Shown in pieces: positions 1-64,000 of a stretch of 64,000 nucleotides of DNA. The notes below the pieces were generated by a model, which saw only the letters and a list, made by a program, of their open reading frames with translations, was not told where the DNA came from and did not search any database. The position numbers and the translations under genes were made by a program. Position 1 is the first letter of the stretch, and every line of letters starts with the position of its first letter. Source of the DNA: Baekduia soli (GTDB lineage: Bacteria > Actinomycetota > Thermoleophilia > Solirubrobacterales > Solirubrobacteraceae); contig NZ_CP042430.1 of the NCBI RefSeq assembly GCF_007970665.1, forward strand, positions 2,790,001 through 2,854,000, read 5' to 3'.

Positions 1-2
1 TG

Positions 3-449
3 CGGCCCCAGGGCTGGTACTGCCGCTACGGACCGTCGGTCAACACGAGGGAACTGCTCGTCGAGGAGGGCGGCTTCGTGTATGACTCCGACGCCTACAA
101 CGATGATCTGCCCTATTACACCCAGGTCGGCGACACGCGGCACCTCATCGTGCCCTACAGCTTCACCTACAACGACGGCCGCTATGTGCTGGCCCAGGGC
201 TTCTCGGACCCGTCGTCCTTCTACGACCAATGCCGTCGCGGCCTGGACTACCTGTGGGAGGAGGGCGCCACGCACCCGCGGATGATGTCCATCGGGCTGC
301 ACTCCCGTTGGGCGGGCCAGGCCGGCCGCACCAGCGGCCTGCGCGACTTCCTGGAGTACGCGCACGAGAAGGGCGACGTCTGGTTCGCGCGGCGCATCGA
401 CATCGCGAACTGGTGGAACGAGCACCACGAGGAGTTCCCCACCGGATGA
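3..449 (+). CDS. Polysaccharide deacetylase / PuuE-like allantoinase family protein, C-terminal part
   Basis: The reading frame is already open at the window edge, so only the last 148 residues are present. They include the segment GWYCRYGPSVNTRELL, an acidic DSDAYNDDLPYY patch, SIGLHSRWAGQAGR, and a final IANWWNEHHEEFP. This matches the C-terminal half of the PuuE/NodB-like deacetylase family (cofactor-free allantoinases and related amidohydrolases), where the GLHxRxxGxxGR motif supplies a late active-site histidine. The stop overlaps the ATG of the next gene (ATGA), so the two are probably co-transcribed. Reaction and substrate cannot be fixed from the fragment. An allantoinase-like role would fit the hydantoinase genes 5 kb downstream, but that link is inference. 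Confidence 0.75.
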   Translation, partial: RPQGWYCRYGPSVNTRELLVEEGGFVYDSDAYNDDLPYYTQVGDTRHLIVPYSFTYNDGRYVLAQGFSDPSSFYDQCRRGLDYLWEEGATHPRMMSIGLHSRWAGQAGRTSGLRDFLEYAHEKGDVWFARRIDIANWWNEHHEEFPTG

Positions 450-1474
450 AGGCCGTCCGCTTCCACGACTACGGAGACGCCGACGTCCTGCGCTACGAGG
501 ACGTCCCCGATCCCGAGCCGGGCCCGGGCGAGGTGGTCATCCGCATCCGTGCCGCGGGCCTGAACCACGTCGACATCGACATGCGGGCCGGGACCTCCCG
601 GCTGCCGCTGAACCTGCCGCACACGCTGGGCTTCGAGGGCGGCGGCGACATCGCCGCCGTCGGGGCCGGGGTGGAGGGCTTCGCCGAGGGCGACCGCGTC
701 ACCCCGCTCTACCAGATCGCCTGCCGGCACTGCGAGCCCTGCCTGGCCGGCCGCCAGCAGTTCTGCGCCCGGCTGCAGATGCTCGGCGTCCAGCGGGCCG
801 GGACCTACGCCGAATACCTGCTGGTGCCCGCCGACAGCGTCGTGCACCTGCCCGACGCGATGACCTACGAGCAGGCGGCCTCGACGCAGACGACGTTCGC
901 GACCGCGTGGCACTGCCTTATTACCCGCGCGCGCGTGCGGGCCGGGGAGACCGTCCTGATCTCGGCGGCCGGCAGCGGCGTGGGATCGTCGGGCATCCAG
1001 GTGGCCAAGCGCGCGGGCGCGCGCGTGATCACCTCGGCCGGCAGCGATGAGAAGCTGGCGCGCGCACTGGAGCTCGGCGCCGACGTCGGGATCAACTACA
1101 CCACCGAGGACCTCACCGAGCGCGGGCGCGAGGCCACGGACGGGCGCGGGGTCGACGTCGTGCTCGAGCACGTCGGCGGCAGCGTGTTCGAGCGCAGCCT
1201 GGCGGCCGTGGCCGACGGCGGCCGCGTCGTCGTCTGCGGCGGCCACGCCGGGGAGGTGGTCGACCTCGACCTCATCGAGCTGTTCCGACACGAATGGTCG
1301 GTGATCGGTTGTGCGAGGGCCACGGAGGCGGAGCTGCGCCACGTCATCGAGCTCGTCGGCCGGGGTGAGCTGCACCCGGTGATCTCGGAGACGATGCCCC
1401 TGTCGGAGGCGGCTGCGGCGCACCGCCGGATGGAGGACCGCCGTCAGTTCGGGAAGGTGCTCCTGATCCCGTGA
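446..1474 (+). CDS. Zinc-type medium-chain dehydrogenase/reductase (quinone oxidoreductase/alcohol dehydrogenase family)
   Basis: 342 residues, starting at the ATG that overlaps the upstream stop. An N-terminal GroES-like domain opens MKAVRFHDYGDADVLRYEDV. The cysteine cluster CRHCEPCLAGRQQFC near residue 92 is the structural zinc loop. A Rossmann fold follows with SAAGSGVGSSGIQVAKRAGA near residue 170 for NAD(P)H. The family oxidises alcohols or reduces quinones and enones in the cytoplasm; the substrate is not predictable here. Only the deacetylase fragment is operonically linked, because a 150-bp gap with promoter-like elements separates it from the ABC operon. Confidence 0.88.
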   Translation: MKAVRFHDYGDADVLRYEDVPDPEPGPGEVVIRIRAAGLNHVDIDMRAGTSRLPLNLPHTLGFEGGGDIAAVGAGVEGFAEGDRVTPLYQIACRHCEPCLAGRQQFCARLQMLGVQRAGTYAEYLLVPADSVVHLPDAMTYEQAASTQTTFATAWHCLITRARVRAGETVLISAAGSGVGSSGIQVAKRAGARVITSAGSDEKLARALELGADVGINYTTEDLTERGREATDGRGVDVVLEHVGGSVFERSLAAVADGGRVVVCGGHAGEVVDLDLIELFRHEWSVIGCARATEAELRHVIELVGRGELHPVISETMPLSEAAAAHRRMEDRRQFGKVLLIP

Positions 1475-1527
1475 CCCGACAGTCGGTCCGAGCCGTTCCG
1501 ACAAAAGGCTCAATGTCCAACTTTTAC

Positions 1528-1557
1528 TTGACTTACGGAATGACCGGCGCTTAGCTT
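1528..1557 (+). promoter_or_regulatory. Candidate sigma-A-type promoter of the ABC/HyuAB operon
   Basis: In an unusually AT-richer gap there is TTGACT (1528-1533) and TAGCTT (1552-1557) with an 18-bp spacer, about 65 bp before the first gene of the operon. This is the only convincing -35/-10 pair in the gap. Assigned by eye. Confidence 0.5.
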
Positions 1558-1562
1558 GCGCC

Positions 1563-1578
1563 GTATACGACTGTATAC
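1563..1578 (+). promoter_or_regulatory. Candidate operator: paired GTATAC palindromes
   Basis: GTATAC-GACT-GTATAC: two identical 6-bp palindromes whose centres lie 10 bp (one helical turn) apart. They sit just downstream of the proposed -10 element, where a repressor would block initiation. No regulator gene is adjacent, so the protein that binds is unknown. Confidence 0.4.
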
Positions 1579-1624
1579 CGCTTAGGCTGGGGCGGACGCC
1601 CCAGCCGTGAGGAGGAGGATGGAA

Positions 1625-2854
1625 GTGCGCGAAGCGGAGTTTCGTCGGACGAGATACACCCTGGGAGCCGCGCTTGCCGCCGGCGCCCTGATGCTGGGGG
1701 CCACGGCCTGCGGCAGCAGCAAGTCCAACAGCGGCGGCAGCAGCGGTGGTACGAGCACCGCAGCGGCCGGCGGCACCAGCACGACCGCGGCCGGCGGCGG
1801 CGACAGCGCCAAGGCCAAGGCGCAGGCCGTCATCGACAAGGCCAAGCAGGTCCCGGTGTGGAAGGTCGACGCCCAGCCCTTCGACGTGACCAAGGTCAAG
1901 GGCAAGACGATCTTCAACATCCCGGTCTCGAGCACGGTGCCGTACGTCGCCGCGGTCGACAAGCAGATGCAGAAGGTTGCCACCGAGCAGGGCGTCAAGT
2001 GGGTGCAGTTCGCCAACCAGGGCAACCCGACCCAGTGGGCGGCGGGCATCAACCAGGCCATCTCCCAGAAGGCCGACCTGATCATCCTCGACGCCGGCAA
2101 CGACCCCAAGCTGGTCATCCCGGCCCTCCGCAAGGCCAAGCAGGCCGGTGTCCCGGTGATGGTCAACCACCTCTACCAGAACGGTGAGGGTCCGGATCCG
2201 TCGACGGCCAGCCTGATCACGGCCTACATCGCGGTGCCGTTCAACGAGTCCGGCGCGCTGTCGGTCAACTACGCGGTGGCGAAGGACGGCTGCGACGGCG
2301 TCAAGGCCCCGCTGATCATCACGGCCAAGGAAGTCCCGCCGTCGGACGGCATCGTCAACTCGATGCAGACGACGCTGAAGGACCTCTGCCCGGACGCCAA
2401 GGCGAAGGTCGTCAACGTCCCGGTCGTCGACTGGGGCACGAAGATCGCCCCCGAGGCGCAGTCCGCCGTGTCCTCCAACCCGGACACGAAGTGGATCTTC
2501 CCGACGTACGACTCGATGTCCATCCCGGCCATCCAGGGCGTGCGTCAGGCCGGCAAGGCGGCCACGGTGAAGATCGCGTCCTACAACGGCACGCCCGACG
2601 TCATGAAGCTCATCCAGAGCGGTGACATCATGCAGGCCGACATGGGCGAGAACATCGAGTGGCTGGCCTACGGCAACATGGACCAGGCCTTCCGGATCCT
2701 GGCCGGCGCGCCGATCGTCAAGGGCGGCCTGGAGAACACGCCGCTGCGCGTCTTCGACGACAGCAACATCGCAGAGGCCGCACCGAACGACTTCACCGGT
2801 GGCTTCGGCGATGCGTTCAAGACCGGCTACAAGAAGCTCTGGGGAGTGAGCTAG
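1625..2854 (+). CDS. ABC transporter substrate-binding lipoprotein (type-1 periplasmic binding protein, sugar-type)
   Basis: About 409 residues. I chose GTG 1625 because AGGAGGAGG (1610-1618) lies 6 nt before it; GTG 1607 and ATG 1619 are in frame but overlap or abut that ribosome site. An Arg-containing start and a hydrophobic stretch lead to LMLGATAC, a lipobox, so the protein should be lipid-anchored outside the membrane. A Ser/Gly/Thr-rich linker and then a two-lobe binding fold follow (IFNIPVSSTVPYV, QKADLIILDAGNDPKLV, GVPVMVNHLY). It resembles RbsB-like binding proteins. The ligand is unknown; the downstream HyuAB genes suggest a cyclic amide or other nitrogenous compound more than a sugar. 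Confidence 0.9.
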   Translation: MREAEFRRTRYTLGAALAAGALMLGATACGSSKSNSGGSSGGTSTAAAGGTSTTAAGGGDSAKAKAQAVIDKAKQVPVWKVDAQPFDVTKVKGKTIFNIPVSSTVPYVAAVDKQMQKVATEQGVKWVQFANQGNPTQWAAGINQAISQKADLIILDAGNDPKLVIPALRKAKQAGVPVMVNHLYQNGEGPDPSTASLITAYIAVPFNESGALSVNYAVAKDGCDGVKAPLIITAKEVPPSDGIVNSMQTTLKDLCPDAKAKVVNVPVVDWGTKIAPEAQSAVSSNPDTKWIFPTYDSMSIPAIQGVRQAGKAATVKIASYNGTPDVMKLIQSGDIMQADMGENIEWLAYGNMDQAFRILAGAPIVKGGLENTPLRVFDDSNIAEAAPNDFTGGFGDAFKTGYKKLWGVS

Positions 2855-2857
2855 CCG

Positions 2858-4486
2858 ATGACGGACCGGGCCTCCTCATCGCACGACGACGGGCCCGGGC
2901 CCTCCGATCCGCAGGCGGGCGCCCCTTCGGGGGCGCCCGTCCGGAACGGCGGCGCCCCGGTCGTGGCGCTGCGCGGACTCTCCAAGTCGTTCGGCGGCGC
3001 ACGCGCCCTGGACAACGTCAACCTCACCATCAACCGCGGTGAGATCCACGGCCTGCTCGGCGAGAACGGCTCGGGCAAGTCGACGCTCATCAAGGTCCTC
3101 GCGGGCTTCCACGCCCCCGACGAGGGCACCCTTGAGATCAACGGCCAGCCGGTCTCCCTGCCGCTTGCGCCGGGGCAGTTCGCCACGCTCGGGCTGAGCT
3201 TCGTCCACCAGGACCTCGGGCTCCTGCGCGAGCTCACCGTCCTCGAGAACCTGCGCATGATCGAGCTGGCGCAGTCGCGGTCCTGGCGCATCGACTGGCG
3301 CACGGAGCGCCGGCGCGCCCGCGAGCTCTTCGCCGAGTTCGACGTGCCGCTGGATCCCGACGCGCTCGTCAACGACATCACCGAGACCGATCGGGCGCTG
3401 CTGGCGATCGTCCGTGCCGTCGAGGACATCCGCAAGGCCACCGGTGCGGACCGGCGCGGCCTGCTCGTCCTGGACGAGCCCACCGTCTTCCTCCCGCGCG
3501 AGGGCGTCGAACGCCTCTTCGCGATCACCCGCTCGATCGTCGAGCACCACGCCAGCGTCCTGTTCGTGGGCCACGACCTCGACGAGGTGCGCGAGATCAC
3601 CCACCGCGTCACGGTCCTGCGCGACGGCAAGGTGCACGGCACCGTCGTCACCAAGGATGCCACCGAGGCCGAGCTGGTGGAGATGATCATCGGCCGCCGG
3701 CTGGCCCAGCTCGAGCTCGAGCGGCCCGACGTCGTGCAGCACGAGACGGCCATCTCGGTCAAGGGCCTCATCGGCACCACCCTCGCGGGCATGGACTTCG
3801 ACGTGCGCAAGGGCGAGGTCCTGGGCGTCACCGGCCTGCTCGGATCGGGCTTCGACGAGCTGCCCTACCTGCTCTTCGGGGCGCGGTCGTGCTTCGGCGG
3901 CGAGCTCACGACGCCCGACGCCACGTACAACCTCGCGACGATGACCCCCCAGCGGGCGCTGGCCGCGGGCATCGCCCTCATCCCGGCCGACCGCCAGCGC
4001 GACGGCGCCGTCGGCTCCCTGCCCATCTGGGAGAACGTGATGATGCAGGTCATGGGCGACTACCAGCCCATGAACCTCCAGCTGCGCAAGATGCACCAGG
4101 TCGCCGGCGAGCTGCTCCAGCGCTTCGACGTGCGGCCCAGCGATCCACGGCTGGTCTACCAGTCGCTCAGCGGCGGCAACCAGCAGAAGGCGCTGCTGGC
4201 GAAGTGGATGCAGACCGATCCCGGGCTGATCCTGCTGCACGAGCCGACCCAGGGCGTCGACGTCGGCGCGCGCCAGCAGATCTTCGAGATGCTCTCGGCC
4301 GCGGCCGAGGGAGGCATGTCGATCATCTGCGCCAGCTCGGACTACGAGCAGCTGGCGGCGATCTGCGACCGGGTGCTCGTCGTGGGCAACGGCCGGATCG
4401 TGCGCGAGCTGACAGGGAGCGACGTGGTCAAGGACCGCATCGCCGAGCAGGTCTACAACAGCGTCACGCTCGCCGAGGCGGAGTGA
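2858..4486 (+). CDS. ABC transporter ATP-binding protein, two-domain RbsA/MglA type
   Basis: 542 residues with two nucleotide-binding domains. The first has a normal Walker A (GENGSGKST, about residue 67) and Walker B (LLVLDEPT) but a poorly conserved signature region (ITETDRALLAIVRA). The second has a degenerate Walker A (GLLGSGFDEL, no lysine), as is usual in this family, a clear signature LSGGNQQK (about 437) and HEPTQGVD. It powers the permease encoded next. ATG lies 4 bp after the binding-protein stop. The first 35 residues are a Ser/Pro/Gly-rich tail before the domain starts at VVALRGLSKSF, so a later start is possible. Confidence 0.92.
   Translation: MTDRASSSHDDGPGPSDPQAGAPSGAPVRNGGAPVVALRGLSKSFGGARALDNVNLTINRGEIHGLLGENGSGKSTLIKVLAGFHAPDEGTLEINGQPVSLPLAPGQFATLGLSFVHQDLGLLRELTVLENLRMIELAQSRSWRIDWRTERRRARELFAEFDVPLDPDALVNDITETDRALLAIVRAVEDIRKATGADRRGLLVLDEPTVFLPREGVERLFAITRSIVEHHASVLFVGHDLDEVREITHRVTVLRDGKVHGTVVTKDATEAELVEMIIGRRLAQLELERPDVVQHETAISVKGLIGTTLAGMDFDVRKGEVLGVTGLLGSGFDELPYLLFGARSCFGGELTTPDATYNLATMTPQRALAAGIALIPADRQRDGAVGSLPIWENVMMQVMGDYQPMNLQLRKMHQVAGELLQRFDVRPSDPRLVYQSLSGGNQQKALLAKWMQTDPGLILLHEPTQGVDVGARQQIFEMLSAAAEGGMSIICASSDYEQLAAICDRVLVVGNGRIVRELTGSDVVKDRIAEQVYNSVTLAEAE
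2916..2939 (+). promoter_or_regulatory. Strong UUCG-capped stem-loop inside the 5' end of the ABC ATPase gene
   Basis: CGGGCGCCCC-TTCG-GGGGCGCCCG: a perfect 10-bp GC stem closed by a UUCG tetraloop, 58 nt into the coding sequence and about 60 nt after the stop of the binding-protein gene. Such a hairpin could protect the 3' end of the binding-protein mRNA after processing or lower expression of the ATPase. The sequence shows the structure; the role is inferred. Confidence 0.55.
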
Positions 4487-4497
4487 GGGGCACCCAC

Positions 4498-5562
4498 ATG
4501 GAGACGGAGAGCGACACCACCATGACCGAACACAGCACCGCGACCGAGCCCGCCAAGGGCGGTCCCACCGGGGCGAGCAAGCGCACGAGCAAGAAGGCCG
4601 GCGACTTCGGCCAGCGCTTCGCGCTCATCGCCGTGTGGGCCATCGTGCTCATCGTCTTCAGCCTGCTGAAGCCGCACACGTATGCCACCAGCGGCAACTT
4701 CCAGACGATCTTCGGTTCGCAGGCGGTGCTGCTGATCCTGGCGCTCGGCCTCATCCTGCCGCTGACGACGGGCGACTTCGACCTGTCGATCGCCGCCGTG
4801 ATGACGCTGACCTCGATGCTCATCGCGATCCTGCAGGTCAAGCACGGCTGGGCGTTGGCGCCGGCGATCGTCGTCGGCCTCGGCGCCGGCCTCATCGTCG
4901 GGATCCTCAACGGCGCGCTCGTCGTGCTGCTGGAGATCGACTCGTTCATCGTGACCTTGGGGTCGTCCACCGTGGTCCAGGGCATCGTGCTCTGGATCAG
5001 CGGCTCCAACACGGTCAGCGGCGTGAGCAACGGCCTCATCGACTGGACGATCACCAACACGTTCCTCGGGATCTCGGTGGTGTTCTGGTACGGCGTCGCC
5101 CTGACGCTGCTGTTCTGGTACGTGTTCGTCTACACCGCGATGGGCCGGCGGCTGCTGTTCGTCGGCCGCGGGCGCAACGTGTCGCGGCTGAGCGGCATCA
5201 ACGTCGGGCGCGTCCGCTGGGGCGCCCTCGTCGGCTCGGGCTTCATCTCGGCGGTGGCGGGCGTCTTCTACACCGGCTCGCTCGGTGGCGCGGACCCGAC
5301 CTCGGGCCTCTCGTTCCTGCTGCCCGCCTTCGCGGCCGCCTTCCTGGGCGCCACGGCGATCTACCCCGGCCGGTTCAACCCGGTCGGGACCTTCGTCGCC
5401 GTGTTCTTCCTGGTCAGCGGCATCACCGGCCTGCAGCTCCTCGGCGCCGACAGCTTCGTGCAGCAGCTGTTCTACGGTGGCGCCCTCATCCTCGCGGTCG
5501 CGCTGTCCCAGCTCGTGCGCCGCAAGGACATCAAGGACGAGGCCGCGGCGAGCTCCGCCTAG
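4498..5562 (+). CDS. ABC transporter permease, RbsC-like (BPD_transp_2 family)
   Basis: 354 residues, mostly hydrophobic helices, with the family landmarks LPLTTGDFDLSIAAVM (the conserved GGIDLSVG-like region), AIVVGLGAGLIVGILNGALV, and AFLGATAIYPGRFNPVGT near the end. The first 45 residues are hydrophilic (many Thr, Lys, Ser), unusually long for the family; an alternative start is ATG 4522. A purine-rich GAGGGG precedes ATG 4498. It forms the membrane channel with the preceding ATPase and binding protein. A 33-bp gap leads to hyuA. Confidence 0.92.
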   Translation: METESDTTMTEHSTATEPAKGGPTGASKRTSKKAGDFGQRFALIAVWAIVLIVFSLLKPHTYATSGNFQTIFGSQAVLLILALGLILPLTTGDFDLSIAAVMTLTSMLIAILQVKHGWALAPAIVVGLGAGLIVGILNGALVVLLEIDSFIVTLGSSTVVQGIVLWISGSNTVSGVSNGLIDWTITNTFLGISVVFWYGVALTLLFWYVFVYTAMGRRLLFVGRGRNVSRLSGINVGRVRWGALVGSGFISAVAGVFYTGSLGGADPTSGLSFLLPAFAAAFLGATAIYPGRFNPVGTFVAVFFLVSGITGLQLLGADSFVQQLFYGGALILAVALSQLVRRKDIKDEAAASSA

Positions 5563-5595
5563 GCCGCGGACGTCGGACAACTACATGGAGAAGCG

Positions 5596-7646
5596 ATGAG
5601 TCTGAAGCTCGGGGTCGACGTCGGCGGCACGTTCACGGACGTGCTGCTGGTGTCGGAGGAGACCGGCAAGCTGACGATGGCCAAGGTGCTGTCGACGCCC
5701 GAGGACCAGTCCAAGGGCGTGATGGCCGGGGTGGCTCAGGCCTGCGAGACCCACGGCGTCGGCCTCGACGCGCTCGATCTGATCCTGCACGGCTCGACGG
5801 TCGTGACGAACATGATCCTCGAGGAGAAGGGGGCGACCGGCGGTCTCATCACGACCGCCGGCCACGAGCAGATCCTGCACCTGGCCCGCGCCTGGACCCC
5901 CGGGCCGCTGTACGCGTGGATGGGCATGATCAAGCCCGATCCGCTCGTGCCGCTGTGGATGACGCGCGGCGTGCCCGAGCGCATCAGCGCCACGGGCGAG
6001 GTGATCCACGAGCTCGACGAGGACGCCGTGCGCGCCGCGGTCAAGGACCTTCTGGACACCGGCACCGAGTCGCTGACCATCGCGTTCCTGAACTCCTACG
6101 TCAACGCGGCGCACGAGCGCCGGGCGCGCGAGATCGCGCTCGAGCTGCGGGGCGACCTGCCCGTCTCGATCTCCTCCGACCTGGTCTCGGAGTACCGCGA
6201 GTACGAGCGCACGCTCACCGCGGTCCTCAACTCGTACACCCAGCCCCAGGTCATCAAGTACGTCGACGGCCTCGAGTCGCTGCTCAAGGGCGCCGGCTTC
6301 GCCGGGCGCCTGAACATCGTGCGCTCCGACGGCGGCACGATGAGCGCCCGCTCTACGAAGGAGCGCCCGGTCGACATCGCGTTCTCCGGGCCCTCCGGCG
6401 GGGCGGTCGGCGCGGCGTACCTGGCCCGGCGCATCGGGGTGCCCAACGTGCTGACGTTCGACATGGGGGGACGTCGACCGACGTGGCGCTGTGTCGCGAC
6501 GGCGAGGTCTCCATCAAGCGCGAGGCCCAGCTCGGGTACTACAACTTCCAGGCGCGTGGGGCCGACATCCACAGCGTCGGCGCCGGCGGCGGCTCGATCG
6601 CCTACCTCAACCTCGCCGGGGCCCTGAAGGTCGGCCCCCGCAGCGCGGGCGCCGACCCGGGGCCGGCCTGCTACGGCCGCGGCGGCACCGAGCCGACCGT
6701 GACCGACGCCAACGTCGTCCTGGGCCGCCTGCCGGGGGGCTCCAAGCTCGGCGGCCGCCTCGAGCTCGACGTCGACGCCGCCCAGAAGGCCGTGGCGACC
6801 GTGGCCGACGGGCTGGGCATCGACACCGTCGCGGCCGCGCAGGCCATCCTCGACATCGCCAACGAGAACATGCACGCCGCGCTGCGCGTCGTCAGCGTCG
6901 AGCGCGGCTACGACCCGCGCGACTTCGGCCTCGTCGCCTTCGGCGGCGCCGGCCCGCTGCACGCCAACGCGCTGGCCCGGCTCATCGGGGCCGACCCGCT
7001 GGTGATCCCCAACACGCCCGGCGTGCTGTCGGCATTCGGGTTCCTGGCCGCCGAGGTCCAGAACGAGTTCGCCCGCACCTACCTGAAGATCGCCGAGGAG
7101 ACGCCCGGCGCCGATGTCGCCGCGGCCGTCGACGAGCTCGTCGAGGAGGCCGCCGCCTGGCTGGTCGCCGAGGGGGTCGACCCCTCCGAGCACGTCTTCG
7201 AGGTGTTCGCCGACTGCCGTTACCAGCGCCAGGACATCCAGATGCCCTGCGCGCTGGACCGCAGCGCGCTGGACAACGGCTACGCGCAGCGCCTGCGGGC
7301 CGACTTCGAGGCCGAGCACAGCCGGCGCTACGGCTTCGACCTGGAGGCCTTCGTGGAGATCGCGACGATCCGGGTCGTCGGCCATGGCACCACCCGCGAC
7401 ATCGACATCGAGACGCCGCCGTCGGGCTCCTCGGCCGAGGCGGCAGTGGAGCGCACGGAGCAGGTGCACTTCGACGGCCAGTGGCACGACACGCCGATCT
7501 ACGACCGTCGCGTCCTGGCCCCGGGCCACGTGCTGGCGGGCCCGGCGATCGTCGAGCAGGAGGACACGACGAGCGTCATCGAGCCCGGCTACGCCGGCAC
7601 GGTGGACGACATGGGGAACATCATCGTCAGGGAGCAGAGCCGATGA
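5596..7646 (+). CDS. hyuA: Hydantoinase/oxoprolinase family subunit A (HyuA), with one frame break
   Basis: Read as one gene it encodes about 683 residues, normal for HyuA. It begins LGVDVGGTFTDVLLVS, the phosphate-binding loop of the ASKHA/actin-like ATPase fold. The frame breaks at the G6 run 6465-6470: upstream reads TFDMGG, and the expected continuation TSTDVALC is found one base out of frame. One extra G restores FDMGGTSTDVALC, the conserved family motif. Later landmarks are GYDPRDFGLVAFGGAGPLHA and a C-terminal EQEDTTSVIEPGY. The family, with subunit B, hydrolyses or carboxylates cyclic amides and ketones using ATP (N-methylhydantoinase, 5-oxoprolinase, acetone carboxylase). The stop overlaps the hyuB ATG. 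Confidence 0.88.
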
Positions 7647-9529
7647 GCGCCACGCAGAGCACGTTGCCCGACTTCGTGCGCGAGCACGACATCGACCAGG
7701 TCACGCTCGACATCATCGAGAACACGCTGTCCAACGCGCGCTACGAGATGGACCGCGTGTTGGAGACGACGGCGGTCAGCCCGGTCATCCGCGAGCAGTC
7801 CGACCAGTTCCCGCTCATCGCCGACCGCCATGCGCGCATGGTCATCGGCCAGTTCGGCAGTGCGATCCCGACGATCATCGAGCACTCGCCGTACGAGGTC
7901 TCCGACCTGCGCGACGGCGACGTCATCGCGCTCAACGACCCCTACATGTGCGAGGGGTCGGTCTCCCATACGCCGGACATGCTGCTGCTGCGGCCGATCT
8001 TCTTCGAGGACGACCTCGTCGGCTACGCGTCGCAGTGGGGCAACCTCATCGACGTCGGCGGCACGGCCGCCGGCTCCATGCCGATCAGCGCGCGCAGCAT
8101 CTACCACGAGGGCGTGCGCATGCCCCCGATCAAGCTCTACGACCAGGGCAAGCTCAACGAGGAGGCGCTGCGGCTGTTCTGCCACAACACGCGCGCCCCC
8201 AAGGAGGTCGAGGCCGACATCAAGGCCATCGCCGCCGGCACCGCGGCGGGTGCGGCGCGCGTCATCGAGCTGTGCGAGCGCTACGGCAAGGAGACCTACC
8301 TCGAGGCCTGCGACGCGATCCTGGACCGCACGCGCTCGGCCGTCATCGAGCTCATCCGGACCTACCTGCCCGACGAGAAGCGCCTCAGCTTCGAGGACTT
8401 CGCCGACGACGACGGGCTCGGCACCGGCCCGATCAAGCTCAAGATGACGATGTGGCGCTCCGGCGACACGATCAACGTCGACTGGGAGGGGACCGACGGG
8501 CAGGTGCCCGGGTCGGTCAACTTCTACCTCAACCCCGAGATGTTCAAGATGTTCGTCGGGGTGTTCCTCATCATGGCGTTCGCGCCCGACGTCGTCTTCA
8601 ACGACGGCTACTCGGACATCATCAACGTCAACATTCCCGAAGGCTCGGTCCTCAAGCCCGAGTTCCCGGCCCCGCTGGGCAACCGGCTGACGCTGATGGC
8701 CCGCCACTTCGACGTCTTCGGGGCCGTGTTCTCCAAGATGCTCGGTCTCCAGTTCGCGGTGTCGGGCAGCTACGGCACCAGCCCGAACTTCGTGTACTCG
8801 GGCACCGACTCCAAGGGCGAGAACTACCAGATCCTCGAGATCCTCTACGGCGGCATCCCCGCCCGCCCGGCCGGTGACGGCCTCGACGGCCATTCCTGGT
8901 GGCCGCTGTTCAAGGCGGTCCCGACCGAGTATCTGGAGAAGTACTACCCGCTGCGCGTCGAGAGCTACTCCGTGCGCACGGACTCCGGCGGCGCGGGCTA
9001 CCACCGCGGTGGCCACGGGGTGGCCAAGGTGTACACCTTCCTCGAGGACGGCCTGATCACCTTCCAGGACGACCGCGCCCGCACGCATCCGTGGGGCGTC
9101 AACGGCGGCATGTACGGCGAGAGCTCGGAGAAGACGCTCATCCGCGCCGACGGCCGCGAGTGGAGCCTGCCGTCCAAGGTCGAGAACGTGCCGGTCCACA
9201 AGGGCGACCGCCTCGTGTTCTCCACGGCGGGCGCCGGCGGCCTGGGCGATCCCCTGGACCGCGAGCCCGAGCGCGTGGCCAAGGACGTGCGCGCCGGCCT
9301 GGTGACCGTCGAGGCCGCGCGGGAGGACTACGCGGTCGAGCTCGGCCCCGACGGCGAGGCCGACGCCGAGAAGACGGCCGCCGCCCGCGAGGCCAAGCGC
9401 GCCTCGCGCGAGCCGCGGCCGGACTTCGACTTCGGCCCGCTGCCCGAGATCGGCGAGCTGCGCAAGGAGATCGCGGCCGAGCGGCGCGAGTTCGAGGCGG
9501 CGCTGGCCAACGAGTCCGACTCGGGGTGA
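7643..9529 (+). CDS. hyuB: Hydantoinase/oxoprolinase family subunit B (HyuB)
   Basis: 628 residues. The start ATGA overlaps the hyuA stop, so translation is probably coupled. Typical HyuB features: an early FVREHDIDQVTLDIIENTLS, the segment REQSDQFPLIADRHARMV, IALNDPYMCEGSVSHTPDM, and GGAGYHRGGHGVAKVYTF near residue 450. Partner of HyuA in an ATP-dependent amidohydrolase or carboxylase; the specific substrate is not known. Co-occurrence with a dedicated ABC importer suggests uptake followed by breakdown. The stop codon falls inside the first copy of the 91-bp repeat, so the last three codons (Asp-Ser-Gly) partly derive from repeat sequence. Confidence 0.92.
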   Translation: MSATQSTLPDFVREHDIDQVTLDIIENTLSNARYEMDRVLETTAVSPVIREQSDQFPLIADRHARMVIGQFGSAIPTIIEHSPYEVSDLRDGDVIALNDPYMCEGSVSHTPDMLLLRPIFFEDDLVGYASQWGNLIDVGGTAAGSMPISARSIYHEGVRMPPIKLYDQGKLNEEALRLFCHNTRAPKEVEADIKAIAAGTAAGAARVIELCERYGKETYLEACDAILDRTRSAVIELIRTYLPDEKRLSFEDFADDDGLGTGPIKLKMTMWRSGDTINVDWEGTDGQVPGSVNFYLNPEMFKMFVGVFLIMAFAPDVVFNDGYSDIINVNIPEGSVLKPEFPAPLGNRLTLMARHFDVFGAVFSKMLGLQFAVSGSYGTSPNFVYSGTDSKGENYQILEILYGGIPARPAGDGLDGHSWWPLFKAVPTEYLEKYYPLRVESYSVRTDSGGAGYHRGGHGVAKVYTFLEDGLITFQDDRARTHPWGVNGGMYGESSEKTLIRADGREWSLPSKVENVPVHKGDRLVFSTAGAGGLGDPLDREPERVAKDVRAGLVTVEAAREDYAVELGPDGEADAEKTAAAREAKRASREPRPDFDFGPLPEIGELRKEIAAERREFEAALANESDSG

Positions 9530-9882
9530 CGCTCGCCCAGGGGGCGAGGTCACCTTGCGGGTGTCGGCCCTGGGGGGCCGAACCCGCGGCTCGGGGCGGC
9601 GATCAGCGCACTCGGGGTGACGCTCGCCCAGGGGGCGAGGTCACCTTGCGGGTGTCGGCCCTGGGGGGCCGAACCCGCGGCTCGGGGCGGCGATCAGCGC
9701 ACTCGGGGTGACGCTCGCCCAGGGGGCGAGGTCACCTTGCGGGTGTCGGCCCTGGGGGGCCGAACCCGCGGCTCGGGGCGGCGATCAGCGCACTCGGGGT
9801 GACGCTCGCCCAGGGGGCGAGGTCACCTTGCGGGTGTCGGCCCTGGGGGGCCGAACCCGCGGCTCGGGGCGGCGATCAGCGC
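9521..9882. repeat. Four tandem 91-bp repeats, each with two bulged hairpins
   Basis: Copies start at 9521, 9612, 9703 and 9794 and look identical; the last ends around 9882. Each unit holds hairpin A (GTGAC, bulged G, CTCGCCC, loop AGG, GGGCGAG, GTCAC), CTT, then hairpin B (GCGGGT, bulged G, TCGGCCC, loop TGGG, GGGCCGA, ACCCGC). The array fills the gap between two convergent genes and supplies the stop codons of both. A single relative with the same architecture lies at 63264-63325, also between convergent genes. Candidate bidirectional terminator or REP-like element; there is no U-tract. Confidence 0.9.
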
Positions 9883-10895
9883 CCCGCGTGCATCGCGCCG
9901 ACGACGCCGGCCCAGGTGTCCGGCGTGGCCGCGTCGCCCGCGTGCAGCGCGATGCGGTCCACGCCCGTGGTGCGGGCGCGCAGGTCGGCTGCGAGCGCCT
10001 CCGGCGTCTCGCCGTAGGCGACGAAGAGGCGCAGCGTCTCGTCGTCGACGAGCGCGGGCATGTCGGCCCAGCCGCCGCTGCGCGACAGACGATGCAGCGC
10101 CTCGAACAGGTCGCTGCGGCCGTGGAGGTCGAGCACCTGGCGGTAGCCGGGCGTCGAGCCGTAGAACGCGACGCGGCGGCGGGCCGCCTCGAGCTCGTCG
10201 GGCGTGGTTGCCGCAAGCTGGGCCACGGAGATCGCCACGTCCTCCGGACGCCGGCCGGCGCGCTGCACGCCGCGCAGCAGCGCCGGGCGCACGACCTGCT
10301 CGAGGTACTCCGCGCTCTGCAGCGGGTGGACGAGCAGGCCGTCGGCGACCTCGCCGGTGATCTCGATCATCCGCTCGCGCACGGCCGCCAGGTGGACGGG
10401 CGGAGCGCCGTGGGGCTGGGGGCGCGGCCGGAACGCGGGCGGCATGAGCGTGTGCGAGGTGAACTCGCCGTGGAAGTCCAGAGCCTCGCCGGTCTCCCAC
10501 GCCGTCCAGATCGCGCGCAGCGCCAGGACGTACTCCCGCATGCGCCGGGCGGGGTGCGACCACGGAACGCCGAAGCGCCGCTCGACGTGCGCGCGGACCT
10601 GCGTCCCGAGGCCCAGCACGAACCGCCCGCCCGTGAGCTCCTGGAGGTTCCACGACGTGTAGGCGACCTCCATGGGCGTGCGCGGGAAGGCCAGGGCGAT
10701 GCCCGTGCCCAGCGCGACGCGCTCCGTGGCGCCGGCCGCCAGCGCGATCGGCAGGAACGGGTCGTTGTTGGTCTCGGTGACCACGACGCCGTCGAAGCCC
10801 AGGCGCTCGGCGTCGGCGGCCCACGCCGCGCTCTCGCCGATGGGGACCCCTCGCAGCGTCGCGTCGAGGGCGGGGCCGGAAGCGGGCGACGGCAT
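9876..10895 (-). CDS. LLM-class (luciferase-like) flavin/F420-dependent oxidoreductase
   Basis: 339 residues with the luciferase-like TIM-barrel pattern: WAADAERLGFDGVVVTE, then VALGTGIALAFPRTPMEVAY, GRFVLGLGTQVRAHVERRFG, and EVADGLLVHPLQSAEYL. Actinobacterial proteins of this type usually use F420H2 or FMNH2 to act on small molecules; the substrate is unknown. A TAGCAT -10-like element lies about 9 nt upstream of the ATG, suggesting a near-leaderless transcript. The TGA stop lies within the last 91-bp repeat copy. Transcribed divergently from the cupin gene. Confidence 0.88.
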   Translation of the reverse strand: MPSPASGPALDATLRGVPIGESAAWAADAERLGFDGVVVTETNNDPFLPIALAAGATERVALGTGIALAFPRTPMEVAYTSWNLQELTGGRFVLGLGTQVRAHVERRFGVPWSHPARRMREYVLALRAIWTAWETGEALDFHGEFTSHTLMPPAFRPRPQPHGAPPVHLAAVRERMIEITGEVADGLLVHPLQSAEYLEQVVRPALLRGVQRAGRRPEDVAISVAQLAATTPDELEAARRRVAFYGSTPGYRQVLDLHGRSDLFEALHRLSRSGGWADMPALVDDETLRLFVAYGETPEALAADLRARTTGVDRIALHAGDAATPDTWAGVVGAMHAGR

Positions 10896-10953
10896 CGAGA
10901 TGGCATGCTACGCCAATGTCCGACGTTCGCCTCGCAGGACGGGCCGCGACCCG

Positions 10954-11343
10954 ATGATCATCAACCACGGACGCGTCGACGGCCAGCCGTCAGACCAGCG
11001 CGGGCCGACGTTCACCGGCCAGGTGTGGGCCGAGCCGCTGCTCTCGCCGACCGAGGGCGTGGCCGTCAACACGGTGTTCTTCCCGCCCGGCGCGCGGACG
11101 CACTGGCACACCCACGCCACGGGTCAGATCCTCATGGTCACCCACGGCGCGGGGTTCGTGCGCAACGACGCCGGCGAGGGCGGGCCGCTGCGGCCGGGCG
11201 ACGTCGTGTGGATCTCGCCGGGCGAGCGCCACTGGCACGGTGCGGGGCCCGACACCTACCTCACGCACATCGCGATCTCGCTCGGGGACGCCGACTGGCA
11301 GGACGCCGTCGACGACGCCGACTACGACGCGGCGCGCGGCTGA
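10954..11343 (+). CDS. Small cupin-domain protein
   Basis: 129 residues from ATG 10954, preceded by AGGACGG. A single-domain cupin: metal-binding histidines in RTHWHTHATGQILMVTHG (motif 1, GX5HXHX4EX6G-like, with Gln in place of Glu) and PGERHWHGAGPDTYLTHIAI (motif 2). The family includes small oxygenases, isomerases and carboxymuconolactone-type proteins fused with cupins. An in-frame ATG further upstream (10903) would overlap the divergent gene's promoter, so I prefer the shorter form. No operon partner is obvious. Confidence 0.85.
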   Translation: MIINHGRVDGQPSDQRGPTFTGQVWAEPLLSPTEGVAVNTVFFPPGARTHWHTHATGQILMVTHGAGFVRNDAGEGGPLRPGDVVWISPGERHWHGAGPDTYLTHIAISLGDADWQDAVDDADYDAARG

Positions 11344-11357
11344 GTCGTCGCGACCCT

Positions 11358-11407
11358 GAATCTTCGAAGTTCATGAGATCCTGAGGCGCTGGTAGCCTCA
11401 GGATCTC
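11358..11407 (+). promoter_or_regulatory. Operator/promoter region of the ArsR-type regulator with a perfect 13-bp inverted repeat
   Basis: GAGATCCTGAGGC (11375-11387), 7-nt spacer, GCCTCAGGATCTC (11395-11407): perfect arms ending 1 nt before the GTG start. TAGCCT (11393-11398) is a reasonable -10 element, giving a nearly leaderless mRNA. Upstream lies GAATCTTC (11358-11365), whose reverse complement GAAGATTC recurs at 11864-11871 before the hydrogenase-like operon. Together this suggests autoregulation plus control of the operon by the encoded repressor. Confidence 0.55.
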
Positions 11408-11408
11408 C

Positions 11409-11804
11409 GTGCCCGCCGACGCGCAGCCGACACCCCCCGCAGGCCCCCCGCCGATCTACCGGCTCAAGGCGGACTTCTTCCGCCTGCTCGGCCACCCGGC
11501 GCGGGTCCGGATCCTCGAGCTGCTGCGCGACGGCGAGCGCAACGTCGGCGAGCTGCAGGCCGCGCTCGGCCTGGACTCCAGCGGCACCTCGCAGCACCTG
11601 ACCGCCATGCGCCGGCAGGGGCTGCTCGCGAGCCGGCGGGCCGGCACGAACGTGTTCTACCGCGTCACCGACCCGCGGCTCTTCGACCTGCTCGAGATCG
11701 CGAAGCAGATCCTCACGGCCCAGCTCGAGCAGACCCGCGAGCTGCTGGGCGACCTGGCCGGTGCCGACGCACCGGCCGCGCCGCGCCGCACCGGGCGTCG
11801 CTGA
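11409..11804 (+). CDS. ArsR-family winged-helix transcriptional regulator
   Basis: 131 residues. A short Pro-rich tail precedes the winged helix: FFRLLGHPARVRILELLRDG, the recognition region VGELQAALGLDSSGTSQHLT, and wing LLASRRAGTNVFYRVTDPRL. This is the ArsR/SmtB layout, normally a dimeric repressor that releases DNA on binding a metal or other ligand. I see no CxC metal site in the recognition helix. A C-terminal basic, Ala/Pro-rich tail follows the dimer helix. It sits directly upstream of the hydrogenase-like operon and shares a candidate motif with that operon's leader, so it is the likely regulator (inference). Confidence 0.88.
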   Translation: MPADAQPTPPAGPPPIYRLKADFFRLLGHPARVRILELLRDGERNVGELQAALGLDSSGTSQHLTAMRRQGLLASRRAGTNVFYRVTDPRLFDLLEIAKQILTAQLEQTRELLGDLAGADAPAAPRRTGRR

Positions 11805-11863
11805 GCGGCCGCGCCGGCCGGCACGTGCGGGCGCCGTGATCGGTTCCAAGTCTTAGAAATACG

Positions 11864-11888
11864 GAAGATTCAGAGAACTGAATATCTT
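11864..11888 (+). promoter_or_regulatory. Candidate operator/promoter of the hydrogenase-like operon
   Basis: An AT-rich island in a very GC-rich sequence. It contains ATTCAG-AGAA-CTGAAT (11868-11883), an inverted repeat, overlapping GAAGATTC (11864-11871), the reverse complement of GAATCTTC found in front of the ArsR-type gene. TATCTT (11883-11888) could be a -10 element. The gene starts at 11909. Confidence 0.45.
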
Positions 11889-11908
11889 GGTACCTTGAGA
11901 GATCGCTG

Positions 11909-13865
<1,957 letters not shown>

Positions 13866-13869
<4 letters not shown>

Positions 13870-14795
13870 CCGGCGCCGACGCCGGCGCCGGCGTCGCGCA
13901 GGTCGCGGGCGGCCTGGTGCTCGCGCCGCTGGCCGCGGGCTGGATCCAGCATCTCAAGGGGCGCCTGCAGGGCCGGCGTGGGCCGTCGGCGCTGCAGCCC
14001 TACCGCGACCTGCGCCGCCTGTGGGGCAAGAGCGCCGTGCAGCCCAGCGCCGCCGGGCCGCTGTACCGCGCCGCGCCCGCGGTCGTGGCGGCCGCCCTGC
14101 TCGTGGCCGCGCTCGTCGTGCCCGTCGGCGGCCGCGCGGCGGACTGGGGCGTCGGCCACGACGCGCTCGTCGTCATCGGCCTGCTCGCGCTGGCCCGCGG
14201 CGCCCTGGCGCTGTCGGCCTGGGACACCGGCGCGGGGTTCGGGCTCCTGGGCGCCGGGCGCGACCTGACCTTCGCGGTGTTCGTCGAGGGCGTGCTGCTG
14301 CTCGTGGTGCTGCTGGCCGGGCGGGCGGTGGGCGGCAGCACCGACCTCGTGGCGCTGTCGGGCGCGGCGGCGGGCGGCGCGCCCTGGCACTCGGCCGCGC
14401 ACTGGTGCGCCGGGGCGGCCTTCGCGCTCGTCGCCCTGGCCGAGACCGGCCGCCAGCCCGTCGACAACCCCGACACCCACCTCGAGCTGACGATGGTCCA
14501 CGAAGGCCCGCTGCTGGAGTACGCCGGGCGCGACCTGGCCTGCCTGCAGTGGGCCGCCGCCGCGCGGCTGTGGCTCATGCTCGTGCTGGCCGCCGGGCTC
14601 TTCGCGCCCACCACCGGCCCGTTCACGGCGCGGCTGGCGCTCGCGGCCGCGACGGTCGCCGTCCTCTGCGTGGCGATCGCGCTCACCGAGACCGCGCTGG
14701 CCAAGATGCGCATCCTGCGCGTGCCGGTGTTCGTCGGCGGGGCCGGCGCGCTCTGCCTCATCGGCCTGGCCGGCAGCCTGGTGCAGGGCGCGTGA
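13866..14795 (+). CDS. HyfC/NuoH-like membrane-anchor subunit
   Basis: 309 residues from a GTG overlapping the previous stop. Landmarks of the NuoH/HyfC family: GWIQHLKGRLQGRRGPSALQPYRDL near the N-terminus (contact with the quinone or hydrophilic arm) and the acidic loop LAETGRQPVDNPDTHLELTM with VHEGPLLEYAGRDLA. About seven hydrophobic helices. It links the membrane arm to the NuoB/D-like subunits encoded downstream. The conserved acidic loop is intact, so coupling to ion translocation is plausible even though the catalytic subunit is altered. Confidence 0.9.
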
Positions 14796-15409
14796 GCGGC
14801 ACGCTGCTCTGGGCGCTGGTGGCCCTCGGCCTGGCGGTCGTCGTGGCGCGCCGGCGCAGCGTGGCGATCGCGCTCGTCGCCGTGCAGTCCGTGCTGCTGG
14901 GCGCCTCGGCCATGACGGGGGCGATCGGCGACGAGCACGGCCTCGTCGTCGCCGGCGTCGTGGTGCTGGCGCGCGGGGTCGGCCTGCCCGGCCTGCTGCT
15001 GTGGGTCGTGCGCGGCACCCGCGAGCCGCGTCGCGTCGCGTCGGAGCGCTCCGTGCTCGGGCGGCTCGTGCTCGCCGTCGCGGCCGTCGGCGCCGCCGCC
15101 GCGCTCATCCCGCGCTTCGGCCTCGACGAGCCGGGCGCCGAGCGCGCGGTCGCGGCGCTGCTCGTGCTGGGGATCGTGATCGCCGCCGTGCGCCGCCCCG
15201 TCGTCTTCCAGGCCCTCGGCGTCCTCGTCGCCGAGAACGGGATCTACCTGGCCGGGCTGACGGTCGCCGGCGGGATCCCGGGCGCGATCGAGCTGGCCCT
15301 GCTCTTCGACGTCCTCGTCGTGCTGACCGTCGCGGCGGCGTTCGGCTCGCGGATCCACGAGGTCTTCGGCACGAGCGACACCAGCCTGCTGGCCGAGCTG
15401 CATGACTGA
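14792..15409 (+). CDS. HyfE-like membrane subunit (NuoK-related)
   Basis: 205 residues, six or so hydrophobic segments, starting at a GTG overlapping the previous stop. The segment FQALGVLVAENGIYLAGLTV near residue 138 is characteristic of HyfE and contains the NuoK-like buried glutamate. The C-terminus IHEVFGTSDTSLLAELHD is also typical for HyfE proteins. It belongs between HyfC and HyfF in the membrane arm of hydrogenase-4-type complexes, as the gene order here shows. No anomaly apart from the GTG start. Confidence 0.85.
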   Translation: MSGTLLWALVALGLAVVVARRRSVAIALVAVQSVLLGASAMTGAIGDEHGLVVAGVVVLARGVGLPGLLLWVVRGTREPRRVASERSVLGRLVLAVAAVGAAAALIPRFGLDEPGAERAVAALLVLGIVIAAVRRPVVFQALGVLVAENGIYLAGLTVAGGIPGAIELALLFDVLVVLTVAAAFGSRIHEVFGTSDTSLLAELHD

Positions 15410-16868
15410 GGCCCTGGTCATCGCGATGCTCGCCGTGCCGGTCCTGGCCGCCGCGGTGCTCGCCCTGCCCGGCGCGCGGGGCGTCGCCGACCGCGTCAAC
15501 CGCGCCGCCGCGATCGTCGTGGCCGGCCTGGCCCTGGCCGTCGCGGCGCCCCAGGTCGCGGCCGGCGGCCCGACGGCCGGGAGCTGGTGGGTGGTCGACC
15601 CGGCCGGGGCGGTGTTCCTGGCCGTCATCGCGGTCATCGGCCTGCTCAGCGCGCTGGCGTCGCCGGCGCACCTGGCCGGCGGCGGGCGCGGGTTCGTGGC
15701 CGTCCGGCACGCCGGCGGCTTCTACTACGCGGCGTTCCACCTGTTCTGGGCCGCGCTGCTGGCCGTGGCGGTCGTCGACAACCTCGCCGTGGCCTGGCTG
15801 CTCATCGAGGCCACGACCGCGGCGTCTGCGCTGCTCGTGGCCTCCAGCGGCCGTCCGAGCGCCCTCGAGGCCGGCTGGAAGTACCTCGTGCTCACGACGC
15901 TGGGGCTGGGCGTCGCGCTGCTGGGGATCATCGTCCTGTACGCGGGCCTGGGCCGCGGCCACGGCGCGCTGGGCACCCTGGACTGGCCCGCGATCCACGA
16001 CCTGGCCGCGGGGCTGGACCCCGGCGCCGGGCTGCTGGCGCTCGTGCTCATCCTCGGCGGCCTGGCGACGAAGATCGGCTGGGCGCCGGTGCACAGCTGG
16101 CTGCCCGACGCCCACAGCGAGGCGCCGCCGCCCGTCAGCGCGATGCTGTCGGCGGCGCTGCTGCCGACCGTCATGCTCGTGGCCTGGCGCGTGCAGCTCG
16201 CGCTGCAGCCGGCCACCGACGGCACCTCGTCGGCGCTGCTGCTCGGCTTCGGCCTGGCGTCGCTGGCCGTCGCGGTGCCCTTCCTGTGGAGCGCGCTGCC
16301 GCTCAAGCGCCTGCTGGCCTACTCGAGCCTGGAGCACATGGGCGTGCTCGCGCTGGGCATGGGCTTCGTGAGCCCGCTGGCGACGGCCGGCGTCGTCGTC
16401 CACGTCGCCGGCCACGCGCTGGCCAAGGCGCTGGGGTTCTACGCGGCCGCGCCGCTGCTGCGGGCCGACCCGGGCCTGTCGGGGCGCCCGGCGCGGGCGC
16501 TGGCGTCGGCCTCGCCGCAGGGCGCGGTCGCCGTGGCGGTCGCGCTGCTGTCGCTGAGCGGGCTGCCGCCGTCGCCGCTGTTCTTCAGCGAGCTGCTCAT
16601 CCTGCTCGGCGGCCTGGCCGCGGGCCAGACCGCCGTGGTCGTGGCCGCCGCGCTGCTGCTGGCGCTCGGCTTCCTCGGCCTGGTGCACGCCCTCATCGAG
16701 GGCATCGTCTCCGAGCGCCCCGCCGTCTCGCGCCACGGGCGCCGGCCGGAGCGGGGCCTGGTCGCGGTCACCGCGGTCGTCGTGGTCCTGCTCGTCGCGC
16801 TCTCGGGCGCCGCGTACCTGCTGCCCGGCTCCGACGTCGTGGGCCGGCTCATGGGCGGCGTGGCGTGA
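15402..16868 (+). CDS. HyfF/NuoN/NuoM-like proton-translocating membrane subunit
   Basis: 488 residues; ATG overlaps the hyfE-like stop by 8 bp. It carries the antiporter-family motif around LLIEATTAASALLVASS, then GLATKIGWAPVHSWLPDAHSEAPPPVSAMLSAAL (a run of family residues with the key lysine and glutamate) and KRLLAYSSLEHMGVLALGMG. Second ion-translocating subunit of the complex, homologous to the HyfB-like one. About fourteen membrane helices are expected. The order B-C-E-F-G-I matches a compact hydrogenase-4 type operon lacking a HyfD-like third antiporter and a ferredoxin-like HyfA/H. Confidence 0.9.
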   Translation: MTEALVIAMLAVPVLAAAVLALPGARGVADRVNRAAAIVVAGLALAVAAPQVAAGGPTAGSWWVVDPAGAVFLAVIAVIGLLSALASPAHLAGGGRGFVAVRHAGGFYYAAFHLFWAALLAVAVVDNLAVAWLLIEATTAASALLVASSGRPSALEAGWKYLVLTTLGLGVALLGIIVLYAGLGRGHGALGTLDWPAIHDLAAGLDPGAGLLALVLILGGLATKIGWAPVHSWLPDAHSEAPPPVSAMLSAALLPTVMLVAWRVQLALQPATDGTSSALLLGFGLASLAVAVPFLWSALPLKRLLAYSSLEHMGVLALGMGFVSPLATAGVVVHVAGHALAKALGFYAAAPLLRADPGLSGRPARALASASPQGAVAVAVALLSLSGLPPSPLFFSELLILLGGLAAGQTAVVVAAALLLALGFLGLVHALIEGIVSERPAVSRHGRRPERGLVAVTAVVVVLLVALSGAAYLLPGSDVVGRLMGGVA

Positions 16869-18316
16869 CGCTCGCCGGGCCCACGGCGGCGCCGCCGCGT
16901 GCGGGCGTGACCGCGCGCGAGGTGGCGCCGGGCGACTGGGTCACGGCCGTCGCCTCCGGGCTGGCCGCGGGCCACGCGTTCGCGGGGCTGCACGCCCTCG
17001 GCGGCCCCGCCGGGCCCGGCGTGCGCCTGGCGATGGTGCGCGGCGCCGAGCACCTCCTGCTCACCGCCCGCGCCCCCGGGCGGCGCGTCGCGTCGGTCGC
17101 CCCGGTGCTGCCGGCCGCCGTGTGGGACGAGCGCGAGGCCCACGACCTGCACGGCTGGGCGTTCACCGGGCACGAGCCCATGCGGCCGCTGGCCGACCAC
17201 GGCGTGCCGACCGCCGCGTGGACGCCGGAGGTCGACGGGCGCGACGTCCACCAGATGGCCGTCGGGCCGGTGCACGCCGGGATCATCGAGTCCGGTCACT
17301 TCCGCTTCCAGGTCGTGGGGGAGCGGATCCTGCACGTCGACCTGCGGCTGTTCTACAAGCACCGCGGCCTGGAGGCCGCGGCCGAGGGCCTCGGCCACGA
17401 GCAGGCGCTCGCCCACGTCCAGCGAGCGTGCGCCGCCGACGCGGTGGCCAACACGGTGGCCTACGCCCAGGCCTGCGAGGCGGCCCTCGGCCTCTGGCCG
17501 ACGCCCGGCCTGCGGCGGGAGCGCACGCTCCTGCTCGAGCTCGAGCGCCTCTACAACCACCTGCACGACCTCTCCGCGGTCTGTGCCGGGGTCGGCTTCG
17601 CACCCGGGGCGATGCTCTTCGGGGCGCTCAAGGAGCGCGCCCAGCGGCTCAACGCCCGCCTCTGCGGCCACCGGTTCCTCTTCGGCACGATCGCGGTCGG
17701 GCGCAGCGGGCTCGCCGCCGGGCCGATGACCGGCGACGAGCTCCGGGGCGGCCTGGTCGACCTGGCGCGCGAGGTCGCGCGGGCCTGGCACGAGCTGCAG
17801 TTCGCGGGCTCGCTGCAGGACCGGCTCGAGGGCACGGGGCTCACCGCGGCCGCCGACGTGCTGCGGCTGGGGGCGGTGGGCCCCGCGGCCCGCGCGGCGG
17901 GCGTCGCGGCCGATGCGCGCACCGCCGCGCCGCGCCTGGCCTACGACGGCTTCGCCCCCGCCGTCCCCGAGGCGCCCACCGGCGACGTCGCCGCGCGGGT
18001 CCAGGTGCGCGCGGCCGAGCTGACCGCCACGCTGGGGCGGCTCGACACGCTGCTGGCCCAGCCGCCGGCGGGCCCGGCGGCCGCCGGGCGCGAGGGCGAC
18101 GCCGGCGGCCTCGGCGCCGCGACGGTCGAGAGCCCGCGCGGGGCGACGACGTGCGTCGTGGAGCTGGCCGGCGACGCGGTCGCCCGCGTGCACCTGCGCA
18201 CGGGCTCCTACGCGAACTGGCCGCTGCTCGCGCTGGCGGTGCGCGGCGAGCTGCTGGCCGACTTCCCGCTCATCAACAAGAGCTTCGAGCTCTGCTACGC
18301 CTGCGTGGACCGCTGA
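16865..18316 (+). CDS. HyfG/NuoCD-like large subunit lacking one [NiFe] cysteine
   Basis: 483 residues: an N-terminal NuoC-like domain (VLPAAVWDEREAHDLHGWAF) fused to a NuoD/hydrogenase large-subunit domain (LFYKHRGLEAAAEG, LLELERLYNHLHDLSAVC). True group-4 hydrogenases have two CxxC pairs. Here the first (normally CGIC...H) reads RACAADAVANT: Cys189 is kept, the second cysteine is Asp192, and the following His is Asn196. The last pair is intact: ELCYACVDR with Cys477 and Cys480, and the protein ends right after it with no tail for a maturation protease to cleave. A four-cysteine NiFe site cannot form, so it is likely a hydrogenase-related subunit with another role. Confidence 0.88.
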   Translation: MTLAGPTAAPPRAGVTAREVAPGDWVTAVASGLAAGHAFAGLHALGGPAGPGVRLAMVRGAEHLLLTARAPGRRVASVAPVLPAAVWDEREAHDLHGWAFTGHEPMRPLADHGVPTAAWTPEVDGRDVHQMAVGPVHAGIIESGHFRFQVVGERILHVDLRLFYKHRGLEAAAEGLGHEQALAHVQRACAADAVANTVAYAQACEAALGLWPTPGLRRERTLLLELERLYNHLHDLSAVCAGVGFAPGAMLFGALKERAQRLNARLCGHRFLFGTIAVGRSGLAAGPMTGDELRGGLVDLAREVARAWHELQFAGSLQDRLEGTGLTAAADVLRLGAVGPAARAAGVAADARTAAPRLAYDGFAPAVPEAPTGDVAARVQVRAAELTATLGRLDTLLAQPPAGPAAAGREGDAGGLGAATVESPRGATTCVVELAGDAVARVHLRTGSYANWPLLALAVRGELLADFPLINKSFELCYACVDR

Positions 18317-18784
18317 GTGTTCGTCCTGCTCCGCCACCTTCAGCAGCTGCGCCGCTCGGCGGCCCTGCCGCGCACGGCGACGCGCGGCTCGCTCGCCCTG
18401 CGCCACGTCGACGCCGGCTCGTGCAACGGCTGCGAGCACGAGCTCGGCGCCGTCACCGGCGTCTACTACGACCTCCAGCAGTACGGGCTCGACGTCGTCG
18501 CGTCCCCGCGCCACGCCGACGTGCTCCTGGTCACCGGCGCCGTGACGACGCGGATGGCCGGGCCGCTGCAGGCGGCGTACGCGGCGATGCCCGAGCCGCG
18601 GCTGGTCGCCGCGCTCGGCGACTGCGCGCTGGGCCGCGGCGTCCTGGGCACGGCGTCCGAGCTCGCCGGGCCGCTGGACGGCCTGCTGCCCGTCGACCTG
18701 CGGATCCCGGGCTGCCCGCCGGCGCCGGCCGTGATCGCGGAGCACCTCGTCGCGGCCCTGCGCGACCGCGCGGCCGGCAGCTAA
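18317..18784 (+). CDS. HyfI/NuoB-like iron-sulfur small subunit
   Basis: 155 residues from the GTG immediately after the previous stop. Four cysteines in the proximal [4Fe-4S] pattern are all present: GSCNGCEHE (Cys36 and Cys39), ALGDCALG, and IPGCPPAP. The fold is that of NuoB and the small subunit of group-4 hydrogenases. It would hold the cluster next to the large subunit's catalytic region. No other iron-sulfur subunit and no hyp maturation genes are nearby, so the electron donor to this complex is unclear. The operon ends here; a 32-bp gap with AAAGGACG precedes the next gene. Confidence 0.9.
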   Translation: MFVLLRHLQQLRRSAALPRTATRGSLALRHVDAGSCNGCEHELGAVTGVYYDLQQYGLDVVASPRHADVLLVTGAVTTRMAGPLQAAYAAMPEPRLVAALGDCALGRGVLGTASELAGPLDGLLPVDLRIPGCPPAPAVIAEHLVAALRDRAAGS

Positions 18785-18816
18785 GGTCGGCAGCGACGGC
18801 GACGAAAAGGACGGCC

Positions 18817-20504
18817 ATGGCCGCGATGAAGTGGGCAGGGTGGGGCGAGGAGGACGTGGCGTTCTCGGCGGAGGACAAGCCCGCGCTCGGGCCGTTCCTG
18901 GAGACGCACCTGGGGCTCGATCTCGGGCGCGTGCGGCAGCGCCCGGCCGCGTTCGGCGACCTCGAGGTGCCCGCGCCCTCGGCCGAGCCCGAGCTGCTCG
19001 CGGCGCTGGGGGAGGCCGTCGGCGCCGAGCACGTCTCCCAGGACGCGCGCGACCGCGTGCTGCACGCCCGCGGCAAGAGCCTGCGCGACCTCGTGCGCCA
19101 CCGGCGCGGCGAGATCGGCCGCATCCCCGACGTCGTCGTGCGCCCGGCCGACGAGGACCAGATCGCCGCGGTCCTGCGCGAGGCGCTGGACGCCGACGCC
19201 GTGCTCATCCCGTTCGGCGGCGGCACGAACATCTCCGGCAGCCTCGAGGTGCCCCCCGACGAGGCGCGCACCGTCATCTCGCTCGACCTCGGCCGGATGG
19301 ACCGCGTCCTGGAGATCGACGAGGTCTCGCGGCTGGCGCGCGTGCAGCCCGGCGTCTTCGGCCCGCACCTGGAGCAGCAGCTCACCGCGCGCGGCTGGAC
19401 CCTGGGCCACTACCCCGACAGCTTCACCCACTCCACGCTGGGGGCTGGATCGCGACGCGCTCGTCGGGCATGCAGTCCGACAAGTACGGCGACGTCGCCG
19501 ACCTCACGCGCGGCCTGCGCGTCGTGACGCCGTCGGGCCTGCTCGTCGTGCGGCCGGTCCCCGCGACGTCGACCGGGCCCAGCGTCCGGGAGATGGTCCT
19601 GGGCAGCGAGGGCCGGCTCGGGATCATCAGCGAGGCGACGGTGCAGGTGCACCGCGTGCCCGCCGAGCGCGTGATCCTGGGCTACCTGTTCCCGTCGTGG
19701 GCCGAGTCCCTGGCGGCGATGCGCGACCTGGCCGCCTCGGAGGCCACGCCGTCGGTCACCCGGGTATCCGACGCGCCGGAGACGGTGTTCTCCTTCGCCA
19801 CCAAGAAGGGCAACTCGGTCGCCGACCGGCTCAAGTCCCGGGCGCTGAAGGAGTTCCTCGCGCGCCGCCGCGGCTTCGACGTGTCGGCGATGTGCCTGTC
19901 GTTCATCGGCTTCGAGGGCAGCGAGCGCCACGTCGCCGCGCAGCGGCGTGCCACCGGGCGGATCGTGGCGGCCCACGGCGGCGTGTGCATCGGCAGCGGA
20001 CCCGGGGAGCTCTACGACCAGAAGAAGTTCGACACCCCGTACATCCGCGACTACCTGCTCGACCGCGGCGCCCTGGCCGACGTGTCGGAGACCTCGGCCC
20101 CGTGGAGCGCGCTGCCGCACGTCTACGAGGCGGCGATGGGCGCGGGACGCGGCGCGTTCGGCGAGCTCGGCGTCAAGGGCTACATCATGAGCCATCTGTC
20201 GCACTCCTACCACGGGGGCGCCTGCCTGTACTTCACGTTCGCGTTCACGCCGGTCGCCGGGCGCGACGCGCTGGCCGACTACGACGTCGTCAAGTCGGCC
20301 ATCCAGCAGGCCTTCGTCGACTCGGGCGCGACGCTCTCCCACCACCACGCCGTCGGCACCGAGCACGCGCGCTGGCTCGAGCAGGACATCTCGGCGCCCG
20401 GCGTTGCGCTCGTGCGCGCGGTGTTCGACGCCGCCGACCCGGGCGCGAACCTCAACCCCGGCAAGATCACCGGGGCCGCGAAACCCACGGCCGCGGCGGG
20501 GTAA
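18817..20504 (+). CDS. FAD-binding oxidase, alkyldihydroxyacetonephosphate synthase-like, with one frame break
   Basis: Read as one gene it gives about 562 residues. The N-terminal FAD-binding domain has IPDVVVRPADEDQIAAVLRE and PFGGGTNISGSLE. The frame breaks at the G5 run 19440-19444: DSFTHSTLG continues one base out of frame as GWIATRSSGMQSDKYGD, a conserved AGPS stretch; one extra G repairs it. The C-terminal part carries SYHGGACLYFTFAF and ATLSHHHAVGTEH, matching the Tyr and HHH catalytic elements of AGPS. AGPS swaps the acyl group of acyl-DHAP for a fatty alcohol, the step creating the ether bond of ether lipids. The PlsC-like gene downstream supports a lipid role. Confidence 0.85.
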
Positions 20505-20512
20505 CAGGACGT

Positions 20513-21280
20513 ATGGCGGATCGCAGCCCGTTCGCACGGCTCGACGCGCCCTGGGCGCGGCGCCCGCCGGCGCGGGCGGTGCGCGAGGTGTTCCTCATGG
20601 CCGTGCTCGGCCCGATCATGGACCTCTACACCCGGCGGCGGGTGGGCGGCCGCCGGCACCTGTCCGGCGTGCGCGGGCCGGTGGTCTTCGTCGCCAACCA
20701 CTCGAGCCACATGGACACGCCGACCATCCTGCGCTCGCTGCCGCGCCACCTGCGCCGGCGCACGGCCGTGGCCGCCGCCGCGGACTACTTCTACCGCAGC
20801 CGCACGCGGGCGGCCGCGGTCTCGCTGGCCTTCAACACCGTGCCGATGCAGCGCCACGGCGGCGGCCTGCACCCGGCCTCCACGCAGCACGTCGACGAGC
20901 TGCTGCAGCAGCGCTGGAGCCTGCTCATGTTCGCCGAGGGGACCCGCTCGCGCCGCGGCGACGTCGGGCGCCTGCGCTCGGGCGCGGCGGTCCTGGCCGC
21001 CCAGCACGACGTCGCGCTGGTCCCCGTCTACGTCGGCGGCACCCACGCCGCGATGCCGCCCGGCCAGGGCTGGCCGCGCCGCGAGCCCGGCCGCGGGCCG
21101 GGCCGCCGGCACCCGATCGAGGTGCGCTTCGGGCCGCCGATCCGCCCTCGCGCGGGGGAGGACCGCCGGCAGGTCATGGAGCGCGTGCGCCTGTTCTTCG
21201 CCGAGTCCGGGGCGACCACGACGCCCGCCGGCCGCGGCGCCGACGCGGCCGCGCCCGCGCTCGGGCCCCGGACCGGGTAG
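20513..21280 (+). CDS. PlsC-like 1-acylglycerol-3-phosphate acyltransferase family protein
   Basis: 255 residues; ATG is preceded by AGGA and lies 8 bp after the AGPS-like stop, so co-transcription is likely. The acyltransferase motifs are clear: NHSSHMDTPT (HX4D catalytic pair, about residue 65), FNTVPMQRHGG, MFAEGTRSRRGD (motif III), and ALVPVYVGG (motif IV). A hydrophobic segment near residue 30 suggests membrane association. It would transfer an acyl chain to a lysophosphatidate-type acceptor, including an alkyl-glycerol-phosphate made from the AGPS product. The C-terminal 25 residues are Ala/Gly/Pro-rich. Confidence 0.9.
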   Translation: MADRSPFARLDAPWARRPPARAVREVFLMAVLGPIMDLYTRRRVGGRRHLSGVRGPVVFVANHSSHMDTPTILRSLPRHLRRRTAVAAAADYFYRSRTRAAAVSLAFNTVPMQRHGGGLHPASTQHVDELLQQRWSLLMFAEGTRSRRGDVGRLRSGAAVLAAQHDVALVPVYVGGTHAAMPPGQGWPRREPGRGPGRRHPIEVRFGPPIRPRAGEDRRQVMERVRLFFAESGATTTPAGRGADAAAPALGPRTG

Positions 21281-21326
21281 GACACCGCGCGTCCAGGACG
21301 GGCGGCGCGGCGTCAGGCCCGCGACG

Positions 21327-21620
21327 GTGCCGGTCGATGAGACCACCATGCCCTCTCGAGGCCGGGCCGCCGGCCTGCACCCCACCATCCCCGCACCGCC
21401 CGCCGACCGCCTGCCGGCGCCCGTCGCCGATGCGGTGCGCGCCGCTGAGCGCCACGCCCGCGGCGGCCCGCCGCCGTCGGTCGCCCAGACCGCGGCGCTC
21501 GTCGAGCTGACCAGCTGGGCGTTCCACGGCGTCGCGCCGGGGCACGAGGCCTACGAGGACCGCCTGTCGGCGTGGATCGCCGGCGTGCAGGCGCGGCACG
21601 GCGGCCGCGCAGCCTCCTAG
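21327..21620 (+). CDS. Small hypothetical protein
   Basis: Up to 97 residues (GTG 21327; ATG 21348 gives 90). No family recognised. The composition is Ala/Arg/Pro-rich at the start, then a more ordered, probably helical part: TAALVELTSWAFHGVAPGHEAYEDRLSAWI (in two adjoining segments). Codon third positions are strongly GC, as in neighbouring genes, which supports coding, but no strong ribosome site is visible. The 220 bp after it (21621-21841) contain no gene that I can support; a CATGAT -10-like hexamer at 21773-21778 may serve the next gene. Confidence 0.45.
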   Translation: MPVDETTMPSRGRAAGLHPTIPAPPADRLPAPVADAVRAAERHARGGPPPSVAQTAALVELTSWAFHGVAPGHEAYEDRLSAWIAGVQARHGGRAAS

Positions 21621-21841
21621 CGACGCCCCGGCCGCGCGTCGGCGGCGCCGACGCGCGATGGCGCAGCGGCACCACGCGTGGATGGTCGCGCGCGAAGCCG
21701 CGCGGCACCGTCTTCAGCGAACAGGCCGGCCGCCGAGAGCTCGACGGGTGGTGTGCCGGGGGGCACCTTGGCATGATGGCGCTCGTGGCCGCCGCGCCCG
21801 CGGCGACCGCCGACCGGGGCATCGACAGAAAGGCGGGGCGC

Positions 21842-22684
21842 ATGGCCACGATCACCGATCTCGAGGGCCGGCAGGTCGACCGCGCCAACGCGACGGGGCT
21901 GACGCCGGTGGTGTTCATCCACGGCCTCTGGCTCCTGCCGAGCAGCTGGGACCGCTGGGCCGCGGTGTTCGAGGAGGCCGGCTACACGCCGCTGACCCCG
22001 GGGTGGCCCGACGACCCGCAGACCGTCGAGGAGGCCAACGCCCGCCCGGAGGTCTTCGCCCACAAGACCGTCGGCCAGGTGGCCGACCACTTCGGCGAGG
22101 TCATCGGCGGACTCGTCAGGAAGCCCGCCGTCATCGGGCACTCCTTCGGGGGCCTGCTGACCCAGATCATCGCCGGCCGCGGCCTCGCGGCCGTCTCGGT
22201 GGCCATCGACCCGGCGCCGTTCCGGGGCGTGCTGCCGCTGCCGATCTCCGCGCTGAAGTCCGCCTCGCCCGTGCTCGGCAACCCGGCCAACCGCAACCGC
22301 GCCGTGCCGCTGACCTACGAGCAGTTCCGGTTCGGCTTCGCCAACGCGGTGAGCGAGGAGGAGGCGACCGAGCTGTATCGCGAGTACGCGGTCCCGGCCG
22401 CGGGCGCGCCGCTGTTCCAGGCCGCGACCGCCAACCTCAACCCGTGGACGGAGGCCAAGGTCAACAGCAAGAACCCCGAGCGCGGGCCGCTGCTGATCAT
22501 CTCGGGCGAGAAGGACAACACGGTGCCGTGGGCGATCGCCAACGCCTCGTTCAAGAAGCAGAAGCGCAACCCGGGCGTCACCGAGATCACCGAGATCGCG
22601 GGCCGGGGCCACGCGCTGACGATCGACAGCGGCTGGCGCGAGGTCGCCGACACGGCGCTGGCGTTCGTGAAGCGCTTCACCTAG
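21842..22684 (+). CDS. Alpha/beta-hydrolase family protein
   Basis: 280 residues from ATG 21842, preceded by AAAGGCGGGG. Alpha/beta-hydrolase fold with the oxyanion region VVFIHGLWLLPSSWD, nucleophile elbow VIGHSFGGLLTQ (Ser near residue 102), acid ISGEKDNTVPW and histidine GRGHALTI. It resembles non-haem haloperoxidase/esterase-like hydrolases that are common in soil actinobacteria. The substrate is not predictable. It is likely monocistronic: the next gene has its own TACAGT promoter element (22700-22705) and ribosome site. Confidence 0.88.
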   Translation: MATITDLEGRQVDRANATGLTPVVFIHGLWLLPSSWDRWAAVFEEAGYTPLTPGWPDDPQTVEEANARPEVFAHKTVGQVADHFGEVIGGLVRKPAVIGHSFGGLLTQIIAGRGLAAVSVAIDPAPFRGVLPLPISALKSASPVLGNPANRNRAVPLTYEQFRFGFANAVSEEEATELYREYAVPAAGAPLFQAATANLNPWTEAKVNSKNPERGPLLIISGEKDNTVPWAIANASFKKQKRNPGVTEITEIAGRGHALTIDSGWREVADTALAFVKRFT

Positions 22685-22753
22685 GGCGGGGCGCCCCGGT
22701 ACAGTCGGCCGACGGGGACGCAGCACGGAAACGGCATTCCAAGGGAGGCACAG

Positions 22754-24760
22754 GTGCTCGGTCAGGTCGGTTGGAGAAGGATCCTCGGCGCGGCATGGCT
22801 CCTGGCGGTGACCGCGCTCGGCGCGATCGGGGCGACCGTGGCGTCGGCCGGCTGGCTCGGCGCGGGCGAGCCGGTGGTCAACCCGGCGGGCAACGCGGTC
22901 GGGGCGCCGTCGCTGGCCGTCGCGCGCGACGGGACGGCCTTCGTCGCCTTCCAGCACTTCGTCGGCGCCACGAGCCGGGCCTCGGTGATCATCCGCGGGC
23001 CGGGGGGCGCGTTCGGCGCGCCGCGGGATCTGTCGGATCCCAACCATGACGCGTTCAGCCCGGCGATCGCCGTCGACCGCCAGGGCAACGCGACGTTGGC
23101 GTGGCTCGACAACACCGACGGCATCCGCGTGAACTTCCGGCCCGCCGGAGGGGACTGGGCGGCGACCTCGCAGCTGCTCGCCGCCGGGCCGATCTTCAAC
23201 GGGCCCAGCGTCGCGGTCGGCGACAACGGCGCGGCGGTCGTCGCCTGGGGTCGCAACACCGGGGGGCAGGTCACCCAGGTCGAGGCCAAGATCCGCGCCG
23301 GGGCGGGCCAGTCCTTCGGGTCGCTGCTGACCCTGTCGCCCAACGCCGGCACCGGCCTGTGCCGCCCGCCGAAGGTCGCGATGGACGCCGCCGGCGACAT
23401 GGCGGCAATCTGGACCCGGCGCACGAGCAACGCCGGCGACTACCACGTCGAGTCCGCGGTCAAGCCGGCCGGCGGCGCGCTGCAGCCGCCCGAGCCGCGG
23501 TCGCCGACGACGGGCAACTCGGACTGCAACGTCGACATCCACATGACGCCCGGCGGCAACGTGACGGCGATGTGGGACTTCAACGACACCGTCAACCCGA
23601 CGTTCGTCTCCTACGAGGACCGCAGCGCCCCGTTCGCGAGCGGGACGTGGGGCGGGGCGGCGAAGCTGTCGGTGCCCAGCGTGACGTCGTTCGCCCCGGC
23701 CTTCTCGCTCGACGAGCACGGCGACACCGCCGCCACCTGGCTCGCGGGCGGACAGCTGTTCTCCGCGGTCCGCCGGGGCTCGGGCGGCTTCACCCCAGCC
23801 AAGGCGCTGTCGGGCGCAACCGGCACGTCGCCAGGCGCGGTCGGCGCGTCGCCGACGGGCGATGCGCTGGCGGCCTTCGTCGGCATGTCCAACGGGACCG
23901 ATGCGATCTTCGGCGCCCACCGCGGGCCGACCACCGACTTCGGCGAGGTCACCCCGGTCGCCACCACGCCGCCGGGCGCCGTCAGCCTGGACTCGCCCGA
24001 CGTCGCGCTGGACGACCAGGGCAACGGCTTCGCCGCGTGGGAGCGCAACGCCAACAACACCTACTCGGTGCAGGTCGCCGGCTACGACCCCGTCGCACCG
24101 GCGATCTCCGTGCTGGCGGTCCCCGCGGCCGGGACCGCCGGGCAGCCCGTCGGCATGGCCGCCACCGCCACCGACCGCATGTCGGGCGCCGCGGTGCACT
24201 TCGACTTCGGCGACGGCGGGGGCGCCGACGGGGCCGGCGTCACGCACGTCTACGGCGCGGCCGGCGCCTACACGGTGACCGCGACCGCCACCGACGGCGC
24301 CGGCAATCGCTCGTCCGCGGCGGCCGTCATCCAGATCGCCCCGGCGCCCGCGGGCGGCGGGGGCGCCGGCGGGGGCGGGGGCGGCGGGCCGAAGGTCACG
24401 CCGAGCGTGGCCGCGGTGACGTCGCTGACCTGGGACCGCCTGTCCAGCGGCAGCACGCGCATCAAGACCCTCGTGCTCGAACGGCTGGCCGGACCCGAGA
24501 AGGTCCGGCTCGCCTGCCTGGGCAGGAGGCTCGGGTGCCGCAAGGCCGCCACGCGGACGATCACCAGGCACGGCCGGAAGCTCAGCCTCACCAAGTACGT
24601 CAAGGGCATGACGCTGCGGCCGCGGGCGCAGATCACGCTGACCGTCACCCGCCCGGGCTACATCGCGCGGATCTTCAAGTACACGATGGTCAACCGTCGC
24701 GACCCGAGGAAGACCACCCGCTGCCTGGCGCCGGGGGCGAAGAAGTCGCGGACCTGCTGA
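22754..24760 (+). CDS. Secreted PKD-domain protein
   Basis: 668 residues. GTG start after AAGGGAGGCACAG. The N-terminus is a signal peptide: basic WRR, a hydrophobic core (AAWLLAVTALGAIGATV), cleavage probably near VASAGW. Residues about 40-440 are repeats of a beta-rich type with periodic APSLAVARDG, SPAIAVDRQGNATLAW and SVAVGDNGAAVVAWGR phrases, suggesting a beta-propeller. A PKD-like Ig domain follows near 455-530 (VHFDFGDGGGADGAGVTHVY), then a Gly-rich linker and a basic C-terminal domain with three cysteines. Probably extracellular, binding surfaces or polymers. No catalytic motif seen. Confidence 0.82.
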   Translation: MLGQVGWRRILGAAWLLAVTALGAIGATVASAGWLGAGEPVVNPAGNAVGAPSLAVARDGTAFVAFQHFVGATSRASVIIRGPGGAFGAPRDLSDPNHDAFSPAIAVDRQGNATLAWLDNTDGIRVNFRPAGGDWAATSQLLAAGPIFNGPSVAVGDNGAAVVAWGRNTGGQVTQVEAKIRAGAGQSFGSLLTLSPNAGTGLCRPPKVAMDAAGDMAAIWTRRTSNAGDYHVESAVKPAGGALQPPEPRSPTTGNSDCNVDIHMTPGGNVTAMWDFNDTVNPTFVSYEDRSAPFASGTWGGAAKLSVPSVTSFAPAFSLDEHGDTAATWLAGGQLFSAVRRGSGGFTPAKALSGATGTSPGAVGASPTGDALAAFVGMSNGTDAIFGAHRGPTTDFGEVTPVATTPPGAVSLDSPDVALDDQGNGFAAWERNANNTYSVQVAGYDPVAPAISVLAVPAAGTAGQPVGMAATATDRMSGAAVHFDFGDGGGADGAGVTHVYGAAGAYTVTATATDGAGNRSSAAAVIQIAPAPAGGGGAGGGGGGGPKVTPSVAAVTSLTWDRLSSGSTRIKTLVLERLAGPEKVRLACLGRRLGCRKAATRTITRHGRKLSLTKYVKGMTLRPRAQITLTVTRPGYIARIFKYTMVNRRDPRKTTRCLAPGAKKSRTC

Positions 24761-24774
24761 GCCGCCGCGGACGA

Positions 24775-25179
24775 TCAGCCGCTGCCGCCGCCGACGACCG
24801 TGTCGCCGCCGGTGGACTTCGGCTTGCTCGTGGCTTTGGGGGCCGACTGCACCGGGGTGCTCTGGACCGGCGCGCTCTGCACCGGGGAGCTCGAGGTCGA
24901 GGGCGACGACGCCGCCGGCGTCGAGGACCCGGAGGAGGAGGGCTTCTTGGCCTTCTTCCTGATCGGCGCCGCGGCCAGCGCGGGCACCGCGGCGGCCGCC
25001 GTCTGCGGCGCGGTGACCTTCGGGGCCTGCGCGGGCAGCGCGACGACCGGGGCGGCCGTGGGCGCCGCCGTGCCGCCCCCCGAGGACTTCGTGGCGAGGC
25101 CGATCCCGAACGCCGCGGCGAAGGCGATGAGCGCCGCCACCGCGATGGGCAGGACCGGGAGCGAGCGCGTGGTCGTCAT
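24775..25179 (-). CDS. Small single-pass membrane protein with Ser/Pro/Ala-rich tail
   Basis: 134 residues. The start MTTTRSLPVLP is followed by one hydrophobic segment (IAVAALIAFAAAFGIGLAT), then a long low-complexity exterior tail with KKAKKPSSSGSS and SPVQSAPVQSTPVQSAP repeats, ending in GDTVVGGGSG. A TACGAT -10 element 6 nt before the ATG indicates a leaderless mRNA. No family recognised. It is divergent from the injection-system regulator and convergent with the PKD gene. A role in the injection system is possible by position only. Confidence 0.65.
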   Translation of the reverse strand: MTTTRSLPVLPIAVAALIAFAAAFGIGLATKSSGGGTAAPTAAPVVALPAQAPKVTAPQTAAAAVPALAAAPIRKKAKKPSSSGSSTPAASSPSTSSSPVQSAPVQSTPVQSAPKATSKPKSTGGDTVVGGGSG

Positions 25180-25185
25180 GGGGCG

Positions 25186-25191
25186 ATCGTA
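25186..25191 (-). promoter_or_regulatory. -10 element of the small membrane protein gene (leaderless)
   Basis: TACGAT on the minus strand, 6 nt before the ATG at 25179. The spacing places the transcription start at or next to the start codon. Confidence 0.5.
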
Positions 25192-25234
25192 GTGCGGCCC
25201 CGGCGCGGCGCCCAGCCCCGAAGGGGCAACCGTC

Positions 25235-25264
25235 TTGACGCACCGATCGGCACCGGGATACGGT
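25235..25264 (+). promoter_or_regulatory. Candidate promoter at the head of the injection-system cluster
   Basis: TTGACG (25235-25240), 18-bp spacer, TACGGT (25259-25264). It would give a leader of about 110 nt before the NarL-type regulator gene. I see no good ribosome site in front of ATG 25384. Confidence 0.45.
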
Positions 25265-25383
25265 CGGGCCGACAGCAGGACCAGGCAGGCCCCCGACCGA
25301 AGGGACCGGGTCGTGCGCGTTCGTCGGCCACCGCAGACACGCTGGGGCCGCGCACTCCGCGCGGCGCTCGCCGGTGCGCGCGC

Positions 25384-26031
25384 ATGACCGACGCGATGCA
25401 CGTCTTCGTCGTCGAGCCCCATCCGATCTTCCGGCGCGGGCTGACAGAGTGCCTGCGGTCGCTGCAGGCCGTCGGGCGCGTCACCGAGTCCGCCGAGGTG
25501 GCCGAGGCGATCGCCCATCCGGCCTTCGCCGACGCCGACGTCGTCGTCGTCGACCACGAGCTCCCGGGCACGCGAGGCCTGCTGCGGGCCCGCGACGGCC
25601 AGGGCGACGGCGTCATCGTCCTGCTGGCCGACAGCTACGGCGACATCCGCGAGGCCGTCGAGGCCGGCGCCATCGGGTTCCTGTCGCGCAGCACGCTGAC
25701 CCCCGAGTCGCTCGCCGGCGCGGTGCAGGCGGCGGCCAACGGGACGCGCGTCGTGACGCCGGGGCTGCTGGCCGGGCTCGCGGGCCGGCGGCCGGCCGCG
25801 ACGGGCACGGCGGTCGGCGCCGGCGGACCCCCGGGCGCCTCCTGGCTCAGCGGCCGCGAGCAGCAGGTCCTCACGCTCATCGCCGATGGGCTGCCGACCC
25901 GCGAGGTGGCCCAGCGGCTGTCCTACAGCGAGCGGACCGTCAAGAACGTGCTGCACGACGTCGTGATCAAGCTGGGGGCCCGGAGCCGCTCGCAGGCCGT
26001 CGCCCATGCGGTGCGCGACGGGCTGATCTGA
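25384..26031 (+). CDS. NarL/LuxR-family response regulator, first gene of the injection-system cluster
   Basis: 215 residues. The N-terminal receiver domain starts MHVFVVEPHPIFRRGLTECL with the probable phospho-acceptor Asp in VVVVDHELPG. The C-terminal LuxR-type helix-turn-helix reads WLSGREQQVLTLIADGLPT, REVAQRLSYSERTVKNVLHD. The receiver lacks the usual MDxxMP pattern, so phosphorylation is uncertain; no histidine kinase is adjacent. The stop overlaps the next ATG (TGATG), which ties it to the DUF4255 gene and makes it the likely transcriptional regulator of the injection system. Confidence 0.88.
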   Translation: MTDAMHVFVVEPHPIFRRGLTECLRSLQAVGRVTESAEVAEAIAHPAFADADVVVVDHELPGTRGLLRARDGQGDGVIVLLADSYGDIREAVEAGAIGFLSRSTLTPESLAGAVQAAANGTRVVTPGLLAGLAGRRPAATGTAVGAGGPPGASWLSGREQQVLTLIADGLPTREVAQRLSYSERTVKNVLHDVVIKLGARSRSQAVAHAVRDGLI

Positions 26032-26927
26032 TGGCGCTCATCGTCGACGTCCCGCTGAACACCAGCATCGCCGACCTCGACGAGGCGCTGCGCACGCTCC
26101 TGCGCCGCGAGCTGGAGCGCCACGGCTTCGAGGGCGTCGACGTGGCCTTCGACGCGCCGTCGAAGGAGTGGTCGGGCAAGCTGACCAGCCCGACCGTCGA
26201 CCTCTTCCTCTACGACCTGCGCGAGGCGCTGGACCGCACGGTCGCCACGCCGACCGAGCAGCGCGGCAACGGCCAGACCGTCGTGCACCAGCCGCCGATG
26301 CGCCTCGAGCTGACCTACGCGGTGACCGCGTGGACCCAGGCGGTGGAGGACGAGCACCGCCTGCTGTCCCAGGTGCTGGCGATCCTCATCTCGCACCGCA
26401 AGCTGCCCGCCGACGTGCTCGAGGGCCGGCCCGGCGGCCCGCGCCTGCCCGAGATCGCGACGTCCGTGGGCCGCCCGCGCGAGGAGAAGGCCGACTTCTG
26501 GACGTCGGTCGGCGGTCAGTACAAGGCGTCGATCGACCTCGTGGCCCACCTGCCGGTCGAGTCGGGCGCGACCTTCGTGCGCGGTCCCGAGGTGCGCACC
26601 CAGACGCTGCGCGTGGGGGTGGCCGAGGGCGGCCGCGGGACGCTGACCGAGCTGCACCGCTGCGGCGGCACCGTGCTCGACGCCGAGGGCGAGCCCGTCC
26701 GCGACGCGTGGGTCGCCCTCCCGGACTCCGGGCGCTGGACGGCGACCGACCGCGACGGGCGGTTCCGGCTCGGCCGCGTGCCCTCCGGCGAGCAGCGCGT
26801 GATCGTCCGGACCGCCGCCGGCGACGAGGCCGAGGCCGTCGTCACGGTGCCCGGGCCGGGGGCCGATCTCGTCGTCGGAGGGCGGCCGAAGCGACGGTCG
26901 GGCAAGCGCGACGACGACGGCACGTGA
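26031..26927 (+). CDS. DUF4255/Pvc16-like tail terminator protein with C-terminal beta-sandwich
   Basis: 298 residues. Residues 1-190 match the Pvc16/DUF4255 type (early DLDEALRTLLRREL, then LTSPTVDLFLYDLREALDR, and MRLELTYAVTAWTQAVEDEHRLLSQVLAIL), a conserved eCIS component that caps the distal end of the sheath and tube. Residues about 215-280 form a carboxypeptidase-regulatory-like beta-sandwich (GGTVLDAEGEPVRDAWVAL, DRDGRFRLGRVPSGEQRVIV), an appended domain. The last 15 residues are basic. A stem-loop follows the stop. Confidence 0.88.
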   Translation: MALIVDVPLNTSIADLDEALRTLLRRELERHGFEGVDVAFDAPSKEWSGKLTSPTVDLFLYDLREALDRTVATPTEQRGNGQTVVHQPPMRLELTYAVTAWTQAVEDEHRLLSQVLAILISHRKLPADVLEGRPGGPRLPEIATSVGRPREEKADFWTSVGGQYKASIDLVAHLPVESGATFVRGPEVRTQTLRVGVAEGGRGTLTELHRCGGTVLDAEGEPVRDAWVALPDSGRWTATDRDGRFRLGRVPSGEQRVIVRTAAGDEAEAVVTVPGPGADLVVGGRPKRRSGKRDDDGT

Positions 26928-26934
26928 TGGGTCG

Positions 26935-26959
26935 ATCGGGCAACGACGCGTTGCCCGAT
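26935..26959 (+). terminator. Perfect stem-loop after the DUF4255 gene
   Basis: ATCGGGCAACG-ACG-CGTTGCCCGAT, 11-bp perfect arms, 8 nt after the DUF4255 stop and about 100 nt before the sheath gene. No U-tract follows. It could be a partial terminator or an mRNA-processing site that separates low regulator expression from high sheath expression, or an operator. Confidence 0.45.
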
Positions 26960-27055
26960 TGGCTGCCCGGACCGTCCTGTCTCGCGCTCCCCCCGGTCTG
27001 AGAGGGTTGCCCGGAACCAGGGCATTCCACGACCGAAGCTGGAAGAAGGAGCTCC

Positions 27056-28612
27056 ATGCCGACCTATCTCACGCCGGGCGTGTACGTCGAGGAGATCCCC
27101 TCGGCGAACAAGCCGATCGAGGGCGTGGGCACCGCGGTGGCGGCCTTCGTGGGCCTGGCCCCCGGAGGCCCGGTCAACACCGCGATGCGGATCTCGAACT
27201 GGAGCCAGTTCGCGCGGCTCTACGGCGATCCGCAGAACCCCGAGAACGGACCGTTCATGGAGGGCGCCTACCTCGCGCACTCCGTCTACGGGTTCTTCCA
27301 GAACGGCGGCTCGCTGTGCTGGATCGTCCGCGTCGGCGCCGACGGCGCCGCCGAGAAGCCGCGCGCCGCGCTGCCCGCCGCGACCGACCGCGGTGTGGAG
27401 GCGCTGCGCGCCGTCGCCCTCGAGGGCGCGCCGGAGCCGGTCAGCGTCGAGATCGTCGAGGACCCGTCCGTCGCCGAGGAGTCCGAGAAGGAGGGCGCCG
27501 AGATCACCTACACGGTGACCATCAGCGCCGGCAACGACCGGGAGGAGTACCCGGGCGTCTCGCTCAAGAAGGGCCGCAACAACCTCGCGACCAAGATCAA
27601 CGGCGCCTCCAAGCTCGTCAAGATCGAGGAGACCGGCGCGTCGCTGCCCGACACGCGCGTGGCGCCCGGCAAGTACCTGCTGTCGGCCCCGCCGTCGGCG
27701 CCCAACGCCATCAGCGCCACCGACTTCGAGGGCGACGTCGCCTCCCGCAGGGGCATGGGCGGCCTCGCCGCGATCGACGAGATCACGATGGTCGTGATGC
27801 CCGACGCGATGACGCTCAACGGCGACGGGTCCCAGCTGCGCGACCTGCAGGGCAAGATGATCGCCCACGCCGAGAACTCCGGCGACCGCCTCGCGATCCT
27901 CGACGCGCCGCCCGACCTGCTGCCCCAGGACGTCCTGGAATGGCGGATGAACACCGCGGGCTACGACTCCAAGATGGCCGCGCTCTACTACCCGTGGATC
28001 GAGGTCATGGACCCGCTGACCAAGCGGCCGCTCATGGTCCCGCCGTCCGGGCACGTCGCGGGCGTGTGGTGCCGCGTCGACGAGACCCGCGGCGTCCACA
28101 AGGCGCCGGCCAACGAGGTCATCCTCGGCGCCAACGGTCTCGGCTTCCAGGTCACCCAGGCCGAGCAGGGCGGCCTGAACAAGGTGGGGATCAACTGCAT
28201 CCGGGCGTTCCCCGGGCGCGGCATCCGCATCTGGGGCGCGCGCACGCTGTCCAGCGATCCCGAGTGGCGCTACATCAACGTCCGCAGGCTCTTCAACTAC
28301 GTCTCGGAGTCGATCATGGAGGGCACGCAGTGGAGCGTGTTCGAGCCCAACGACCAGATGCTGTGGATGTCGTTGAAGATCGCCGCCCAGAACTTCCTCA
28401 TGCGCACGTGGCGCAGCGGGGCGCTCTTCGGGTCGACGCCGGGCGAGGCGTTCTTCGTCAAGTGCGACGCCGAGACCAACCCGCCTGAGGTCATCGAGGC
28501 CGGGCAGGTGGTCTGCGAGATCGGCATCGCGCCCGTCAAGCCCGCCGAGTTCGTGATCTTCCGCCTCAGCCAGTTCACCGGCGGCGGCGGCGAGGGCGAG
28601 GTCAGCGAATGA
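27056..28612 (+). CDS. Contractile tail sheath protein
   Basis: 518 residues; ribosome site GAAGGAG precedes the ATG. The N-terminus MPTYLTPGVYVEEIPSANKP is the classic sheath opening shared by eCIS and phage sheaths. C-terminal landmarks are GIRIWGARTLSSDPEWRYIN and RRLFNYVSESIMEGTQWSVF, which include the extended beta strands that mesh sheath subunits. It forms the contractile outer cylinder. A variable domain lies between about 100 and 220 (acidic, EEEsEKEGAE-like). Only one sheath gene is present, whereas Photorhabdus PVC has three. It lies directly before the first tube gene. Confidence 0.96.
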   Translation: MPTYLTPGVYVEEIPSANKPIEGVGTAVAAFVGLAPGGPVNTAMRISNWSQFARLYGDPQNPENGPFMEGAYLAHSVYGFFQNGGSLCWIVRVGADGAAEKPRAALPAATDRGVEALRAVALEGAPEPVSVEIVEDPSVAEESEKEGAEITYTVTISAGNDREEYPGVSLKKGRNNLATKINGASKLVKIEETGASLPDTRVAPGKYLLSAPPSAPNAISATDFEGDVASRRGMGGLAAIDEITMVVMPDAMTLNGDGSQLRDLQGKMIAHAENSGDRLAILDAPPDLLPQDVLEWRMNTAGYDSKMAALYYPWIEVMDPLTKRPLMVPPSGHVAGVWCRVDETRGVHKAPANEVILGANGLGFQVTQAEQGGLNKVGINCIRAFPGRGIRIWGARTLSSDPEWRYINVRRLFNYVSESIMEGTQWSVFEPNDQMLWMSLKIAAQNFLMRTWRSGALFGSTPGEAFFVKCDAETNPPEVIEAGQVVCEIGIAPVKPAEFVIFRLSQFTGGGGEGEVSE

Positions 28613-28648
28613 CCCCGCCGTGTGACCTGACCGCAGAAAGGAACACCG

Positions 28649-29098
28649 ATGTCTGACCAGGTGGTCACCCCCGGTACCCACTTCAAGCTCGACCTCGGCG
28701 GCAAGGAGAGCGGGCTGCTGTTCAAGTCGGCCTCGATGCCGACCGGCACGCTGGCCCTCGGCGACTTCCAGACCTCCGACGGCAACGGCGGCCCGGTCCA
28801 GAGCTGCGGCGGCGGCACCAAGGTGCAGTGGTCCGACGTCACGCTCATGCGCGGCGTCGACAAGGACCAGGAGCTCTACAACTGGTTCAAGGACGTCAAG
28901 GAGAAGGGCGTCTGCTCCGACACCCAGCTCGACATCAAGATCATCGCGCTCGACAGCCAGAACGAGCCGCTGAAGACCTGGAGCCTGACCGGGGCGGTCA
29001 TCAGCTCCTACGGGATGAGCGGCGTCGACGCCGAGAGCGGCGCGATCCTGACCGAGCAGGTCTCGATCAAGTTCACCGACGCGACGCTCGAGTCCTAG
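28649..29098 (+). CDS. Inner tube protein 1 (Pvc1/gp19-like)
   Basis: 149 residues; AGAAAGGAAC ribosome site. T4 gp19-like tube fold: VTPGTHFKLDLGGKESGLLF at the start, VQWSDVTLMRGVDKDQELYNW in the middle, and ILTEQVSIKFTDATLE at the end. This is the main tube subunit in eCIS, stacking as hexamers inside the sheath. Position immediately after the sheath is standard. Confidence 0.94.
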   Translation: MSDQVVTPGTHFKLDLGGKESGLLFKSASMPTGTLALGDFQTSDGNGGPVQSCGGGTKVQWSDVTLMRGVDKDQELYNWFKDVKEKGVCSDTQLDIKIIALDSQNEPLKTWSLTGAVISSYGMSGVDAESGAILTEQVSIKFTDATLES

Positions 29099-29127
29099 GT
29101 CCGGGGAGGGGAGGAGGCGACCCGCGG

Positions 29128-29502
29128 ATGCAGACCGAGATCGCGTTCACGCTGCCGCGCGGCTATGTCGACGCCGCCGGCGCCGTGCACCGCGAGGGCA
29201 CGATGCGCCTGGCGACCGCGCGCGACGAGATCGAGCCGCTGCGGGACCTCGAGGTGCGCCAGAACGAGGCGTACCTGTCGATCCTGCTGCTGGCGCGCAC
29301 GGTGACGCGGCTCGGGCCGATCACCGACATCACGCCGGGCCTCGTCGAGGACCTGTTCGCCGCGGACTTCGATCACCTCCAGCGGCTGTACGAGCGCATC
29401 AACAGCAACGGCGAGGCGGTGGGGGTCCTGAGCTGCCCGTCGTGCGCGCACCAGTTCGAGGTCGACCTCACCGAGATCGAGGACGGGCGCCTGGGGGAAT
29501 GA
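29128..29502 (+). CDS. Tail assembly chaperone-like protein with CPSC zinc-finger remnant
   Basis: 124 residues. It opens MQTEIAFTLPRGYVDAAG, continues with MRLATARDEIEPLRDLEV and LLLARTVTRLGPITDITP, and ends with VLSCPSCAHQFEVDLTE, where two cysteines could be half of a zinc knuckle. Proteins like this sit after tube genes in actinobacterial injection clusters and in phages act as tube or tape-measure assembly chaperones. The stop overlaps the next start (ATGA). Function inferred from similarity in layout. Confidence 0.75.
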   Translation: MQTEIAFTLPRGYVDAAGAVHREGTMRLATARDEIEPLRDLEVRQNEAYLSILLLARTVTRLGPITDITPGLVEDLFAADFDHLQRLYERINSNGEAVGVLSCPSCAHQFEVDLTEIEDGRLGE

Positions 29503-29660
29503 CGAGGCCGTCTCCTGATCTGCTGCTCGGGGAGACGGCCCGCCTCGCCTACCACGTGCACTGGCCGCTGGACACGATCCTCGACCTCGAGCACCCCGAC
29601 CGGCGGCGCTTCCTGGCCGAGGTCGACGCGCTGACCGCCCGCGGGCCCGGGGTGGTCTGA
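29499..29660 (+). CDS. DUF6760-type small protein
   Basis: 53 residues, translationally coupled to the previous gene by ATGA. The core reads ETARLAYHVHWPLDTILDLE then HPDRRRFLAEV. The pattern of a YHxHWPxDxIxxLxHxxRRxxxxE helix pair is typical of a small protein found in many eCIS loci, which I know as DUF6760. Its role is unknown; size and position fit a small assembly factor. The next gene begins with GTG directly after its stop. Confidence 0.75.
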   Translation: MTRPSPDLLLGETARLAYHVHWPLDTILDLEHPDRRRFLAEVDALTARGPGVV

Positions 29661-31856
<2,196 letters not shown>

Positions 31857-31861
31857 CCGCC

Positions 31862-32293
31862 ATGCCTCCAACCGGCCAGATCCAGCAGGCGATCACCAGC
31901 TACAACTTCGTGTTGAAGATCCCGGACATCGACACGATCGGGTTCTTCCACCACTGCGCGGGGCTCGAGCTCAGCTTCGAGGTCCTCGAATACCGCGAGG
32001 GGGGCAACAACGACTTCGTCCACCACCTCCCCGGGCGCATCCAGTACCCCAACCTGGTGCTCTCGCGGGGGCTGACGAACGAGGACGCGCTGCTCAAGTG
32101 GTTCTGGGCCACCCACACCCAGGCCGAGCGCAAGGAGGTCACGTTGACCTTCGGCGGCGGCGACACGTCGCGCACGTGGACGTTCGCCGACGCGTTCCCC
32201 GTCAAGTGGACGGGCCCGACCGGTACGCACGACGGCTCGGCGGTGGCGGTCGAGACGCTCGAGATCGCCCACTCCGGCCTGAAGATGGTCTGA
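31862..32293 (+). CDS. Inner tube protein 2 (Pvc5/gp19-like)
   Basis: 143 residues, T4-like tube fold: ITSYNFVLKIPDIDTIGFFH, then HHCAGLELSFEVLEYREGGN, VHHLPGRIQYPNLVLSRGLT and a closing VAVETLEIAHSGLKMV. In eCIS a second tube-type protein forms the first ring at the baseplate. It is distinct from tube protein 1 and placed next to the LysM and spike genes, as in other loci. Confidence 0.94.
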   Translation: MPPTGQIQQAITSYNFVLKIPDIDTIGFFHHCAGLELSFEVLEYREGGNNDFVHHLPGRIQYPNLVLSRGLTNEDALLKWFWATHTQAERKEVTLTFGGGDTSRTWTFADAFPVKWTGPTGTHDGSAVAVETLEIAHSGLKMV

Positions 32294-32296
32294 GCC

Positions 32297-32974
32297 GTGC
32301 CGATCCCCCAGGGCTTCCAGCGTGCGCGGCTCGAGATCGACGGCGGGGACGCGATCGAGTGCGCGTTCAACCCCCAGAGCTACACGGTCAGCAAGACCAA
32401 CATCTGGAACTTCAAGCCGACGACCGGGGTCGACCTGCCACCGGGGGAGTTCGGCGGCGGGCTTCCCCGGCGCACGACGCTGTCGCTGCTGCTCGACGTG
32501 TCCCTCCTGGCGCCCGACCAGAGTGTCAAGGACATGACCAACAAGCTGCTCAAGATGATGGAGACGGGCGGCGGGGGCGGGGGCGGCGGCGGCTCGGTCC
32601 CGCCGTTCGTGACGTTCCGCTGGGGGTCGGTCGACCTGCCGAAGTCCGTGCCCGTGTCGCTGACGATCCAGCACACGCTGTTCCACCCCAACGGCGAGCC
32701 CATCCGCGCCACCGTCGACCTCGAGCTCGCCCAGGCCGAGAAGGCGTCGACGGCGTCCTCGTCGGGCGCCAACCAGGCCCAGAACCCGACGACCCGCGCC
32801 GCGGGCGACCTGCGCGTGCACCGCGTCCGCGACGGCGACTCGCTGCCGGCCATCGCCTACGACGCCTACGGCGACGCGACGCGCTGGCGGGTCATCGCCG
32901 AGGCCAACGGGATCGACGACCCGCTGCGCCTGCGCCGCGGCGCCGAGCTGACGATCCCCCGGGTGCCCACATGA
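32297..32974 (+). CDS. LysM-containing tube-baseplate adaptor (Pvc7-like)
   Basis: 225 residues, GTG start 4 bp after the tube stop. The N-terminal region (ARLEIDGGDAIECAFNPQSY, then RRTTLSLLLDVSLL) is the Pvc7/tail-tube-associated domain. The C-terminal 50 residues form a LysM domain (VHRVRDGDSLPAIAYDAYGD, WRVIAEANGIDDPLRL). In eCIS this adaptor connects spike to tube. A run of nine glycines near residue 93, coded by a near-continuous GGC/GGG tract, is an odd local expansion. Confidence 0.9.
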   Translation: MPIPQGFQRARLEIDGGDAIECAFNPQSYTVSKTNIWNFKPTTGVDLPPGEFGGGLPRRTTLSLLLDVSLLAPDQSVKDMTNKLLKMMETGGGGGGGGGSVPPFVTFRWGSVDLPKSVPVSLTIQHTLFHPNGEPIRATVDLELAQAEKASTASSSGANQAQNPTTRAAGDLRVHRVRDGDSLPAIAYDAYGDATRWRVIAEANGIDDPLRLRRGAELTIPRVPT

Positions 32975-34614
32975 GCGCGACCGCCACCCAGCACGTCGCC
33001 AGCTACGACCTCATCGTCGACGGCCAGGACCTCGCCCAGGACCAGAAGGACCGCGTCACGGAGGTCCGCGTGGTCGACCACCTGCGGCTGCCCGACGCCT
33101 GCACGGTGCACGTCGTCTACCCGCGCGGCGACGGCATCGACACCATGCCCTTCGACATCGGCTCCACGCTGGAGGTCGGCCTGGGCGCCCGCCAGGCGCT
33201 CGCCCCCGTGACGCTGTTCAAGGGGCGCATCGTGACGCTCGAGCCCGAGTTCGGCACGGGCGGCTGCAGCGTCGTGGTGCGCGCCTACGACCGCTCGCAC
33301 GAGCTGCACCGCTCGCGCGTGACGCGGACGTTCCAGAACCAGACGTCGAGCGACATCGTGGCCAAGATCGCGGCCGACGCCGGACTGCAGGCCCGGTGCG
33401 AGGCCAGCGGTGAGCCGCACGACTTCATGCAGCAGGACAACGAGACCGACTGGGACTTCATCTGGCGGCTGGCCGAGCGGATCGGCTTCGAGTTCGTCGT
33501 CGCCGACGAGGTCGCGCACTTCCGCCGACCCGCGGCCGACGCCGAGGTCGAGCTGGAGTGGCCGGTCTCCCTGCGCAGCTTCCGCCCGCGGCTGACCGCC
33601 GTGCAGCAGGTCCAGGAGGTCACGCTGCTGGCCTTCGACCCCAAGACCGACCAGGCGATCTCCTCCACGGCCACGACGCCCAACCAGATCGCGCGCATCG
33701 GCATCGACCGCGGCAGCGTCGCCGGGGCGTTCGACGGCGGCGCGGTCCACATCGCCACCGAGCCGGTCAAGAACGGGGCTGAGGCCGACGCGCTGGCCCA
33801 GGCGCTCCTGGACAAGCTCGCCAACGGCTACATCGCCGCCGACGGGATCGCTCCGGGCAATCCCAGGATCCGGGCGGGGGCAGCGGTCGCCGTCAAGGGC
33901 GTGGGCACGAAGTTCGGCGGGACCTACCGCGTGGCGACCTCGACGCACGTCCTGCGCGGCGGCGGGGCCTACGAGACGCACTTCGCCAACTCGCCGTCGC
34001 ACACGATCCTCGGCGCCGTGGGCGCCGGCGCCGCGCCGCCGCGCTTCGGCGACCACCTGGCGATCGGCATCGTCACCAACAACGACGACCCCGAGGGGAT
34101 GGGCCGGGTGCGCTGCAGCTACCCGGCGCTCGGCGACGACGTCGAGGGGACCTGGGCGCCCATCGCCTCGCCGGGGGCCGGATCGGGCCGCGGGATGATG
34201 ATGCTGCCCGTCACCGGCGACGAGGTGCTCGTGGCCTTCGAGCACGGCGACACGACGCGGCCCTACGTGCTCGGCGCGCTCTTCAACGGCGTCGACCAGC
34301 CCGGCGGCGACCTGCTCGGCGCCAAGGACGGGTCCTTCGCCGTGCTCAGCGACCACAAGGTCCACCTGGCCTCCGCCGAGGACTTCGAGGTGCTCAGCGG
34401 CGGCGCGCTGACGATCACGGTCTCGGGCGCGACCGGCCTGGCCGGGACCGGCGCGATCACCGTCGAGAGCCAGTCCGACGCGGTCGGCGTCAAGGGCGCG
34501 ACCGAGGTGACCATCGAGGGCACGACGGGCCTGACGCTGAAGTGCGGCGGGTCGTCGATCCAACTGTCGCCGGCCGGCGTGACGATCAGCGGCACGGCCG
34601 TGAGCATCGGGTAG
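32971..34614 (+). CDS. VgrG-like spike/hub protein (Pvc8-like)
   Basis: 547 residues; ATGA overlap with the previous stop. The N-terminal phage late control (gpD/gp27-like) hub has RVTRTFQNQTSSDIVAKIAA and DFMQQDNETDWDFIWRLAER. The gp5 OB-fold follows (GIVTNNDDPEGMGRVRCSYP, GMMMLPVTGDEVLVAFEHGD). The C-terminus is a beta-helix needle (ITVSGATGLAGTGAITVESQ and repeats). It forms the trimeric spike that sits under the PAAR tip; no catalytic extension at the C-terminus. Confidence 0.95.
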   Translation: MSATATQHVASYDLIVDGQDLAQDQKDRVTEVRVVDHLRLPDACTVHVVYPRGDGIDTMPFDIGSTLEVGLGARQALAPVTLFKGRIVTLEPEFGTGGCSVVVRAYDRSHELHRSRVTRTFQNQTSSDIVAKIAADAGLQARCEASGEPHDFMQQDNETDWDFIWRLAERIGFEFVVADEVAHFRRPAADAEVELEWPVSLRSFRPRLTAVQQVQEVTLLAFDPKTDQAISSTATTPNQIARIGIDRGSVAGAFDGGAVHIATEPVKNGAEADALAQALLDKLANGYIAADGIAPGNPRIRAGAAVAVKGVGTKFGGTYRVATSTHVLRGGGAYETHFANSPSHTILGAVGAGAAPPRFGDHLAIGIVTNNDDPEGMGRVRCSYPALGDDVEGTWAPIASPGAGSGRGMMMLPVTGDEVLVAFEHGDTTRPYVLGALFNGVDQPGGDLLGAKDGSFAVLSDHKVHLASAEDFEVLSGGALTITVSGATGLAGTGAITVESQSDAVGVKGATEVTIEGTTGLTLKCGGSSIQLSPAGVTISGTAVSIG

Positions 34615-34626
34615 GTTCGGCGGCGG

Positions 34627-35028
34627 ATGTCCGACGTCCTCGGATCAGGGCTGGCGTTCCCGCTCTCCGTCGACCATCGCGGAGCCGTGGCGATGGCACG
34701 CGGGGAGGCCGACGTCGAGCAGGCCCTGGAGATCATCCTCGGCACGGCGCCCGGCGAGCGGCCGATGCGTCCCGAGTTCGGCTGCGAGGTCCACGACTTC
34801 GTCTTCGACGCGATCGACGCGGCCATGGTCGGGCGCATGGAGACCGCGATCCGCCGTGCGCTGGACCGCTGGGAGCCGCGGGTCGAGGTCACCGGGATCG
34901 ACTTCGACCTGGGCAGCGTGGGGGAGGGGCGCCTGGACATCACGATCGGCTACCGGATCCGGGCGACCAACCACCAGCGCAACCTCGTCTACCCCTTCTA
35001 CGTCATCCCGGCGGAGGAGGGGGACTGA
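34627..35028 (+). CDS. Baseplate wedge protein, gp25-like (Pvc9-like)
   Basis: 133 residues. gp25 family: GSGLAFPLSVDHRGAVAMAR, then QALEIILGTAPGERPMRPEF with the conserved EIILGTxPGERxMRPxFG motif, and VEVTGIDFDLGSVGEGRLDI. It nucleates sheath polymerisation on the baseplate. The next gene starts with a GTG 4 bp after the stop, placing the PASTA protein in the same operon. Confidence 0.95.
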   Translation: MSDVLGSGLAFPLSVDHRGAVAMARGEADVEQALEIILGTAPGERPMRPEFGCEVHDFVFDAIDAAMVGRMETAIRRALDRWEPRVEVTGIDFDLGSVGEGRLDITIGYRIRATNHQRNLVYPFYVIPAEEGD

Positions 35029-35031
35029 GCC

Positions 35032-37629
35032 GTGCGGACGTGCGCGAGCTGTGGGCGCCAGAACCCCGACGACCAGGACTTCTGCGCGTGCGGCGAGTAC
35101 CTGCGCTGGGACCCCACGAGCTTCGTGCCGGCCGTCGCCGCGCCCGAGCCCCCGCCGCCGGCCGGGGAGGAGGCCCCGGCCGCCGCCGGCGTCCCGGTCA
35201 CGCCGCCGCCCGCGGCCCCCGTCGGGCCTGCGCCGCCGGCCGGCGGCGCCCCGCCGCCGCCACCGGCGCCGCCGGCCGCCGCGCCACCGCCGATCGCCCC
35301 CGACGCCGTCGCGCTGACGCTGCGGCTGCCCGATGGCAGCTACGGCGAGACGGAGGGCACGGTGACCGTCGCGCTGGAGCCGGGCGGGCGGGCCATGGTC
35401 CGCGCCCTGGTGCGCAACCAGGACGCGATCGTCGACAACTACGACCTCGGCGTGGTCGGGCTGCCCGACGGCTGGTGGAGCGTGTCGCCCCCGACGCTGT
35501 ACCTCGTCCCCATGGGCGCGGGCGGGACCTACGAGCAGGAGGTCGAGGTCCGCATCCATCCGCCGCGCACGCCCGAGGCCCAGGCGCGCACGTGGTCCTT
35601 CGACGTCGTCGTGCACTCCCGGGCGCACGGCGCGCAGGCGGCCGCGGCGCCCGCCAGCGCCGAGCTCGCGCCCTACCAGGACGTCCGCACCGACCTGACG
35701 CCCGACCGCCGCCGCGGCCGGCGGCGGGCGACGTTCTCCTTCGGCGTCGAGAACCGCGCCAACGCGCCGATCAGCGTGGCGCTGCAGGCCCAGGACGCCG
35801 ACGGCGAGGTGCGGTTCCACTTCGCCCAGCCGACGGTGGCGATCGATCCGGGCGAGCGCGTCGAGGTCCCGCTCGTCGCGCGCCCGCCCAAGCCGATCTG
35901 GATCGGCAGGCCGGTCGACCGGCGCTTCGAGGCGACCGCCGCGCCGCAGACCAGCGACCTCGTCGTCGCGCCCCAGGGGGGCACGTTCCGGCAGGCGCCG
36001 TGGCTGCCGGTGTGGCTCATGACGGCCTTCACCGTGCTCGTCGCGGTCGTCGCCGCGGTGCTGCTCCTGCTGCCCAAGAACGTCACGGTCCCCGACCTCA
36101 CGCGCGCGCCCTCGCGCTTCGCCGCCGAGCAGCAGCTCGTCAAGGCCGGCCTGGCGCCGATCCCCAACGTGACGACGGTGACGGGCACGGGCCAGCCCGG
36201 GGCGATCATCGCCCAGACCCCGCAGGCCGGCAAGAAGGTCAAGCGCGGCAGCAAGGTCACGATCCAGGTCGTGGTCGGCAGCGGTCAGCAGCCCGTGCCG
36301 TCCGTCGTGGGCCTCAAGGTCCAGGACGCTGCCGTGGCGCTCGACACGGCCGGGTTCAAGCTGGGCGAGATGCTGCCGCCGCCGCCCGACCCGCAGGCGA
36401 CGATCGGCAGCCAGATCCCCGCCGCGGGCAAGCCGGCCCGGCCCGGCGACGCGATCATGGTGTTCGTCGTCCACGGCGCACCCGCCGCCGCGAGCACGGC
36501 GGCGGCCGCCAGCAGCACCGCACCCGGCGCCGCCGCCGGAGCGGCCGCGGGCGCCGGCGCCGCCGCGGGCACCGCGCCCGTGGCGGGCGGCAAGCCGGTG
36601 GCGATCCCCAAGGTGGCGGGCAAGCCCGTCGCCGCCGCGGCCGCCGCGCTGGCCGCCGCCAAGCTGCTGCCCACCGAGGTCCAGCGCTACGACGCCTCCA
36701 GGGCCGGCACGCTCGTGCGCACCGTGCCCGCGGCGGGCGCCAAGGTCCCCGCGGGCAGCCAGGTGCAGCTCATCGTCTCGGCCGGCTTCCCGACCCTCCT
36801 GTTCGACACGCCCGCGGGCCTCATGAGCATCGGCGGCGCGGGCGGGCAGGCGACGCAGGTCGCCGGGACCAAGGCCGGCGACACCGAGCCGACGTGGAGC
36901 GCCGACGGCACCCGCATCGCCTACGTCAGCGGCCCGGACATCATCCTGGCCGAGCCGGGCAAGCCCGGCGCCGCGATCCTCCACAGGGCCGGCTCGACGT
37001 TCCGCGACCCCGCGTTCGCCCCGTCGGGCCGCGTGCTGGCCGTCGTCCGCCGCACGGGCGACGACGGCGACCTGTGCCTGGCGGCGGTCGCGGTCACGAC
37101 GGCCGAGGACTGCATCGCCGAGCCGAACACCGACGTCGGGCGCTCGGTGAGCTGGTCGCCCGACGGGCGCCAGCTCCTCGTCGCCGGCCACCCCAAGGGC
37201 GACCCCAACACGTTCGGCCTGGTCCTGTACCGCAGCGCGGTGCCGTTCTCGGCCAAGGCCGCCGACTGGGGCAAGGGCGACGTCGTGACCGACGCCACGC
37301 GGCCGGGCGTCGGCGCGCTGGCCGGGGCCTTCTCGCCCGACGGCAGGCAGCTCGCGGTCGCCGCGAACACGGCGGGCGGCGGCTTCCAGCTCTTCGTCAC
37401 CACGGCCGACGACTTCAAGCTGTCCAAGGCCAAGCCCTACAACGTGGCGGCCTGCCTGGTCAGCTGGCGTCCCGATGGGCTCGAGCTCGCGATCGTCGCC
37501 AACCCGGGCTGCCGCGACGGCGTCGACGGGCAGATCGCCCGGTTCGCGCCGGCCCAGCCCGACCGCACCGTGCCGCTGGCCGCCAGCGGCGCCCACCCGG
37601 CCTGGCAGCCGCTGAGCACGGGCGGCTGA
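35032..37629 (+). CDS. Zinc-ribbon / transmembrane / PASTA / beta-propeller protein
   Basis: 865 residues, GTG start. Order: zinc ribbon at 1-25 (CASCGRQNPDDQDFCACG); Pro-rich linker; two Ig-like beta domains about 100-300; one membrane helix about 324-348 (LPVWLMTAFTVLVAVVAAVL); three PASTA-type repeats about 352-415, 422-480 and 523-585 (for example VPSVVGLKVQDAAVALDTAG); then a TolB/WD-like propeller about 603-863 with blades marked TWSADGTRIAYVSG, SWSPDGRQLLVAGH and AFSPDGRQLAVAAN. The topology puts the zinc ribbon inside and PASTA plus propeller outside. PASTA domains usually bind peptidoglycan fragments and are fused to PknB-type kinases; here they are on a separate protein beside a kinase that lacks them. 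Likely a wall sensor or membrane anchor for the machine (inference). Confidence 0.8.
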   Translation: MRTCASCGRQNPDDQDFCACGEYLRWDPTSFVPAVAAPEPPPPAGEEAPAAAGVPVTPPPAAPVGPAPPAGGAPPPPPAPPAAAPPPIAPDAVALTLRLPDGSYGETEGTVTVALEPGGRAMVRALVRNQDAIVDNYDLGVVGLPDGWWSVSPPTLYLVPMGAGGTYEQEVEVRIHPPRTPEAQARTWSFDVVVHSRAHGAQAAAAPASAELAPYQDVRTDLTPDRRRGRRRATFSFGVENRANAPISVALQAQDADGEVRFHFAQPTVAIDPGERVEVPLVARPPKPIWIGRPVDRRFEATAAPQTSDLVVAPQGGTFRQAPWLPVWLMTAFTVLVAVVAAVLLLLPKNVTVPDLTRAPSRFAAEQQLVKAGLAPIPNVTTVTGTGQPGAIIAQTPQAGKKVKRGSKVTIQVVVGSGQQPVPSVVGLKVQDAAVALDTAGFKLGEMLPPPPDPQATIGSQIPAAGKPARPGDAIMVFVVHGAPAAASTAAAASSTAPGAAAGAAAGAGAAAGTAPVAGGKPVAIPKVAGKPVAAAAAALAAAKLLPTEVQRYDASRAGTLVRTVPAAGAKVPAGSQVQLIVSAGFPTLLFDTPAGLMSIGGAGGQATQVAGTKAGDTEPTWSADGTRIAYVSGPDIILAEPGKPGAAILHRAGSTFRDPAFAPSGRVLAVVRRTGDDGDLCLAAVAVTTAEDCIAEPNTDVGRSVSWSPDGRQLLVAGHPKGDPNTFGLVLYRSAVPFSAKAADWGKGDVVTDATRPGVGALAGAFSPDGRQLAVAANTAGGGFQLFVTTADDFKLSKAKPYNVAACLVSWRPDGLELAIVANPGCRDGVDGQIARFAPAQPDRTVPLAASGAHPAWQPLSTGG

Positions 37630-37633
37630 CCCG

Positions 37634-39310
37634 GTGCTGTGCCCGAGCTGCCACTGCCAGGTCTCCCGCGGCGCGGGCCAGTGCGGCGCCTGCGGCCGAC
37701 CGCTGGGCACCCGGGCCCCCGCGCTGGAGCTCGTGCTCGCCGACGGCGCGCGCGTCGCGCTGTCCGGCGGGCTGACCATCGGCCGCACGCCCGCCAACAC
37801 CGTCCAGCTCGCCGACCCCAGCGTCTCCCGCACGCACGCGCGGATCGTGGCGGCCAACGGGGGCTTCACGCTGGAGGACGCGGGGTCCAGCCACGGGACA
37901 TGGCTCGACGGCCGGCGCCTGGAGGGGGGCGCCGACCTGCGGGCCGGGGCGAGGATCCGCCTGGGCGACGCCGAGCTCGCCGTCGAGGCGCCGTCCGACG
38001 AGGCGGCCGCGGGCCGCACCATCGTCGTGCCGCTCGGCTCCAGCGTCGCGGTGTCGGCGGCCGGGGCGGTGCAGGGCGTCGCCGCCGCGGTGCCCTCGGC
38101 GCTGCGGCCGAAGGCCCGCGCGGGCTGGGCGCTCAAGCGGCTGGAGGCGGGGGAGGGCGAGCGGCGCTTCGTCCTGCGCGACCTTGAGGGCGGCGGGTTC
38201 GTGCGCATGAGCGCGGGCGACGCCGGGCTCTTCGAGCTGCTCGACGGCTCGCGCACGCTGCGGGAGCTCATCGCCGAGGCCGAGCAGCGGGAGGGCGCGG
38301 CCGGCCCGTCGCGGCTGGCCCGGCTGCTGGCCGACCTGGGCGACCGCGGGCTGCTGGAGGGGGTGGACTCCGGGGCGGCGCCGGAGGCCGAGCCCAGGTT
38401 CCTGGCGCGCCTCGTGCGGCCGCGGACCCACGCGTTCGCCGGGGCGGGCGCGTGGTTCGCGCGGCTGTACCGCGGCGGCGGCTGGCTCCTGTTCACCGCG
38501 GTGGCGCGCGTGCTGCTGGCCGCGATCGTCGTCGCCGGGATCGGCGTCTTCGCCTACCTCATCGCCAAGCGCTACGGGACCCCGTTCGTCGTCGCGCGCA
38601 AGATCGGCCTGGGCGGGCTGGTCTTCGTGCTCGGCCGCTTCGCGGTCGTCGTCGTGCACGAGGCCGCGCACGCGCTGACGATGGCCTCGTTCGGACGGCG
38701 CATCGAGCGGGCGGGGATCAAGCTGATCCTGCTGTTCCCCTATGCCTTCGTCGACACGTCGCAGGCGTGGTTCGAGCCGCGGCGCCGGCGGATCGCGGTC
38801 AGCGCCGCGGGGCCGGTGAGCGACTTCACGCTCGGCGGGATCTTCGCGGTGGTCTGCCTGCTCCTGGGGGCGGGCACGCTGCGCGACATCTTCTTCCAGC
38901 TGGCCCTCGCGGCCTACGTCGGCGCGTTCTTCAACCTCAACCCGTTCCTGGACCGCGACGGCTACCAGATCCTCGTCGACGTCCTGCGCGAGCCCGGGCT
39001 GCGGCGGCGGTCCAAGGAGCAGTTCCAGCGCCTGCTGTCGGGCGGGCCGCGACGCGAGACCGACTCGCCGGCGCTGGCCCGGTACGCCGCGGCCGGCGTT
39101 GTGTGGTCGGTCGTGGCCGTGGGGTTCGCGGTCGTGTTCACGCTGCGCTACCGGCCGGTCCTGGACGCGGTGACCTCGACCGCGCTGGTGTGGACGGCGC
39201 TGGGCTGCCTGTGGCTCATGCTGTTCATCCCGGTCGTGTGGTCGCTGGCCCGGCCGCTCTGGCACCGCAGCGAGCGCCTGCCGTCGGAGGTGCGGCGTGT
39301 CAAGCTCTGA
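37634..39310 (+). CDS. Zinc-ribbon / FHA / PqqD-like / M50 membrane metalloprotease
   Basis: 558 residues, GTG start. A CPSC...CGAC zinc ribbon (1-25) leads into an FHA domain at about 35-120 with the phosphothreonine-binding residues in GLTIGRTPANTVQLADPSVS, RTHARI and SSHGTWLDG. A PqqD-like winged helix follows about 160-240 (LLDGSRTLRELIAEAEQREG). Membrane helices begin near 280. The site-2-type protease motif is VVHEAAHALTMASF (HEAAH at about 342-346) with the second region FFNLNPFLDRDGYQ. FHA should dock phosphorylated threonines, probably made by the kinase encoded 3 kb away. It is similar in layout to the YydH-like M50 peptidases of peptide export systems. The end overlaps the next gene by 14 bp. 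Confidence 0.85.
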   Translation: MLCPSCHCQVSRGAGQCGACGRPLGTRAPALELVLADGARVALSGGLTIGRTPANTVQLADPSVSRTHARIVAANGGFTLEDAGSSHGTWLDGRRLEGGADLRAGARIRLGDAELAVEAPSDEAAAGRTIVVPLGSSVAVSAAGAVQGVAAAVPSALRPKARAGWALKRLEAGEGERRFVLRDLEGGGFVRMSAGDAGLFELLDGSRTLRELIAEAEQREGAAGPSRLARLLADLGDRGLLEGVDSGAAPEAEPRFLARLVRPRTHAFAGAGAWFARLYRGGGWLLFTAVARVLLAAIVVAGIGVFAYLIAKRYGTPFVVARKIGLGGLVFVLGRFAVVVVHEAAHALTMASFGRRIERAGIKLILLFPYAFVDTSQAWFEPRRRRIAVSAAGPVSDFTLGGIFAVVCLLLGAGTLRDIFFQLALAAYVGAFFNLNPFLDRDGYQILVDVLREPGLRRRSKEQFQRLLSGGPRRETDSPALARYAAAGVVWSVVAVGFAVVFTLRYRPVLDAVTSTALVWTALGCLWLMLFIPVVWSLARPLWHRSERLPSEVRRVKL

Positions 39311-42154
39311 CCGCGTCGACGTCGCCGCCCAGCTGCTCGAGCGCCTGCTCGTCGACGCCGCGTTCCGCGCGCGGTTCCGCGCCCAGCCCGAGGCCGCCTG
39401 CCGCGAGGCGGGCCTGCCCGACCTGGCCGACGAGATCCGCATGGGCGGCGGGGCGCTGCAGACGCTCGAGCTGCGCGAGTCGCGCTCCAGCCTGCTCGGC
39501 GTGCTCATGGCCGCCGCGCTGGAGGGCGTGGGCGTGCTCGAGCTCTCCCACCTGGCGTCGCACTCCCTGAGCGGCGACGCGGCGCGGGCCGCCCACATCG
39601 CCTCGACCCGCGCCGGGATGCGAGTGGTCCGGCCCGGGGCGCAGCTGCCGCACACGCCGGGGCTGCCGCACACGCCGGCGCTGCCGCACACGCCGCGCGT
39701 CCCGCACACGCTGCAGGTGCCGCACGCGCTGCGCGGCGTGGCCGGTGGACCGGGCACGACGCCGGCGACGGCACCGGCGCCGGCCGCCCCGGATGCGCCG
39801 GCGGACGCGCTCCCGGCCGCGGGGGCGCCCCCGGCCACCGCGCCGGCCGTCCCGGACGCGCCGGCGGCGGCGGACCCGTCCGCGGCGGGGGCCCCGCGGG
39901 CCGCGGCGGCGGCCCTCGCGGGCGCCCCTCCGGCCTCCACGGCCCCTCCTCCGGCCCCCGCGGGAACGCCTCCGGCCTCCGCCGGCGCCTGGCCCGACGC
40001 GGCCGCGGCCCGGTCGGCCCCCGCCTCGCCGGCGGCCGACGGCTGGGGCGCCACGGCGCCGGCCGGCGGGCAGCCCGCCGGCGGCTGGCCGGGCGCCGCG
40101 CCGCCGGTCCCCGATCCGTCGGCCGTGACGCCCGCGCCGGCCGCCGCCGCGGCGGCCGCGGCGGCCGTGCCCGCGGGCGGTGCCGCGCCGGTCGCCGGAC
40201 CCGCGGCCGACCCGGCCGCGCTGCAGCAGCTCGTGGACGGCGGCAGGCTCGCGCTGCCCACCGGCCTGGACGCCGGCGCGTTCGCCGGCAGCTCGGACCC
40301 GCGGCTCGTCGGCGTGCTGGAGACGCTCGCCGCCCAGCACAAGCTCGGGCTGAAGATGATCGACGGCCAGGGCGTCGACATCGTCACCGTCGACGGGCTG
40401 CCCGTCGGGCCCGACAACCCCGCCGCGCGCGAGCTCGTCGCGGCGCTCGCCGAGCTGGACCCGTCCCAGCGCCCGGCCGAGGTCATCGGCCCGTGGGCGG
40501 TCTCGACGCCCGGGTTCTCCAGCGACCCGGCCCACCAGGACCACATCCACCTCGGCTACGTCGGCGCCGCCCCGGCGGCACCCGCGGCAGTCGCCGCCGC
40601 CCCGGCGGCCGCGGCGGCACCGGACGTCCCGGCCGGCGCGGCGCCGCCGTCGGGGGCGACGATCCGCTTCGCCGCCGTCGCCGATCCCGCCCAGGCGCCG
40701 GCGGGGGCCCCGGCCGCCGCGGCCGGGGCCGCCGCCGCGCCCGCGGCAGCGGTCGACCCCGCCCAGGTCCCGGCGCCCACGGCGGCGGCGGCCCCGGCGC
40801 CCGAGCCGGCGCCGGCGGCCGGCCCCGGGGCGGCGGCGCTCGTGGAGTCGGCCGCCCCGTCGGGCGGCGGGGGCGGCTTCGACGTCGCGGCCGCCGCGAA
40901 GGACTATCCCGGCGACCACGCGTCCAAGGCGCAGATCGCACGCTGGATGGGCGACTGGGCCCAGCGCGCCGGACTGCCCCGCGAGCTGCCCGTGATGGCG
41001 TCGCTGGTCGAGGGCGGCATGACCAACGTGCACTACGGCGACGCCGACTCGCTGGGCTACTTCCAGATGCGCACGAGCATCTGGTCGCGCGACTACCCCG
41101 ACTTCCAGAACCACCCCGAGCTGCAGCTCAAGTGGTTCATCGACCACGCGCTGGAGGTCAAGCGCGCGCGCCTGGGCCGCGGGATCACGGGCTTCCAGCA
41201 GGACCCCAACCAGTTCGGCAACTGGATCGCCGACGTCGAGCGCCCCGCCGAGCAGTACCGCGGCCGCTACCAGCTGCGGCTCGCCGAAGCCAAGGCCCTG
41301 CTGGCCCAGGGCGGGTCGGCCCCGGCCGCACCCGCCGGGCCCGCGGCGGTCGCCGCGGCCGCTCCGGGTCCCGCCGCCACACCGGCGGCGCCGGCGACGC
41401 CCGTCCCGGCGGCCGGGATCGCACCGCCTGCCGTGCCCGACCCGCCCGCGGCGCCCGCCCCGGGCGCCGCACCGGCCCCGGCGGCGCCGGCCACGCCCCC
41501 GGCCGGCACCGCGCCCGCCTCCGGCACGATCTCCTTCTCCGCGGCGCCGCCACCGGGGCCGCCGCCCGGGGCCGCCCCGGCGCCCGGGGCTCCGGTCGAC
41601 CCCGCCGCGGTGCCCGCGGCGGGCGGCGCCCCGCCGGTCACGCCCGCGGCCGCCGGCGCGCCCGCCGACCCCACGGCGGCGGCCGGCGCCGGCCCTGCCG
41701 CCGCCGCGGCGGGCGCCGCGGCGCCCGCCGGGCCCCCGCTGCTGGCCGGGGCCGACATCACCGCCCCGGGCACCGCCTCCCACGAGCTGCGCCAGATCTT
41801 CGAGCGCGCGGCGGCGCTCGAGCGTCGCCACCTGCCCTACCTGTGGGGCGGCGGCCATCAGGGCGGCGTCGTCGACGTCAACGCCGGCGGCGCGCTGGAC
41901 TGCTCAGGCGCGGTGTCGGCCGTGCTGGGCATCGACGGGCGCGTCTCCGGCGCGTTCGAGAGCTGGGGGCTGCCCGGCCCGGGTCAGTACGTGACCGTGT
42001 ACGCCAACCCGAGCACGTGCTCATGGAGATCAACGGCCACTTCTTCGGCACGAGCGCGTCGAACCCCGGCGGCGGGGCGGGGTGGATCCCGCGCGAGCAC
42101 ATCGACGCCGACTACCTGGCGCGCTTCGTGGCGCGCCACCCGCCCGGGCTATGA
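39297..42154 (+). CDS. Multi-domain cell-wall hydrolase (M15-like, lytic transglycosylase-like, NlpC/P60-like), with one frame break
   Basis: Read as one gene, about 952 residues. The first 95 residues form a small helical module (LLERLLVDAAFRARFRAQPE). The pentad repeat region and a long Ala/Pro linker follow. Domain 1 (about 300-420): LKMIDGQGVDIVTVDGLPVG and PAHQDHIHLGY, an M15-like D-Ala-D-Ala carboxypeptidase pattern. Domain 2 (about 520-670): ELPVMASLVEGGMTNVHYGD and DSLGYFQMRTSIWSRDYP, a transglycosylase-like fold. Domain 3 (about 820-952): LPYLWGGGHQGG, GALDCSGAVSAVLG and EHVLMEINGHFFGTS, an NlpC/P60-type peptidase with Cys and His. The frame breaks at CCC 42008-42010; one extra C restores YANPEHVLME. 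Candidate injected effector or wall-opening enzyme. Confidence 0.8.
39642..39731 (+). repeat. Five 18-bp repeats coding for an LPHTP-type hexapeptide
   Basis: Within the cell-wall hydrolase gene: QLPHTP, GLPHTP, ALPHTP, RVPHTL, QVPHAL. An imperfect 18-bp tandem array in frame, producing a His/Thr/Pro-rich linker just after the N-terminal module. Confidence 0.8.
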
Positions 42155-42155
42155 C

Positions 42156-44638
<2,483 letters not shown>

Positions 44639-44642
<4 letters not shown>

Positions 44643-44974
44643 GCCTGGACGGTGGCCTGGCCGGGGCTGGCGACCATGATCGTCCCGGGCGGCACGGCGT
44701 CGGTCATGCCCGACAGCGTCGCCAGCAGCACGGGCCGGCCCAGGACCGAGACCGTCGGCGCCGAGGAGCCGGGCAGCGTCGAGATGACCGTCGTGCAGGG
44801 CTTGGTGCCGGGGCTGGGGGCCAGCGCGCAGCCCACGATCGGCGCGCCGGACAGGTCGCCCTCGCACAGCACGCTGCCGCCCTGGATCGTGACCTGGGTC
44901 TGCTTGGGCACGAGCATCACCTGGCCGCCGTGAACGCACATGATCGTCGCGTTGGTGGTCACGATCGGGGGCAT
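44639..44974 (-). CDS. PAAR-type spike tip protein (Pvc10-like, DUF4280-like)
   Basis: 111 residues. It opens PPIVTTNATIMCVHGGQVML and carries QGGSVLCEGDLSGAPIVGCA and PGTKPCTTVI, with cysteines that pin the tip, ending in MVASPGQATVQA. This is the short conical tip that caps the VgrG-like spike. Unusually it is not next to the spike gene but on the opposite strand, translationally coupled to the kinase. Confidence 0.88.
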
Positions 44975-45020
44975 GGGCCCTCCGAGTATCCCGGTCGCAC
45001 GCGCGGGCGCCAAGGGCGCG

Positions 45021-45281
45021 TCACGCGTTCTGCGGCGGGTTGAAGTGCGTGTGCTCGTCCTCGACGACGTCGGGCACCATGACGCCCTTCTGCTCGGGAT
45101 CGGGATGCCTGCGCCAGCGCGCGAGCAGGGCGGTCGCGGCCCGATTGCCCACCGCGCGCTGCAGCCCGAGCGCGCGGGCGGACGGCGTGGCCGCCGCCGC
45201 TGCGCGCGGGGGCCGCGCGGCCTCCCGGGCGCCACCGGGCTCCGGGCGCCGCGCCGGGTCGGGGCGCCCGCGCCCGCTCAT
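45021..45281 (-). CDS. Small eCIS-associated protein with LQRxxGNxA motif
   Basis: 86 residues, ATG overlapping the ATPase stop (ATGA). Basic and Pro-rich at the start, then ALGLQRAVGNRAATALLARW, a motif (LQRxxGNxAxxxLLxR) common near the N-terminus of DUF4157 proteins and eCIS cargo. The end is acidic (VMVPDVVEDEHTHFNP). No catalytic domain. Possibly a minimal cargo, adaptor or loading signal; the LQR motif is what I see, the role is inferred. Confidence 0.6.
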   Translation of the reverse strand: MSGRGRPDPARRPEPGGAREAARPPRAAAAATPSARALGLQRAVGNRAATALLARWRRHPDPEQKGVMVPDVVEDEHTHFNPPQNA

Positions 45282-47269
45282 GCGACCGTCCCCCGCATGC
45301 GCACGAGGTCGTGGAAGCCGCCGAAGTCGGCCTCCAGCGTCAGGCGGCCCTGCTTGGCGTACTCCTGGGCGACGGCGAGCACGAGGTGGCGCATCCCGAT
45401 CGCGGTGTCCTCGTCGGCGGCCAGGAAGGCGGCCGCCAGCGAGCAGTTGCGGATCGCGCCGCCCGACAGCTTGAACTGCGTCGCGAGGAAGTCGAGGTCC
45501 AGGTCGGCGTCCACCGGGGCCTCGGCGGGCAGCAGCAGCTCCCAGATGCGCCGGCGGTCCTCTGCCTCGGGGAACGGGAAGTCGACGACGACGTCGAGGC
45601 GGCGCAGGAACGCGTCGTCGATGTTGCGCTTGAAGTTCGTGGCCAGGATCACCGCGCCGGGATAGGCCTCCATGCGCTGCAGGAGGTAGGCGACCTCGAT
45701 GTTGGCGTAGCGGTCGTGGGCGTCGGAGACCTCCGAGCGCTTGCCGAACAGCGCATCGGCCTCGTCGAAGAACAGGATCGCGTTGGACCCGTCGGCGGCG
45801 CCGAAGATCCGCTCGAGGTTCTTCTCGGTCTCCCCGATGTACTTGGAGACCACCGTGGCCAGGTCCACGCGGAAGATGTCCAGCCCGAGCTCGGAGGCCA
45901 GGACCTGCGAGGCCATCGTCTTGCCCGTGCCCGACTCGCCCGCGAAGAGCACCTTGATGCCCTGGGTCCGCGCCACCGTGCGCTCGTAGCCCCAGTCCGA
46001 CAGGACGCGGTCGCGGTGGCGCAGGTAGGCCGAGATCGAGCGCAGCCGGTCGCGCTGGCGGTCGGGGAGCACGAGCTCCTCCCACACCGGCCCGGCCGGC
46101 AGCCGCGTGGCCAGCTCGCCGAGCTGCGACGACGACGCGTGCCGCGCCCCGAGGTCGAGGTCGGCGGGCGACGGCTGCCCGCGGCCCGCCGCGCGGGCGG
46201 CGACGAGGCTGACCTCGGCCGCGTCGTCGATCTGCTGCAGCGAGAGCCGGAACTTCGCGGCCACGTCGTGGGCGTCGGCCCCGCCGGTCCGCCGCTCCCA
46301 GGCCTGGCGGCGCTCGGCGAAGCCCGGCAGGGGGACCTCGACCGACAGCACGGCCCGGGCGTTGACGGCCAGCGCCTCGGCCCCCGAGGCGGCCAGCAGG
46401 ACGATCGCGCCGCGGTGGGCGTCGAGGGCGGCGATGACGCGCGCGCGCTCGGGCGGGGCCAGGTCGCGCAGGCCGTCGAGGCACAGCACCGCGCCCTCCA
46501 GCGCCGCCGCGAGCACGGCGTCGGGCAGCACCACGGGGTCCTCGAGGGTGCGGGCGTCGACGAGGACCAGGGGGCGCCCGGCCGCCGCGGCGACCAGCGG
46601 CCCGGCGTCGGGGCCGCAGACCAGGACGGGCAGCGCGCTGCCCGAGCCCAGCAGGGAGGCGATGCGCGCCAGGGCGTCGTCGCGCCCCTCCGGCATGGGC
46701 TGGGGCGCGAGGCGGCGCAGCGGCAGCGGGGCGCCGGACTCCGCCAGCGCCGGGGCGCCGAGGAGGAAGCCCGCGAGGCGGTCGCCGAGCTTGGCCGCGC
46801 GCTCGGCCAGCGGCACCGAGGGCTCGGAGCCGACGAGGCGCACGGCGCCGCAGGTGCTCAGGCGCGCCCGCGGGCCGAAGCAGCCCAGCACCTCGCCGGG
46901 CTCGATGCCGTCGCCGGCCAGCAGGTCGGCCGCCAGCCGCGGGCTGGGCAGCCGGCGCGTGACGTCGTCCTGCAGGTAGGCGAACAGCCGCCCGAAGCGC
47001 GGGTGCAGCTCGGGGGCGGCGCAGACGGCGAGCACGGCGGCGTCCAGGGCGTCGAGGCCCAGGCGCTGCGCGGCGCGCTCCAGCCGCGGCTGCGCGCCGA
47101 TGGCCCCGGCCTCGTCGGCGAGCGCGAGCGCCTGCTCGTCGGAGATGTAGAGCCCGCGAAGCGCCTCGTCGGGGCTCGTGTCGCGCAGCGCCGCGGCGCG
47201 CACCGCGGTCGCCACCCGCGCGTCGAGGAAGCTGAACCAGTCGTGGGTCGGCTCAGCCGTCGAGGCCAC
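45278..47269 (-). CDS. AAA+ ATPase of the injection system (Pvc15-like)
   Basis: 663 residues. The C-terminal AAA+ module has Walker A (LFAGESGTGKTMASQVLASE, about residue 440), Walker B (AILFFDEADALFGKRSEVSD), sensor 1 (VILATNFKRNIDDAFLRRLD) and the arginine-finger RRLDVVVDFPFPE. The N-terminal 350 residues include a second, degenerate nucleotide-binding-like region without Walker A. An ATPase of this type is a hallmark that separates eCIS from phage tails and contributes to assembly or cargo loading. It overlaps the DUF4157 gene at its start by 17 bp and the LQR protein gene at its end. Confidence 0.95.
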   Translation of the reverse strand: MASTAEPTHDWFSFLDARVATAVRAAALRDTSPDEALRGLYISDEQALALADEAGAIGAQPRLERAAQRLGLDALDAAVLAVCAAPELHPRFGRLFAYLQDDVTRRLPSPRLAADLLAGDGIEPGEVLGCFGPRARLSTCGAVRLVGSEPSVPLAERAAKLGDRLAGFLLGAPALAESGAPLPLRRLAPQPMPEGRDDALARIASLLGSGSALPVLVCGPDAGPLVAAAAGRPLVLVDARTLEDPVVLPDAVLAAALEGAVLCLDGLRDLAPPERARVIAALDAHRGAIVLLAASGAEALAVNARAVLSVEVPLPGFAERRQAWERRTGGADAHDVAAKFRLSLQQIDDAAEVSLVAARAAGRGQPSPADLDLGARHASSSQLGELATRLPAGPVWEELVLPDRQRDRLRSISAYLRHRDRVLSDWGYERTVARTQGIKVLFAGESGTGKTMASQVLASELGLDIFRVDLATVVSKYIGETEKNLERIFGAADGSNAILFFDEADALFGKRSEVSDAHDRYANIEVAYLLQRMEAYPGAVILATNFKRNIDDAFLRRLDVVVDFPFPEAEDRRRIWELLLPAEAPVDADLDLDFLATQFKLSGGAIRNCSLAAAFLAADEDTAIGMRHLVLAVAQEYAKQGRLTLEADFGGFHDLVRMRGTVA

Positions 47270-47819
47270 GCGCCAGGACCTCGGCCTCGACTTCGAGCGC
47301 GTCGCCCGGGTCCGACACGGTCAGCGGCCCTGCGGCCGGGGCGCCCCGCTGCTGGATGACATGGGTCGCCTCGTGGGCGATGAGCCGGTCGCCGTCGGCC
47401 GTGCCCGGCCGGTACTCGCCCGCGCCGAAGAAGATGTCGTTGCCGACCGTGAACGCGCGCGCGGCGACCGCGCGGGCCAGCATCGCGGCCTCCGGGCCGT
47501 CGTGGACGCGCACGTCGTGCAGCGGGTCCTGGAGGACCTCGGAGAGCCGCCCGGCCGTGCCCTCGTGCAGCGGGCGCCCGCCGCCGTGGGCCAGGCCGAT
47601 GGCCGCCTGGACGTCCGGATGGACCACGCCGCCCTGCAGGATGCCCTCGCCGTCGTGCATCCGCGCGAGGACGCGAGCGACAGCCTGGTTGCCCGCGGCC
47701 GCCCCGAGCCCCGCGACCGTGCCGTGCTCCGGGCGGTGCTGCCGATGGGCGGGCTCCTGGAACGGGACGCGCGTGGCGCGCTCCGTCTGGACCGCCTGGT
47801 CGATCGCGGCGGGTTCCAC
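47253..47819 (-). CDS. DUF4157 (eCIS core) putative metallopeptidase
   Basis: 188 residues from GTG 47819. A -10 element TATGCT 6 nt before the GTG supports a leaderless start. After a GLGAAAGNQAVARVLAR motif (an LQRxxGN variant), the DUF4157 domain reads LHDVRVHDGPEAAMLARAVA, then ARAFTVGNDIFFGAGEY and DRLIAHEATHVIQQR, with HEATH as the zinc-protease-like signature. DUF4157 marks eCIS loci and often precedes toxin domains; here no toxin domain is fused, so it is a stand-alone core protein or a bare effector. First gene of the minus-strand operon DUF4157-ATPase-LQR-PAAR-kinase. Confidence 0.9.
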   Translation of the reverse strand: MEPAAIDQAVQTERATRVPFQEPAHRQHRPEHGTVAGLGAAAGNQAVARVLARMHDGEGILQGGVVHPDVQAAIGLAHGGGRPLHEGTAGRLSEVLQDPLHDVRVHDGPEAAMLARAVAARAFTVGNDIFFGAGEYRPGTADGDRLIAHEATHVIQQRGAPAAGPLTVSDPGDALEVEAEVLARGLDG

Positions 47820-47826
47820 GTCGCCA

Positions 47827-47832
47827 GCATAC
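47827..47832 (-). promoter_or_regulatory. -10 element of the DUF4157 operon (leaderless)
   Basis: TATGCT on the minus strand, 6 nt before the GTG at 47819, in a 67-bp divergent gap. Confidence 0.55.
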
Positions 47833-47872
47833 GGGCGACCGGAATCCCCGTGCAACCGCGGCCGCCCGCAAC

Positions 47873-47878
47873 TAGGAT
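47873..47878 (+). promoter_or_regulatory. -10 element of the baseplate J operon (leaderless)
   Basis: TAGGAT, 8 nt before the GTG at 47887. No Shine-Dalgarno sequence fits in between, which suggests a leaderless mRNA. Confidence 0.55.
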
Positions 47879-47886
47879 CGCGGCGC

Positions 47887-49884
47887 GTGGCTCTCTCCCA
47901 GATCGTTCTCGATGACCGCCGTTTCCAGGATCTGGTGAACGAGGCCCGCCTGCGGATCCACCGCAGCTGTCCGGAGTGGACCGAGCACAACGTCTCCGAT
48001 CCGGGGATCACCCTCATCGAGCTGTTCGCGTGGATGACCGAGATGCTCGTCTACCGCGTCAACCGGGTGCCCGACAAGCTGCACGTCGCGCTGCTCGACC
48101 TGCTCGGCCTGGGGCTCGCCCCGCCCAGCGCCGCGACGGCCGACCTGCGCTTCCGCCTCGCCGGCACGCCGACCGAGCCCGTGACGATCCCGGCGGGCGA
48201 CACCGAGGTCGGCACGCTGCGCACGGCCAGCGACGAGTCGATCATCTTCCAGACCACGGAGTCGATCACGATCGCGCCGCTGGCCCCGACGGCCTACGTC
48301 GTCGAGCACGGCGGCACCGCGCGCAACGTCAAGGTCGCCGGCGGCGTCGCGCGCCCGACGGGGCCCGACCAGGCCGCGTTCGGCAAGCCCCCCGCCGTCG
48401 GCGACGCGCTGTACGTCGGCTTCGAGGACCCGCTGGCGCGGCTGACGGTGCGCATCGACGTCGAGTGCTCGCCGGCCCGCGGCGCCGGCGTGGACCCCGA
48501 GGACCCGCCGCTGCGCTGGGAGGTCTCGGGACCCGACGGCGACTGGCTGGAGGCCGAGGTCCTCGAGGACACCACGGGCGGCTTCAACTACGGCAGCGGC
48601 GCGGTCGAGCTGCAGCTGCCGTCGCGCAGCGCGGCGCGCTCCTTCGCCGGCCAGCGCTGCCACTGGGTGCGCTGCCGGGTGCACGACCACACCCGCAGCG
48701 GCGCGCGCGCGACGATCTTCAACCTGCCGCCCGAGGTCTACGAGGTCACGGCGGGCGTCGTGGGCGCGATGCTGCCCGCCGCCCACTCGGCCCGCGAGCG
48801 CGGCGAGGTGCTCGGCGAGAGCGACGGGACGCCGGGCCAGTGCTTCACGGTGCGCCACGCGCCCGTGCTGCCGCTGGCGCCCGACGAGCGCCTCGAGCTG
48901 CGCGCGCCCGGCGCCGAGACCTGGCAGCCGTGGGAGCCGCGCGACTCCTTCGTCGAGAGCGGCGAGCACGACCGCCACTTCCACCTCGACCTCGTCTCTG
49001 GCGAGGTCGCCTTCGGCCCCTCCATCCGGGAGGCCGACGGCCGCTGGACCCAGTACGGCGCGGTGCCCGAGAAGGGGGCGACCGTGCGCTTCTCGACCTA
49101 CCGCCGCGGCGGCGGGCGCGTCGGCAACGTCGCCGCGGGCGCGCTCACCGTGCTCAGGAGCCCGATCCCCGGCGTCGCGACGGTCCGCAACCCAGCGCCG
49201 GCGCGCGGCGGCGTCGACGCCGAGACGCTCGACAGCGCCCGCCACCGTGCCGCGATGGAGATCCGCTCCCGCCACCGCGCGGTGACCGCCGAGGACTTCG
49301 AGTACCTGTGCCTGGAGGCCTCGCCGCGGGTCGGCCGCGTCGTCTGCGTGCCGCCGCGCGAGGGCCACGCGATCGGCGTGCACATCGTCCCGCGCGTCGA
49401 CCCCGCGGACCGCCGTCTGGCCCACGACGAGCTGCTGCCCGACGAGGACCTGCTGACGGAGGTCGCCGGCTACCTCGACGCCCATCGCCTCGTCGGCACG
49501 ACGGTGCACCTGCTGCCCGCGACGTTCCGCGGGGTCAGCGTCGTGGCCAACCTCCAGGCCTCGATCCTCGCCGACCCCCAGCGCGTCGAGCAGGACGTCA
49601 TCCACGCGCTCTACACGTACCTGAACCCGATCGTGGGCGGCTCGCCGACGGGCCCCGGGCCGGGCTGGGGCTTCGGGCGCACGCTCAGCGCGGGCGAGCT
49701 GCACGGGATCGTCCACGCCGTCGACGGGGTGCAGCAGGTCAAGATCCTGCGCATCTACGAGACCGACGTGCGCACGGGCGAGCAGTCGGCCAAGCCCGCG
49801 GGCAACCAGATCCTGCTCGGCCCGACCGAGCTCATCGCCTCGGGCACGCACATCATCAAGGCCACGCACGACGAGGCGACGTGA
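47887..49884 (+). CDS. Baseplate J-like wedge protein (Pvc11-like)
   Basis: 665 residues. It begins QIVLDDRRFQDLVNEARLRI and HNVSDPGITLIELFAWMTEM, the conserved opening of large putative baseplate proteins in eCIS. Middle regions are beta-rich (SGEVAFGPSIREADGRW). The later part carries AMEIRSRHRAVTAEDFEYLC and LNPIVGGSPTGPGPGWGFGR, features of baseplate J/gp6-type wedges. It forms the baseplate ring around the spike with the next gene's product. The GTGA overlap couples the two. Confidence 0.93.
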   Translation: MALSQIVLDDRRFQDLVNEARLRIHRSCPEWTEHNVSDPGITLIELFAWMTEMLVYRVNRVPDKLHVALLDLLGLGLAPPSAATADLRFRLAGTPTEPVTIPAGDTEVGTLRTASDESIIFQTTESITIAPLAPTAYVVEHGGTARNVKVAGGVARPTGPDQAAFGKPPAVGDALYVGFEDPLARLTVRIDVECSPARGAGVDPEDPPLRWEVSGPDGDWLEAEVLEDTTGGFNYGSGAVELQLPSRSAARSFAGQRCHWVRCRVHDHTRSGARATIFNLPPEVYEVTAGVVGAMLPAAHSARERGEVLGESDGTPGQCFTVRHAPVLPLAPDERLELRAPGAETWQPWEPRDSFVESGEHDRHFHLDLVSGEVAFGPSIREADGRWTQYGAVPEKGATVRFSTYRRGGGRVGNVAAGALTVLRSPIPGVATVRNPAPARGGVDAETLDSARHRAAMEIRSRHRAVTAEDFEYLCLEASPRVGRVVCVPPREGHAIGVHIVPRVDPADRRLAHDELLPDEDLLTEVAGYLDAHRLVGTTVHLLPATFRGVSVVANLQASILADPQRVEQDVIHALYTYLNPIVGGSPTGPGPGWGFGRTLSAGELHGIVHAVDGVQQVKILRIYETDVRTGEQSAKPAGNQILLGPTELIASGTHIIKATHDEAT

Positions 49885-50642
49885 GCCCGCCCGACGACGA
49901 TCGCCCCGGCGACGGCGACGGCCCGCCCGGGGAGGCGCCGCCGCCGGTCGCGCAGGACGGCGACGGCGACGAGGACGGGGCGGCCGCCGACCTGGCGTTC
50001 GTGACGGCCGCCGCGGCCGGCGGCGAGGGAGGCCTGGCCGCCGACGACCTGTTCCTGACCGGCCCGGGCTTCGGGACGGTGCGGTTCGCCCGCTCGACGG
50101 GCTCGCGCTCGGCGCCCGCCGTCGCCTCCGCGCGCGCGATCCTGCGCTCGCGGATGCCGTCGATCTACCAGGACGACGACTTCACCATGCGCTTCCTCGA
50201 GGCGCTGGAGCAGTCGCTGGACCCGATCGTCGGGCTCCTGGACGCGCTGCCCGCGCACTTCAGCCCCGACCTCGCGCCTGCCGACGTCCTCGAGCTCGTC
50301 ACGAGCTGGCTGGGCCTGGAGCTCAACGAGTCCCAGCCGACGTCCGAGCGCCGCGAGATCGTCCGCAACGCCGCCGGGCTGGGCCGGGCGCGCGGCACGC
50401 GACGCGGGCTCGAGCTGGCGCTGGCGCTCGGCTTCCCGGAGTTCCCGTTCCGCGTCGAGGAGGCCGGCGGCGTCGCCTGGGCCGTCGACCCCGAGGCGCT
50501 GGAGCCCGCGCCCGCGCCGTCGTTCGTCGTCTACTGCGACACGCCGATCCCGCAGGAGCGCCAGGCCGCGGTCGCGCGGCTCATCGAGCGCGTCAAGCCT
50601 GCCCACGTGGCCTACCGGCTGCGCGTCCGGCAGGCCCGTTAG
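49881..50642 (+). CDS. Baseplate/tail protein I-like subunit (Pvc12-like)
   Basis: 253 residues. An acidic, low-complexity N-terminus (about 90 residues, rich in Asp, Gly and Pro) is followed by the phage tail protein I-type domain: ILRSRMPSIYQDDDFTMRFL, LEQSLDPIVGLLDALPAHFS and GLGRARGTRRGLELALALGF. It completes the baseplate wedge. It is the last structural gene; no tail fibre gene follows, and the next gene is unrelated. Confidence 0.9.
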   Translation: MSPPDDDRPGDGDGPPGEAPPPVAQDGDGDEDGAAADLAFVTAAAAGGEGGLAADDLFLTGPGFGTVRFARSTGSRSAPAVASARAILRSRMPSIYQDDDFTMRFLEALEQSLDPIVGLLDALPAHFSPDLAPADVLELVTSWLGLELNESQPTSERREIVRNAAGLGRARGTRRGLELALALGFPEFPFRVEEAGGVAWAVDPEALEPAPAPSFVVYCDTPIPQERQAAVARLIERVKPAHVAYRLRVRQAR

Positions 50643-50719
50643 GGCAGAGACCGCCGGGCGGGGTTGACGGCGGTCGTGGCGCGGGAGGACCATCGGCGCG
50701 ACCGAAGGAGGTACCCGCG

Positions 50720-50944
50720 ATGACGCGGATGATGGCCGACTGCCGTCGCTTTCCCAGCGACAGCAACTGCTCGCTGACGATCATCGGTGAGACCGACGAG
50801 GTGATCCGGGCCGCGGCCGAGCACGCCGCATCGGTGCACGGGCACGAGGACACCCCGGAGATGCGCGAGCAGATCCGCGGCATGCTCGAGCCGGCCGAGG
50901 CGTACTCCAACGCGCAGCGCACGCCAGAGCCGCTGCCCGGCTGA
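50720..50944 (+). CDS. DUF1059 family small protein
   Basis: 74 residues; strong ribosome site GAAGGAGG 9 nt upstream. MADCRRFPSDSNCSLTIIGE, EVIRAAAEHAASVHGHED and MREQIRGMLEP match the DUF1059 pattern (two N-terminal cysteines, central HxxxxHGH). The function of the family is unknown. A TTGACG at 50664-50669 might be part of its promoter. Confidence 0.85.
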   Translation: MTRMMADCRRFPSDSNCSLTIIGETDEVIRAAAEHAASVHGHEDTPEMREQIRGMLEPAEAYSNAQRTPEPLPG

Positions 50945-50986
50945 CCCGGCGGCGGGCGCGCCGGCCCGTGCCGGCGCGCCCGGCCC

Positions 50987-51802
50987 TCAGGCCCGCTCCG
51001 ACCGCCGGCGGGCCGTCGCGCCGAGGTCGGCCAGCAGCGCGTCCCACGCCGCCGCGCGCCACGCCACGGCCGCGGGGTCGGGGACGGCGACCGCGATCCC
51101 CGGCGGCAGCACCACGACCGGCGCACCGTCGCCGCCGGCGTCCGCGGGGCCGGCCACGCGCAGCGTGCGCACGGCGCGCACGCCGGGAACGGCGCCCAGG
51201 CGCGCGGCGGCCGCCTGCACCTGCTCGGCCGGCGTCGGGCGGCCGCGGGCGGCGGTCACGGCCAGCACCAGGACGCCGCGCGAGGCCAGCAGCGGGGCGG
51301 CGAGCGCCGCGACCGCGGCCGGGCCGTCGCCGGCGGTGGCGTCGGCGAGCACGACGGCGCACGGCTCGGGCGCCGCGGGCAGGAAGAGCGCGGCCGACAG
51401 GCCGTCGCGCCAGCGCCGTCGCCGTACGCCGTCGCCCAGCAGGACGCGGGTCAGCTCGCGCGTGGCCGCGCGGCCGTCGGGGGCCTGGACGCGGACCTCG
51501 ATGGCCACGGGGTGCAGCGAGGCCAGCGCCGCGATCGGCCCCGGGGCGACCTTCGACGGCACCCAGGCGTCGCCGAGCCCCTCGGGCGCGGGGGCGGTGG
51601 CCCGCCACACGCGGCCGTCGTCGTCGCGCAGGCGCGCGCGCCACACGAGCTCGGCGCCGCGGCCCGCGCCGCGGGCCTGCATGAGCAGCGGGTCGTCGAG
51701 CAGCCCCGTGGCGGCCCCGCGGATCTCGAGCGGGGCGGGGGCCTGCGTGCGGTCGTCCACGCCGCCCATGATGACCGCGGGCGCCGGGGCGCCGCGGCTC
51801 AC
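50987..51802 (-). CDS. Acyl-CoA thioesterase/BAAT N-terminal domain-like protein
   Basis: 271 residues if it starts at the GTG overlapping the glgA stop (GTGA); ATG 51769 gives 260. The first 130 residues resemble the beta-sandwich N-terminal domain of acyl-CoA thioesterase/BAAT proteins (ELVWRARLRDDDGRVWRATA, VAPGPIAALASLHPVAIEV). The rest suggests an incomplete alpha/beta-hydrolase fold (APLLASRGVLVLAVTAARG) with no GxSxG elbow, so catalysis is doubtful. Translational coupling to glycogen synthase is unexpected. Confidence 0.6.
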   Translation of the reverse strand: MSRGAPAPAVIMGGVDDRTQAPAPLEIRGAATGLLDDPLLMQARGAGRGAELVWRARLRDDDGRVWRATAPAPEGLGDAWVPSKVAPGPIAALASLHPVAIEVRVQAPDGRAATRELTRVLLGDGVRRRRWRDGLSAALFLPAAPEPCAVVLADATAGDGPAAVAALAAPLLASRGVLVLAVTAARGRPTPAEQVQAAAARLGAVPGVRAVRTLRVAGPADAGGDGAPVVVLPPGIAVAVPDPAAVAWRAAAWDALLADLGATARRRSERA

Positions 51803-53006
51803 CCCACCAGGCGGCCGTACAGCGCGCTGGTCTGCTGGGCGATCGCGTCCCACGCGAAGCGCCGCACGACGGCCTCGCGGCCCGCCCGGCCCATCGCCGC
51901 CGCGCGCGCGGGGTCGGCGACCAGCGCGCCGAGGCGCTCGGCGATCGCCGCGGCGAACGCCTCGGGGTCGCGGGGCTCGCGGGTGCCGTCGTGGCGCGGC
52001 TCGAACGGCACGAGCAGGCCGGTGTCGCCGTCGTCGACGACCTCGACGATGCCGCCGGTGGCCGTCGCGACCACCGCGGTCTCGCAGGCCATGGCCTCGA
52101 GGTTGACGATTCCGAGCGGCTCGTAGATCGACGGGCACGCGAAGACCGTCGCGTGGCTGAGGATCTGGATGACCTCGGGCCGCGGCAGCATCGTGTCCAG
52201 CCAGACCACGTTGCCGCGGTCGGCCTGCAGCCGGGCCACCAGCGCGGCCACCTCGGCCCCGATCTCCGGCGTGTCGGGCGCGCCGGCGCACAGCACGAGC
52301 TGAGCGGCGGGGTCCAGGTCGCGCGCGGCGCGCAGGAGGTGGGGCAGGCCCTTCTGGCGCGTGATGCGCCCGACGAACGCCACGATCGGGGCACCGGGGT
52401 CGATGCCGTGGCGCTCCAGGACGTCCGTACCCGCGTCGGGCGCGTACTGCTCGGTGTCGATGCCGTTGTAGATGACCTCCACGCGCGCGGGGTCGATCGC
52501 GGGGTAGGCGCCGAGCAGGTCGTCGCGCATGCCGCGGGAGACGGCGACGATCGCGTCGGCGGCCTCCAGCGCGGTGCGCTCGCAGAAGCTCGACAGCGCG
52601 TAGCCGCCGCCGAGCTGCTCGGCCTTCCACGGGCGCAGCGGCTCGAGGCTGTGGACCGTCGCGACGTGGGGGATGCCGTGCACGAGCGCGGCCAGGTGCC
52701 CGCCGAGGTTGGCGTACCACGTGTGGCTGTGGACGAGGTCGGCGCCCTCGGCCCCGGCGGCCATCGTCAGGTCGATGGAGATCGCGCGCAGCGCATCGAG
52801 GTAGGTCGCGTCGCCGTCCAGCGCGCCCCAGGCGCGGTGGGCGACCGCGCGGGGCCCCCCGGGGCGACGGCCGGGCGGTCCGCGCCCCAGCAGTGGACGG
52901 TGACGTCCTGCAGGCGCGCGAGCTCGCGGGCCAGGTACTCGACGTGCACGCCCGCGCCGCCGTAGACCTCGGGCGGGTACTCGCGCGTGAGCAGCGCGAC
53001 GTGCAT
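51799..53006 (-). CDS. glgA: Glycogen synthase, actinobacterial GlgA type (GT4), with one frame break
   Basis: Read as one gene, about 402 residues, close to the mycobacterial GlgA length. The N-terminus [20 protein letters not shown] is diagnostic. The frame breaks in the G/C runs at 52851-52864: VHCWGADRPAVAPGG continues one base out of frame as RAVAHRAWGALDGDATYLDA; one extra base restores it. Downstream: DLVHSHTWYANLGGHLAALV, VHSLEPLRPWKAEQLGGGYA, VAFVGRITRQKGLPHLL, and PSIYEPLGIVNLEAMACETA with the donor-binding Glu motif. It transfers glucose from ADP-glucose in glycogen or maltose-1-phosphate synthesis. ATGA overlap with glgC. Confidence 0.92.
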
Positions 53007-54256
53007 CAGGCGGTCACCGTGACGCCCTTGGGGATCACGACGATGCCGCCGGGGGAGACCGTGAAGCGCTCGCGGTCGGCCTCGGGGTCGACGCCGATCC
53101 GGGCCCCGGCCTCGATCCGCACGTTCTTGTCGATGATGGCCTTGCGCACCACGGCGCCGCGGCCGATGTCGGCGTGGTGCAGGACGATCGAGTCGTCGAT
53201 CTCGGCGCCGGAGTGCACGCGCACCCCGGGGGAGACGATGGAGCGGCGCACCGTGCCGCCGGAGACGATGACGCCCGCGCAGACCATGGAGTCCAGCGCA
53301 TGGCCCATCCGGTCCTCGTCGGCGAAGACGAACTTCGCGGGCGGCAGCGGGTCGGGCCAGGTGAGGATGGGCCAGTCGCTGTTGTACAGGTTGAAGACGG
53401 GCGAGACCGAGATGAGGTCCATGTGCGCGTCGTAGTAGGCGTCCAGCGTGCCGACGTCGCGCCAGTAGCCGCGGTCGCGGCCGGTGGCGCCTGGGATCTC
53501 GTTCGTCGAGAAGTCGTACACCTGCGCCTCGCCGCGGGCGACGAGCATCGGGATGATGTTGCCGCCCGCGTCGTGCTTGGACGCCTCGTCGCGCGAGTCC
53601 TCGGTCACCGCGTCGATGAGGGCCTTGGTCGTGAAGACGTAGTTGCCCATCGACGCGTAGACCCGGTCGGGGGCGTCGGGCAGGCCGACCGCGTCGGTCG
53701 GCTTCTCGCGGAAGGCCGAGATCGTGCGCCCGTCGGGAGCGGCCTCGATGACGCCGAACTGGTCGGCCTGCTCGAGCCCGACGCGCAGGGCGGCCACCGT
53801 GACCGCCGCCCCGCCGGCGATGTGCTGCTCGACCATCTGCTGCGGGTCCATGCGGTAGATGTGGTCGGCGCCGAACACGCAGACGTAGTCGGGCTTCTCG
53901 TCGTAGAGCAGGTTGAGGTTCTGGTAGATCGCGTCCGCCGAGCCCGCGAACCAGTAGGGGCCGTGGCGCATCTGGGCCGGCACCGGGGTGACGTAGTTGC
54001 CCAGCAGCGGCGAGAGCCGCCACGTCGTCGCGATGTGCCGGTCCAGCGAGTGGCTCTTGTACTGCGTGAGCACGACGATCTGGCGGCAGCCCCCGTTGAC
54101 GAGGTTGGACAGCGCGAAGTCGACGAGGCGGTAGTTGCCGCCGAAGGGGACCGCGGGCTTCGCGCGGTGGGCCGTCAGCGGCGCCAGCCGCTTGCCCTCG
54201 CCGCCGGCGAGCACGACGCCCATCACCCTGGGGATGCTTGCCATGCGACCGATCAT
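53006..54256 (-). CDS. glgC: Glucose-1-phosphate adenylyltransferase
   Basis: 416 residues from ATG 54256; ATG 54244 (MASIPRVMG) is an alternative that would put a GATGAT hexamer at leaderless distance. Nucleotidyltransferase motif [20 protein letters not shown] with [18 protein letters not shown]; substrate motifs [12 protein letters not shown] and [20 protein letters not shown]-terminal left-handed beta-helix ([20 protein letters not shown]). It makes ADP-glucose from ATP and glucose-1-phosphate for GlgA, encoded next. The family is allosterically regulated by glycolytic intermediates. Confidence 0.96.
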
Positions 54257-54310
54257 CGCACCGCCGCGCCGCGCCGGGGGGTCCGCGGCCGCGCGCGGTC
54301 CCCGGCGAGG

Positions 54311-54316
54311 TACGCT
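54311..54316 (+). promoter_or_regulatory. -10 element of the PfkB-type kinase gene (leaderless)
   Basis: TACGCT, 7 nt before the GTG start at 54324, in the short divergent gap with glgC. Confidence 0.5.
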
Positions 54317-54323
54317 CGCGGCC

Positions 54324-55286
54324 GTGGGCGCGCCGACCGGCGATGGGGGAGGGCTCGTGCTCGTCGGCGGCGAGGCGCTCTACGACCTCTGGGCGCAGGA
54401 CGATGGCGGGCTGCGCGGCCGCCCCGGCGGCGGGCCGTTCAACGCCGCGCGGACGATCGCGCGGCTCGGGCGCCCCGTCGCCTACCTCGGCCGCCTCTCG
54501 CGCGACCGCCCCGGCCGCACGCTGGAGGCGCTGCTGGCCCGCGACGGGGTCTCGCTGGAGGCCGTCGTGCGCACCGACGACCCCACGACGCTGGCCTTCG
54601 CCGACCTGCAGGACGGCGCGGCCGCGAGCTGGAGCTTCTACGACCACGGCACCGCAGCGCCCGGGCTGGAGCCCGGCGAGGCCCTCGCGATCCTCCCCGC
54701 CGCCGTCGACGTCCTGCACGTCGGCACGCTCGGGCTGGCGCTCGAGCCCGTCGCGGCGGCGATGGAGGCCGTCGTCGCCCACCTGCGCGGGCGCGCGCTC
54801 GTGGTCGTCGACCCCAACTGCCGCCCCTGGGCCGTGCGCGACGAGGCCGCCTACCGCGCGCGGCTGGGCCGGGTGCTGTCCGGCGCCGACGTCGTCAAGG
54901 TCAGCGACGAGGACCTCGCCTGGCTGGACCCGGGCCGCCCGGCCGCCGACGCCGCCCGCGCGCTCCTGGACGCCGGGCCGGCGGTGGTGCTGCTCACCCG
55001 CGGCGCCCAGGGCGCGCTCGTGCTCACCCCGGGCGCCGAGCACGCGGTCGCCGCCCCGCTCGTGGAGGTCGTCGACACGATCGGCGCCGGCGACGCGTTC
55101 GGCGGCGGCTTCGTCGCCTGGTGGCACGCGCGCGGGCTGGGCGCCGGCGCGCTGGCCGATCCCGGCGCCGTCGTGCAGGCCACGACGTTCGCCGCCCGGG
55201 TGGCCGCGCTGACCTGCGCGCGCGCGGGGGCCGATCCGCCGCGCCTGGGCGAGGTCGAGGACGCCCTCGGGCCGCCCGGGCGCTGA
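54324..55286 (+). CDS. PfkB-family carbohydrate kinase
   Basis: 320 residues; the GTG is chosen for the TACGCT element at leaderless distance. The PfkB/ribokinase fold is shown by [20 protein letters not shown] near the start, [20 protein letters not shown] in the middle, and the C-terminal [19 protein letters not shown] with the catalytic Asp and anion hole. The pattern is close to fructokinase/sugar kinases. It could phosphorylate fructose or another sugar; divergence from glgCA suggests carbohydrate storage metabolism, by position only. Confidence 0.88.
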
Positions 55287-55325
55287 CCGCGCAGCGACCG
55301 CTCAGCATTCAGGTCTGCCCACGGC

Positions 55326-58300
55326 GTGCCGATGAGGGGGGCGATGGATGTCCCGGACCCGGTCCAGGTGCTGGTCGTCGATGGCCAGCCGGCCTCGCGC
55401 GGCCTGGCCGCGATCTGGCTGGCCGAAGGGCTGGGCCGCGGGGTCGACGTCCTGGAGGCCGAGACGCTGGCGCAGATGCGCGAGCTCGTCGCGGGCCGGG
55501 CGCCCGAGGTCGTCATCCTCGACCAGCGCCTGCCCGACGGCGAGGGCCTGGACGGGGCGCGCAAGCTGCTGGCCGCCGATCCCGACGCCGCCGTGATCCT
55601 GCTGACGGGCGTGGGAGACCGCGCCCTCGACGAGCGGGCCGAGCGCGCCGGGGTCACCGACTCCATGGTCAAGCACGACGTCGACGGGCGGGTGCTCTGC
55701 CGCGCCGTGCGCCACGCGCTGCGCCGCCGCGACGACCGACGCCGGCTGCGCCGCAGCGAGGCGCGCCACCGCAGCCTCGTGCGGGCGCTGCCCGACACCG
55801 CCGCGTTCGTCGTCGACGCCGACCTGCGCTTCGTCATGGCCGGGGGCGACGCGCTGGACGCCGCGGGCTGGGACCCCGAGCGCATCGTCGGGCGCACGGT
55901 GCAGGAGCTCTCGGCCGGCACCGGCGGCGCCGACCTGTCCGACCACTACCGGACCGCGCTGGCCGGCGAGCGCCGCGTCATCGAGCGCACGTCGGCCAAC
56001 GGCCGCACCTACCGCACCGCGTTCGCCCCGCTGCCCACGGAGCCCGGCGGCCCGCCGGAGGCCATGGCCGTCACCTTCGACGTCACCGAGCAGCTGCGCC
56101 GCGCCGACGAGCTGCAGCGCGCGCACGCCATCGCCAACACCGGCTCCTGGTGGTGGACGCCCGCCGAGGACGTCCTGCACTGGTCGCCCGAGCTGCGCCG
56201 CATCTACGGCGTGGACGAGGCGCAGGCCACGCCGCGCCTGTCGGACTTCCTGCGCGGTGCGGTCGTCGGCGACCGGGACCGCCGCCGGGTGCTCGAGGCC
56301 GCCCGCGGCGCGATCCTCGAGGGCCGCGACGCCGAGCTGGAGTTCACGATCCGCCGCGCCGACGGCGAGCTGCGCCGGCTGCGGACGCGCGTGGACTGCG
56401 TGGCCGGCGCCGACGGCGAGCTGCGGCGCCTGGAGGGCATCAGCCGCGACGTGACCGACGAGCGCGCCGTGCACGACCGCCGCGCCGCCGTCGAGCGCGA
56501 GCTGCGCGCCGGCCAGGAGCGCCTGCGCGTCGTGCTGCGCAACCTGCCGCGCGCGATCGTCGCCGTCTACGACCGCGACCTGCGCTGCCGCGACCTCGAG
56601 GGCGGGTGCGGCTCGGCCTTCGCGGTCGACCGCCGCGAGGTGCTGGGCCGCACGATCGACGAGATCGTCCCGCCCGACACGCTGGCGATCCTCGAGCCCG
56701 CGATGCGCGCGGCGCTGGCGGGCCGCACGGAGGAGGTCGAGTGCATCGCGCCGACCAGCGGCCTGGAGCTCGGGATCACCTGCGCGCCCTACGTCGACGG
56801 CGACGGCGAGATCGCCGGGGTCATCAACATCGTCCGCGACGTGACCGACGAGCACGTGGCGCTGCGCGAGGCCCGCGCCGCCGAGCGCCGCTTCGAGGTC
56901 GCCTTCGACCGCGCGCCGATCGGCATGTGCCTCGTCGCCCTCGACGGGCGCATGATGCGCGCCAACGACGCGCTGGCCGCCATCACCGGCCACTCGACCG
57001 AGGCCATCGGCGAGATGGAGCCGCTGAGCTACGTCCACCCGGCCGACGCCCAGCGGGTGCGCCGCGAGTTCGCCCGCGTTTCGGTGCGCGACGTGGCCGT
57101 CGACCACCGCATCGTCCACGCCGACGGCCACACGGTCTGGGTCCAGTCGCGCGCGACGCTCGTGCGTCATCCCTCCGGGGACCCGTCCCACGTGCTGGCC
57201 CAGGTGCAGGACATCACCGAGCGCCGCCAGTACGAGGACCGCCTCCAGCACCTCGCCGACCACGACCCGCTCACCGGGCTGCTCAACCGCCGCGGCTTCG
57301 AGCAGGCGCTGGACGCCCACCTGGTCGCGGCACGGCGCCCGGCGGCGGCCGGCGGCCTGCTGGTCATCGACCTCGACGGCTTCAAGTACATCAACGACAC
57401 GCTGGGGCACACCGCCGGCGACGAGCTGATCGTGGGCTGCGCGACGGCGCTGCGCCGGCGCCTGCGTGAGGGCGACCTCCTCGCGCGGCTGGGCGGTGAC
57501 GAGTTCGCCGTGCTGCTGCCCGGCGCCACGGCGGCGCAGGCGGCGACCGTCGCCGAGGCCCTGGTCACCGCGGTCCGCGAGCAGGCCGCCGGCTTCGGCG
57601 GCCAGCACGCCGGCAACGTGACCGCGTCGATCGGCGTTGCGATGTTCGACGAGGCCTCCGGGACCGCGGAGGCGATGCTCGTCAACGCCGACCTGGCGAT
57701 GTACGACGCCAAGGAGGCCGGCAAGGACCGCGTCGCGTTCTACCGCTCCGAGGGCCTCGAGCAGCCGCGCATCAAGGCCCGGATGGACTGGCTGCAGCGC
57801 ATCGACCGCGCGCTGGACGAGGACCGCTTCGTGCTCTACGCCCAGCCCGTCGTCGACCTGGCGCGCGACGAGGTCGTCCAGCACGAGGTGCTCGTGCGCA
57901 TGCTCGACGACCACGGCGACCCGATCCCGCCCGTGACGTTCCTGTCGATCGCCGAGCGCTTCGGGACGATCGGCGCCATCGACCGCTGGGTGCTGCGGCG
58001 GGCGATCCGCTCCATGGGCGAGGTCCGCGAGGCCGGCGGCCGGATGGCGCTGGCCGTCAACGTGTCGGGGCTGTCGACAGGCGACCCGGAGCTGCCCGGG
58101 CTCATCGCGGCCGAGCTCGAGGCCGCACGGGTGGCCGCCGAGGACCTGTCGATCGAGCTGACCGAGACCGCCGCGGTGTCCGACATCCCGCGCGCGCGCC
58201 GCTTCGCCGAGGCCGTGCGCGCGCTGGGCTGCCGCTTCGCCCTGGACGACTTCGGGGCGGGCTTCGGGTCCTTCTACTACCTCAAGCACCTGCCGTTCGA

Positions 58301-58562
58301 CGTGCTCAAGATCGACGGCGAGTTCGTCAAGCACGCCGGGCGCGACGCCACCGACCGGCTCGTGATCTCCGCGGTGACCGAGATCGCCCGCGGGCTGGGC
58401 AAGCGGACGGTCGCCGAGTTCGTCCCCGACGACGCGACGATCGCGCTGCTGCTGCGCCACGGCGTGGACTTCGGGCAGGGCTACCACCTGGGCCCCCCGC
58501 GCCCGCTGGCCGACGTGATGACCGAGTGCGCCCTGCCCGTGCCCGGCGTGCCCGCCCGCTGA
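55326..58562 (+). CDS. Receiver-PAS-GGDEF-EAL protein (cyclic di-GMP turnover)
   Basis: Up to 1078 residues; ATG 55344 after a G-rich tract is also possible. A receiver domain at 1-125 has the phospho-acceptor in EVVILDQRLPDG. About four PAS domains follow (140-640), for example FAVDRREVLGRTIDEIVPPD and FDRAPIGMCLVALDGRMMRA. The GGDEF domain near 640-800 has LLARLGGDEFAVLLPG, an intact cyclase active site without an RxxD inhibitory site visible just upstream. The EAL domain near 815-1070 has HEVLVRM in place of the usual EALxR, plus NVSGLS, IELTETAAV and LDDFGAGFGSF. Metal ligands appear kept, so both activities are possible. Cytoplasmic; no membrane helix. Confidence 0.93.
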   Translation: MPMRGAMDVPDPVQVLVVDGQPASRGLAAIWLAEGLGRGVDVLEAETLAQMRELVAGRAPEVVILDQRLPDGEGLDGARKLLAADPDAAVILLTGVGDRALDERAERAGVTDSMVKHDVDGRVLCRAVRHALRRRDDRRRLRRSEARHRSLVRALPDTAAFVVDADLRFVMAGGDALDAAGWDPERIVGRTVQELSAGTGGADLSDHYRTALAGERRVIERTSANGRTYRTAFAPLPTEPGGPPEAMAVTFDVTEQLRRADELQRAHAIANTGSWWWTPAEDVLHWSPELRRIYGVDEAQATPRLSDFLRGAVVGDRDRRRVLEAARGAILEGRDAELEFTIRRADGELRRLRTRVDCVAGADGELRRLEGISRDVTDERAVHDRRAAVERELRAGQERLRVVLRNLPRAIVAVYDRDLRCRDLEGGCGSAFAVDRREVLGRTIDEIVPPDTLAILEPAMRAALAGRTEEVECIAPTSGLELGITCAPYVDGDGEIAGVINIVRDVTDEHVALREARAAERRFEVAFDRAPIGMCLVALDGRMMRANDALAAITGHSTEAIGEMEPLSYVHPADAQRVRREFARVSVRDVAVDHRIVHADGHTVWVQSRATLVRHPSGDPSHVLAQVQDITERRQYEDRLQHLADHDPLTGLLNRRGFEQALDAHLVAARRPAAAGGLLVIDLDGFKYINDTLGHTAGDELIVGCATALRRRLREGDLLARLGGDEFAVLLPGATAAQAATVAEALVTAVREQAAGFGGQHAGNVTASIGVAMFDEASGTAEAMLVNADLAMYDAKEAGKDRVAFYRSEGLEQPRIKARMDWLQRIDRALDEDRFVLYAQPVVDLARDEVVQHEVLVRMLDDHGDPIPPVTFLSIAERFGTIGAIDRWVLRRAIRSMGEVREAGGRMALAVNVSGLSTGDPELPGLIAAELEAARVAAEDLSIELTETAAVSDIPRARRFAEAVRALGCRFALDDFGAGFGSFYYLKHLPFDVLKIDGEFVKHAGRDATDRLVISAVTEIARGLGKRTVAEFVPDDATIALLLRHGVDFGQGYHLGPPRPLADVMTECALPVPGVPAR

Positions 58563-58599
58563 GCCCTCCCGAGGCGGCTGCCGGGAGCGGGCGGTCGGC

Positions 58600-58605
58600 T
58601 ATGTT
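58600..58605 (+). promoter_or_regulatory. -10 element of the hydrolase operon (leaderless)
   Basis: TATGTT, 6 nt before the ATG at 58612. Confidence 0.55.
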
Positions 58606-58611
58606 CGGGGC

Positions 58612-59507
58612 ATGGCGCCCACCCCCCGGGAGATCGAGCTCCACGGCCACCCGGTGACCTACCACCAGGCCGGGCAGGGGCCGGTGGTCGTCCTCGTGCA
58701 CGGCATCACCTCCAGCTCGCGGACCTGGCGCTCGGTCCTGCCGCTGCTCGCCGCCCGGCACACCGTCATCGCCCCCGACCTCCTCGGCCACGGCAGCTCG
58801 GCCAAGCCCCCCGGCGACTACTCGCTCGGCGCGCACGCCAGCGGGCTGCGCGACCTGCTCGTCGCCCTTGACGTGCCGCGCGCGACGATCGTCGGGCACT
58901 CGCTCGGGGGCGGCGTCGCGATGCAGTTCGCCTACCAGTTCCCCGAGCGCGTCGAGCGACTCGTGCTCGTGGACTCCGGGGGGCTCGGCGGCGAGGTCAG
59001 CCTCGTGCTGCGTGCCGCCACGCTGCCCGGGGCGGAGTACGTCCTGCCGCTGCTGGCCGCCGGACCCATCCTCTCCGCGGGCGCGGCCGTCGGCGGCGCG
59101 CTGGCCCGCCTGGGCCTCCGGCCCAGCGCCGACCTGCGCGGATGGGTGGAGGGCTTCCAGTCCCTCGGCGACGCGTCGGCGCGCCGGGCCTTCCTGCACA
59201 CCGCGCGCTCGGTCATCGACCCCGCCGGCCAGCGCGTGCACGCCGGCGACCGGCTCTACCTGACCGAGCACGTGCCCACGCTGATCGTCTGGGGCGAGCG
59301 GGACCGGATGATCCCCGTCGCGCACGGCCGCGCGGCGCACGAGCTGATGCCCGGCAGCCGCCTCGAGGTGCTGCCCCGCGGCGGGCACTTCCCCTTCAAC
59401 GACGACCCCGTGTGGTTCTCCTCGCTGCTGCATGAGTTCGTCGCCACCACCGAGCCCGCCGGGATCGACGACGACCGGATCCGGCGGCTCATGCTCCGAG
59501 GACGTGC

Positions 59508-59511
<4 letters not shown>
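58612..59511 (+). CDS. Alpha/beta hydrolase
   Basis: 299 residues. Oxyanion strand [37 protein letters not shown], nucleophile elbow [20 protein letters not shown] (Ser near residue 104), acid [16 protein letters not shown] and catalytic His [10 protein letters not shown]. The layout is that of haloalkane-dehalogenase/esterase-like proteins; which bond is cleaved is unknown. The stop overlaps the thioesterase start by ATGA, and the third gene follows by GTGA, so the three form a tight operon, possibly for the breakdown of an ester, acyl or alcohol compound. Confidence 0.9.
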
Positions 59512-59959
<448 letters not shown>

Positions 59960-59963
<4 letters not shown>

Positions 59964-61087
59964 AGGTCCGCGGCGCCGTCCTGACCGAGATGGGGCGCCC
60001 GGCGCCCTACGCGCGGTCGCGGCCGCTGGAGATCGTCGAGCTCGACCTCGCGCCGCCCGGCCCGGGCGAGCTGCTGGTGCGCGTGCAGGCCGCGGGCCTG
60101 TGCCACTCCGACCTGTCGGTCATCGACGGCTCGCGACCGCGGGTCATGCCCATGGTCCTCGGCCACGAGGCGGCGGGCGAGGTCGTGCAGACCGGGGGCG
60201 GGACCCCCGGCTTCGCCACCGGCGACCACGTCGTCCTGTCGTTCGTGCCGACCTGCGGAGCCTGCGGGCCGTGCCGGGCGGGGCGCCCGGCGCTCTGCGA
60301 GCCCGGCGCGGCGGCCAACGCCTCCGGCGCGCTGCTGTCGGGCGCGCGGCGCTTCAGCCGGCCCGAGGCGCCCGGGCACGCGCTGCACCACCACCTCGGC
60401 GTCTCGGCCTTCGCCGACCACGTCGTCGTCTCGGCGCACTCCGCCGTCCGCGTCGCCGCCGACCTCCCGCCGGAGATCGCCGCGCTGTTCGGCTGCGCGG
60501 TGCTGACCGGGGTCGGGGCGGCGGTCAACAGCGCGTGCGTGGCCGAGGGCGACCGCGTCGCCGTGTTCGGCCTGGGCGGCGTCGGCCTGGCCGCGCTGCT
60601 GGGCGCGCGGATGGCCGGCGCGGCCGAGATCGTTGCCGTCGACGTGGTGCCGGCCAAGCTCGAGCACGCCCGGCGCCTGGGCGCCACGCCGGTGACGGCG
60701 GGCGAGCACGCGGTCGAGGCCGTGCGCGAGGCGACGGGCGGCGGCGCGGACAAGGTCATCGAGACCGTGGGCAGCGCCCGCGTGCTGGCCCAGGCCTACG
60801 AGGCCACCCGGCGCGGCGGCACCACGGTCACCGTCGGCCTGCCGCACCCCGAGCAGCGGCTGGACATCCAGGCCGTCAGCCTCGTCACCGAGGAGCGCAC
60901 GCTCAAGGGCTCCTACCTGGGCTCCTGCGTGCCCGCGCGCGACATCCCGGGGTTCATCACGGCCTACCGGGAGGGCCGGCTGCCCGTCGACGAGCTGCTG
61001 ACCCACCGCATCGGGCTCGACGACCTCAACGAGGGCTTCGACCGGCTCGCCGCCGGCGACGCCGTGCGCCAGGCCGTCCTGCTGTAG
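59960..61087 (+). CDS. Zinc-dependent alcohol dehydrogenase (class III/aryl-alcohol type)
   Basis: 375 residues, GTG start overlapping the thioesterase stop. Catalytic zinc ligands in [14 protein letters not shown] and [10 protein letters not shown]; structural zinc loop [15 protein letters not shown]; nucleotide-binding [20 protein letters not shown]. The insert after the structural zinc ([13 protein letters not shown]) is typical of the class III / benzyl-alcohol subgroup, which uses NAD or mycothiol adducts. C-terminal [18 protein letters not shown] also fits. Last gene of the operon; it converges on the anti-sigma-type ATPase gene. Confidence 0.9.
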
Positions 61088-61125
61088 GAGCGCCCGCCGC
61101 CGGCGACCCGTCGCGCCCGCCGCGC

Positions 61126-61502
61126 TCAGCGGTGGTCGATCTCGAACCAGACGTGCGTCGAGCCCTTGTGCACGCCCCAGCGGCGGCTGAGCGCCTCGAC
61201 CATGTGCAGGCCCCAGCCGCCGGGCTCGGTCTGCGGCCGGTTGCGGGCGGCGGGCACGAAGCCCACGCCCTGGTCGACGACCTCGACGTGCACATGGCGC
61301 GGGTGCTCGGAGCGGATGATGAGCTCGACCTGGCCGTCGCCGCCGTACTTGACGCTGTTGGGGAGATGAGCTCGGAGACGAGCAGGCGCGCGTCGGGGAC
61401 CACGGCGGGGTCCAGCGAGGCGCCGAAGGCCTCCACGGCTCGGCGGGCCTGCGCGGGGGCGCTGAGATCGCGGTCGATGGCGTGCGAGACCTGCTGGGGC
61501 AT
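61126..61502 (-). CDS. HATPase_c anti-sigma-factor-type ATP-binding protein, with one frame break
   Basis: Read as one gene, about 125 residues, the usual size of RsbW/SpoIIAB-like kinases. The upstream frame opens MPQQVSHAIDRDLSAPAQAR and reaches DARLLVSELIS. The rest, NSVKYGGDGQVELIIRSEHP with VVDQGVGFVPAARN and GGWGLHMVEALSRRWGVHKG, lies in another frame. The break is at the GGGG run 61360-61363 (CCCC on the coding strand) and needs one more base (or two fewer). The N-box (LVSELxxNxVKY) and G1 box (DxGxGF) are present. Such proteins bind or phosphorylate anti-anti-sigma factors; no partner gene is adjacent. Confidence 0.8.
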
Positions 61503-61665
61503 TGCCGGGTGCGGGGGCGGGTGCGGTGGACGGGGAAGTGGGGTGCGCGACGCTGTCGTTGCCGTGGTTCTTCCTCCTCGCGCGCGGATCAAACCCCTTT
61601 GGCCGCGCCGGCGCTCGGCATGCAGCCCTTCGCGCGTGGTGCGCGATGCCATCGGGGGCGGTCTC

Positions 61666-61671
61666 TAGCCT
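61666..61671 (+). promoter_or_regulatory. -10 element before the small Pro-rich protein gene
   Basis: TAGCCT, 9 nt before ATG 61681, consistent with a near-leaderless transcript for the two-gene unit. Confidence 0.4.
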
Positions 61672-61680
61672 CCCGCGCCG

Positions 61681-61845
61681 ATGCCGGACCTCCTCGACCT
61701 CCCGGGCCCCTCGCGCCGGATCCGCGTGGAGCCGCTGCAGCCGCCTGTGCCCGTGCGCCGCCCCGCCGCGCCGCCCGAGCCGGTCCCCGAGCGCGCGCCG
61801 GCCCCGCCCGAGCGCGAGCGCCGGCCCGAGCCGGCTCCGGCGTGA
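61681..61845 (+). CDS. Small Pro/Arg/Glu-rich protein
   Basis: 54 residues, starting MPDLLDLPGPSRRIRVEPLQ and continuing as low-complexity Pro/Glu/Arg to the end. No domain. It ends with a GTGA overlap into the next gene, so it may mainly serve to couple translation, or may be a short linker peptide. The support is the -10 element and the overlap, so this is tentative. Confidence 0.45.
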   Translation: MPDLLDLPGPSRRIRVEPLQPPVPVRRPAAPPEPVPERAPAPPERERRPEPAPA

Positions 61846-63263
61846 GCCAGGCACCCGACTTCCTGCAGGCCGTCGTCGGCTACCGCGCCTGGCACGTCGG
61901 CGAGGACGGCCTGCTGCGCCCGTGGACGTTCGCGGCGCTGGCCTGGGAGCCGGGCGCCAACACGGCCGTCTGCGCGCGCGACGCCCGCCATCGGCCGCCC
62001 GTCGCCGACTGCATGTGCGGCCTGTACGCGCTGAGCGACCCCGGCGACCGGCGGCTGAACTTCCGCGCCGACCAGGCCGTGGGGGCCGTCGCCGCCTGGG
62101 GCGACCTCGAGGTGCACCGGACCGGCTTCCGCGCCGAGCACGCCTGCGTGCTCGCGCTCGCGCTGCCCACGCGCTGCGAGGTCGGCGCCCGTGACCGGCT
62201 GGTGGCCGCGGCCGCCCGCTACGACGTGCCGCTCGTGCGCGCCGACGGGCTGAGCGCCGAGGCGCTGCGCCACGGCGCGCCGCTGCCCGACGACCTCTGG
62301 GAGCCGTCGTGGCCCGCGCCGCGCCGGGCGCCAGCGCGCCGCGGCGCGGCGCCGGCGGTCGACCCGCACGCCTTCGCGTCGGCCGCGCGGGGCATCGCGC
62401 TGGACTCCCATCTGTGGGTCGAGACGGCGCTGGGTTCGGTCGTCGTCGGCGTCACGAGCGCGCTCGCCCGTGACCTGCCCCGCGACCTGCGGCTGTCGCT
62501 GCCCGACCCCGGCGCCGTGCTCGAGGCCGGCGACCACGCCGCGACGGTCAGCACGGGGGAGGGGGCCTTCGGCGTCTGGGCCCCCGTGGGCGGCTCGGTC
62601 CTGGCCGTCAACCCGCGACTGGCCGCCGACCCCGGGCTGCTGGCGCGGGACCCCGAGGGCGCGGGCTGGCTCCTGCGCCTGGCCCCGCGCGACTGGGAGG
62701 CCGACGCCCGTGCGGTGACGTGGGGCGCGGCCGCGGCGCGCCAGTACGCGGCCTGCGTGGCCCGCGACGCCGCGCGCGGCGATGCCTTCGCCGATGTGCG
62801 CCTGGAGCGCCTGCGCGCGCTGCCGCCCGTGCGCAGCGCCGCCGACGTGCTCGCCGCGCTGCGGGCGCGCCGCGAGGCGCCGCGCTTCGCCGACGCCGGC
62901 GCCCTGCAGCGCGAGCTCGGCGGGCGCCTCGGCGCCGCGCTGGGTGCCGACGCACGGCTGCGGGCGCACCTGGGACGCCTCGGCCACGTCGTGCGCTTCG
63001 TGCTGCACGAGCCCGACGCCGAGCTCGTGCTCGATCTCCGCGACGGCGGCGCGCGCCTGGACGCCGCGGCGCCGGGCGGCCTCGAGCTGCGCTGCGCCGC
63101 CGAGGACGCCTACCGGTGGTTCACCGGGACGCTCGACGCCGCCGGCGCGCTGCGCACGGGCGAGCTGCGGTCCTCGTCGGGCCCCGGTCCGACGCTGCGC
63201 GCGCTGGCCGTGCTCAAGCACCTGCGCGTGGCCGCCTGGGACCACGCGCCGTCCTGGGCCTAG
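61842..63263 (+). CDS. Three-domain protein: cysteine-containing N-terminal domain, GcvH-like domain without the lipoyl lysine, SCP2-like domain
   Basis: 473 residues, GTG start overlapping the previous stop. Residues 1-140: YRAWHVGEDGLLRPWTFAAL, a CARDARHRPPVADCMCGLYA cysteine cluster and GAVAAWGDLEVHRTGFRAEH, a domain known from stand-alone actinobacterial proteins. Residues about 175-310 follow the glycine cleavage H-protein layout (ALDSHLWVETALGSVVVGVT, then VLEAGDHAATVSTGEGAFGV and WAPVGGSVLAVNPRLAADPG), but the ESVKA lysine that carries lipoate is missing (STGEGA). Residues about 370-470 resemble an SCP2 sterol-carrier domain (VVRFVLHEPDAELVLDLRDG). Possibly a lipid-binding protein; function unknown. 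Confidence 0.75.
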   Translation: MSQAPDFLQAVVGYRAWHVGEDGLLRPWTFAALAWEPGANTAVCARDARHRPPVADCMCGLYALSDPGDRRLNFRADQAVGAVAAWGDLEVHRTGFRAEHACVLALALPTRCEVGARDRLVAAAARYDVPLVRADGLSAEALRHGAPLPDDLWEPSWPAPRRAPARRGAAPAVDPHAFASAARGIALDSHLWVETALGSVVVGVTSALARDLPRDLRLSLPDPGAVLEAGDHAATVSTGEGAFGVWAPVGGSVLAVNPRLAADPGLLARDPEGAGWLLRLAPRDWEADARAVTWGAAAARQYAACVARDAARGDAFADVRLERLRALPPVRSAADVLAALRARREAPRFADAGALQRELGGRLGAALGADARLRAHLGRLGHVVRFVLHEPDAELVLDLRDGGARLDAAAPGGLELRCAAEDAYRWFTGTLDAAGALRTGELRSSSGPGPTLRALAVLKHLRVAAWDHAPSWA

Positions 63264-63325
63264 GCGAACGCCGGCCCAGGGGGCCGGGTTCGCTTGCGGG
63301 TGTCGGCCCAGGGGGCCGAACCCGG
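63264..63325. repeat. Single double-hairpin element related to the 9.5-kb repeats
   Basis: Hairpin A': GCGAAC, bulged G, CCGGCCC, loop AGG, GGGCCGG, GTTCGC. Then TT and hairpin B: GCGGGT, bulged G, TCGGCCC, loop AGG, GGGCCGA, ACCCG. Hairpin B is nearly identical to the 9.5-kb copies. Hairpin A' differs on both arms in a compensatory way. It starts directly after the upstream stop and lies between convergent genes. Confidence 0.85.
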
Positions 63326-63343
63326 GCCGGCGCCCGCGCGGCG

Positions 63344-64000
63344 TCAGGCCGCGACGCGCTCGTCGTCCCGCCGAGCGGGCGCGGCGGACCACGCGGGCAG
63401 CGCGGCCTCCAGCGCGGCGAAGACGCCGGCGTCCAGGGCGGTGCCCGCGTCGCGGCGCATGATCGCCAGGACCTCGCCGGGCGCCAGCGGACCGCGGTAG
63501 GGCCGCTCGGCGCTCAGCGCCTCGGCGACGTCGGCGACCGCGAGGACCCGCGACGGGCGGTCGAGCTGGGCGGCGCCCAGGCCGCGGTGGTAGCCCGTGC
63601 CGTCCAGTCGCTCGTGGTGGGCGGCGGCGACCTGGGCCAGGGCGGCGAACGCCGGGATGCGCTGCAGGATCTCCAGCGTCCACTCGGGGTGGCGGCGCAT
63701 CGCCCGCCACTCGGCGGCGTCGAGCCTGCCGGGCTTGTCGAGGATGCGGTTGGAGACGCCGAGCTTGCCGATGTCGTGCAGGAGCGCGGCGCGGCGGATG
63801 GCGCGCTGCCCGACGGCGTCGTCGCCGAGGCGGGCGGCCAGCGCGACGGCGATCTCCGCGACCCCGAGGGAGTGGCGGCCGGTGTAGGGCGACTTGGCGT
63901 CGACGATGGTCGCGAAGGCCTCCGCGATGCGGTCCAGGCGGTCGTCGTCGGCGTACTGCGCGCGGTCGGGCGGCTCCAGCGCGGAGACCAGCGGCGTCTG
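63344..64000 (-). CDS. HD-GYP-type phosphodiesterase domain protein, N-terminus outside the window
   Basis: The last 219 residues are present. HD motif: LLHDIGKLGVSNRILDKPGR; upstream SPYTGRHSLGVAEIAVALAA (first metal His); downstream MRRHPEWTLEILQRIP and AAAHHERLDGTGYHRGL. The GYP proline is histidine (GYH), but the metal-binding HDxGK and HHExxDGxGY residues are kept. The class degrades cyclic di-GMP or is a related metal-dependent phosphohydrolase. Any sensor domain lies beyond the window edge. A double-hairpin element follows its stop. Confidence 0.85.
   Translation of the reverse strand, partial: QTPLVSALEPPDRAQYADDDRLDRIAEAFATIVDAKSPYTGRHSLGVAEIAVALAARLGDDAVGQRAIRRAALLHDIGKLGVSNRILDKPGRLDAAEWRAMRRHPEWTLEILQRIPAFAALAQVAAAHHERLDGTGYHRGLGAAQLDRPSRVLAVADVAEALSAERPYRGPLAPGEVLAIMRRDAGTALDAGVFAALEAALPAWSAAPARRDDERVAA

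What the first reader, a model, noticed from the sequence alone, without database searches (positions are those of the whole stretch)
63264..63325. Second double-hairpin element at another convergent junction
It shares nearly all of hairpin B with the 9.5-kb array but has a different, still fully paired hairpin A. It begins directly after a stop codon and ends 18 bp before the opposite gene's stop. Two of two copies at convergent ends in one window suggests a common genomic feature.
Basis: seen in the sequence. Interest (0 to 1): 0.55.

Follow-up and report, generated by a model that had tools for sequence, protein, structure and literature searches.

The report
Stop-codon-anchored double-hairpin repeats in Conexibacter
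The element is one of at least 45 copies of a short DNA repeat that folds into two hairpins, usually sits right on the stop codon of ordinary genes, and keeps its fold by matched base changes, which points to a job in the messenger RNA at the end of the protein-coding message.

Summary
Window 63264-63325 forms two tandem hairpins (outer stem, bulged purine, 7-bp inner stem, 3-nt loop) directly after a TAG stop, 18 bp before the opposite gene's stop. It belongs to a dispersed family: at least 45 copies in the 5.21-Mb genome, patchy in the family (14 of 146 genomes; Conexibacter/Solirubrobacteraceae).

Convergent junctions are over-represented in this genome (23 of 40 sites; 22 of 207 background junctions), but this is not the general rule: in another genus 15 of 18 sites lie between co-oriented genes. 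What is shared is the stop codon: it ends within 5 nt of the hairpin foot at 34 of 40 sites here and within 7 nt at 16 of 18 there (13 of 26 in a congener). In many copies the stop is part of stem A and the far arm complements it. In two sets of orthologous genes the last sense codon's third base changes together with the 3'-UTR arm.

Near-identical copies at unrelated genes and empty orthologous sites show dispersal; no transposase is linked. Best reading: a REP-like repeat acting as an mRNA hairpin at translation termination. It lacks the GTAG tag and RAYT link of classical REPs. Mechanism is inferred.

The parts
63264..63325 (+). Double-hairpin element (the finding), single copy
   Evidence: model R1 match 83.4 bits
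63264..63293 (+). Hairpin A: 6-bp outer stem, bulged G, 7-bp inner stem, AGG loop
   Evidence: in 24 genome copies 12 of the element's 26 pairs show changes on both sides
63294..63295 (+). TT linker
63296..63325 (+). Hairpin B: bulged G, 7-bp inner stem, AGG loop; outer stem 5 bp in this copy
63261..63263 (+). TAG stop of gene 61842-63263 (GCV_H domain protein), directly at the foot of hairpin A
63344..63346 (-). TGA stop of the convergent gene (HD_5 domain protein, runs past the window; whole gene in L125)
9525..9587 (+). Array copy 1; stop TGA (9527-9529) of the hydantoinase B gene lies inside stem A (GGTGAC/GTCACC)
9616..9678 (+). Array copy 2 (91-bp period)
9707..9769 (+). Array copy 3
9798..9860 (+). 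Array copy 4; the convergent luciferase-like gene ends 15 bp further on

Best explanation
It is a member of a lineage-specific, dispersed, REP-like repeat family. The element is about 62 bp and folds into two tandem bulged hairpins. It spreads by an unknown route and usually comes to rest with the foot of hairpin A on the stop codon of a gene on the same strand. Its likely action is in the mRNA (inferred). Hairpin A closes at, or around, the stop codon once the terminating ribosome has left; the double hairpin then stands at the very end of the message. There it slows the last steps of translation or termination, as E. coli REPs close to a stop codon do, and blocks 3'-to-5' decay or separates neighbouring messages. 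Shown: the family, its placement, orientation, covariation, dispersal and empty sites. Inferred: that the RNA, not the DNA, is the active form, and the effect on translation or decay.
For: Placement: stop end within 5 nt of the foot at 34 of 40 independent sites in the own genome (20 at 0/+1), 13 of 26 in G001, and within 7 nt at 16 of 18 in G163. At the 20 convergent sites that could be used, the foot touches or overlaps the stop in 18, against 3.5 expected for random placement in the gap. Specificity: 1 of 203 other gene ends in the own genome has a bulged hairpin at the stop, as in shuffled sequence (1 of 203); the same strict test finds 16 of 60 ends near elements, which include the facing gene's ends. 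Orientation at co-oriented junctions: 33 sense to 4 antisense in G000, G001 and G163. Structure: changes on both sides in 18 of 26 and 19 of 26 pairs, 0 of 500 shuffles (alignments fitted to the model, so leaning towards it). Stop codon in stem with matching far arm: window 9525, L117, L132, L106, L141, L154 and others. Orthologues: infA CGA-TGA pairs with CAT in G000, CGC-TGA with CAG in G006; the L154/L147 gene has GTGATC/GATCAC in G006 and CTGATC/GATCAG in G001; an acyl-CoA dehydrogenase gene has GGG/CCC, CCG/CGG and TCC/GGA after the same CTAG in different species. Dispersal: near-identical 62-bp copies after GCTAG at L126, L127, L129 (G001) and L164 (G003); 10 G001 sites, 42 orthologous gene ends in congeners, no element found. 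E. coli precedent: passages and one section of PMC12306157.
Against: No expression data. The strand test for RNA is weak: 66 G.T against 45 A.C non-standard pairs, p 0.057. Copies away from a same-strand stop exist: 7 of 26 sites in G001, 2 of 18 in G163, and one orthologous copy in G003 starts 27 nt after the stop (L254). In a few the frame runs through the element (L128, L130, L152, L158). Compensated stems could also be kept by templated (quasipalindrome) mutation rather than by selection. In the commonest TAG class the stop is next to the stem, not in it. Other genomes held would add 9 sense and 2 antisense cases to the orientation count.
Confidence: 0.5

Rival explanations
1. A purely DNA-level selfish repeat: an element moved by a single-strand transposase (HUH/Y1 or other) whose target is CTAG or CTG. 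Because CTAG occurs mostly at stop codons in this genome, insertions land there and the hairpins matter only for transposition.
For: Outside elements the window has 9 CTAG, 6 of them gene stops. Near-identical copies sit directly after GCTAG at four places, and four copies not at a stop follow CTG (L128, L130, L158, L090). Empty orthologous sites. Bulged hairpins and no target duplication seen by eye recall IS200/REP ends (from memory).
Against: No Y1 transposase in the own genome, and in 11 other genomes its presence does not track the elements, though some are incomplete drafts; 10 of the 11 Y1 places found there were looked at and none has an element below E 0.09. Only 16 of 94 copies follow CTAG exactly. 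It does not explain why the far arm follows the wobble base and stop codon of orthologous genes, nor the TGA-centred placement in G163.
Confidence: 0.27
2. An intrinsic, possibly bidirectional, transcription terminator for convergent gene pairs.
For: Very stable GC hairpins on both strands; 23 of 40 sites convergent in the own genome.
Against: No T-run seen by eye after hairpin B in the 94 copies. In G001 the element at a sigma-70 gene sits at the stop, upstream of a hairpin that matches the single terminator-like hairpin after this gene in congeners (read by eye). In G163 15 of 18 sites lie between co-oriented genes.
Confidence: 0.15
3. A DNA site for a nucleoid or topology protein (as REP/BIME sites bind gyrase, recalled), placed where convergent transcription piles up supercoils.
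For: Convergent enrichment and palindromic, tandemly repeated arrays.
Against: Sense orientation and single-nucleotide contact with the stop codon have no role in this model; the co-oriented placement in G163 is against it.
Confidence: 0.08

Closest known systems
REP sequences (GTAG class) and REPINs
   Same: Short imperfect palindromes, dozens of copies, at gene ends, also in arrays; GTAG REP ends often supply the TAG stop to a flanking ORF (PMC3733652, passage); REPs fewer than 16 nt from a stop lower translation (PMC12306157).
   Different: No conserved GTAG tag, no linked RAYT; the unit is two hairpins in direct orientation; stop contact is the rule here (34 of 40). In E. coli the share within 15 nt is 446 of 4,072 by PMC12306157 and 260 of 496 by an earlier study cited there, so the contrast depends on the count. 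A stop codon inside a compensated stem was not seen in the passages read.
MIRU (mycobacterial interspersed repetitive units)
   Same: Short, repetitive, apparently mobile, placed at codon junctions of genes (PMC12548453, one passage); actinobacterial.
   Different: MIRUs are described there as inserting at start codons with an internal ORF coupled to the gene; here a double hairpin is tied to the upstream gene's stop. Sequence homology not tested.
CGTC-tagged REPs
   Same: Palindromic repeats that apparently lack a dedicated transposase (abstract of PMC3733652).
   Different: A conserved CGTC end was not looked for here; no membership claimed.

Membership tests
REP (GTAG class) | Short dispersed imperfect palindrome in many copies at gene ends | tested here: met
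   45 copies at E<=0.01; at 39 of 40 independent sites a same-strand coding frame ends between 60 nt before and 100 nt after the element's start
REP (GTAG class) | Conserved GTAG tetranucleotide at one end | tested here: not met
   4-mers before the foot in 94 copies: CTAG 16, GTAG 3, many others; the other end was not tested in this way
REP (GTAG class) | Associated tyrosine transposase (RAYT, Y1_Tnp) | tested here: not met
   PF01797 absent from the own genome; in 11 other genomes no correlation with element presence; 10 of 11 Y1 places looked at, none with an element below E 0.09
MIRU | Insertion at codon junctions of neighbouring genes | tested here: inconclusive
   Stop-codon contact shown, start-codon contact not shown
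MIRU | Internal ORF coupled to the neighbour | not tested
   Not examined
Intrinsic terminator | GC hairpin followed by a T-run | tested here: not met
   No T-run by eye in the 3' flanks of 94 copies; the hairpin part is met
Known Rfam family | Match to a curated covariance model | tested here: not met
   62800-63800 searched up to E 10: the single match (63164-63198, below its gathering score) is not at the element

The most novel reading that the evidence does not exclude
The repeat is a stop-codon-gated RNA device: hairpin A is built from the last sense codon, the stop codon and a complementary 3'-UTR arm, so its folding reports whether a ribosome is terminating. It uses that to set mRNA decay or re-initiation downstream, and either selection or the insertion process tailors the far arm to each host gene's stop.
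Probability: 0.2. Interest if true: 0.75.

Novelty: new variant of a known kind. Interest (0 to 1): 0.52.

Why it matters
Here a repeat family in an under-studied actinobacterial lineage is tied to the stop codon, often to the single nucleotide, in two genera, and its stem follows the codon sequence of the host gene by matched changes. That gives a natural set of about 100 loci examined here (80, 21), with empty orthologous sites as controls, to ask whether a repeat can act on translation termination, and how such a repeat finds stop codons without a linked RAYT.

Tried and rejected
RAYT/IS200 mobilisation was tested and not supported. A far arm copied from the target as the general rule was rejected: near-identical copies carry their own GGGAAC/GTTCCC to four places, and at the KARI (ilvC) gene L114, L117 (no Pfam family) and the RNB-domain gene L121 the in-stem stop is not at the congeners' stop position. 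It is not excluded for single cases: at L132 the 5' arm GCGTAAGCC is also present in G006 without the element. A CTAG duplication at both ends was considered because CTAG recurs after some copies, often 13-23 nt away; it coincides with TAG stops of convergent genes, and TGA stops occur at the same distance, so it was dropped. Transposase as upstream neighbour: Pfam on 36 of the 40 upstream genes found none; L090, L096 and L099 were left out, L116 has no same-strand gene there (two flanking genes were scanned instead), and L104 and L117 had no family. A strict pattern in genome contigs found nothing; a looser one gave 14 stretches, all in Conexibacter, Solirubrobacteraceae or Solirubrobacterales MAGs. 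Literature: the listings showed no title on these elements; of the papers only passages, and one section of PMC12306157, were seen.

Limits and rows dropped: copy numbers are lower bounds, since one search scored 150 of 12,277 first-look candidates and 36 per genome; one more own-genome copy, at a stop, turned up later (L282, E 6e-4). Of 50 matches, the window duplicate of L125 and one antisense overlap (L086 2505) were left out; of 48, two antisense overlaps in L160; 94 copies remain. Partial BLAST hits without a full R1 match (L123, L124 and others) are not counted as sites. Only part of some genomes' copies was examined in context: G003 1 site, G016 5, G032 1, G163 18 sites from 17 loci, G072 2, G162 1; G001 and G006 all matches. 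Gene calls come from my own script, as no annotation was at hand; the 'co-opposite' labels of L096, L099 and L127 were overruled. In one search, L131 counts as 'none' for a weak coding score although a TAG ends 1 nt before it. The orientation count 33:4 covers G000, G001 and G163 only and was made by hand from the labels. Gene names sigma-70, L15, arginyl-tRNA synthetase and FKBP are from Pfam.

Full report
OBSERVATION. The element at 63264-63325 is real and as described. It consists of two hairpins of the same plan: an outer stem (6 bp in A, 5 bp in this copy's B), one bulged purine on the 5' arm, 7 bp, a 3-nt loop (AGG). As RNA it folds at -48.0 kcal/mol, 0 of 200 shuffles as low. It starts right after TAG (63261-63263) and leaves 18 bp before the opposite stop (63344-63346). 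The array at 9525-9860 has four copies with a 91-bp period, and the stop TGA of the upstream gene is inside stem A of its first copy. A mechanical scan of both strands finds such bulged hairpins only at these two places and once more at 18591.

FAMILY. BLAST with the element gives 36 places in the own genome. A covariance model from 24 of them (R1) gives 45 at E<=0.01, a lower bound because only 150 first-look candidates were scored. Of 61 genomes searched, the own one included, 8 have copies at E<=0.001. With a second model (R2) 14 of 146 genomes of the family match at 1e-4. Presence is patchy: within the own genus G002 (81% complete) and G005 have none. Large relatives without a single match (G005 4.4 Mb, G024 5.5 Mb, G017 7.1 Mb) act as negative controls. 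Names come: contigs of Conexibacter sp. RYN_242 and RYN_258, Solirubrobacteraceae HOG64, and Solirubrobacterales bin_221; G003 and G016 correspond to RYN_258 and HOG64 by equal contig lengths (an inference). Rfam has no match at the element.

STRUCTURE IS KEPT. On the 24-copy alignment 12 of 26 pairs have changes on both sides. On model-fitted alignments the figures are 18 of 26 (46 distinct rows, own genome) and 19 of 26 (46 distinct rows, other genomes), 0 of 500 shuffles reaching them. The outer three pairs of hairpin A vary most and still pair in most copies. Such alignments lean towards the structure, and copies are related, so the shuffle counts are not probabilities.

THE STOP CODON RULE. 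For 40 independent sites in the own genome the end of the same-strand gene's stop lies within -5 to +5 of the element's first base in 34, at 0 or +1 in 20. In the 20 convergent sites that could be used, the foot touches or overlaps the stop in 18 against 3.5 expected by random placement in the free gap, 0 of 20000 simulations. Only 1 of 203 other gene ends has a bulged hairpin there (shuffled: 1 of 203); the same strict test finds 16 of 60 ends near elements. In G001 13 of 26 sites lie within 5 nt; 7 have no same-strand stop by the script, and in 5 of these the opposite gene's stop is 3-32 nt away. In another genus (G163) 16 of 18 sites lie within -3 to +7, and 15 of the 18 are between co-oriented genes (for three of them the downstream coding score is low). 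So the convergent bias (23 of 40 against 22 of 207; p 4e-10) is not shared by G163, the stop-codon rule is. TAG is over-represented at these stops (21 of 39 against 43 of 148; p 0.007). Counter-example: an orthologous copy in G003 starts 27 nt after the stop (L254).

STOP CODON IN THE STEM. In many copies the stop is in the 5' arm and the 3' arm complements it, for example GGTGAC/GTCACC (window 9525), GTGAAC/GTTCAC (L117), GCGTAA/TTACGC (L132), TCGAAT-A(G)/ATTCGA (L141, a ribosomal L15 family gene). Elsewhere it is in the loop (L087) or the 3' arm (L118, L150). Orthologues make the point. infA (IF-1) ends CGA TGA AC in G000 with far arm CAT, and CGC TGA AC in G006 with far arm CAG. A second gene (L147/L154, no Pfam family) ends GCG TGA TC with far arm GATCAC in G006, and GCC TGA TC with far arm GATCAG in G001; G000 has a weak relative there (R2 E 0.09). 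At an acyl-CoA dehydrogenase gene four species carry elements after the same CTAG with outer stems GGG/CCC, CCG/CGG (twice) and TCC/GGA; G002 and G005 have none. Pairing is not perfect everywhere: the G000 infA stem has one mismatch and folds less well (z -1.96, 7 of 200 shuffles as good), and the G001 and G003 dehydrogenase copies have broken inner pairs or lost bases.

DISPERSAL. L126, L127 and L129 (G001) and L164 (G003) carry nearly the same 62 bp directly after GCTAG; their flanks show no similarity to one another in the BLAST comparison. For 10 G001 sites, 42 orthologous gene ends from congeners (73-97% identity) were laid side by side (one, G002 at L132, only matches a contig end); R2 finds no element in any of these 42 loci up to E 1. 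By eye, G000 has a decayed hairpin at the arginyl-tRNA synthetase gene (L197). At one junction G001 and G006 carry elements in opposite orientation. At a sigma-70 gene of G001 the element lies at the stop, upstream of the single hairpin that congeners also have (by eye), so it was added to a terminator-like structure, not in place of it. Upstream genes with a Pfam name are mostly ordinary cellular genes (enolase, HU-like protein, IF-1, KARI, NadA, RNB-domain enzyme), with no transposase among the 36 of 40 tested.

HOW IT WORKS. Sense orientation at co-oriented junctions (33 to 4 in G000, G001 and G163; the other genomes held would add 9 and 2), contact with the stop and covariation of the wobble base with the UTR arm favour an RNA role at translation termination. 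E. coli REPs fewer than 16 nt from a stop codon stall ribosomes and lower translation (PMC12306157: passages and section 8). A terminator role is unlikely (no T-run by eye, intercistronic copies). A DNA-only mobile repeat aimed at CTAG is the strongest rival: CTAG is rare, and 6 of the 9 in the window outside elements are gene stops. The non-standard pair test (66 G.T to 45 A.C, p 0.057) does not settle RNA against DNA.

KNOWN KINDS. It works like a REP and resembles MIRUs in habit, but lacks the GTAG tag and RAYT link, so it is not filed as a GTAG REP. GTAG REPs are reported to supply TAG stops to flanking ORFs (PMC3733652, passage), a close precedent. MIRU: one passage of PMC12548453.

Noticed in passing
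window 1-64000: CTAG is very rare: 9 outside the elements, 6 of them the stop codon of a gene.
   Followed up: yes
L141:2489-2552 (G001, ribosomal L15 family gene): Both hairpins are the same sequence and contain a copy of the gene's own end (TCGAATAG), as if the hairpin with the native gene end had been duplicated.
   Followed up: partly
L116:2371-2614 (G000): Three tandem diverged copies with no same-strand gene ending there, about 1.6 kb from a ClpP gene; the inner stem has a TC/CT internal loop that by eye recurs in other copies.
   Followed up: no
L288, L290, L291, L292 (G163): The sequence after the element repeats a GGCGAGGTGACG-like stretch, which could serve as ribosome-binding site of the next gene.
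   Followed up: no
L133 and L156: The same junction carries the element in opposite orientations in two species (G001, G006).
   Followed up: partly
window 61842-63263: The upstream gene encodes a 473-aa protein with a glycine-cleavage H-like domain at 188-290, an unusual size for that domain (from memory).
   Followed up: no
L106 and L118 (G000): Two ThiS-family genes, alike in sequence, both carry an element, with the stop codon at different places in the hairpin.
   Followed up: no
L086:1444-2470 (G000): The NadA-like gene call stops 125 nt before the element and matches only part of the profile, while another frame runs on to a TGA just before the element; a frameshift is possible.
   Followed up: no
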